A model generated the notes under the pieces. The model was not told the origin of the DNA and made no database searches. It saw only the letters and a program-made list of their open reading frames with translations. The translations under genes and the position numbers were made by a program. Shown here piece by piece: positions 1 through 32,799 of a DNA stretch of 32,799 nt. The DNA comes from Alphaproteobacteria bacterium (lineage in GTDB: Bacteria; Pseudomonadota; Alphaproteobacteria; Reyranellales; Reyranellaceae). Each line of letters opens with the position of its first letter. Positions within the stretch are counted from its first letter, which is position 1. Where the stretch lies: assembly GCA_026126245.1 (NCBI GenBank), contig JAHCJT010000012.1, positions 1-32,799 of the forward strand, in the 5' to 3' direction.

Positions 1-713
1 GGCAGGAAGCCGATCATCGAGAACCAGCTGACCGAATAGAAGCCGAAGCAGGCGCCGATGGCGAGCGGACCGGGCGACGATGCGGCCTCGACCATGTCGC
101 GGCCCAGCGAGCGGCCACCGCTGGATGCCACGGCGTTGGCGCCGCGCCCGGCTGACGAGCGCAGCAGGGCCAGCGCCGCCAGCACCAGTACCGCGGCCGA
201 GGTCCACCACACGCCGCGCCAGCCCCATGTCGGCAGCAGGCCGGCCGAGGCCAACGCCATCAGGCCGGCACCACCGGGCAGGTAGATGCCCCACAACGCC
301 ATTGCCTGCCGCGTGTCACCGGCGGTGCTGACCCGCAGGATCAGCGACGGCACCGACACCGCCACCGCCAGGAAGCTCAGCCCTTCGATGCCGCGGCAGA
401 CGAACAGGGTCGCGGCCGACGCGGTCATGGCGCCGCCGGCGCTGGCCAGCGCGCCCGCCGCGAGCCCGGCCGCGACGAGGCGACGATGGCCGATGCGGTC
501 GCCCGCCAACGCCACCAGGGTGCCGGCCAGCGCCGTCATGAGGTTGACCAGCGACACGAACCAGCCGGCGGTGCGCAGGCTCATGTCGAGTTCGCCGCGA
601 ATCGCCGGCAGCGATGGCGGTACCTTGCCGACCAGGGCCGCGACCGCGAAGCCGACCAGCACCAGCAGCCAGACCAGTGGCCAGTCGGTGGTGGAGCGGG
701 GCGGGATGGTCAT
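1..713 (-). CDS. MFS transporter, C-terminal part cut off by window edge
   Basis: This is the N-terminal 237 residues of an inner-membrane major facilitator superfamily permease; the rest lies outside the window. My translation from the ATG at 713 starts MTIPPRSTTDWPLVWLLVLV and gives at least five hydrophobic helices. Between helices 2 and 3 is the MFS loop signature GDRIGHRR (roughly residues 63-70), the usual G-x-x-x-D/R-x-G-R-R element. A conserved 'LPGGAGLMALASAGLLPTWGWRGVWW' type segment is split around the fourth and fifth helices and resembles cyanate-permease-like (CynX/NimT) MFS members. The substrate cannot be told from this fragment. It is transcribed in the same direction as the SDR gene behind it (gap about 70 bases), so the two may be co-transcribed. 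No strong ribosome binding site is visible. Confidence 0.8.
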   Translation of the reverse strand, partial: MTIPPRSTTDWPLVWLLVLVGFAVAALVGKVPPSLPAIRGELDMSLRTAGWFVSLVNLMTALAGTLVALAGDRIGHRRLVAAGLAAGALASAGGAMTASAATLFVCRGIEGLSFLAVAVSVPSLILRVSTAGDTRQAMALWGIYLPGGAGLMALASAGLLPTWGWRGVWWTSAAVLVLAALALLRSSAGRGANAVASSGGRSLGRDMVEAASSPGPLAIGACFGFYSVSWFSMIGFL

Positions 714-781
714 GCGGCGACGCTGTCCGTCGACGGGACGAGACGATAGCCGCTCGCCGCAGCCGGAACGCAGGGCATCTC

Positions 782-1546
782 CTAGTACTGGACCCTGGCG
801 GTGATCGCGCCGTCGACGATGAAGTTGATGCCGGTGACGAAGCTGGCGCGGCGGCTCGCGAGGTAAACGACCGCGTCGGCCACCTCGTCCGGCCGGCCCA
901 TGCGACCGCTGGGATTGCGGGCCAGCATGCGCTGGTAGCGCTCGGAGCCGGCATCGCGCTGGCGCCCCCAGGCGTTGCCGTCCTCCAGGATGGTGCCGGG
1001 CGACACCATGTTGACGCGGATGCCCTTGGGCGCCAGGTCGACAGCCAGCGACTTCACCAGCGGCACCAGGGCTGCCTTCACCGAGCGGTAGGGCTGGGTC
1101 GGGCCAGCGACCTCGACGAGTGACACCGTGCCGATGACGGTGATCGAGCCGCCCGGCGCGCTCCTTTCCAGCTGACCGCGCGCAAGGCGCAGCGCGTTGA
1201 CCGTCGAGACCAGGTCGACCTCGATGCTGCGCCGCCATGCCTCGGGCGTATCCTCGATGCCCAGTGCACTGACATTGGCGACCACGTGGTCGACGCCACC
1301 GTGCGCTGCCGCAAAGCCATCGATCCACGCCTTCAACGCCGCCTCGTCGGTGACGTCCAGCGCCGTGCCGGTCACCTTGGCGCCGTCGGCCCGCCATTCG
1401 GCTTCACGTTGCTTCACCAGTGCCGCCTCGCGGGCGCAGAAGCCGACAGTGGCGCCCTCGGCCAGGAAACACGCCACAATGGCGCGGCCGATGCTCCTGG
1501 TGCCACCGGTGACCAGCACGCGCGCTCCCTTCAGTCCGAGATCCAT
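782..1546 (-). CDS. SDR family oxidoreductase
   Basis: This is a classical short-chain dehydrogenase/reductase of 254 residues, a cytosolic NAD(P)-dependent Rossmann-fold enzyme. The nucleotide-binding motif is TGGTRSIG (13-20), a TGxxxGxG-type turn. The catalytic Tyr153 and Lys157 lie in PYRSVKAA, with Ser142 as the probable third residue. The C-terminal FVTGINFIVDGA is the usual SDR dimer-interface end. The segment that is normally NNAG reads ANVSA (90-94), so the structural Asn91 is kept but the Gly is lost, which is atypical. The Arg in GGTRSIG and the absence of an acidic residue after beta-2 would fit NADP preference, but this is inference. It is divergent from the second SDR at 1633, with 86 bases between, so the two may share a promoter region. 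The substrate is unknown. Confidence 0.9.
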   Translation of the reverse strand: MDLGLKGARVLVTGGTRSIGRAIVACFLAEGATVGFCAREAALVKQREAEWRADGAKVTGTALDVTDEAALKAWIDGFAAAHGGVDHVVANVSALGIEDTPEAWRRSIEVDLVSTVNALRLARGQLERSAPGGSITVIGTVSLVEVAGPTQPYRSVKAALVPLVKSLAVDLAPKGIRVNMVSPGTILEDGNAWGRQRDAGSERYQRMLARNPSGRMGRPDEVADAVVYLASRRASFVTGINFIVDGAITARVQY

Positions 1547-1632
1547 GGTGCCTCCCGCTTGGGCTTGCCGGAATGTAAAGGGCGCCTATAACGGCGCCCC
1601 GACGGGCGGCATGAAACAGGGGCAGGGAGCGC

Positions 1633-2400
1633 ATGTCCAAGATATTCGATCTGAGCGGCAAGGTGGCGCTGGTGACGGGCGCCTCGTCGGGGCTGGGCCT
1701 GCACTTCGCGCGCACCCTGGCGGCGCACGGCGCGGCGGTCGGCGTCACGGCGCGGCGACGCGAGCGGCTGGAGTCGCTGGTGGGTGAACTGCACGGTGCC
1801 GGCCGCAAGGCGGCCGCCGTCGCCATGGACGTGATGTCTAGCGAGTCGATCCGGGCCGGCTACGATGCCGCCGAGGCGGCGCTCGGGCCGATCGATATTG
1901 TGGTCAACAACGCCGGCATTTCGATCGTGAAACCGGCGCTGGAGATGCCCGAGGCCGACTGGGATGAAGTCGTCAACACCAACCTGCGGGGCGCCTGGCT
2001 GGTGGCCCAGACGGCGGCGCAGCGCATGGTGGCGGCCAAACGCGGCGGGCGGATCGTCAACATCGCCTCGATCCTGGGATTGCGCACCATCGGCCAGGTG
2101 GCGCCGTACAATGCCGCCAAGGCCGGCCTGCTGCATTTGACGCGCGCGCTGGCGATGGACTGGGCGCGCTACGGCATCCAGGTCAATGCCATCTCACCGG
2201 GCTACATCGAGACCGAAATGAATCAGGCGTTCTGGCAGACGGCCGCCGGCAAGCGCCTGATCGATCGCGTGCCGCAGCGGCGCCTGGGCAAGCCGGCCGA
2301 ACTGGACGGTGCGCTGCTGCTGCTGGCATCCGATGCCGGTGCCTTCATGACCGGCGCCAACATCGTGGTCGACGGCGGCCATACGGTGAACTCGCTGTAA
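1633..2400 (+). CDS. SDR family oxidoreductase (3-oxoacyl-ACP reductase-like)
   Basis: This is a 255-residue classical SDR with every hallmark intact: TGASSGLG at 15-22 for the cofactor, NNAG at 92-95, catalytic Ser146, Tyr159 and Lys163 (YNAAKAG), and the C-terminal GANIVVDGG. The sequence resembles FabG-like and gluconate/sorbitol dehydrogenase-like reductases that interconvert a ketone and a secondary alcohol with NAD(P)H. The real substrate cannot be read from sequence. The arginine run after beta-2 (TARRRERL, about 39-46) suggests NADPH preference. The start ATG at 1633 follows an agggag ribosome-binding stretch at 1625-1630. It is divergent from the SDR at 782-1546. The next gene downstream, the ABC exporter at 2481, is on the same strand 80 bases away. 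Co-transcription is possible, but nothing links this enzyme to peptide maturation. Confidence 0.92.
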   Translation: MSKIFDLSGKVALVTGASSGLGLHFARTLAAHGAAVGVTARRRERLESLVGELHGAGRKAAAVAMDVMSSESIRAGYDAAEAALGPIDIVVNNAGISIVKPALEMPEADWDEVVNTNLRGAWLVAQTAAQRMVAAKRGGRIVNIASILGLRTIGQVAPYNAAKAGLLHLTRALAMDWARYGIQVNAISPGYIETEMNQAFWQTAAGKRLIDRVPQRRLGKPAELDGALLLLASDAGAFMTGANIVVDGGHTVNSL

Positions 2401-2480
2401 CGGCGCGTCGGGACAGCCGGCCACGGCGATGCGGGTGTAAGCTGTCTGCAGTCAGCCCGCCAGCCCGTGGAAGCCTTCCG

Positions 2481-4136
2481 ATGTCGTCCGACTCGTCGCC
2501 GTTGTTCGCCGAATTGTTGCGCATCCTGCGGCCGTTCTGGCCTATCGCGCTTCTGTCCACCGTGATGGGCGCAGCGAGCGGCCTCGCGACCGCCGGCTTG
2601 CTGGCGGTGATCAACCATGCGCTGCATGCCGACGGCGCCATCGCTCCGGCGGTCCTGCTGACGTTCGCCGGTCTGGGCGCGGTGGCGCTCGTCGGCGAAA
2701 CGGTCTCGAACATCGCCAACAGCCTGGGTGGCCAGCGCATCGTCGCCGCCCTGCGTCGTGAGCTGTGCGGCAAGATCCTGATGGCGCCGATCGCGCGCAT
2801 CGAGGCCTGGCGTGCTCACCGGCTGATCGCCGCCCTCAACCAGGATGTCGATACCATCAGCGCCTTCTCGTTCAATTTCCCGGCCATGGCCATTGCCGCG
2901 GCGGTGACGTTCGGCTGTTTCGTCTATCTCGCAATCCTGTCGCCGACCCTGCTGCTGCTGGTTGCCGTGGCGATCGCCGCCGGTGCTGGCGTGCAGGTGC
3001 TGGCGCGGCGCGCCGGCGTGCGCGGCTTCACTCAGGCGCGCGAGGCGCAGGACGAGCTGCAGCGGCTGTATGGCGCCATCACGCAAGGCGCCAAGGAGCT
3101 GCGGATCGACCGGCGGCGTCGGGCGCGCGTCTGGACGGCGCAGCTGGGCGGCACCATCGACCGCATCCGACGCCTGAACGTGCGCGCGACCATTGCGTTC
3201 CGCGCCGCCGGCACCGCCGGTGTGGCTTTGTTTCTCGTCGTGGTGGCGATGATTCTGGCGCTGCATGACAGGCTGGGGCTCGACAAGACTGTCGTCAGCG
3301 GCTTCGTCCTGACGCTGCTGTTCGTCAAAGGTCCCATCGAGCAGCTGCTGGGGTCCCTGCCGATGATCGGCCAGGCGCATGTCTCGTTTCGCAAGCTGGC
3401 CGAACTTTCCGGTGCCTTCGCCCACAGCGAGCCGCACCTGCTGGTTGGAGTTGACGAGACGGGTCGGTTCGCCGACACCGCAACGGGGATGATCGCACTG
3501 CGCAATGTCTGCTATGCCTATCCGGCGTCGGCCGGCGGCGAGGTGTTTGCGCTGGGGCCGATCGACCTCACCGTACAGCCGGGTGAGATGCTGTTCATCA
3601 CCGGCGAGAATGGCAGCGGCAAGACCACGCTGATCAAACTCCTGCTGGGCCTGTACGAGCCGAGCGGCGGCGAGATCCTGCACGATGGCGTGCCGGTGAC
3701 GGCGGCAACGCGCGACGACTACCGCCAGATGTTCTCGGCAATCTTCTTCGACTATTTCCTGTTCCAGGACATCGTCGCGCCGGGACCGCTGGCTGCCGAC
3801 GCGGCGGCGTCTTACCTGCAGCGCCTCGACCTTGCCGGCAAGGTCACGATCGACGGCGGCGCCTTCTCGACCATTGACCTGTCGGCCGGCCAGCGCAAAC
3901 GCCTAGCCCTGATCCAGGTCTATCTTGCACGACGGCCGGTCATTGTCTTCGACGAATGGGCGGCCGAGCAGGATCCGACCTTCCGGCGGATCTTCTACAG
4001 CGAGCTGTTGCCTGAGCTGAAGCGCGACGGCAAGACGCTGATCGTGGTATCGCACGACGACCGCTATTTCGGCGTCGCCGACCGCCGCATCCGGCTGGAA
4101 GGCGGCCGCCTCGTCGAGGATATCCGCAGTCGATAA
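2481..4136 (+). CDS. Cyclic-peptide-type ABC exporter, putative lasso peptide exporter (D)
   Basis: This 551-residue protein joins an N-terminal six-helix membrane domain (about 1-300) to a C-terminal ATPase domain. Visible ATPase motifs are Walker A GENGSGKTT (375-383), signature LSAGQ (467-471), Walker B VIVFDE (487-492, catalytic Glu492) and the H-loop His525 in VVSHDD. The architecture, length and the LSAGQRKR signature followed by DEWAAEQDP are typical of the SyrD/PvdE cyclic-peptide exporter family. It lies tail to tail with the macrolactam synthetase gene (12 bases between the two stop codons). I therefore infer that it exports the mature lasso peptide and gives self-immunity, the role McjD has in the microcin J25 cluster. 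Being on the opposite strand, it is not in the A-B-C transcript and needs its own promoter or read-through from the SDR gene. Family confidence is high; the cargo is inferred from context. Confidence 0.9.
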   Translation: MSSDSSPLFAELLRILRPFWPIALLSTVMGAASGLATAGLLAVINHALHADGAIAPAVLLTFAGLGAVALVGETVSNIANSLGGQRIVAALRRELCGKILMAPIARIEAWRAHRLIAALNQDVDTISAFSFNFPAMAIAAAVTFGCFVYLAILSPTLLLLVAVAIAAGAGVQVLARRAGVRGFTQAREAQDELQRLYGAITQGAKELRIDRRRRARVWTAQLGGTIDRIRRLNVRATIAFRAAGTAGVALFLVVVAMILALHDRLGLDKTVVSGFVLTLLFVKGPIEQLLGSLPMIGQAHVSFRKLAELSGAFAHSEPHLLVGVDETGRFADTATGMIALRNVCYAYPASAGGEVFALGPIDLTVQPGEMLFITGENGSGKTTLIKLLLGLYEPSGGEILHDGVPVTAATRDDYRQMFSAIFFDYFLFQDIVAPGPLAADAAASYLQRLDLAGKVTIDGGAFSTIDLSAGQRKRLALIQVYLARRPVIVFDEWAAEQDPTFRRIFYSELLPELKRDGKTLIVVSHDDRYFGVADRRIRLEGGRLVEDIRSR

Positions 4137-4148
4137 CGGCCGCGGCGC

Positions 4149-6017
4149 CTAGGCATCCATGGGACAGTCGATGACATGTCCGGGCGCGAGCTGTTGCGCC
4201 CGCCAGGTCCGCCATTGCGCCAGCCATTGCACGATGGCCAGCGCGTTGTTGAGGCGTATGACGCGGTCCATGCCGTCGATGCCCAGCGCTTTGCGGCGCA
4301 TGTCGCGCACCAGCCCGTCCTTGTCGAACAGCCCCAGCGTGTCGACCGGCGAGTCGCGGACCAGCGCCTCCAGCCGCGCCAGGTTGCGCGTCAGGCCGGC
4401 GTAGTAGAGGGCGTTGAAATGGCCCTTGCTGCGCCGTTCCAGGATCGATCGGGGCAGCACGTCGCGCATTGCCCGGGCCAGGACCGGCTTCTGCTGGCCC
4501 GGTTCCGGCCGCAGCCGCAGGCGGGTGCCCAGGCCGAGCGCCAGCACGCGCGGGTCGCGGAACGGGTGCGCGATCAGCACGCCGTGCGGTGCCGCCAGTG
4601 TGGTGCGGGCCCAGTCGCCGGACGTGTAGGCGATGCGCGCCAGGGCTTCCGATAGCACGACGCTGCGCGACGACCGGTAGGTCCGGCGCAGATGACCGAG
4701 CAGGCGCTGCCTCAGGCGGCCGCGGCGGGCGAAATCCGGCAGCACCCAGGACGGCAGCGTCCAGCTGTTCTCGCCGGCCCCCTCGGCATAGCCGCCGCGC
4801 AGCCAGGGCCCCAGTCCCGCCTCCAGACTGACGGGCAGCAGCGGCGTCACGGCGAACGGTCGCAGAATGCGCCAGATGCTGCAGCGCTGCGCGGCCGCCC
4901 AACGGGACGCTTCCCGCCATGCGGCGAGGACGCGTCCGTTCCGGCAAAGGTCGGCGATGTAGAACGGTGCCGCCGCCAGCATTTCGTCGGCGCCAAAGCC
5001 GGTCAGCATGGTGTCGACACCGTGATCGGCCGCGGCGGCCGTCAGCGCGATGTCGAGGCCGGCGCGGAACAGGCCGCAATATGGCTCGTCGTGCAGCGGC
5101 GTGGCGCCGAACAGGTCGAAATCGAGAATGTCGTCGGCGGCAATGCGATGCGGCAGCAGGCCAGGCCGGTCGAGTACGGACTCGAGGTAGGGCGTTTCGT
5201 GCCCGAGTTCGCCCAGCTTTTCGTAGGTCAGGGACAGCGCATGCAACGGCCGTCCGGAACGTCCCAGGGTGTCCAGGGCCAGCAGGGCGACGGCCGTCGA
5301 GTCCATGCCGCCCGACATCTGGGCCGCGACAGTGCCCTGCAGGCGCTCGTCCACAGCCCGGCGGAGCGCGGCGCCATACCGTTCGGCGACCACCTCCAGC
5401 CGATCGCTGCCGGGATCGATGATCTTGTCCGGCCAACTCCAGAACGGACGGACCTCAGCGCTGGGCCGTGCCAGGTCGAGCCTCAGCGTCGAGCCGGGAA
5501 CGAGCCGCTGGACGCCGTTGAGTGCCGTGCCCTGATAATAGTCGATCTCGGCGAATGGCAAGGTCAGCAGTTCGCCGAGGAAGCCGATGTCGGGCGTGGT
5601 GTCGTCCAGACAATCGAGCAGCGGGTGCAGGCTGCTGGCGATCGCGACGGCTTGAGGCGAGGCCAGCCAGTACACCGGATAGCCACCCATGGGATCGCGC
5701 AAGGCGATCGCGTGCCGCTGACCGGGATCGAGAACCACGACAGCGAAGTCGCCCTCCAGCCGCGCCAGCCCGTCGCGGCCATGACGGCGATAGCACGTCA
5801 GCGCCAGGGCGGCGTCGTCGCGCGCTTCGGGCGCATCGGTGGAAAGGTTGAGCGACTGAATCAGGTCCGGCCGGTAGTAGAGCCGGCCCATGATGACCGC
5901 GATCTGGCCGCCATCCTCGTGCCAGCGGATCAACGGCAATCGCCCGGGTGATGGCGTGCCGTACAACTGCAGCCGGACGTGCCCGCGTCGGGCGAGCAGG
6001 GCGAACCCCGGCGGCAT
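4149..6017 (-). CDS. Asparagine-synthetase-like lasso macrolactam synthetase (C)
   Basis: Lasso C proteins adenylate the side-chain carboxylate of a core Asp/Glu and join it to the core N-terminus, closing the ring. This protein of about 622 residues has an N-terminal glutaminase-like domain (roughly 1-200) without the Cys2 nucleophile that true asparagine synthetases use, so it should not use glutamine as an ammonia donor. It then has the ATP-pyrophosphatase domain with SGGMDSTA (about 236-243), a DEPY element and LTGFGADEMLAA, the family's ATP- and substrate-contacting motifs. It follows the B gene after 45 bases on the same strand and faces the exporter gene. Two start codons are adjacent, GTG at 6020 and ATG at 6017; I chose ATG, and neither has a strong ribosome binding site. 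An ordinary asparagine synthase is less likely given the missing Cys and the neighbours. Confidence 0.93.
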   Translation of the reverse strand: MPPGFALLARRGHVRLQLYGTPSPGRLPLIRWHEDGGQIAVIMGRLYYRPDLIQSLNLSTDAPEARDDAALALTCYRRHGRDGLARLEGDFAVVVLDPGQRHAIALRDPMGGYPVYWLASPQAVAIASSLHPLLDCLDDTTPDIGFLGELLTLPFAEIDYYQGTALNGVQRLVPGSTLRLDLARPSAEVRPFWSWPDKIIDPGSDRLEVVAERYGAALRRAVDERLQGTVAAQMSGGMDSTAVALLALDTLGRSGRPLHALSLTYEKLGELGHETPYLESVLDRPGLLPHRIAADDILDFDLFGATPLHDEPYCGLFRAGLDIALTAAAADHGVDTMLTGFGADEMLAAAPFYIADLCRNGRVLAAWREASRWAAAQRCSIWRILRPFAVTPLLPVSLEAGLGPWLRGGYAEGAGENSWTLPSWVLPDFARRGRLRQRLLGHLRRTYRSSRSVVLSEALARIAYTSGDWARTTLAAPHGVLIAHPFRDPRVLALGLGTRLRLRPEPGQQKPVLARAMRDVLPRSILERRSKGHFNALYYAGLTRNLARLEALVRDSPVDTLGLFDKDGLVRDMRRKALGIDGMDRVIRLNNALAIVQWLAQWRTWRAQQLAPGHVIDCPMDA

Positions 6018-6062
6018 CACCGCCCGGCGCGCGCTGCCGGCGACGGCAGGCGGCGCTTGCCG

Positions 6063-6839
6063 TCAGGCATAGCGAAAGACGGGCGTGTAGCGTGCGCAGC
6101 TCTGGCGATCGTCGCTGACAATCACGCCATCAATCTCGCACCAGCTGTGTCCGGCCAGCGGGTAGGGGCGTATGCCCACCACCAGCGATGCCGGCAGGCC
6201 GGCGCGCTTAGCCATGGCCCAGCAGCAAAGCGCCCGTTCCTTGCAATCCATGCCCAGAACATGGCGCGCCGCGGCGGCGCGAACGATCGCGTCGATCGCG
6301 CCGGCCTGGGTGCCGGGCGTCACTGGCGCCGGCTCACGGGTGGGCCCCTCGATGCGCCGCTTCCAGGCTGAGACCGTCGCCGTCCAGCCGAACAGGCGCA
6401 GCGACAGCCGCGCCAGCGTCAGGCCCCATGCCGCGCGTGCCTGCGTCGAGCGCCGGGCGGCGAAGGCCAGCGCCAGCAGGGTCGCGACAACCCGCGCGCC
6501 CCACGGGATCTGCTGCGGTCGAGAGGGCTGTCCCGGCTGCCGCAGCAGGTCGCGATCCTCAAGGTCCTTGAGGAAGCGGCGCATATCGCCCTGCACCTGC
6601 GCGATCGGCGCGCCATAGTCAGCCGCGACCAGAGACGCGGCCGTCGTCAAATCGGTCTCGAGCACGCGACGCAGCATCATGGCGCCGACCGGCGGCAGGG
6701 CATAGAAGCTGCGCCGCATGTCGAGCACGCAGGCGTTGCCATCCTGCATGATGACAACCGCCGTGTCCGGCGCCAGCGCACGCGCTCCACCGGAATGACC
6801 CGGTGACTCTCGGCCACCTATGACGAGGGGATCCGCCAC
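6063..6839 (-). CDS. Lasso peptide leader peptidase with fused RRE (B1-B2 fusion)
   Basis: This 258-residue protein binds the precursor leader and cleaves it. Residues about 20-100 look like a PqqD-type RiPP recognition element: a short beta region (VVIMQDGNACVLDM), RRSFYALPPVGAMML and a helical part ending FLKDLEDRDLL. Residues about 110-258 are the transglutaminase-like B2 peptidase, with catalytic Cys199 in MDCKERAL, His231 in GHSWCEIDG and an Asp in VSDD (243-244). Fusion of the two parts is the McjB arrangement common in proteobacteria. The only plausible start is GTG at 6839; upstream in the same frame I see no ATG before the precursor stop, and the ribosome binding site is weak. It lies 29 bases behind the precursor and 45 bases before the C gene, so A-B-C is one operon. 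Confidence 0.93.
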   Translation of the reverse strand: MADPLVIGGRESPGHSGGARALAPDTAVVIMQDGNACVLDMRRSFYALPPVGAMMLRRVLETDLTTAASLVAADYGAPIAQVQGDMRRFLKDLEDRDLLRQPGQPSRPQQIPWGARVVATLLALAFAARRSTQARAAWGLTLARLSLRLFGWTATVSAWKRRIEGPTREPAPVTPGTQAGAIDAIVRAAAARHVLGMDCKERALCCWAMAKRAGLPASLVVGIRPYPLAGHSWCEIDGVIVSDDRQSCARYTPVFRYA

Positions 6840-6868
6840 TGCACCGTCGACCGCTGCGGATCGACGAC

Positions 6869-7078
6869 TTACTCGCCGGGCAGGTAATAGTAGTAGTAGT
6901 TGCGGTCGCTGCCCGACATGCCGCCACCACCTTGCACGAGATCGGCCGTGCGGCCGACCTCCAGCACGCGTGGCGCCTCATAGGCGGGTGCGGCATGCGG
7001 GGCCGCGACGCCGGACGTCGCGGCCGTTGTCGGGCGCTGGTCGCCGAGCACCAGAGCGCCTGGCTTGGTCATCATCAT
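6869..7078 (-). CDS. Lasso peptide precursor (A), predicted Gly1-Asp9 ring and penta-Tyr tail
   Basis: This is a 69-residue precursor peptide. The leader (1-49) begins with three Met codons and an Ala/Pro/Thr-rich stretch. It then carries Y33, P36, V38, G42, V48 and G50, exactly the spacing of the lasso leader motif YxxPxLxxxGxxxxxTxG that the RRE recognises, except that the near-invariant Thr at position -2 is Val48. Cleavage before G50 gives a 20-residue core. The ring would be GGGGMSGSD, closed between Gly1 and Asp9, and the tail RNYYYYYLPGE. Asp9 is the only acidic residue at ring position 7, 8 or 9. The bulky tyrosines could act as the plugs that keep the tail threaded. A GGGGAG ribosome binding site lies 6 bases before the first ATG (7078). 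B and C follow on the same strand. Identification is strong; the exact cleavage point among four glycines is inferred. Confidence 0.93.
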   Translation of the reverse strand: MMMTKPGALVLGDQRPTTAATSGVAAPHAAPAYEAPRVLEVGRTADLVQGGGGMSGSDRNYYYYYLPGE

Positions 7079-7185
7079 GTCGTTCTCCCCGGTGGCGTGT
7101 CGCCGACGTCACGGCGGCAGGACACGCCGCCTCGCGCCGATGGCGGCCTAATGGCGAGAATCTAGGCCCGAGCCTCCAGGCCTCC

Positions 7186-7215
7186 AATGAAAAAATATTG
7201 CCTCTGTATGCCAAA
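7186..7215 (-). promoter_or_regulatory. AT-rich candidate promoter of the lasso A-B-C operon
   Basis: This is the only AT-rich stretch in the gap between the lipoprotein gene and the precursor. Read on the minus strand it is TTTGGCATACAGAGGCAATA followed by a run of six T. It lies about 110 bases before the precursor start. It contains a TTGGCA -35-like box, but no -10 box at ideal spacing. A sigma-54 reading (GG then GC) is one base short of the required spacing. The placement supports a promoter; the sigma class is undecided. Confidence 0.3.
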
Positions 7216-7298
7216 CGGCGGCAATGCCGTCGTCGCCCGGCGCGCCGTCGGGCGGCCGCATGGACCGCCCGATCGCCACCGTCGGAACAGCGTGGATA

Positions 7299-7526
7299 TT
7301 AGTAGTAGCGGTCGCGATAGCGCGGCGTGGTGGCGGCGCCGACGCCGGCACCGACGGCGCCGCCGACCAGAGCGCCCGGCAGCACGCCCATGCCCGAGGC
7401 GCCGCCGATCAGGGCGCCCGAGCCGGCGCCAATGGCGCCGCCGGTCACCGCGCGCTGGCCCCAGGTGTCGCCGCAGGCGCTGGCAAGCACCGCGGCAAGC
7501 GACAAGGCGATCAGGTTCTTGGTCAT
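7299..7526 (-). CDS. Glycine-zipper lipoprotein or small exported protein
   Basis: This is a 75-residue small envelope protein. From the ATG at 7526, preceded by a strong GAGGAGG ribosome binding site, it starts MTKNLIALSLAAVLASACGD, a signal peptide ending in a possible lipobox. The -3 position is Ala where Leu is usual, so lipidation is likely but not certain. The rest (about 25-65) is a run of GxxxG-type glycine zippers (AVTGGAIGAGSGALIGG and on), which form packed membrane helices in small outer-membrane or periplasmic proteins of proteobacteria. The tail is RYRDRYY. A longer in-frame start at 7583 is rejected because the ribosome binding site sits at 7526. It precedes the lasso operon on the same strand with 220 bases between. 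I see no reason to count it as part of that system. Confidence 0.8.
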   Translation of the reverse strand: MTKNLIALSLAAVLASACGDTWGQRAVTGGAIGAGSGALIGGASGMGVLPGALVGGAVGAGVGAATTPRYRDRYY

Positions 7527-7665
7527 TGGCTCCTCCTCAACGCACCGGCGCATCGCCGGCACCCCGGTTACGTTGGGAGCCAATATCGACCGTGTCGGGG
7601 AATCATCATGGCCAAAGATGGATTCGCTTGCCGCAATCTGGCCAGATTGCCGGGGCGCGGCCTCG

Positions 7666-8682
7666 TCACTTGAGATTGCGCTCGAAGAAGTCGCGCATCA
7701 GATCGTCGATTTTGGCGTGAATGGCGCGCCGGTCGATGCCCGGCTTGTCGCTGCAGATCTCGTCGTGACGGCCGGGCGGGCAGGGGGCGAGGAAGATCAG
7801 GTGCTCGCCGGGCACGACGTGGTACTCCGGCTTGCGCCCCAGATTGTCGACCAGCCACTGCTCGCTGTAGGGATGGCGGATCGCGTTGTCCTGCGCCGCG
7901 CGAAAGATCAGCATCGGCTTGGTGATCGCCTGCAGGGTCGGGCGCGGAAACATGAAACCGTAGCCCGGTGCCATGATGACCGCCGCCTTGACGCGCGGAT
8001 CGGGTGTCTGACGCCAGTCGGGCCGCAGGATGCGGACTTTGCCCTCCAGGCCGCCGCTGCAGGCGCCGCCGTCATCGGGGACCTTCTTGCAGTAGTCCGT
8101 CAGCAGGGAAAAGTCCGGCACGCCGCCCAGCACGGTCAGCGCCGTGAAGCCGCCGGCGGAGAAGCCGACCATGCCGATCTTGTCCGGATCGACAAGCGGT
8201 CCGATGACCGGATCGCGCAGCACGCCGTCGATGGTGCGGGCGATGTGTCGCGAGCGGCCGACCAGCTGCATGTCAGTGTAGGTGCCGGAGCTGTCGGAAT
8301 TGTTGTCGTGGGGATGCTCGGGCGTGGCGACGATGTAACCCTGATGCACCAGGTACTCGGCGAAATGGTGCAGGCCGAAGACGTAGCCGAAGCTGCCATG
8401 CGACAGCACGATCAGCGGCCGGCGGCCGGGCAGGGGGGCGGCATTGCTGCGCGTGCTGACCAGGTAGGCATTGGCCATCCAGGGATGCGGCGTCACGCGC
8501 GTCGGATACCACAGCCAGGTGCGGATTCCGGCCGGTTCGAGATTGTCCGGCAGCACGACCTCGCGCAGACCGACGTTGGGCTGATCGGGGCGGGTCTTGA
8601 ATTGTGCCTGCGAGACGGAGGGCAGCACCGCGACCAGCAGCAAGGTCGCAGCGGACAGACATAGTGCGATACGCTTGAGCAT
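7666..8682 (-). CDS. Secreted alpha/beta hydrolase (PAF-acetylhydrolase/dienelactone-hydrolase-like)
   Basis: This is a 338-residue exported serine hydrolase. It has a Sec signal peptide (1-26, cleavage near SQA-QF) and an oxyanion-hole HGS (about 95-97). The nucleophile is Ser175 in GFSAGG, the acid probably Asp265 (AAQDNAIRHP) and the base His294 in PGEHLIF. Two cysteines after the His (CPPGRHDEIC) could form a periplasmic disulfide. The fold and length fit the platelet-activating-factor acetylhydrolase/dienelactone hydrolase group, which cleaves esters or small lactones. The substrate is unknown. It is a paralogue of the next gene upstream (8827-9816): the motifs, the cysteine pair and the final GIDRRAIHAKIDDL-like helix all correspond. 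It has no beta-propeller domain, so it is not the known prolyl-oligopeptidase-type lasso isopeptidase, although it lies close to the lasso genes. Confidence 0.88.
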   Translation of the reverse strand: MLKRIALCLSAATLLLVAVLPSVSQAQFKTRPDQPNVGLREVVLPDNLEPAGIRTWLWYPTRVTPHPWMANAYLVSTRSNAAPLPGRRPLIVLSHGSFGYVFGLHHFAEYLVHQGYIVATPEHPHDNNSDSSGTYTDMQLVGRSRHIARTIDGVLRDPVIGPLVDPDKIGMVGFSAGGFTALTVLGGVPDFSLLTDYCKKVPDDGGACSGGLEGKVRILRPDWRQTPDPRVKAAVIMAPGYGFMFPRPTLQAITKPMLIFRAAQDNAIRHPYSEQWLVDNLGRKPEYHVVPGEHLIFLAPCPPGRHDEICSDKPGIDRRAIHAKIDDLMRDFFERNLK

Positions 8683-8826
8683 GCGTGCTTCTCCCTGCAG
8701 GACGGGCGCGCGCCAGGTCAGCGGGCCACCCGCCAGGTGACGCGATCGCGTCCGTCACAACACCGCTGCCGCTCGCAGCGATCCGATGTCGGCGTGCTCC
8801 GTGGCCGCGAGTCAGGGTCCGATATA

Positions 8827-9816
8827 TCAATCCCGGCCCAGGACGCGGTCGAAAAAATCCCGAATCTCCGCGTTGAGCCGGCGATGGATCGCGGCGCGAT
8901 CGACGCCCGCGGCATCGCGGCACAGCAGCGCCGAGCCTGGCCGGCGACAGGGCGATACGAACACAAAATGCCCCCCGGGGACCACCACATATTCGGGGGC
9001 CCTCGGCAGGGCACGGCGCAAGGTGTCCTCGTTGTAGGGATGACGCACGACCTGGTCGGACTCGGCGCGGTAGAGGCGGATCGCGGCGGTTACGTCCGCC
9101 AGACCCTTGCGGTCGAAGAAGATGCTGTAGGCCGGCGCCAGCAGCACGGCGGCGCGGACCCGCGCATCGTGCGTCACCGACCACTCGGGGTGCAGTCGCT
9201 GGATGCCGCCGCGGCGCATCCAGCCGCAGAAAAGGCTGTCGCGCTGCGCCTGCGCGCAATGCGCCGGTCCGAGCGCAAAGTCCGGCCGGCCGCCGATCAC
9301 CACCAGAGCGGCGTAGCCGCCGGCCGAATAGCCGATGATGCCGATGCGTTGCGCATCGATCAGCAGGCCAAGCGTCGGGTCGGCCAGCAGCGCATCGATG
9401 CTGCGCGCGATGTGGCGCGGGCGACCCAGCAGCTGCAGGTCGGTGCCGGGCCCGGAATGATCGGTGGCGTTGTCATGGGTATGCACAGGTGCGGCGACGA
9501 TCGAGCCGCGCGATGCCAGGTACTCGATGAGATCGCGCTGGTTCAGCGGCGTGCCGCCCGATCCGTGCGACAGCATGATCAACCTGTGCCGTCCGGGCAG
9601 GGGCGGCACCGGCAGGGCCGCCGGCCCGCCGTCGTCGGTGACCCCGCTGGTGGCGGCGGGATACCAGACCGTCAGCGCAATCGGCGGTTCGCCGGCGAGG
9701 TCGGCGACCATCAGGGTCCGGGCGCCGACCGGCGACTGCCCGACGGCGGGCGCGGCGGGCGCCAGCAGCGCCGCGACGAGCAGGAAGCCGGCCAGCCGCG
9801 ATCGGCGGGCGGCCAC
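8827..9816 (-). CDS. Secreted alpha/beta hydrolase, paralogue of the gene at 7666-8682
   Basis: This is a 329-residue exported serine hydrolase. A signal peptide spans about 1-27 (LLVAALLAPAAPAVGQ), with LSHGSGG as oxyanion region, the nucleophile Ser164 in GYSAGG, Asp254 (AESDQVVRHPY) and His283 in PGGHFVF. It shares with its neighbour the HTHDN/HPHDN motif, the RHPY motif after the catalytic Asp and the cysteine pair near the end (CRRPGSALLC), so the two arose by duplication and diverged strongly. The start is GTG at 9816, three bases after the stop of the D-threonine-aldolase-like gene, so the two are very likely translationally coupled in one operon. The reaction is probably ester or amide hydrolysis in the periplasm. 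The substrate cannot be read from the sequence. Confidence 0.87.
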   Translation of the reverse strand: MAARRSRLAGFLLVAALLAPAAPAVGQSPVGARTLMVADLAGEPPIALTVWYPAATSGVTDDGGPAALPVPPLPGRHRLIMLSHGSGGTPLNQRDLIEYLASRGSIVAAPVHTHDNATDHSGPGTDLQLLGRPRHIARSIDALLADPTLGLLIDAQRIGIIGYSAGGYAALVVIGGRPDFALGPAHCAQAQRDSLFCGWMRRGGIQRLHPEWSVTHDARVRAAVLLAPAYSIFFDRKGLADVTAAIRLYRAESDQVVRHPYNEDTLRRALPRAPEYVVVPGGHFVFVSPCRRPGSALLCRDAAGVDRAAIHRRLNAEIRDFFDRVLGRD

Positions 9817-9819
9817 GGT

Positions 9820-10956
9820 CTACCAGCCGTTGATGCGGTCGTAGGTGGCGACGACGGTGCGGCCGTCGCTCTCCTCGCTGTCGACCACGTGGTAGCGGTC
9901 GTAGGCGGCCGCCGTGATGCAGGCGTGGTTTGGCCAGATGCGCACACGGCTGCCGATCGGCAGCTTGTCGTAGGGCAACGGCGCGTCGGCCTGCACGAAG
10001 CCGTGCTCCTGCGAGCAGGCGACGACCGCTAGATCCTTCACGGGTGCGTCCCTGATGAAGCCGAAGCCCGCCTTGGGCATGAACTCCTGGGCGCTGATAT
10101 CCTTGCTCAGCGCCAGCGCGCCAGCGTCGACCAGCAGCTGGTTGCGATGCGGGTAGTGCCCGATCACCGACGCCATCACCGACAGGGCGATATCGCCGGC
10201 GCCGCAGGAACCGATGCCGGCCTGATCGAGGTCGTTGAAGACGAAGACGCCGGGCCGCATTTCCGTGATGCCATCGAAGCGCCGCGCATGCATCGCCGTC
10301 GGCGTTGAGCCGGCGCTGACGATCGGGCAGGGCAGGCCGGCGTCGCGCAGTCGCTGCGCCGCCGTCACGACGGCCAGACGCTCCTGCTCAGCGACGCGCG
10401 CGATGCCCTGCGGCGTGTTCTCATGATAGGAGTGTCCGGCATGCGTCATCACGCCGGCCAGCTCGACGTTGGGCGCGTCGTGCAGGGTGCGGGCGACGTC
10501 GATTAGGCCGGGCAGGTCGGGAAAAGGCAGTCCGGCGCGGCCGGCGCCGCTGTCGATCTCGACGAACACCGAGAAGCTGTCACCGCTGCGGCCGGCCGCC
10601 GCGATGGCCTGTGCCACGGGCATGTTATCGGTGACGACCCGCAGGTTGACGCCCTGGCGGCGCAGCGCCGCCACCGCCGGCAGCTTGGACGGCACGATGC
10701 CAACGCCATAGAGAATGTCGCCGAAGCCGCCGGCGGCGAAATAGCGGGCCTCGGCCAGCGTCGATACCGTAATGCGCCCATCGAAGGCAGCGGTCGCCAT
10801 GCGGCCGACATCGACCGACTTGGCGGTCTTCAGGTGCGGCCTCAGCTGGACGCCGGCCGGTTTCAGGCGTGCCGTCACCCGCCCGATGTTGCGCCTCAGA
10901 ATCGCGCGATCGAGGATCAGGCACGGCGTCGGCAGGGTGTCGAGGGTGTCGGTCAT
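9820..10956 (-). CDS. DSD1-family PLP enzyme (D-threonine aldolase / D-serine dehydratase-like)
   Basis: This is a 378-residue fold-type III PLP enzyme with an alanine-racemase-like N-terminal barrel and a C-terminal beta domain. The PLP lysine is probably Lys43 in RPHLKTAK. The C-terminal PNHACIT holds the His-x-Cys pair that binds the metal ion in D-threonine aldolases and D-serine dehydratases. SAGSTPT is the phosphate-binding loop. Such enzymes cleave D-3-hydroxy amino acids to glycine and aldehyde, or deaminate D-serine; I cannot decide between them. An in-frame extension to 11067 is rejected: it runs into the divergent CYTH gene and the family begins near LPTPCLILD. ATG codons exist at 10965 and 10956, neither with a good ribosome binding site. 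Downstream and 3 bases away is the secreted hydrolase gene. Confidence 0.9.
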   Translation of the reverse strand: MTDTLDTLPTPCLILDRAILRRNIGRVTARLKPAGVQLRPHLKTAKSVDVGRMATAAFDGRITVSTLAEARYFAAGGFGDILYGVGIVPSKLPAVAALRRQGVNLRVVTDNMPVAQAIAAAGRSGDSFSVFVEIDSGAGRAGLPFPDLPGLIDVARTLHDAPNVELAGVMTHAGHSYHENTPQGIARVAEQERLAVVTAAQRLRDAGLPCPIVSAGSTPTAMHARRFDGITEMRPGVFVFNDLDQAGIGSCGAGDIALSVMASVIGHYPHRNQLLVDAGALALSKDISAQEFMPKAGFGFIRDAPVKDLAVVACSQEHGFVQADAPLPYDKLPIGSRVRIWPNHACITAAAYDRYHVVDSEESDGRTVVATYDRINGW

Positions 10957-11044
10957 GGGCGGCATTTCGCCACGCCGCGCCGCGGCCGGGCAAACAAAAA
11001 GCGTCATATTTCCGTGCCATGGTGCGGTCGAAGGGTTGGGGGCA

Positions 11045-11569
11045 ATGCCGGTCGAGAACGAGCGCAAGTTCGTGCTGCGCGATCCTGATGGCGCGCTCGA
11101 GCGGGCGCTTGCGGCGGCCGTTCCGCCGTGGACGCGGCACGCGATCCGTCAGGCCTATCTCGACACGCCGGGTCTGCGCATTCGTCGGTTCGAAGGCGGC
11201 AACGCCGTGCAGCACATCTTTTCGTTCAAGCGGCTGATCGAGGGTGAAATGGTCGAGGTCGAGACCGCGATCGCAGCGGCCGACTTCGAGCGCCTGTGGC
11301 GGCTGCGGCGCGAGAGCCTGGAAAAGGTCCGCTACCACCTCTGCGACGGCCGCTGCGGCTGGGACGTCGACTTCTTCAAGATGCAGGACCGCACGTACTT
11401 TGCGTTGGCTGAAGTCGAGATGCCGGCGGGCTGGCACGTGCCGCCGGCCCCGCCGCCGTTGCTGGCGCCGCATGTCGTGCTGCTGGCGCCGGCCGGCGAC
11501 GAACGCTTTGCGTCGCGGCGACTGGCAGATCCCCTGCACGCAGCCCAGCTTGTGCGCGAGCTGCTCTGA
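11045..11569 (+). CDS. CYTH-domain protein (triphosphate tunnel metalloenzyme family)
   Basis: This is a 174-residue member of the CYTH/triphosphate tunnel family, which hydrolyses triphosphate-containing substrates with Mg or Mn inside a beta-barrel tunnel. The N-terminal signature ExExK is present as ENERK (4-8). Alternating basic and acidic strands follow, as expected for tunnel walls: FSFKRLI, VEVETAI, YHLCDGRCGWDVDFF and FALAEVEMP. The ATG at 11045 places ExExK immediately at the N-terminus, as in relatives; a longer frame back to 10772 would overlap the divergent PLP-enzyme gene. It is convergent with mazG. Physiological substrates of bacterial members (inorganic triphosphate, thiamine triphosphate or others) differ, so none is assigned. 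Confidence 0.85.
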   Translation: MPVENERKFVLRDPDGALERALAAAVPPWTRHAIRQAYLDTPGLRIRRFEGGNAVQHIFSFKRLIEGEMVEVETAIAAADFERLWRLRRESLEKVRYHLCDGRCGWDVDFFKMQDRTYFALAEVEMPAGWHVPPAPPPLLAPHVVLLAPAGDERFASRRLADPLHAAQLVRELL

Positions 11570-11600
11570 GCCGTCCGGCCGGCACGGGCAGGGGCGCGGA

Positions 11601-12461
11601 TCAGCCGGGGGCGGCCGTCTTGGCCTCCTGCCACAGCGCTTCCATTTCCTCGAGCGAGGCCGACTCCGGGGTGCGGCCGCTGGCCTGCAGGCGGCGCTCG
11701 ATATGGCGGAAGCGGCGCTCGAACTTGTCGTTGGTGGCGCGCAAGGCGGCTTCGGGGTCGATTTTCAGGTGCCGTGCCAGGTTGGCCACCGCAAACAGCA
11801 CGTCACCGATCTCGTCCTGCAGGCGAGCGGCCGGCGCCTTGGTCGCGACCTCGGCCCGCAACTCGCCGATTTCCTCCTCGATCTTGTCGATCACCGGTCC
11901 GGCGGCGCCCCAGTCGAAACCGACGCGAGCTGCCCGCTTCTGCAGCTTCTCGGCCCGCATCAGGGCGGGCAGGGCCAGCGCCACGCCGTCGAGCACGCTG
12001 CTCGCGCCATCACTGCCGCCGGCTGCCTGCCGGGCGCTGCGCTCGGCCGCCTTGATCTGCTCCCAGACGCCGCTCTGGTGCTCGTCACCCTCCACCTGAG
12101 CCTCGCCGAAGACGTGCGGGTGTCTAGTTATCATTTTATTTACAATAGTTTGAGCAACATCCTTAAAGTCAAAATCGCCGGCCTCCTCGGCCATCCGCGC
12201 GTGGTAGACGACCTGGAGGAGGAGATCGCCCAGTTCCTCGCGCAGGTCCCGAACGTCGCGCCGACGGATGGCATCGGCGACTTCGTAGGCCTCTTCAATG
12301 GTGTACGGTGCGATGCTCGCGAAGTCCTGCTTGAGGTCCCATGGGCATCCGTGAACCGGGTGTCGCAGCCATGCCATGACGGCGATCAGGCGCTGCATGG
12401 GATCGTCCGGCAAGTCGCTTTCGCGCGGTCGGCGGTCGGCCGGGGTTGGCAAAGAAGACAC
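11601..12461 (-). CDS. mazG: Nucleoside triphosphate pyrophosphohydrolase MazG
   Basis: MazG hydrolyses (d)NTPs to the monophosphate and pyrophosphate and cleans aberrant nucleotides from the pool. This 286-residue form has two MazG domains. The first holds CPWD, the metal-binding EEAYE and EELGD, and the canonical NKMITRHPHVFGE. The second holds EEEIGELRAEV and DEIGDVLFA. The start is GTG at 12461 with AAGGAG 7 bases before it. This gives about 20 residues more N-terminal sequence than relatives starting at MQRLIAVM, but the ribosome binding site decides for GTG. Codons 96-114 or so (12119-12176) are strikingly AT-rich (GTA, AAT, AAA, ATA and AGA codons), although the protein there is entirely standard; see findings. 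It is convergent with the CYTH gene and 101 bases downstream of the exported-protein gene. Confidence 0.95.
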   Translation of the reverse strand: MSSLPTPADRRPRESDLPDDPMQRLIAVMAWLRHPVHGCPWDLKQDFASIAPYTIEEAYEVADAIRRRDVRDLREELGDLLLQVVYHARMAEEAGDFDFKDVAQTIVNKMITRHPHVFGEAQVEGDEHQSGVWEQIKAAERSARQAAGGSDGASSVLDGVALALPALMRAEKLQKRAARVGFDWGAAGPVIDKIEEEIGELRAEVATKAPAARLQDEIGDVLFAVANLARHLKIDPEAALRATNDKFERRFRHIERRLQASGRTPESASLEEMEALWQEAKTAAPG

Positions 12462-12516
12462 GGCAGCGCTCCTTGGCAGCGGTCGACGTTCGTCTGTGAT
12501 CTTACCTTAATGTCGT

Positions 12517-12530
12517 ATAATATATATTAT
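12517..12530. promoter_or_regulatory. AT-rich palindrome in the mazG upstream region
   Basis: ATAATATATATTAT is a perfect 14-base palindrome in the 101-base gap before mazG, within an AT-rich island (about 12500-12560) that contrasts with the GC-rich surroundings. It lies about 55-70 bases before the mazG start. It contains TATAAT-like hexamers in both directions, so it could be the mazG promoter -10 region or a protein-binding site. No convincing -35 box is visible. Confidence 0.35.
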
Positions 12531-12557
12531 GGAAAATATATGATGTACTTGAGACAC

Positions 12558-12574
12558 AAGGACTAATAGTCCTT
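12558..12574 (+). terminator. Hairpin with T-tract overlapping the stop codon of the exported-protein gene
   Basis: AAGGACT, loop AAT, AGTCCTT forms a perfect 7-bp stem, and the plus strand continues with T-rich sequence (five T in all). On the plus strand this looks like an intrinsic terminator. On the minus strand, where the genes are, no T-tract follows, and the TAG stop of the gene ending at 12563 lies inside the hairpin. Its job may be to stop antisense transcription; this is a weak inference. Confidence 0.3.
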
Positions 12575-13261
12575 TTTCCAGGTGATCTTGCGGTCGCGGG
12601 CCATCAAGGCCAGCAACGGCAGAAATTCCTGGGCACGCGACATGGGCGTGCCGAATGTCATGAGCAGCGCCCGCTTCGGGTTCTGCGGATTGGGTGTCAG
12701 CAGATCGAGGATGGCGCGCGGCTCCTTGTCGCCTTTGCGCGGCGGCACGTTGTGCAGCACGCCCAGGACCTGACCGTCCGGCAAGGTCCGGCTGGATGCC
12801 TGGATCGTGGGATACCTGCTGCGCAGCGCCGCCGCCTTGGCGGCCACGAACTTCTCCAGGCTGGGCACGCCCTCGAAGTCCAGATCGACCCGCCAGACGA
12901 TGATCCGCACCGACCGCTCCGGATTGAAGATCGCCAGGCGCTCGAAATCCTCGATGGCGTGCCAGCCGAGCGGCACCTTCAGATCGACCGAGACCGCCTT
13001 GGAGCGGATCAGGCCATAGCCCTCGCTGGGCACGATGGTCAGCAGGTCCGGCAGGCTCTCGGCCGTGGCATTGGTCCATTCGCGGTTGGTGGCGTCGGTC
13101 GGGTCGTTCAGGCTCTTGGCGTTGGACGACAGCGCGTAGAGCTTGAATGTCGAGTCGCCGGCATCCAAGGTCGCCGCCGGCGTCTGGGCAGCAGCACCGG
13201 CCGCCAAACCGCAGGCCAGCGCCGCCGCCAGCCCCGCTCTAGCCATTATTTTCCATAACAT
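12563..13261 (-). CDS. Exported protein of unknown function
   Basis: I do not recognise a family. The protein has 232 residues with a clear Sec signal peptide (about 1-26, ending GAAAQ). The mature part has a mixed composition with no cysteines. VPLGWHAIEDFERLAIFNP followed by RSVRIIVWRVDLDFEG suggests a beta-rich periplasmic domain, and the end is LLALMARDRKITWKKDY. It begins 3 bases after the MBL hydrolase stop codon, so it belongs to the tatD-MBL transcript. The first codons (ATG TTA TGG AAA ATA ATG) are AT-rich, and a second in-frame ATG at 13246 is an alternative start. A copy of TTATGGAAAATA also lies in inverted orientation just past the 3' end of the gene. Function cannot be inferred beyond a periplasmic location. 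Confidence 0.82.
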   Translation of the reverse strand: MLWKIMARAGLAAALACGLAAGAAAQTPAATLDAGDSTFKLYALSSNAKSLNDPTDATNREWTNATAESLPDLLTIVPSEGYGLIRSKAVSVDLKVPLGWHAIEDFERLAIFNPERSVRIIVWRVDLDFEGVPSLEKFVAAKAAALRSRYPTIQASSRTLPDGQVLGVLHNVPPRKGDKEPRAILDLLTPNPQNPKRALLMTFGTPMSRAQEFLPLLALMARDRKITWKKDY

Positions 13262-13264
13262 GCT

Positions 13265-14035
13265 TCAGGCCTCGACCACCATGCCATCATAGGCCGGCTC
13301 GACATGCGACGGCACGCGCCGCCGCACCTCCTCGTAGTCCATATCCACATGCATGTTGGTCAGGATCGCGCGCCGCGGCCGGATGCGCTCGATCCACGAC
13401 AACGTCAGGTCGAGATGGGCATGCGTCGGATGCGGCGTGTAGCGCATGGCATCGACGATCAGGGTGTCCACCCCTTCCAGGGCGGCAAAGGCCGGCTCGT
13501 CGAGTTTCACGACATCGTTGGCGTAGGCGATCGGCCCGAAGCGGAACCCCAGCGACATGATGCTGCCGTGGTGCATGTAGAACGGCAGCACGGCGATGCC
13601 CGCGGCTTCGAAAGGCCCGTCGATCACCCGCGCATGGTACAGCGCCGAGTAGAAGCTGCCGTGCGGCGTCTGGAAACAGTAGCCGAAGCGCTCCTTCAGG
13701 ACGTCGAGCGTGCGCGCATCGGCCCAACCTTCCACCGGACCATGGCGCAACACCATCGGGCGCAGATCGTCGATACCGTGCACCTGGTCGGCGTGGTCGT
13801 GCGTCCACAGCACGGCGTCCACCTGGCCGACGCTGGCGCCGATCAGTTGCTCGCGCAGATCCGGCGAGGTGTCGACGAGGAGGGTCTTGCCCTGGTCCTG
13901 GACAAGGATCGAGCAGCGGCGACGGCGATTCTTCGGGTTGGTCGGATCGCACGCCCCCCAGGCCCCGGCACCATCCTTGCCGCCGATGCGCGGCACGCCG
14001 CCCGATGTCCCGCAGCCCAGAATGATCACACGCAT
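13265..14035 (-). CDS. MBL-fold metallohydrolase, PhnP-like
   Basis: This is a 256-residue metallo-beta-lactamase-fold hydrolase. It starts MRVIILGCGTSGGVPR, the N-terminal hallmark of the PhnP/cyclic-phosphodiesterase-like branch. Metal ligands lie in THDHADQVHG (HxHxDH variant), in the HHGS region and in HPTHAHLDL. PhnP relatives hydrolyse phosphoribosyl 1,2-cyclic phosphate, but this gene has no phn neighbours. In Alphaproteobacteria it commonly follows metG-tatD as a conserved orphan, so its exact substrate is unsettled. The cysteines in WGACDPTNPKNRRRRCS occupy the place of the small zinc-binding insert typical of these proteins. I start at the ATG at 14035, which matches the family N-terminus; the frame runs open to 14077 but without conserved residues. 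It is 70 bases downstream of tatD. Confidence 0.9.
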   Translation of the reverse strand: MRVIILGCGTSGGVPRIGGKDGAGAWGACDPTNPKNRRRRCSILVQDQGKTLLVDTSPDLREQLIGASVGQVDAVLWTHDHADQVHGIDDLRPMVLRHGPVEGWADARTLDVLKERFGYCFQTPHGSFYSALYHARVIDGPFEAAGIAVLPFYMHHGSIMSLGFRFGPIAYANDVVKLDEPAFAALEGVDTLIVDAMRYTPHPTHAHLDLTLSWIERIRPRRAILTNMHVDMDYEEVRRRVPSHVEPAYDGMVVEA

Positions 14036-14105
14036 GGCGAGGCTCGTCCCGCGGGGCAAGGCGGCGCCAGGCGCCATTGCGGCGACGTCGTGGCGTGACG
14101 ACGGT

Positions 14106-14897
14106 TCATGATGCCAGCACCGCGCGGTCGGCCTTGGCGAACAGGCGGAAGAAGTTGTCGGTCGTGACGCGCTCCAGCTCGGCCATCGACACGCCCTTCA
14201 GCTCCGCGACCTTGGCCGCGGTGTGGGTGACAAAGGCCGGTTCGTTGCGCTTGCCGCGGCGGGGCACCGGCGCCAGGTAGGGCGCGTCCGTCTCGACCAG
14301 AAGCCGATCGAGCGGCACGTCGCGCACGATGTCGCGCAGCGCCTCGGCGGCCTTGAAGGTGACAATGCCGGAGATCGAAATCGACAGTCCCAGCTCGAGC
14401 GCCGCCTCGGCCATGGCGCGACCGCTGCTGAAGCAGTGGATCAGGCCGCTGAATGCCCCTGCCCGCATTTCAGTGCGCAGGATGTCGGCGGTGTCGTCGT
14501 CGGCATCGCGCGTGTGCACGATCAGCGGCAGGCCGCTGGCGCGCGCCGCGGCGATATGCGCGCGGAAGCTCTCGGCCTGGGCTGCACGCGGACTGTGCTC
14601 GTAGAAATAGTCGAGCCCGGTCTCGCCGATGCCGATCACCTTGGGATGCTGGGCCAGCGCCACCAGTCGATCGGGCGCGCGCTGCCCCTCCTCCCTGGCT
14701 TCGTGCGGATGCACGCCGACGCTGCACCAGATGTTGGCGTGGCGTTCGGCGATGGCGCGGACCTGGGCGAACGAATCCAGCCGCGTGCCGATCGTCAGCA
14801 TGGCGCCGACGCCGGCATCGCGCGCATGGGCGACGACGGCATCTTCCTCCGCCGCCAGCTCGGGAAAATCGAGGTGGCAGTGGCTGTCGACCAGCAT
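14106..14897 (-). CDS. TatD-family metal-dependent hydrolase
   Basis: This is a 263-residue TIM-barrel amidohydrolase-superfamily protein; TatD relatives have 3'-5' DNase activity linked to DNA repair and quality control. Visible metal ligands are MLVDSHCHLDF (HxH), IGIGETGLDYFYE (Glu), IVHTRDADDD (His), LIHCFSSG (His) and LLVETDAPYL (Asp). VGVHPHEA is the usual loop. The start ATG at 14897 lies one base after the metG stop codon, showing translational coupling, and places DSHCHLD at the N-terminus as in relatives; the upstream frame to 14978 is only antisense to metG's own frame. The metG-tatD pair is standard in Alphaproteobacteria. Confidence 0.94.
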   Translation of the reverse strand: MLVDSHCHLDFPELAAEEDAVVAHARDAGVGAMLTIGTRLDSFAQVRAIAERHANIWCSVGVHPHEAREEGQRAPDRLVALAQHPKVIGIGETGLDYFYEHSPRAAQAESFRAHIAAARASGLPLIVHTRDADDDTADILRTEMRAGAFSGLIHCFSSGRAMAEAALELGLSISISGIVTFKAAEALRDIVRDVPLDRLLVETDAPYLAPVPRRGKRNEPAFVTHTAAKVAELKGVSMAELERVTTDNFFRLFAKADRAVLAS

Positions 14898-14898
14898 C

Positions 14899-16485
14899 TC
14901 AGACCTTGCGCGCCGTCTTGCCGGGCTTCGCCGCCGGCTTGGCCGGTGCGTCGGGATCGACGAAGCGCGGGAACACACCTTGCGGCGCCGGCAGGGCCGT
15001 GCCGCTGACCAGCGCCCGGTCGAACGCCGCGAAGCTGCGGGCGTCGGCAGGTACGGCCAGCTGGTCGAGAATCTTGCCCGTCGCCGTCGGCATGAACGGC
15101 TGCACGATCAGCGTGACGCGGCGGATGGTCTCCGCCAGCACCCACAGCACCGTGTCACGGCGCGCCGGATCGGTCTTGCCCAGGGCCCAGGGCGCCTGCG
15201 CATCGACATAGCGGTTGGCGTCACCGATCACTTCCCAGATCGCGATCAACGCCTCGTGAAAGGCCTGCTCGCCGATCCGGGCGCGCACCTGTGCCAGCAG
15301 CGATGCGGCCCGCTCCAGCAGCGCGGTGTCGGCCGCCACCAGCGGTCCGGCCACGGGCACGGCCGCGCCGCAGTTCTTGTTGATCATCGACAGCACGCGC
15401 TGGCAAAGGTTGCCGTAGGCGTTGGCCAGATCGGAGTCCATGCGCTGCACGATGGCGCGCTTCTGGAAGTCACCGTCGTTGCCGAACGGCACTTCGCGCA
15501 GCAGAAAGTAGCGCGTCTGGTCCAGTCCGTAGGTGTCGACCAGATCCGCCGGCGCCACCACGTTGCCCAGCGACTTGGACATCTTCTGGCCTTCGATGGT
15601 CCACCAGCCGTGCGCGAAGACGCGCCGCGGCGGCGCCACGCCGGCGGCCATCAGGAAGGCCGGCCAGTAGACGGCATGGAAGCGCACGATGTCCTTGCCG
15701 ACCATGTGCAGGTCGGCCGGCCAGTACTTGGCGTTCGGCGCGTCGAGGTCGGGATAGCCGGTCTCGGTGAGGTAGTTGGTGAGCGCGTCGAGCCAGACAT
15801 ACATGATGTGCGCCGGATCGTTCGGCACCGGCACGCCCCACTTGAAGGTGGTGCGCGACACCGACAGATCCTGCAGTCCGCTCTTCACGAAGCTGATCAC
15901 CTCGTTGCGCCGGCTCTCGGGCGCAATGAAGCGCGGGTTCTCGGCATAGTACGCCAGCAGCCGCTCCTGCCAGGCCGACAGACGGAAGAAGTAGCTCGCC
16001 TCTTCGACCCAGTCGACGTCGGCGCCGGTCGCGGTGGCGCGGCGCTTGCCGTCGGCACCCACCTCGGTTTCCGACTCGGCGAAATAGGTTTCGTCGCGCA
16101 CCGAGTACCAGCCGGCGTACTTGCCGAGATAGATGTCACCGGCCGCGACCAGCTTCTCCCACAGCGTCTGGCAGGACCGGTAGTGGCGCGGCTCCGTCGT
16201 CCGGATGAAGTTGTCCGGGCTGTAGCCCATCTTGGGAATGAGGTCGCGAAACGACTGGCTCACCTTGTCGGTGAACGCCTGCGGCGTCATGCCGGCGGCG
16301 GTGGCCGCCTTCTCCACCTTCTGGCCGTGCTCGTCGGTACCGGTGAGGAAATGCACGTCGTAGCCGTCCAGCCGCATGAAGCGGGCCATCACGTCGCAGG
16401 CGAGCGTCGTGTAGGCGTGCCCGATATGCGGCACGTCGTTCACGTAATAGATCGGCGTCGTGATGTAGTAGGTCTTCCCGCTCAT
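14899..16485 (-). CDS. metG: Methionine--tRNA ligase
   Basis: This 528-residue class I aminoacyl-tRNA synthetase charges tRNA-Met with methionine. The HIGH motif is HIGH at 20-23 (VPHIGHAYTT) and the KMSKS motif is exact at 301-305 (GQKMSKSLGN). GTDEHGQK and AYGNLCQRVLSMI are further family elements. The connecting domain contains GKYAGWYSVRDETYF without the CxxC pairs, so this is the zinc-free type. There is no C-terminal tRNA-binding (Trbp111) domain, and the protein ends in a short Lys/Ala-rich tail (KPAAKPGKTARKV). It is followed immediately by tatD and lies 62 bases downstream of holB. Essential housekeeping gene. Confidence 0.97.
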   Translation of the reverse strand: MSGKTYYITTPIYYVNDVPHIGHAYTTLACDVMARFMRLDGYDVHFLTGTDEHGQKVEKAATAAGMTPQAFTDKVSQSFRDLIPKMGYSPDNFIRTTEPRHYRSCQTLWEKLVAAGDIYLGKYAGWYSVRDETYFAESETEVGADGKRRATATGADVDWVEEASYFFRLSAWQERLLAYYAENPRFIAPESRRNEVISFVKSGLQDLSVSRTTFKWGVPVPNDPAHIMYVWLDALTNYLTETGYPDLDAPNAKYWPADLHMVGKDIVRFHAVYWPAFLMAAGVAPPRRVFAHGWWTIEGQKMSKSLGNVVAPADLVDTYGLDQTRYFLLREVPFGNDGDFQKRAIVQRMDSDLANAYGNLCQRVLSMINKNCGAAVPVAGPLVAADTALLERAASLLAQVRARIGEQAFHEALIAIWEVIGDANRYVDAQAPWALGKTDPARRDTVLWVLAETIRRVTLIVQPFMPTATGKILDQLAVPADARSFAAFDRALVSGTALPAPQGVFPRFVDPDAPAKPAAKPGKTARKV

Positions 16486-16547
16486 CGTACTGTGCTCGTC
16501 CCTCCCGGCCGCCGCGTCGATGGTCGATCGTCGACCGGGGTGAAGGA

Positions 16548-17651
16548 TCAGCGGGTCACCGCCTGCAGGGCGAGAAAGCTGCCGAGCACCACCTGCTTGC
16601 GGTCCAGATTAATGGCATCGGCGCGGGCGAACAGGTGGGCGACCTTCTCCCACACCTGCATCCATCGATCAAGGCCGGCCCGGGCCAGCAGCCTGTCGCG
16701 TACGCCAGCCTCGCGCTTGACGAGCGGCGGCGGTTCGTCGCCGACGGCACCATGACGGATCAGCGACATCAGCCACCAGTCGAGCAGGAAGGCGACCGTG
16801 CGGTAGTCGCTGTCGCCCTCTTCGCCCCGGCGGGAAACACGGTCGGCGAAGGCGTGCGCCGCGGCGACGTCCAGCGACGGCAGCCCGGCCAGCAGCGCGA
16901 CCATGCCGCCGTACAGCTCCAGGCCGCCGGCGCGCGCCAGTGCCAGGGCCCGGCCGATGCTGCCGTCGGCCAGTCGCGCCAGTGCCGCGCGCTCCTCGAC
17001 CGCGACATCGGGCAGATAGTCGCCGATCAGGGATACGACGGTGTCCTCGGGCAGGGCATGCAACATCAGCCGCCGGCAGCGCGAGCGGATGGTTGGCAGC
17101 AGGCGGCCGGGCGCGTGCGCCACCAGCAGGAGGAGCGAGCGCGGCGGCGGTTCTTCCAGGATCTTCAGCACCGCGTTGGCGGCATTGCGGTTCATTTCGT
17201 CGGCGGCGTCGATGACCGCGACCCGCCAGCCGCCCTCGGCCGGCGTCAGGCGCATGAACTGGCCCAGTTCGCGCACGTCCTCGACGACGATCTCGGTGCG
17301 CAGACGGCCGCGCTCGTTGAGGCTGCGCTGGACGAGGCGCAGGTCGGGATGGCCGCCGGCAGCGACGCGATGGACCGCCGACACGGTCATGTCGGTCTCC
17401 AGCGACGTCGGCCCGCCGAACAGGCCGCCGCCGGGATCGCCGGCCAGAAGGAAGCGCGCGAACCGGTGTGCCAGTGTCGCCTTGCCGATGCCGCGTGGTC
17501 CGGCAATCAGCCAGGCGTGCGGCAGCTTGCCGCCGGCAAACGCCGCCAGCAACGTGCGCTCCGCGGCCTCATGGCCGACCAACCGCGGATTGAGTCGCGG
17601 CGCCGGCCATGGCGGCGCCGCGGCATCAACCGGTTCCGGTCGCCGCGCCAT
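16548..17651 (-). CDS. holB: DNA polymerase III subunit delta'
   Basis: This is a 367-residue clamp-loader subunit that helps load the beta sliding clamp. It has an AAA+ fold with a degenerate Walker A GPRGIGKAT (51-59), RVAVIDAADEMNRNAANAVLKILEEPP (the Walker B/sensor region typical of delta') and ATIRSRC-like PTIRSRCRRL (the SRC motif). The zinc-binding cysteine module of the enterobacterial protein is absent, which is usual in the alphaproteobacterial form. It lies between tmk and metG on the same strand, the classical tmk-holB-metG order. Start ATG at 17651. Confidence 0.94.
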   Translation of the reverse strand: MARRPEPVDAAAPPWPAPRLNPRLVGHEAAERTLLAAFAGGKLPHAWLIAGPRGIGKATLAHRFARFLLAGDPGGGLFGGPTSLETDMTVSAVHRVAAGGHPDLRLVQRSLNERGRLRTEIVVEDVRELGQFMRLTPAEGGWRVAVIDAADEMNRNAANAVLKILEEPPPRSLLLLVAHAPGRLLPTIRSRCRRLMLHALPEDTVVSLIGDYLPDVAVEERAALARLADGSIGRALALARAGGLELYGGMVALLAGLPSLDVAAAHAFADRVSRRGEEGDSDYRTVAFLLDWWLMSLIRHGAVGDEPPPLVKREAGVRDRLLARAGLDRWMQVWEKVAHLFARADAINLDRKQVVLGSFLALQAVTR

Positions 17652-17684
17652 GGCTGAGATTCCCTTCGTCCATCGGCGACAGCC

Positions 17685-18323
17685 CTACCCCACCCCGAGC
17701 CGTTGCGCCACGATCTCGGCGAGACGCGCCTGCACGCCCTCGACCGGCGCGTCGGCATCGACGATGACGCAGCGTGCCGGTTCGGCGGCGGCGATCTGCC
17801 GGAAGCCGTCACGCACCCGGCGGTGGAACGCGACGTCGAGCTGCTCGAAGCGCGTCTCGTTGCCGTGCCGCCGGCCGGCACGCGCCAAGCCGGTCTCAAC
17901 CGGCAGATCGAGAATCAGGGTCAGGTCGGGCCGGAAGTCACCGACCGCCACCCGATAGAGTGTCTCGATCAACGGCAGATCGACGCCGTGGCCGTAGCCT
18001 TGATAGGCGCGCGTCGAGTCGGCGAAGCGATCGCTGATCACCCACTGGCCGTGGTCCAGCGCCGGCCAGACGGTGCGTACCAGATGATCGCGCCGGGCGG
18101 CGAACATCAGCAGCGCTTCGGTGGGACCGTCCCACGAGTCGGCGGGGCCTTCGACCAGCAGCTTGCGGATCAGCTCGGCACCGGTCGAGCCGCCGGGTTC
18201 GCGCGTCACCACAACGTCGATGCCGCGCATGCGCAGGTGCTCGGCGAGGAGGCGGATCTGGGTCGACTTGCCGGCCCCTTCGCCACCTTCCAGCGTAATG
18301 AACCGGCCGCCGCGATCCGCCAT
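17685..18323 (-). CDS. tmk: Thymidylate kinase
   Basis: This 212-residue kinase phosphorylates dTMP to dTDP for DNA synthesis. The P-loop is EGGEGAGKSTQ (about 12-22), with the DR(Y/F) motif in ISDRFADSTRAYQGYG, and TREPGGSTGAE provides the substrate-binding arginine. The lid region is RAGRRHGNETRFEQ. The arrangement of basic residues in the P-loop and lid is left unclassified. It is 5 bases downstream of the carboxypeptidase gene and 33 bases before holB, so it is part of the cell-wall and replication operon. Confidence 0.96.
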   Translation of the reverse strand: MADRGGRFITLEGGEGAGKSTQIRLLAEHLRMRGIDVVVTREPGGSTGAELIRKLLVEGPADSWDGPTEALLMFAARRDHLVRTVWPALDHGQWVISDRFADSTRAYQGYGHGVDLPLIETLYRVAVGDFRPDLTLILDLPVETGLARAGRRHGNETRFEQLDVAFHRRVRDGFRQIAAAEPARCVIVDADAPVEGVQARLAEIVAQRLGVG

Positions 18324-18328
18324 CGTCG

Positions 18329-19597
18329 TCAGGAAATCCAGCCGAACAGGTAGTGCCGGATCATCCCGAATGCGCGGCCCAGCGGGCCGAGGCGTGGCAC
18401 GTCGGCACCGGCATAGAGCGGAATCTCGACCGGCGGCGCGCCGGCCGTGGCCTGCACCATGGCCTTGCCGATCGGATCGCCTTTGCGGATCGGCGCGCGA
18501 ACCGGGCCCTCATAGACGACCCGCACCCGCACGCCCTCCTCCTGGCCGACCGGCACCGTGGCGCCAACCAGTCGCGTGGCGACCAGCGGCACTTTCGGCG
18601 AATCGCCCAGCCAGACATCGGCCATGGCCACCGTCTCGCCGGCGCGGAACGCCACCTTGTTGCGGAACTCGCGGAATCCCCACTCGATCAGCCGCGCCGG
18701 CTCGCTGGCCCGCGTCTTCATGTCAGGCAGGCCGTTGACCACCAGAATCAGGCGCCGGCCGTCGCGAACGGTCGAAGCCGTAAGCCCGTAGCCGGCATCC
18801 TCGGAGTGGCCGGTCTTCAGCCCGTCGGTGCCTGCTGTGAGGCCCAGCAGCCGGTTGCGGTTTTCCTGGCGGATGTTGTTCCAGGTGAAATCCGGCAGCG
18901 CGTAGTAGTGATAGTACTGGGGAAAATCATCGATCGTGCGTTTGGCGAGCAGCGCAAGGTCGCTGGCCGTGACGTGCATGGCCGGATCCGGCCAGCCGCT
19001 GGCGTTGGTGAACACCGAGCCGGTCATGCCCAGTTCGCGCGCCTGCTTGTTCATGCGGGCGGCGAAGGTCTCGACGGTGCCGGAAATGCCCTCGGCCAGC
19101 ACGACGCAGGCGTCATTGCCCGACAGCGCGATGACGCCCTTGATCAGATCCTCGACCGTGATCTCGGAATTGATCTCCACGAACATGCGCGAGCCGCCCA
19201 TGTTGCGCGCCCGCTCACTGACCCGGAACCGGGTGTCCAGCTTCAGTCGTCCCGCCTTCAGTTCCTCGAAGACGATGTAGATCGTCATCATCTTGGCCAT
19301 CGAGGACGGCAACATCGGCTTGTCGGCATCCTTGGCCAGCAGCACGGCATTGGTCGTGGCGTCGATCATGTAGGCGAACTTTGCCATCGTCGGGATGCCG
19401 ATCTGCGATGGCGGCAGCGCCTCGAGCGGCGGGTTGGCGGTCTTGGAGCTGGCGCCCTTCGATCCGCCGGGCGTCTTGGGCCTGGCGGTCGGCTTGGTTT
19501 GCGCCTGCGCAACGACGTCGAGCATCAGCGGCCCGCCCACGAGCAGCAGCAGCGCGGCGAGCGCCGCGGCGACGAACGCAGCCCGATGAAGTCGCAT
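18329..19597 (-). CDS. D-alanyl-D-alanine carboxypeptidase (DacA/DacC family)
   Basis: This is a 422-residue serine peptidase of the low-molecular-weight penicillin-binding-protein class, which removes the terminal D-Ala of peptidoglycan stem peptides in the periplasm. Active-site motifs are SMAK (Ser99, Lys102), SGN (159-161) and KTG (261-263). The N-terminus is a signal peptide or anchor (about 5-30) followed by a Lys/Pro/Gly-rich linker (35-58). The C-terminal beta domain ends in an amphipathic stretch (AFGMIRHYLFGWIS) that could bind the inner membrane. It lies between rlpA (15-base gap) and tmk (5-base gap), an alphaproteobacterial order joining wall remodelling to the replication genes. 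Confidence 0.95.
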   Translation of the reverse strand: MRLHRAAFVAAALAALLLLVGGPLMLDVVAQAQTKPTARPKTPGGSKGASSKTANPPLEALPPSQIGIPTMAKFAYMIDATTNAVLLAKDADKPMLPSSMAKMMTIYIVFEELKAGRLKLDTRFRVSERARNMGGSRMFVEINSEITVEDLIKGVIALSGNDACVVLAEGISGTVETFAARMNKQARELGMTGSVFTNASGWPDPAMHVTASDLALLAKRTIDDFPQYYHYYALPDFTWNNIRQENRNRLLGLTAGTDGLKTGHSEDAGYGLTASTVRDGRRLILVVNGLPDMKTRASEPARLIEWGFREFRNKVAFRAGETVAMADVWLGDSPKVPLVATRLVGATVPVGQEEGVRVRVVYEGPVRAPIRKGDPIGKAMVQATAGAPPVEIPLYAGADVPRLGPLGRAFGMIRHYLFGWIS

Positions 19598-19612
19598 CGT
19601 CAGCCTCCGTCT

Positions 19613-20560
19613 TCAGTCTGAGACGACCCGGGCGCCCGCATGGCCGGCGCGCTGCAGGGCGCTGCGCACATTGTAGGCCTGGTCCTCGGTACCGTAGGGG
19701 CCGACCCGCACGCGAAACAGCGGGGCGCCGCCCGGCCCGCTGACCTGCCCGATCATGGTTTCACCGAACGGCGCCAACGACGCCCGCAGCCGCTCGGCGT
19801 TGGCCAAGCTGGAGAACGCGCCGGCCTGGACGAAATAGCCGCCGCCGGCGGGCGGGACCAGCGCCACCGCCGGTATGGCCGCCGGCGCGGCCGTGACCGG
19901 TGCGCTGGCGGTCACGAACGCGGTGGGCGGCGCCGGTGCGGGTTCCGGCGCGGGTGGTGGCGGCGGCGCCGCGGCAACCATCACCGGCGAGGGCTGCGAC
20001 GGCGGACTGCGCAGCGCCGCCAGCTGGTCGGCGGCACTGCCGCCGTTGAGCGCGATGTCCTTCACCACACGGCTTTCGCGCTCCATCAGCTCGACACGCA
20101 CGCGGGCGGTGCCGGCGCGCGTCATGTCGAGCTGCTCGGCGGCTGCCTTCGACAGATCGATGATGCGGTCGCGGGCGAAGGGGCCGCGATCGTTGACCCG
20201 CACGACCGCCGTGCGCCCGTTGTCGAGATTGGTCACCCGCACCATGCTGGGCATCGGAAGCGTACGATGCGCCGCCGATGGCAGATTCTGGTTGTAGGGC
20301 TCGCCATTGGCCGTGCTGTTGCCGTGGAAGCCAGGGCCGTACCACGAGGCGACGCCGGTCTCGGCGTAGTTCCAGTTCTCGGCCGGATAGTAGGTGCGAC
20401 CCGCGATGGTGTACGGCGCACCGATCTTGTAGCTGCCGCGCCCGGTATCGGGCGCGCCCAGCCGCGCCGAGCCGCAGCCGGCCAGCGACAGCGCCAGCAT
20501 GACGGAGGCCATCGCGAGCCACGCAGGGGGGGACTGCGGGCGACTAGATATAGTGTTCAT
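19613..20560 (-). CDS. rlpA: RlpA-family septal lytic transglycosylase lipoprotein with SPOR domain
   Basis: This is a 315-residue outer-membrane lipoprotein. The signal peptide ends in the lipobox LAGC (about 28-31 from the ATG at 20560). The double-psi beta-barrel domain contains GVASWYGPGFHGNSTANGE, followed by VNDRGPF and the conserved DLS, as in RlpA enzymes that cleave peptide-free glycan strands at the septum. A Pro/Ala-rich linker (about 190-235) leads to a C-terminal SPOR domain (YFVQAGAFSSLANAERL ... FRVRVGPY), which binds denuded glycan. A GTG at 20578 is an alternative start; neither start has a good ribosome binding site. A run of seven C on the coding strand lies in the first codons (20526-20532) and a run of nine G on the coding strand lies upstream (20602-20610); see findings. 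Confidence 0.92.
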   Translation of the reverse strand: MNTISSRPQSPPAWLAMASVMLALSLAGCGSARLGAPDTGRGSYKIGAPYTIAGRTYYPAENWNYAETGVASWYGPGFHGNSTANGEPYNQNLPSAAHRTLPMPSMVRVTNLDNGRTAVVRVNDRGPFARDRIIDLSKAAAEQLDMTRAGTARVRVELMERESRVVKDIALNGGSAADQLAALRSPPSQPSPVMVAAAPPPPPAPEPAPAPPTAFVTASAPVTAAPAAIPAVALVPPAGGGYFVQAGAFSSLANAERLRASLAPFGETMIGQVSGPGGAPLFRVRVGPYGTEDQAYNVRSALQRAGHAGARVVSD

Positions 20561-20635
20561 TGAGATGCTATTTACCACGCGCCGGGGGCGACGGCTACCG
20601 TCCCCCCCCCTCCCCTCGGCACGCGCCAGGTCGGC

Positions 20636-21517
20636 TCAGGCGACCTTGTCGGACAGGATGCCAACCGCCAGGGCAAAGAAATCCGACGGGTTCCAGCGCC
20701 GGATGGCGGCGAAGTTGGCGGTCACCCGATAGGCTCGTCCGCCGGCGCCCTCCGGCGTCACGATCCGACCGCCCGGCGGGGCGCGCCGGTCCTGACCCGT
20801 CACCTCCTCGCCCCAGCGCACTCCCGCTTTCCAGCCTGCCTTGCGCATGTAGTTGGCGGCCGAGGCGAACACGTCGGCACGGTTGCCCCAGATGTCGCGT
20901 CGGCCATCGCCATCGCCGTCGGCGGCCGAAGCGAGGAAGCTGGTGGGCATGAACTGGCATTGGCCCATGGCGCCGGCCCACGAGCCCAGCATGCGCTCCG
21001 GCGTGATATGGCCCTGGGCGAGAATCTTGAGCGCCGCCAGCAGCTCGGCGCGGAAGAATTTCGGCCGGCGGCCGTGATAGGCCAGCGTCGCCAGCGCGCC
21101 GATCACCGAATACGTGCCCATCTTCGTGCCGTAGTGGCTCTCGATGCCCCACAGCGCCACGATCAGGTTTGACGGCACGCCGTAGGCGGCGCTGATGCGA
21201 CCCAGCAGGGCGGCCTCGGCGCGGATCAGTTCGCGGCCCCGCGCGATGCGGTCTGGTGTGACCACGCGATCGAGGTATTCCTGCCAGGAGAGCTTGAATT
21301 CGGGCTGCGCGCTGTCGAGCTCCAGCACGCGGGGAATCGGCTCGACGCCGCGCAGGGCGCGGTCAAGCGTACCCGCGTCGATGCCTTTGCCCAGCGCCTC
21401 GCGGCGCACGCCCTGCAGCCACGCCTGAAAACTGGCGTCGGCGCGAACCGGCCGCGCCATAAGGGCGACGGCTCCGGCGCCGGCGGCAGTGGTCGTGAAG
21501 GTGCGGCGGTTGATCAT
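20636..21517 (-). CDS. Lytic murein transglycosylase, MltB type
   Basis: This is a 293-residue periplasmic enzyme that cleaves the glycan backbone of peptidoglycan. The catalytic Glu is Glu126 in ALWGIESHYGT. Other family motifs are GSWAGAMGQCQFMPTSF and DGDGDGRRDIW (a calcium-binding-like loop), and ANYMRKAGW. The N-terminus, NRRTFTTTAAGAGAVALMA, looks like a twin-arginine (Tat) signal with RRxF and ends near VRADA, so export by Tat is likely. It carries no C-terminal peptidoglycan-binding domain. It precedes rlpA on the same strand (75 bases between), so wall-lytic genes cluster here. Confidence 0.94.
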   Translation of the reverse strand: MINRRTFTTTAAGAGAVALMARPVRADASFQAWLQGVRREALGKGIDAGTLDRALRGVEPIPRVLELDSAQPEFKLSWQEYLDRVVTPDRIARGRELIRAEAALLGRISAAYGVPSNLIVALWGIESHYGTKMGTYSVIGALATLAYHGRRPKFFRAELLAALKILAQGHITPERMLGSWAGAMGQCQFMPTSFLASAADGDGDGRRDIWGNRADVFASAANYMRKAGWKAGVRWGEEVTGQDRRAPPGGRIVTPEGAGGRAYRVTANFAAIRRWNPSDFFALAVGILSDKVA

Positions 21518-21724
21518 GGCCGGCGCCTTAGCATGGGCGTGCGGTCATCGCCAGACGGTGACACATGAGTCATCCACGACCCCACGCAACACACGAAACC
21601 AAACATGGGTGGCGCGTAATCCACCGGAAACACGCGGCGCCTAGCTAACATCGCCATCGATGCCCGGCCGACGCAGATAAGGGTCGCCGCCTGCTCGATG
21701 CTCACAAAGTCCAGGAGGCTCGCC

Positions 21725-22153
21725 ATGCGTCTCGATCTTGTCGTCTACGACACTCACGGCAAAACCCGCGGTTACGCGCGCCTGAAACTGGAATTCGACC
21801 GCGAGGTCTGGGTCGTCGAGGAGGATGCGCAGCGCGCCTGGCACAACGCCGGTTTCGCGGACAGCGGTCCGATCGAGATGATCGACGACGATGTGATCTG
21901 GCTGTGGGAGCGCGAGGTCGGCAACGCCAAGTACAACACGGTCGTGGTCTCCGGCATCGCCGTCGACGAAGCCGACGCCGGGCAGTCGGGCACGGGCCGG
22001 ATCGTCACCGGCCAGGTCGGCCGCTTCAACGGCGGCACCGTCCGCTGGAGCGTCGCCGAGGCGCGGCAGCCGGTGGCCCCCGCCGGCACGCTGGAACTGG
22101 TGGCCAGCCGCGCGGCCGGCGCCAGCAAGCTGGCGGAGATGCCGGCCTACTAG
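21725..22153 (+). CDS. Conserved-looking small protein of unknown function
   Basis: I do not recognise a family. It is 142 residues with no signal peptide, starting MRLDLVVYDTHGKTRGYARL. The N-terminal half is rich in acidic residues and aromatic pairs (VWVVEEDAQRAW, MIDDDVIWLWERE). The C-terminal half is Gly/Ala-rich. It is probably cytosolic. The start ATG at 21725 has an AGGAGG ribosome binding site with 6-base spacing, so translation is well supported; an upstream ATG at 21698 lacks one. It is divergent from the MltB-type gene (207 bases between) and is followed after 279 bases by a TPR protein. Nothing in the context assigns a role. Confidence 0.75.
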   Translation: MRLDLVVYDTHGKTRGYARLKLEFDREVWVVEEDAQRAWHNAGFADSGPIEMIDDDVIWLWEREVGNAKYNTVVVSGIAVDEADAGQSGTGRIVTGQVGRFNGGTVRWSVAEARQPVAPAGTLELVASRAAGASKLAEMPAY

Positions 22154-22432
22154 CGCGTGCGACGCGACTGGGCGCGGCAGCGCGTGGGCGTCGCGACGAC
22201 GGACACGGGCTCGATGCCCTCGCCGTGAGTCGACGCGCCTCGGTCTGATCGCAACTCGCCCCGGGCAAGCGTCGGCGCGATGGGACTTCGGCGCGCCGGC
22301 TGTGTTGCCAAAACGGCGGTCGCGGACTCTCCTGACGCGAAATCCACCGCTCTCTCGCGCCTTCCGGTGACGCCGCCTTTGCGGCGCTGCGCCGGTCGGT
22401 TAGGTTGCGCCGTCGCGAGGGGAGCGGGCGGA

Positions 22433-23467
22433 ATGCGGCGCGGTCGAGTGGGCGTGGTGGGCGTCATTGTGGCCGTGGCGGTCGGCGCACCGCCGGCGCT
22501 GGGCCAGACCCAACAGCAGTGGGACTGGTGTTTCAAGGAAGGCGCCAGCGACGAGCTGACGATCGACGGATGCTCCGCCGTGCTGCAGGCGCGCCGCGCC
22601 GCGCCGGCGGATCTCTCCTCGGCCTATTTCAATCGCGGCCTGGCGCGCGGCAACAAGGGCGACAACGACGGCGCCATCGCGGATTACAGCGAGGTCATCC
22701 GCCTGACGCCGGGCGACGCCGACGCCTACTACAACCGGGCTCTGGCATTTTCCCGCCGGGGTGACGACGAGCACGCCGTTGCCGACTACGATCAGACAAT
22801 CCGCCTGAGGCCTGACAGTGCAGCCGCCTACAATGGCCGCGGCAGCGTCCGTGCGCGCCAGGGCAACAACGACGCCGCCATCGCCGACTACGACCGTGCC
22901 ATCGAGCTCAATCCCAACGACATCAGCGCCTTCATCAATCGCGGCAACGCCTACAGCAACAAGCGCGACTACGACCGCGCCATCGTCGACTACGACTTCG
23001 CCATCGTGCTTGATCCGGCCTACCCCGACGCGTATTTCAACCGTGGTCTGGCTTACAGCGACAAGGGCGACGAACCGCGCGCCATTGCCGACTACGATCA
23101 GGTCATCCGGCTCAACCCCAAGGACTCCGATGCGTTCAGCAGCCGCTGTCTGTCGCGCACGATTCTCGGAATGCTGCCGGCGGCGGTTGCCGACTGCAAC
23201 GAAGCACTCGCGCTGCGGCCCGGCGACGCCGATATCCTCGGGCGGCGCGGGCTTGCGTATCTCAAGTCGGGCGACAACCCGCGGGCACTGGCCGATTTCG
23301 AGGCGTCGCTGACCTTGGCGCCCAAGAGCGCCGGCTCGATGTTCGGCCGCGGCGTGACGCGGCTCAGAAAAGGCGATCGCACCGGCGGGCAACGCGACCT
23401 CGCTGCGGCGCGTCGGATCGAGCCACACATCGACGCACGCTACGCGCGCTACGGCGTGCATCCCTAG
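22433..23467 (+). CDS. Exported TPR-repeat protein (eight repeats)
   Basis: This is a 344-residue protein with a signal peptide (about 1-26, ending PPALGQ) followed by about eight 34-residue tetratricopeptide repeats. Most repeats carry the consensus features, for example AYFNRGLARGNKGDNDGAIADYSEVIRLTPGD, spaced every 34 residues from about residue 60 to 330. TPR solenoids are protein-protein interaction scaffolds; the location is probably periplasmic. Two cysteines before the repeats (WCFKEG and DGCSAVL) recur at equivalent places in the second TPR protein as a Cys pair. The ending RYARYGVHP matches RYAGYGVKL of its neighbour. ATG at 22433 is chosen because it begins the signal peptide and has a GGGAG-like ribosome binding site. 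The partner is unknown. Confidence 0.88.
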   Translation: MRRGRVGVVGVIVAVAVGAPPALGQTQQQWDWCFKEGASDELTIDGCSAVLQARRAAPADLSSAYFNRGLARGNKGDNDGAIADYSEVIRLTPGDADAYYNRALAFSRRGDDEHAVADYDQTIRLRPDSAAAYNGRGSVRARQGNNDAAIADYDRAIELNPNDISAFINRGNAYSNKRDYDRAIVDYDFAIVLDPAYPDAYFNRGLAYSDKGDEPRAIADYDQVIRLNPKDSDAFSSRCLSRTILGMLPAAVADCNEALALRPGDADILGRRGLAYLKSGDNPRALADFEASLTLAPKSAGSMFGRGVTRLRKGDRTGGQRDLAAARRIEPHIDARYARYGVHP

Positions 23468-23676
23468 TCCCCCGTTCACGACCCGCTTCGCCAACCCGTC
23501 GCGGCGCCCATATCGGCAGCGCACTGCAAATGACGCCGGGCACGCCCACGAGGGCCGCCGGTCACGTCATGGTGCGCGGGCCGTGGCCGTCGCGGTGTCA
23601 TGGATACACACAGCCCGGCGGCTTTGCCGTGCCGCGCGTGTCGGTTAGGGTCGACGTCGACAACCGGGAGGCGGAT

Positions 23677-24612
23677 ATGACTCGATTCAGAATTCGCACG
23701 ATCGGTTTGGGCCTGGCCTGTGCGCTGGCATGCGCGCAGGCGTCGCTGGCCCAGGCGCCGGCGTCCCGCGAGGATTGCCTGGGCGCCGAAACGACGGTCG
23801 CACGGACGATTCAGAGTTGCACCGCCGTCCTGGACTCGGCGCAGACGTCGAAGGCCGACCGTGTCGCGGCGCTCGGCAAGCGCGGGAGCGCCTATCTCGC
23901 GGTTGGCGAAAACGACCGGGCCATCGCCGATTTCGACAAGGCGATCGAGCTCGATCCGAAGAATCCGTTCCTGCACAACCGGCGCGGTGTCGCGTGGGCC
24001 CGCAAGGGCGATCAGGATCGCGCCATCAACGACTACGACGAGGCGATCCGGATCGAGCCCAACCTCATCGAAGCGGTCAACAACCGTGGCCTGGCCTATG
24101 CCCGCAAGGGGGCCTGGGACCGCGCCATCCTGGAATACAACCAGGCGGTGAAGCTCAACCCGGCAATGCCGCGCCCCTACTACAACCGCGGTGCCGCGTG
24201 GCGCGCCAAAGGCGATCACGAGCACGCCATCGCCGATTTCAGCCAGGCGATTCGCCTCAATCCCAAGGGCGCCGACTATCACTACGCGCGCTGTGCTTCA
24301 TACGCGATCACCGGTCAGCTGAAAGCGGCGCTGGTCGATTGCAACATGGCGCTCAAGCTCAGGCCCGGTGACGCCAATTTCCTGGGCGGTCGCGGCTTCA
24401 CGTATCTGAAGATGGGTGATCTTGCGCGCGCCATCGCCGATTTCGATGCGGCACTTGCGAAGGACGCCAAGCACGTCGACGCATTGTTCGGCCGCGGCGT
24501 TGCCAAGACCAGGAAGGGCGACAAGGCTGGCGGCGAGGTCGACCTGGCGGCGGCGCGCGCCATCGAGCCCGGCATCGAGGAGAGATACGCCGGCTACGGC
24601 GTGAAGCTGTAG
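23677..24612 (+). CDS. Exported TPR-repeat protein (seven repeats), paralogue of previous gene
   Basis: This is a 311-residue protein with a signal peptide (ending QASLAQA, about 1-27) and seven tandem 34-residue TPR units such as SAYLAVGENDRAIADFDKAIELDPKN, running to a conserved C-terminal RYAGYGVKL. The N-terminal Cys pair (DCLGAE, QSCTAVL), the C-terminal capping sequence GDKAGGEVDLAAARAIEPGI and the order of repeats make it a diverged tandem duplicate of 22433-23467. The ATG at 23677 follows GGGAGG at good spacing; a longer frame from 23530 has no signal peptide at its start. Probably a periplasmic scaffold protein; its partner is not known. It is convergent with the small membrane protein gene. 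Confidence 0.88.
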   Translation: MTRFRIRTIGLGLACALACAQASLAQAPASREDCLGAETTVARTIQSCTAVLDSAQTSKADRVAALGKRGSAYLAVGENDRAIADFDKAIELDPKNPFLHNRRGVAWARKGDQDRAINDYDEAIRIEPNLIEAVNNRGLAYARKGAWDRAILEYNQAVKLNPAMPRPYYNRGAAWRAKGDHEHAIADFSQAIRLNPKGADYHYARCASYAITGQLKAALVDCNMALKLRPGDANFLGGRGFTYLKMGDLARAIADFDAALAKDAKHVDALFGRGVAKTRKGDKAGGEVDLAAARAIEPGIEERYAGYGVKL

Positions 24613-24652
24613 TCGTCCCTGCCCCGCCGAACGCGGGACAAAGGCATTCACC

Positions 24653-24913
24653 TCAGTAGACCGCCAGCCGGCGCCGGCGCGGTCGGCGCGCCGATACCAC
24701 CATGAGCGCGCGACCAGTGAGCAGTAAAAAAGCGCCGACCAGCAGCAGAGCAGCGGCACAGACCTGACCCGCCGTCCCGAATTCCGGCCGGGCAAGGACC
24801 ATCAACGCGCCCAGACAGCACAAACCGCAAAGAATTTGGCCAACCCGCCACGCGACCACACCGGCACTGCGCCGCACGCTGGATCCAATGGACAAGACCC
24901 CCCGGAGGTCCAT
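24653..24913 (-). CDS. Small two-helix membrane protein, unknown function
   Basis: This is an 86-residue hydrophobic protein with two predicted transmembrane segments (about VGQILCGLCCLGALMVLA and VCAAALLLVGAFLLLTG) and a strongly basic C-terminus (SARRPRRRRLAVY) that should lie in the cytoplasm. The ATG at 24913 has a GGGAGGGG ribosome binding site directly upstream, and a longer frame to 24952 adds nothing conserved. I recognise no family. It is convergent with the TPR gene, and the AT-rich intergenic island 24950-25140 lies before it and may hold its promoter. Confidence 0.65.
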   Translation of the reverse strand: MDLRGVLSIGSSVRRSAGVVAWRVGQILCGLCCLGALMVLARPEFGTAGQVCAAALLLVGAFLLLTGRALMVVSARRPRRRRLAVY

Positions 24914-25305
24914 GATCCCCTCCCGTTCGCCGCATCCCCGCTGAGCGAACATACTGCAATACTACGCAAAAATAGGGCCGCCACGCCAGTTCTCTGCACC
25001 CGTTTGGGGATAATTCGTTGGCAGGGTTTTCTATCAGTGGTGTATCGACTCTATCGCGTCTACTATTCGTAGTATTTTTCGGGACATTGCTTGTGGAACG
25101 TCTGATCACGTTTTTGAGAGTGAGCACTCCTTACAGACTCCTGACTGAACCTCCACGGGATTTCCGAGGCCCGCTGGTAAGAGGCCCCGCAGAAGGTGGC
25201 GCTCTTGGCGCGGCGCCCCGGATCGGCGTTGCGCGCCACGCCATCAGCCGTCAAACCAGCAGCGAGCCCGCGTCCGCAGGGCGGCTGCGCCGGAGACACC
25301 GTCAT
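24914..25305. other. 392-base intergenic stretch with an AT-rich island
   Basis: It lies between the divergent small membrane protein and GST genes. Positions about 24955-25145 are notably AT-rich. On the plus strand they hold two weak hairpins, each followed by T-tracts: TACTA-TTCG-TAGTA (25061-25074, then TTTTT) and AACGT-CTGATC-ACGTT (25097-25112, then TTT). An open frame from 25018 into the GST gene is not convincing. No gene is called here. It could hold divergent promoters, a small RNA or the remains of transferred DNA. Confidence 0.4.
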
Positions 25306-25926
25306 ATGTTCACGCTTTATTTCGCGCCGCAAACCTGCTCGCTGGCTACGCACATCGCGCTGATCGAGGCCGCTGCGCCCTACCGACTGGCCCGCATCGA
25401 TTTCGCCAGCAACGAACAGCGTCAGGCGCACTACCTCGCGATCAATCCCAAGGCCCGCGTGCCGGCACTGGCGACGCCCGACGGCATTCTCAGCGAGACG
25501 CCGGCCATGCTGGCGTTCATCGCGCAGCGTTTTCCCGACGCACGCCTGGCACCTCTGGACGATCCCTTCGCCTTTGCCCAGGTCCAGGCCTTCAACAGTT
25601 TCATCTGCTCGACGTTGCACGTAGCGCACGCGCATCGCATGCGGGGCTATCGCTGGGCGGACGACCCGGACGCGATCGTCGCCATGCAGCGCAAGGTCCC
25701 CGAGTCGGTTGGCGCCTGCTACGACCTCATCGAGCGACACATGCTCAGGGGGCCGTGGGTGATGGGCGAGAGCTACACGATCTGCGATCCCTATCTCTTC
25801 ACCGTGGCGCAATGGCTCGAGGATGACGGTGTCGATCCGGCGCGCTGTCGCGCCGTGGTCGACCACCGCCGGCGAATGGCGGAACGCCCCTCGGTGCGCC
25901 AGGCGATCGGCGAGGAGCTTGCCTGA
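25306..25926 (+). CDS. Glutathione S-transferase family protein
   Basis: This is a 206-residue cytosolic GST-fold protein. The N-terminal thioredoxin-like domain starts MFTLYFAPQTCSLATHIAL, with Ser or Cys in the CS position (TCS at 10-12) where beta-class GSTs keep the catalytic Ser/Cys. NPKARVPAL contains the cis-Pro that binds glutathione, and SETPAM follows at the usual place. The C-terminal helical domain (about 85-206) contains the N-capping-box-like YTICDPYLF, conserved in GSTs. Such enzymes conjugate or exchange thiols on electrophiles; the substrate is unknown. I start at the ATG at 25306 because the family begins at MFTLYF; the extension to 25018 runs through non-coding AT-rich DNA. 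Confidence 0.93.
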   Translation: MFTLYFAPQTCSLATHIALIEAAAPYRLARIDFASNEQRQAHYLAINPKARVPALATPDGILSETPAMLAFIAQRFPDARLAPLDDPFAFAQVQAFNSFICSTLHVAHAHRMRGYRWADDPDAIVAMQRKVPESVGACYDLIERHMLRGPWVMGESYTICDPYLFTVAQWLEDDGVDPARCRAVVDHRRRMAERPSVRQAIGEELA

Positions 25927-26041
25927 TGGTCGCGTCACCTCCCGCGCACGCGGGCCTGTCGACTGAACCGGACAACGGCCCGCTTCCGGCCAGAACGCGG
26001 AGGCCGCCTCGCGTGCTGTCGTCAACCCGCAAGGTCGCAGC

Positions 26042-26758
26042 ATGACGCAGGTTTCCGGACTGCTGTTAGCCACGCCGTGCTACGGCGGCATGGTCACCAG
26101 CGCCTATCTTCTGTCGATGGTCCGCACCTGCGCGGTGCTGACCCGGCGCGGCATCCGGCACGAGGTGACAACCGCCGCCGGCGACAGCCTCGTGATGCGG
26201 GCACGCAACAGCCTGGTCGCCGTCTTCATGGCATCCAGCCATTCCCATCTGCTGTTCGTCGATGCCGATATCGAGTGGTCACCGGACGCCGTCGAACGGC
26301 TGCTGGCGGCGGACAAGGACGTGATCTGCGGCGCCTATCCCAAGAAGGTGTTGCCGCCGAGCTATGCGGTCAATTTCCTGGCTGCCGCAGAGCGTTGCGC
26401 CACCTCCGGCGCCATCGAGGTCAGCGAGACTGCCGCCGGCTTCATGATGCTGCGGCGCAGCGTCTTCGACCGCATGATGGCGGCTTATCCCGAGACCCGC
26501 TATGGCGGCACGGCGGGGCTGACGCAACGGCAGAACGAGCTGACCTATTCCCTGTTCGACTCCTTCGTCGACGAACACGACGGCGAGCGAGTCTACGTGT
26601 CGGAGGACTTCGGATTTTGCCGGCGCTGGCGGGCCATCGGTGGCCAGGTTTGGATCGACCCCGCCGTCGAACTGAAGCATCACGGCACGGTGTCGTTCAG
26701 TGGCAGCGGTGCCGAGCTGCAGCGCCTGGCTGACGGCGCCATCCGCGAGCCGCTATGA
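26042..26758 (+). CDS. Glycosyltransferase family 2-like protein
   Basis: This is a 238-residue protein with a GT-A-like fold. FVDADIEW (DAD at 74-76) is the DxD motif that binds the metal and nucleotide sugar. Upstream, RARNSLVAVFMAS and SHLLFVD fit the nucleotide-binding half. YVSEDFGFCRRWRAIGG (about 193-209) resembles the ED-containing acceptor motif of inverting family-2 enzymes, and IDPAVELKHHG closes the domain. There are no transmembrane helices, so it is cytosolic or peripheral. The sugar and acceptor are unknown; no capsule or LPS genes are nearby. The gene is about 115 bases after the GST gene, with no obvious link in function. Confidence 0.85.
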   Translation: MTQVSGLLLATPCYGGMVTSAYLLSMVRTCAVLTRRGIRHEVTTAAGDSLVMRARNSLVAVFMASSHSHLLFVDADIEWSPDAVERLLAADKDVICGAYPKKVLPPSYAVNFLAAAERCATSGAIEVSETAAGFMMLRRSVFDRMMAAYPETRYGGTAGLTQRQNELTYSLFDSFVDEHDGERVYVSEDFGFCRRWRAIGGQVWIDPAVELKHHGTVSFSGSGAELQRLADGAIREPL

Positions 26759-26817
26759 CAAGGGCCGGGCGTGCCTGCAACGCGGCGACCGGGCTGGCGC
26801 GCCGGCACCGCCCAAGC

Positions 26818-27024
26818 TCAGGTATCAAACGTGGTGCCGTCCGACGGCAGCCTGACCTTGTCACCCATCAGCCAGACATGGCCGCTGGCCTCCAGCCCCG
26901 ATAGCGCCTGCTTCAGGCGATCGGCCGGCAGGCGCGTCTGGTCGAGCAGCGACTGTTGCGCGACGCGCGTGCCGCGCGGGAGGCGCCGCAGCGCGTCAAG
27001 GACCGCCGCTTCATCGTACGTCAT
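26818..27024 (-). CDS. Small winged-helix-like protein, unknown function
   Basis: This is a 68-residue protein starting MTYDEAAVLDALRRLPRGTR, with a helix-turn-helix-like pattern (VAQQSLLDQTRLPADRLKQALSGLEASGHVWLMGDKVRL). The ordered helices and the final short beta strands fit a winged-helix DNA-binding domain, as in ROK/MarR/Rrf2-type N-termini. This is similarity of pattern only. The open frame continues upstream to 27393, but that part is Arg-rich and looks non-coding. No ribosome binding site is visible at 27024. The coding call rests on its composition and the motif. Confidence 0.55.
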   Translation of the reverse strand: MTYDEAAVLDALRRLPRGTRVAQQSLLDQTRLPADRLKQALSGLEASGHVWLMGDKVRLPSDGTTFDT

Positions 27025-27459
27025 GCAGTTCGTTGTCGGCCGGACAGCGGCCAACACCCTCCTTCGCGTGCGCCGCTCATCTCGACGCAATGCCCGGCGT
27101 CCGTCAAGGCAGCCCGACCGGCGCGACGGGATGCGTCTCAGTGCGTAGGCCACGCCACTTGAGGCGACGAGGTTTGACGGTCCCCTGCTCCCGCCAATCT
27201 GGCGGTACTGCCAGTCACGGTGCCGGTTTGGTTTTCGGTCGGGTGCTGGCCGTCGCGATCTCGCCGGCAGACGTCCCGCCTGATCGTTCCTGCGGCGGCC
27301 GCGGCGGCCAAAGCCACGTTGCTGTCTAGGGTCGTTTCCGGCTATCCACTGGCCTCGCCAGCCTGCCGGCCGTGCCCCGGGTTGTCCCGGCATGTTGTCG
27401 GGTCGGGCGGCAGAATGATCGCGCGGCGAAAATGGGGAAATCCATAGACTCTGCGGCGA
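27025..27459. other. 435-base intergenic stretch before tRNA-Ser
   Basis: It lies between the winged-helix-like gene and the tRNA. I see no convincing gene. The open minus-strand frame here is an Arg/Gly-rich artefact. CATAGACT at 27443-27450 could be the -10 region of the tRNA promoter, but no -35 box is clear. Confidence 0.35.
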
Positions 27460-27549
27460 GGATGGGTGGCCGAGCGGTTTAAGGCACCGGTCTTGAAAAC
27501 CGGCGTGGGGGCAACCTCACCGTGAGTTCGAATCTCACCCCATCCGCCA
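27460..27549 (+). tRNA. tRNA-Ser (anticodon UGA)
   Basis: The acceptor stem GGATGGG (27460-27466) pairs with CCCATCC (27539-27545), followed by discriminator G and encoded CCA (27547-27549). The anticodon loop CTTGAAA sits on a stem CCGGT/ACCGG, giving anticodon TGA, which reads UCA serine codons. The long variable arm (GTGGGGGCAACCTCAC region) is diagnostic of tRNA-Ser. The T-arm TTCGAAT is intact. An antisense open frame with VFKTGALNRSATHP across it is the well-known false ORF over tRNA-Ser. Confidence 0.97.
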
Positions 27550-28093
27550 CGTCTTTGCTGCCCGGAGGCCATTGCGGGGCAACATCGCAGGCGAGGCCGC
27601 CAAAGCGCCCGCAAGTGCTCTCGGTTCAACCTATGCGGGTCCAAGGCTCTGCCGATTGCCTCTATCAGCCGTGCAAGCCATGCGATCGCGGGTTCCCGCG
27701 TCCTCATAGCCCCGCGACCCGCCTGACCCTGGCAGGGCACATAAATTCCGTGGCTTGGGCGGCCAACGTCACAGCGGACATTCGCTGCCGGCCGGCGCGT
27801 TGAAGGATCTTGTGAGGTCTCTTTTCAATTCACGCGTGTAAGCCATTGGCGCCGCCGGCGTTGGCCCTTTGGGCCCGCGTTGCGCCAGGCCGAGACCTCG
27901 CCGCGTTCCACGCCGGCGTGCCGGCACAGTCCGCATGGCTCATCTCCTCTCGCGCTGGGGGCGCAACGCGCGTAAATTTTGCACAGCGTTACCAATACCG
28001 ACCCCGCGGGTGAACGGCGGTCGGGACTGTTCCCAGATCGTCAGAAGGTGCTTCTGCAAAGGAGCAGCCGGGACTCCTGGTGCGAGGGGAAAC
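27550..28093. other. 544-base intergenic stretch between tRNA-Ser and FecR-like gene
   Basis: It contains no supported gene. I see no integrase, no copy of the tRNA 3' end and no direct repeat that would mark an integrated element. A GCCGGCGTGCCGGC hairpin (27913-27926) and an AT-rich patch at 27971-28000 (TAAATTTTGCAC ...) that could be the promoter of the FecR-like gene are the only structures noted. Confidence 0.35.
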
Positions 28094-29122
28094 ATGGCAC
28101 ACACGACATGGCTGTCGCGCGGCCTGTGGCTGGCCGCCTTTGTCGGCACGCTTGCCGGCGCCGCCGCATCGCCCGCGCAGGAGCGCATTGGCGCGGTGCG
28201 CCGTCTCGATCCGGACGGCACGCGGGAACAGCCGCTCGAGCCGCCGATCGTACTGGATATCAACAGCCGGCTCTTCAGCCGCGACACGATCCAGACGTCG
28301 ACGCGCGGCCGCGTGTGGATGCTGTTCGAGGATGGATCGCGGCTGGAGGTCGGGCCAAACAGCCGCGTCACGCTGGATGACTACGTGTACAAGCCCGGCT
28401 CTGCCGGCGCCCGGGCATCGTTGAATTTCGCGCGCGGGACCATGCGATTCACATCCGGGAAGATCGAGCGGGATGGGCTGCAGATCCGAACGCCGACCGC
28501 GACGATGGGCGTCCGCGGCACCGACTTCCTTGTGGCGCTGCAGTCCGATGGTGCCACCCGCGTCGACGTGCTGACGGGCACCGTGCTGGTATGGGCGTGC
28601 GATTCCCCCCGGCTGATGACGAATGCCTATGTGGCCGACGCGGGCTACACGCTGGCGGTCGACGCGAACTGCGTGGTTTCCGTGTCGATCAGCGCGCCCG
28701 GGACAGGAACCCCGGGGGCGCCGGCCGCGGTCAGTTCGGTGAGCGTCGCCGACGTTGCCCCCGCTCCCGGACCCGCTGCCTCGCCGGGCGGTCCCGGCAA
28801 CGGCAATGGTAACGGAACGAACGCAGCCGGTGGTGGCAATTCGACGGGTAGCGGTCCGGGTACCGGAAACGGCGGATCGAACAACGGTCAGAGTGCTGCC
28901 GCCGGCAATGGCGGCGGCGGAACGGGCAACGGCGGCACCGGGGGGACGGGCAGTTCCGGCAGCAGCGGTAGCGGCGGCTCAGGTGGCGGTAGCGGTGGTG
29001 CCGGCGGCGGCGGCGCAGGTGGCGCTGGTGGTGGCGGTGCAGGCGGCGCCGGAGGCGGCGGTGCGGGTGGCGCCGGTGGTGGCGGCGGAGGCGGTGGTGC
29101 TGGCGGCGGCAGCGGCAAATAA
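28094..29122 (+). CDS. FecR-domain exported protein with long glycine-rich tail
   Basis: This is a 342-residue protein. A signal peptide (about 1-28, ending ASPAQE) is followed by a FecR domain (about 45-170: RDTIQTSTRGRVWMLFEDGSRLEVGPNSRVTLDDYVY, then FTSGKI and TATMGVRGTDF, the typical FecR signature). The last part (about 215-342) is a low-complexity tail: first Pro/Ala/Gly, then Gly/Asn/Ser, then repeated GGAGGGGA units. There is no membrane helix between the FecR domain and an anti-sigma domain, and no sigma factor gene is nearby. It is therefore not the iron-dicitrate regulator FecR but the FecR-domain surface or periplasmic type. ATG at 28094 has GAGGGGAAAC in front. Function unknown. 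Confidence 0.85.
   Translation: MAHTTWLSRGLWLAAFVGTLAGAAASPAQERIGAVRRLDPDGTREQPLEPPIVLDINSRLFSRDTIQTSTRGRVWMLFEDGSRLEVGPNSRVTLDDYVYKPGSAGARASLNFARGTMRFTSGKIERDGLQIRTPTATMGVRGTDFLVALQSDGATRVDVLTGTVLVWACDSPRLMTNAYVADAGYTLAVDANCVVSVSISAPGTGTPGAPAAVSSVSVADVAPAPGPAASPGGPGNGNGNGTNAAGGGNSTGSGPGTGNGGSNNGQSAAAGNGGGGTGNGGTGGTGSSGSSGSGGSGGGSGGAGGGGAGGAGGGGAGGAGGGGAGGAGGGGGGGGAGGGSGK
29006..29120 (+). repeat. Imperfect 24-base tandem repeats encoding glycine-rich tail
   Basis: Within the FecR-like gene, about four units of roughly 24 bases encode GGAGGGGA-type octapeptides (GGTGGCGCTGGTGGTGGCGG is a representative unit part). The copies differ mainly at third codon positions, so the protein repeat is kept while the DNA has diverged. 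The region is very GC-rich and may be length-variable between strains. Confidence 0.6.
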
Positions 29123-29162
29123 GTCCAACGACCGACAGGAACCCACTCTCTGGTCGTTTGGC

Positions 29163-29183
29163 CCGACCTGACCTGCAGGTCGG
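29163..29183. terminator. Hairpin between convergent FecR-like and J-domain genes
   Basis: CCGACCTG (29163-29170), loop ACCTG, CAGGTCGG (29176-29183) form a perfect 8-bp stem between two convergent genes. There is no T-tract, so termination by this hairpin is only suggested by its place. Confidence 0.35.
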
Positions 29184-29211
29184 ACCCGGCCGCACGCTGT
29201 CGGGGCTGAAG

Positions 29212-29556
29212 CTAGTCGAGCGTATCGAGCGCCGCGTGGGCCAATGCGTCGACCTCCAGGTCCGTGAACGCCTGCGTCTCGACTCCCGGACTGGGGTCGA
29301 GTTCCACAGCCCGCGTCGCCCGTCGACTGGCCGCCGCGCGACGGCGCATGTCGTAGACGCGACGCAAGCCGGGATCGGAGAGGACCCGGTACGCCTCGTT
29401 GACATCGTGGAACCGCGTCTCGGCGCGCCGGCGGCGCAGCGAGGTGGTATCGGGATGGTATCGCTTGACCAGCGCCCGAAAGGCCGCCTTCAGTTGATGC
29501 GTCGTCGCCTCAGGCGGGATTCCGAGAATGGTGTAGTAGTCCTTGTTGATGTTCAT
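29212..29556 (-). CDS. J-domain (DnaJ-like) protein
   Basis: This is a 114-residue protein with an N-terminal J domain: DYYTILGIPPEATTHQLKAAFRALVKRYHPD, with the essential HPD at 34-36, then FHDVNEAYRVLSDPGLRRVYDMRRR. It lacks the Gly/Phe-rich, zinc-finger and substrate-binding domains of DnaJ, so it is a class-III-type co-chaperone that would stimulate a DnaK partner for a special client. No dnaK is nearby. The C-terminal 40 residues are acidic and unassigned. The ATG at 29556 gives the family start; 29592 is an alternative, and neither has a strong ribosome binding site. Confidence 0.88.
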   Translation of the reverse strand: MNINKDYYTILGIPPEATTHQLKAAFRALVKRYHPDTTSLRRRRAETRFHDVNEAYRVLSDPGLRRVYDMRRRAAASRRATRAVELDPSPGVETQAFTDLEVDALAHAALDTLD

Positions 29557-29706
29557 TGATGCGCGTGTCGCGTCTTCCCCAACAGCAAGCATAGCGCGGG
29601 TTCCGGCAATGGCAAACCGGCCGTGGCCGTCGAAGCTGTGGGTAGCGGCAGGCAGTCTCGGATTCGTGGGCGGCCGCGTGTCCCTGGGTCCTGCCGCTGC
29701 GGCAAC

Positions 29707-30114
29707 TCATCGACCTGGCGACCACTCCGGATAGGACGGACAATTGTCCGCGTCGGTCAGCCAGTCGGGATGATGCGATGTCCAGATATGCACCGCCGGC
29801 CGCGTGCCGGGGTCGTCGTCGAGGGTCGGCACGCGCAGGATGATGTGCGCCTGCGCCGGCCATTCGGCGATCAGATGGCTGCCGCAGGTCGAGCAGAAGC
29901 GCCGCAGTTTGCCCGGCGACGACTCGAAGGACGCCAGCTTGTCCAAACCGGAGATCCAGCGGAAGTCCGTCCGCATCACCCGCGCTGTCGTGGCAAAGGC
30001 TGCGGCATGTGCCTTGCGACAGGTGCGGCAGTGGCAGTGGCCGATCGGCGTCGCGAGCCGGTCGACCTCGTATCGGACGGCGCCGCACAGACAGCTTCCG
30101 CGCATCGTACCCAT
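29707..30114 (-). CDS. GFA-family (CENP-V/GFA) zinc protein
   Basis: This is a 135-residue protein of the glutathione-dependent formaldehyde-activating (GFA/CENP-V) family, a small beta fold binding structural and catalytic zinc. Metal-binding cysteines are Cys8 and Cys10 (GSCLCGAVRYEV), Cys27, Cys29 and Cys32 (CHCRTCRKAH), and Cys74 and Cys77 (FCSTCGSHL). HIWTSHHPDW is also typical of the family. The reaction of most bacterial members is not established; formaldehyde-glutathione adducts apply only to Gfa itself. The start ATG at 30114 has a strong GGGAGGAGG ribosome binding site, which rules out the longer frame to 30360. Confidence 0.92.
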   Translation of the reverse strand: MGTMRGSCLCGAVRYEVDRLATPIGHCHCRTCRKAHAAAFATTARVMRTDFRWISGLDKLASFESSPGKLRRFCSTCGSHLIAEWPAQAHIILRVPTLDDDPGTRPAVHIWTSHHPDWLTDADNCPSYPEWSPGR

Positions 30115-30223
30115 GTCCCTCCTCCCGGCCGGTGTGGCCCTGCCGCTGCGGCAATGGCGTCCGGCATCGCGCCGCGTTCCTCTTGGAGGCGACCGTGAGG
30201 TGTCGCCGCGGCATGCCGAAGTG

Positions 30224-31066
30224 TCAGGGCGCTGGCATCTCCAGCAGCGGCGCGGCGGTCGCGCTGAACAGCGCGCGCAGTTCGCGCCACCGCACCGCAT
30301 CGGACGCCACGAGAATTCCGGCGTTGATCGCCTGCGTCGGACGATAGGATTGTCCGTCATGCCGGTTGGCGACGCCGCCGGCTTCGACGGCCATCAACGC
30401 GCCGGCCGCGTGGTCCCACGGCTTGGTCCAGCGATAGAACGAGAAGTGGTACCGGCCGGCGAGGGTTTCGATGTATTCGATGCCGGCGCAGCCGAAGGTC
30501 GTCAATCGGCCCAGTTGATCAAGCGCCGCCGGCCGCGTCTTGCGCAGCACCTCCCGCTTGAACTTGACGCCGACGAAGCCGCGGCTGTCCTTCAGCGCCG
30601 GTGTCGGTGGTAGCTGCACCGACACGCCGTCGAGCTGCGCACCGCCGCCGTGCGCCGCGGTTGCCAGACGCTGGCGTACCGGATCGTAGATCCACCCGGC
30701 GATGGTCTCGCCGCGCCGCACCAGCGCCACGATGATGGCGAAGCGGTCGTTGCCGCGGGCGAAGTTGGCCGTGCCGTCGAGCGGATCGACGATCCAGGCG
30801 GCGTCGGATTCGGCGATGTGAGCCACGAGGCCCGGCTCGGCGGCGACCGCCTCTTCGCCCACCACCGGCACGCCGGGCAGAATCTTCGCCAGCCCGGCAG
30901 CGAGCCGTCGTTCGCTAGCCTCGTCGGCGACCGTCACAAGGTCGCCGGGAGATTTCTCGCGGATGTCGTGCCGGGCCAGGTTGCGAAAGCGCGGCAGCAG
31001 TTCCAGGGCCGCGCTGTCGCGCATCAGATCGGCGACCCGCTGCAGATCGCCGTCCCGCAAAGTCAT
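30224..31066 (-). CDS. Inositol monophosphatase family protein
   Basis: This is a 280-residue Mg-dependent phosphatase. It carries the three metal-site motifs: VVGEEA (Glu71, Glu72), WIVDPLDGTANF (Asp94, Asp97) and WDHAAGALMAVEAGG (Asp218). Substrates of family members include inositol monophosphate, histidinol phosphate, 3'-phosphoadenosine 5'-phosphate and fructose bisphosphate. Nothing here decides among them, although DPLDGTANF with FARGNDRFAI is closest to the inositol-1-phosphatase/SuhB-HisN type. It starts 19 bases after the groES stop on the same strand, so the two form an operon, an unusual pairing. Confidence 0.92.
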   Translation of the reverse strand: MTLRDGDLQRVADLMRDSAALELLPRFRNLARHDIREKSPGDLVTVADEASERRLAAGLAKILPGVPVVGEEAVAAEPGLVAHIAESDAAWIVDPLDGTANFARGNDRFAIIVALVRRGETIAGWIYDPVRQRLATAAHGGGAQLDGVSVQLPPTPALKDSRGFVGVKFKREVLRKTRPAALDQLGRLTTFGCAGIEYIETLAGRYHFSFYRWTKPWDHAAGALMAVEAGGVANRHDGQSYRPTQAINAGILVASDAVRWRELRALFSATAAPLLEMPAP

Positions 31067-31085
31067 CGGCCGTGACGCGGCCGCG

Positions 31086-31373
31086 TCAGGCCACGATTCC
31101 CATGACGTCGCTTTCCTTGAGGATCACGAAGTCCTTGCCGGCGATCTTGACCTCCGTACCCGACCATTTGCCGTACAGCACCGTGTCGCCGACCTTGACG
31201 TCGAGCGGCACCAGCCGGCCGTCCTCCAGGCGCGCGCCCTTGCCGGCGGCCACGACCTTGCCCTGCTGCGGCTTTTCCTGCGCCGTGTCGGGAATGATGA
31301 TGCCGCCCTTGGACTTGGTCTCGGCGGTCGATGGTTCGATGAGGACTCGGTCGTGCAAAGGCCTGAACTTCAT
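31086..31373 (-). CDS. groES: Co-chaperonin GroES, no groEL adjacent
   Basis: This 95-residue GroES forms a heptameric lid on GroEL. It starts [14 protein letters not shown], with the mobile loop [18 protein letters not shown] (about 17-34) that contacts GroEL, then [26 protein letters not shown] and the terminal KESDVMGIV. The ATG at 31373 is preceded by GGAG. groEL, which normally follows groES directly, is not here: the next gene in the direction of transcription is the inositol-monophosphatase-family gene. No CIRCE repeat (TTAGCACTC-N9-GAGTGCTAA) is present upstream. It is probably an extra groES copy. Confidence 0.95.
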
Positions 31374-31475
31374 GGCTTTCTCCGTCTGGGATGCGGCGCC
31401 GGTTGTAGGAACGGGCCGGCATGGCGTCAAGCCGGCCCTCGCGCCGCCTCCCCGCCGGTTTGAACTTACCGGCGG

Positions 31476-32117
31476 TCAGCGAGCGGACGCCGGGTTCGTG
31501 GGCCCTTTCTTGCGACCGCCGGCGGCGGTCCAGCCGAGCAGAAGCGCATCCACGGCCAGATCGAAGCCGCGGGCGTCCGCGTCGAGCCGCGCCAGTGCCG
31601 CTGCCCCCTGCACCGTCGCCAATGCCAGATGGGCGGCGTGACTGGCGGGCACGCCGGGCGCCAGCGTCGCGGCAGCGATTCCGGCGGCGATCACCGCTTC
31701 GAGCCAGGCAAGGTTGGCGTCGACGAAGCGTCGTGCCTCGTCGACCGCGCCGACCGGCAAGATGTCGGCCTCATCGAGAACGGCGGCCGCCAGGCAGCGG
31801 CGATGGTGGGCGACAAGACCGGAGCGATACAGTCCCGCGTAGCGGCGCAGGCGGGTCGGCGCGTCTGCCGGCGCCGTATCGATCTCCGCCAGCGCGGCGG
31901 TAAATTGCGCCGCATAGCGTCGCGCCACGGCGCAGGCCAGGTCGGCCTTGGCGGGAAAGTAGTAGTGGAGCGTCGCGGTGCGCAGGCCCAGGCGTGCGGC
32001 GATGTCGCGGTAGCTGAAGGCGGCGAAGCCGACCGTCTGGATCATCTCCTGAGCGACGTCGAGAATCTTCGTTTCGGTCGCCCGCGGCGCGCCGGGCGCC
32101 GCGCCATTGTCGTTCAT
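31476..32117 (-). CDS. TetR/AcrR family transcriptional regulator
   Basis: This is a 213-residue repressor-type regulator. The N-terminal helix-turn-helix (about 15-60) contains ETKILDVAQEMIQTVGFAAFSYRDIAARLGLRTATLHYYFPAKADLA, which is the TetR pattern with YxYF-type LHYYF. The C-terminal domain (about 65-205) is helical and ligand-binding, as in TetR relatives; the ligand is unknown. It is divergent from the YHS-domain gene, with a perfect 22-base palindrome between the two starts, so it very probably controls itself and that gene. ATG at 32117 is preceded by GAAGGTGA. A longer frame from 32177 runs into the operator region. Confidence 0.93.
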   Translation of the reverse strand: MNDNGAAPGAPRATETKILDVAQEMIQTVGFAAFSYRDIAARLGLRTATLHYYFPAKADLACAVARRYAAQFTAALAEIDTAPADAPTRLRRYAGLYRSGLVAHHRRCLAAAVLDEADILPVGAVDEARRFVDANLAWLEAVIAAGIAAATLAPGVPASHAAHLALATVQGAAALARLDADARGFDLAVDALLLGWTAAGGRKKGPTNPASAR

Positions 32118-32180
32118 TGTCACCTTCACCTGACCGTGACGCGCCGTGCGCCGGCGTGACTCGACCACTCCGAACAAGTT

Positions 32181-32202
32181 ATCTATCTACTAGTAGATAG
32201 AT
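32181..32202. promoter_or_regulatory. Perfect 22-base palindrome, likely TetR operator
   Basis: Half-site ATCTATCTACT is followed directly by its exact reverse complement AGTAGATAGAT. It is AT-rich in GC-rich surroundings and lies 64 bases from the TetR start and 47 bases before the YHS start, the position expected of an operator controlling both promoters. Confidence 0.75.
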
Positions 32203-32249
32203 GCCGTGCCAACCAGATTCGGCATCCCTTCAGAACACGGAGAAAGCTG

Positions 32250-32756
32250 ATGTTCGACCCGTTCAATCTGCGCCGCCGGACCCTGGGCGCCGCCCTGATC
32301 CTGGCCGCGGCCGTCGCGAGCCCGATCGCGTTCGCGCCGCCGGCCCTTGCCGGCGTCGAGATCAACACCGATGCGCAGGGTGTCATGATCCATGGCTACG
32401 ATCCCGTTGCGTATTTCACGTCGGGTCAGCCGACCAAGGGCACGACGGCCTACTCCGCCCCGCACAATGGCGGGCGCTACCTCTTCGCCTCGGCGGCCAA
32501 CCGAGACGCCTTCGTCAAGGAGCCGGCCAAGTATGCACCGCAATACGGCGGCTACTGCGCCATGGGCACGGCGCTGGGCAAGAAGTTCGACGGCGATCCG
32601 ACCCAGTGGAAGATCGTCGATGGCAAGCTCTACCTGAACCTGAACGCTGATGTGGCCAAGGCCTGGAATCGCGACGTGCCGGGCAACATCACCAAGGCGA
32701 ACGGCAACTGGCCGCGGATCAGGGATAAGCCGGCCGCGGAGTTGAACCGCAACTGA
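32250..32756 (+). CDS. YHS-domain exported protein
   Basis: This is a 168-residue protein with a signal peptide (about 1-34; hydrophobic stretch ALILAAAVASPIAFAPPALA). The mature part is a YHS-type domain: GYDPVAYF, GRYLFASAANRDAFVKEPAKYAPQYGGYCA, and DGKLYLNLNADV. YHS domains occur in metal-binding proteins such as copper-handling and heavy-metal ATPase-linked factors. This single-domain periplasmic form has unknown function, and a metal role is only suggested. It has a GGAGAAAG ribosome binding site and lies under the palindrome shared with the TetR gene. Confidence 0.92.
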   Translation: MFDPFNLRRRTLGAALILAAAVASPIAFAPPALAGVEINTDAQGVMIHGYDPVAYFTSGQPTKGTTAYSAPHNGGRYLFASAANRDAFVKEPAKYAPQYGGYCAMGTALGKKFDGDPTQWKIVDGKLYLNLNADVAKAWNRDVPGNITKANGNWPRIRDKPAAELNRN

Positions 32757-32771
32757 CGATGCCGACGGGCG

Positions 32772-32795
32772 GCCAGCCGGCGCAGGCCGGCTGGC
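32772..32795 (+). terminator. Strong GC-rich hairpin after the YHS gene
   Basis: GCCAGCCGGC, loop GCAG, GCCGGCTGGC form a perfect 10-bp stem with a 4-base loop, 16 bases after the stop codon. The window ends before any T-tract could be seen, so terminator function is likely from position but not proved. Confidence 0.5.
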
Positions 32796-32799
32796 GCAG

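Follow-up and report, generated by a model that had tools for sequence, protein, structure and literature searches.

The leaders of lasso-peptide precursors usually, though not universally, carry Thr at position -2 as their recognition residue. In the microcin-J25 type, a precursor is encoded together with a fused RRE-peptidase, an asparagine-synthetase-like cyclase and an ABC exporter. The bsf system of Bradymonas sediminis departs from the usual leader: Ile(-2) was validated for BsfA in 2023, and the aliphatic residue at -2 was shown to matter for cutting (PMC10368454). Its leader holds the YxxPxL motif, its B function is split between B1 and B2, and a kinase phosphorylates the core; rare leaders with Ile or Val(-2) were also reported in Bradymonadales, Acidobacteriaceae and Sphingomonadales (PMC10368454).

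We analysed a window of 32,799 nucleotides (the whole of contig stretch JAHCJT010000012.1, positions 1-32,799) from an alphaproteobacterium of the Reyranellaceae. The cluster found in it has the four components of the microcin-J25 type, from which it differs by Val(-2) in place of Thr(-2), by an exporter of the TIGR01194 family and by an unrelated core. With bsf it shares the aliphatic -2 residue and the YxxPxL leader motif, but it has a fused B, and the 4.85-kb cassette that holds it contains no kinase gene, so that it does not belong to the bsf type. Departures from Thr(-2) such as this Val are thus already on record, and here the departure is combined with a fused B and the absence of a bsf-type kinase. 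The cluster belongs to a known RiPP class, within a small divergent subclade.

A lasso-peptide gene set with a fused leader peptidase

Four lasso-peptide genes were found where the initial annotation had placed them, with domain matches and conserved motifs that bear out its reading of the locus as an A-B-C-D set. The precursor gene A (6869-7078), gene B (6063-6839) and gene C (4149-6020) lie on the minus strand and are transcribed in that order. The gaps between A and B (29 bp) and between B and C (42 bp) suggest that the three probably form one operon. All four frames, including that of the exporter gene D, are open and have the high GC3 of real genes. We consider it very probable that A-D make up a complete, intact-looking lasso-peptide (RiPP) cluster; it was the only one of this type in the source genome, the assembly of which is 88% complete in 496 contigs.

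B had been described as a fused RRE/transglutaminase-like peptidase, and its domains agree with this: PF05402 (PqqD, 29.4 bits, cut-off 23.4), PF13471 (Transglut_core3, 61.7 bits, cut-off 26) and the NCBIfam model lasso_biosyn_B2 (NF033537, 59.1 bits, cut-off 33) all scored above their cut-offs. The PqqD-like RRE covers residues about 22-99. In the peptidase half, the positions of Cys199, His231 and Asp243 were invariant in six aligned proteins, and these residues would constitute the catalytic triad. In an AlphaFold model of B (pLDDT 81), the RRE half matched the leader-bound RREs of TbiB1 and TfuB1 (5v1u, 6jx3) with TM-scores of 0.82-0.86 by target length, at weak Foldseek E-values (0.009-0.03); the sequence of the N-terminal half resembles the same two RREs. 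Foldseek gave no match with E below 0.001 for whole B and weak fold matches to cysteine proteases for its peptidase part. Judged from the model, the structural match appears convincing for the RRE half only.

C is a predicted ATP-dependent macrolactam synthetase, asparagine-synthetase-like as first annotated (Asn_synthase, PF00733, 92.5 bits, cut-off 21; plus GATase_7). The SGGMDS ATP motif is conserved, and a distant match to beta-lactam synthetase (1jgt) was found. The N-terminal glutaminase-like domain begins M-P-P-G-F and lacks the Cys2 nucleophile, as is expected of lasso cyclases. Since relatives begin M-x-x-G-F, the ATG at 6017 is likely the true start. C stayed under the cut-offs of the NCBIfam macrolactam-cyclase models NF033561 (198 of 300) and NF033535 (149 of 525), and A matched lasso_leader_L3 weakly (16.1 bits, cut-off 19), so that neither A nor C is identified outright by a curated model.

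The exporter gene D (2481-4136) is transcribed from the plus strand towards C, in the convergent orientation first proposed. Its product matched the cyclic-peptide-export family TIGR01194 with 588 bits, twice the cut-off of 286. No McjD entry stood among its PDB matches at E <= 1e-20.

Genomic context

The neighbouring genes encode a short-chain dehydrogenase (1633-2400) on one side of the cluster and a glycine-zipper lipoprotein (7299-7583) on the other. Three congeners lack the A-D block and have only a spacer of ~75 bp between the two flanks, which end at 2400 and resume at about 7302. As the flanks are contiguous in these three, the block is a cassette of the window's species, holding A-D only and spanning roughly 4.85 kb (2401-7244, edges approximate). 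Its right edge is marked by a GC-rich inverted repeat (7245-7276), which was seen by eye in the alignments and was not detected by the terminator scan. Similar inverted repeats stand in the congeners' spacers, and the repeat is probably the native end of the lipoprotein gene. No direct repeats of at least 8 bp were found at the cassette borders, and no mobile genes were seen at its edges. Because the nearest relatives of the cluster lie outside its own family (see below), three separate losses would be a less likely explanation than acquisition by transfer.

Two adjacent alpha/beta-hydrolase genes (7666-8682 and 8827-9816) stand outside the cassette and are present in the congeners, whose DNA cross-matches between them, as if they were paralogues. 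An isopeptidase role was weighed for the first and discarded, its lasso_peptidase match having E 0.022 and 13.5 bits where the cut-off is 400.

A cluster that is accessory in its genus and missing from three congeners might be silent or decaying in this strain, and a consensus scan at the cluster recognised neither promoters nor terminators. Against this stand the four open frames, the high GC3 and the intact catalytic motifs, and we regard silence or decay as unlikely.

Relatives of the cluster

Among the 385 genomes of a class sample, a profile search with B detected one close cluster besides that of the window, in G222; among the 398 genomes of a phylum sample it detected the window's own cluster alone. 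A second close cluster was found in G823, within the family of G222. In both alphaproteobacteria, B, C and the precursors match those of the window in type (three precursors in G222, at least two in G823), and the A-B-C order is kept. Identity to the window is 53-54% for C and 37-39% for B, and a relative of D from the same exporter family adjoins the G222 cluster (484 bits). The leaders of both end in Val or Ile(-2) and mostly Gln(-1). Like the window, these loci (L041, L052) have equal register and ring size; unlike it, they encode two to three precursors with C11 and C18 in the tail and have GYF- and CHAT-domain neighbour genes. Cores in G222 (L041, 6704-8015) and G823 (L052, 10423-12092) read GVGEYNSYDQCGHASWGC and GYSWMSGYDMCGHGIYECE, and their two tail cysteines could form a disulfide.

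A B fused as in the window, together with a related C, was also found in Nostoc, Richelia and Amazonocrinis (L036-L038). A contig scan returned only two cyanobacterial loci, as its two-sequence query gave narrow patterns. The window's C is ~35% identical to cyanobacterial C and 20-27% identical to that of the other lasso clusters compared. In a quick tree, the window, G222, G823 and the three cyanobacteria grouped together with support of 0.999. The cyanobacterial clusters share with the window the fused RRE-B and tails with Tyr, but have another transporter and either a leader one residue shorter or a ring of 8, their register being ambiguous. Their cores read VQ/AYYRGSMFD, VQ/AFYRGTLVD and VQ/SSVQGSYIE (/ marks the cut), with Asp or Glu at position 9 and a small residue 1; an 8-residue ring with longer leader spacing may be the alternative reading. 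The Nostoc cluster sits on a conjugative plasmid. In Nostoc and Richelia (L036, L037) a pentapeptide-repeat protein gene lies beside the biosynthetic genes; an immunity role for it is only a guess.

The compared clusters of the window's own family have separate B proteins and a Thr(-2) leader wherever a precursor was recognised. Judged by sequence, the nearest relatives of the window cluster thus stand outside its own family. In other alphaproteobacterial precursors (L042, 2859-3098; L045, 6085-6240; L047, 2759-2974; L048; L049) the first core residue seems unusual: Asn1 (NVGWSGASD), Thr1 (TQWTSRGRRD) and Val1 (VGLTNPGSD) were seen, with Asp9 given for each. Asn1 was first demonstrated in metanodin (PMC12670498).

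The precursor and its predicted product

In gene A, a good ribosome-binding site of the GGGGAGA type precedes ATGATGATG, and three ATGs follow the site. It encodes 69 residues, with a leader ending in YEAPRVLEVGRTADLVQ and the predicted core GGGGMSGSDRNYYYYYLPGE. The leader motif is YEAPRVLEVG, in which V occupies the L position of YxxPxLxxxG. A was the one small ORF of the window with YxxPx[LIVM]xxxG. The motif is not expected by chance: residue shuffles gave 0.09 expected occurrences per window, and the full leader-plus-core grammar was found in 0 of 300 shuffles. A thus joins a YxxPxLxxxG-type leader to a core with Asp at position 9, lasso precursors requiring Asp or Glu at 7-9.

Seven residues separate the leader Gly from the cut, RTADLVQ in the window and RAVKLIQ, SAVQLVQ and SAVKLVR among G222 and G823. 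This spacing sets Val where Thr(-2) stands in L042, a family member's own lasso precursor, so that A carries Val(-2) and not the canonical Thr(-2). Alignment of the G222 and G823 precursors placed Gly1 and Asp9 at equal distance from the leader motif in all five; the Gly follows [V/I]Q or VR, and Asp9 is the sole carboxylate at ring distance 7-9. This conserved spacing supports the proposed closure between Gly1 and Asp9, and the predicted product is a 9-residue macrolactam ring with the 11-residue tail RNYYYYYLPGE. Its computed mass (core minus one water) is 2186.90 Da monoisotopic, with [M+2H]2+ at 1094.46. The five tail tyrosines are encoded by TAC TAC TAC TAT TAC, a repeat that may change length easily.

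In the pathway that we propose, the RRE half of B would bind the leader (YEAPRVLEVG...) and its peptidase half would cut after Val(-2)-Gln(-1). C would then adenylate the Asp9 side chain and join Asp9 to the Gly1 amine, closing the ring around a presumably threaded tail, and D would export the product. Threading is not visible from sequence alone and the glycine-rich ring is flexible, which leaves room for a branched-cyclic macrolactam that is no true lasso. This seems rather improbable, since a stretch of five tyrosines is typical of the bulky plugs by which a threaded tail is held in place, and since the substrate of lasso C enzymes is normally a core that has already folded. Least probable of all is a cut one residue later (VQG/GGGMSGSD...), giving an 8-residue ring of 2129.88 Da: owing to the run of four glycines, this precursor by itself does not fix the cut, and 8-residue lasso rings are known, but such a cut would place Val or Tyr at position 1 in G222 and G823 and break the 7-residue spacing of other lasso leaders.

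Novelty and significance

The core had been put forward as one without a described counterpart, and this held within the searches made: exact core strings, with the Gly4 ring and the Tyr5 tail, were not found in the literature searched, and precursor A had no match in a plasmid collection. Genome mining often turns up lasso cores not seen before. What makes the locus of interest is the combination of Val(-2) and a fused B, the rarity of its subclade and its behaviour as a cassette; it does not represent a new kind of system. We give about even odds to a separate fused-B lasso subfamily that spans two phyla (the window, G222 and G823, and the three cyanobacteria), has a peptidase reading Val or Ile(-2) instead of Thr(-2) without a bsf kinase, and in this genus takes the form of a self-contained mobile cassette. 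The product would most likely act as a weapon or signal against neighbours. The cluster is short and complete and its product has a predicted mass, making it directly expressible; together with G222 and G823, it would allow testing of how a leader peptidase selects the cleavage position when the customary threonine is missing.
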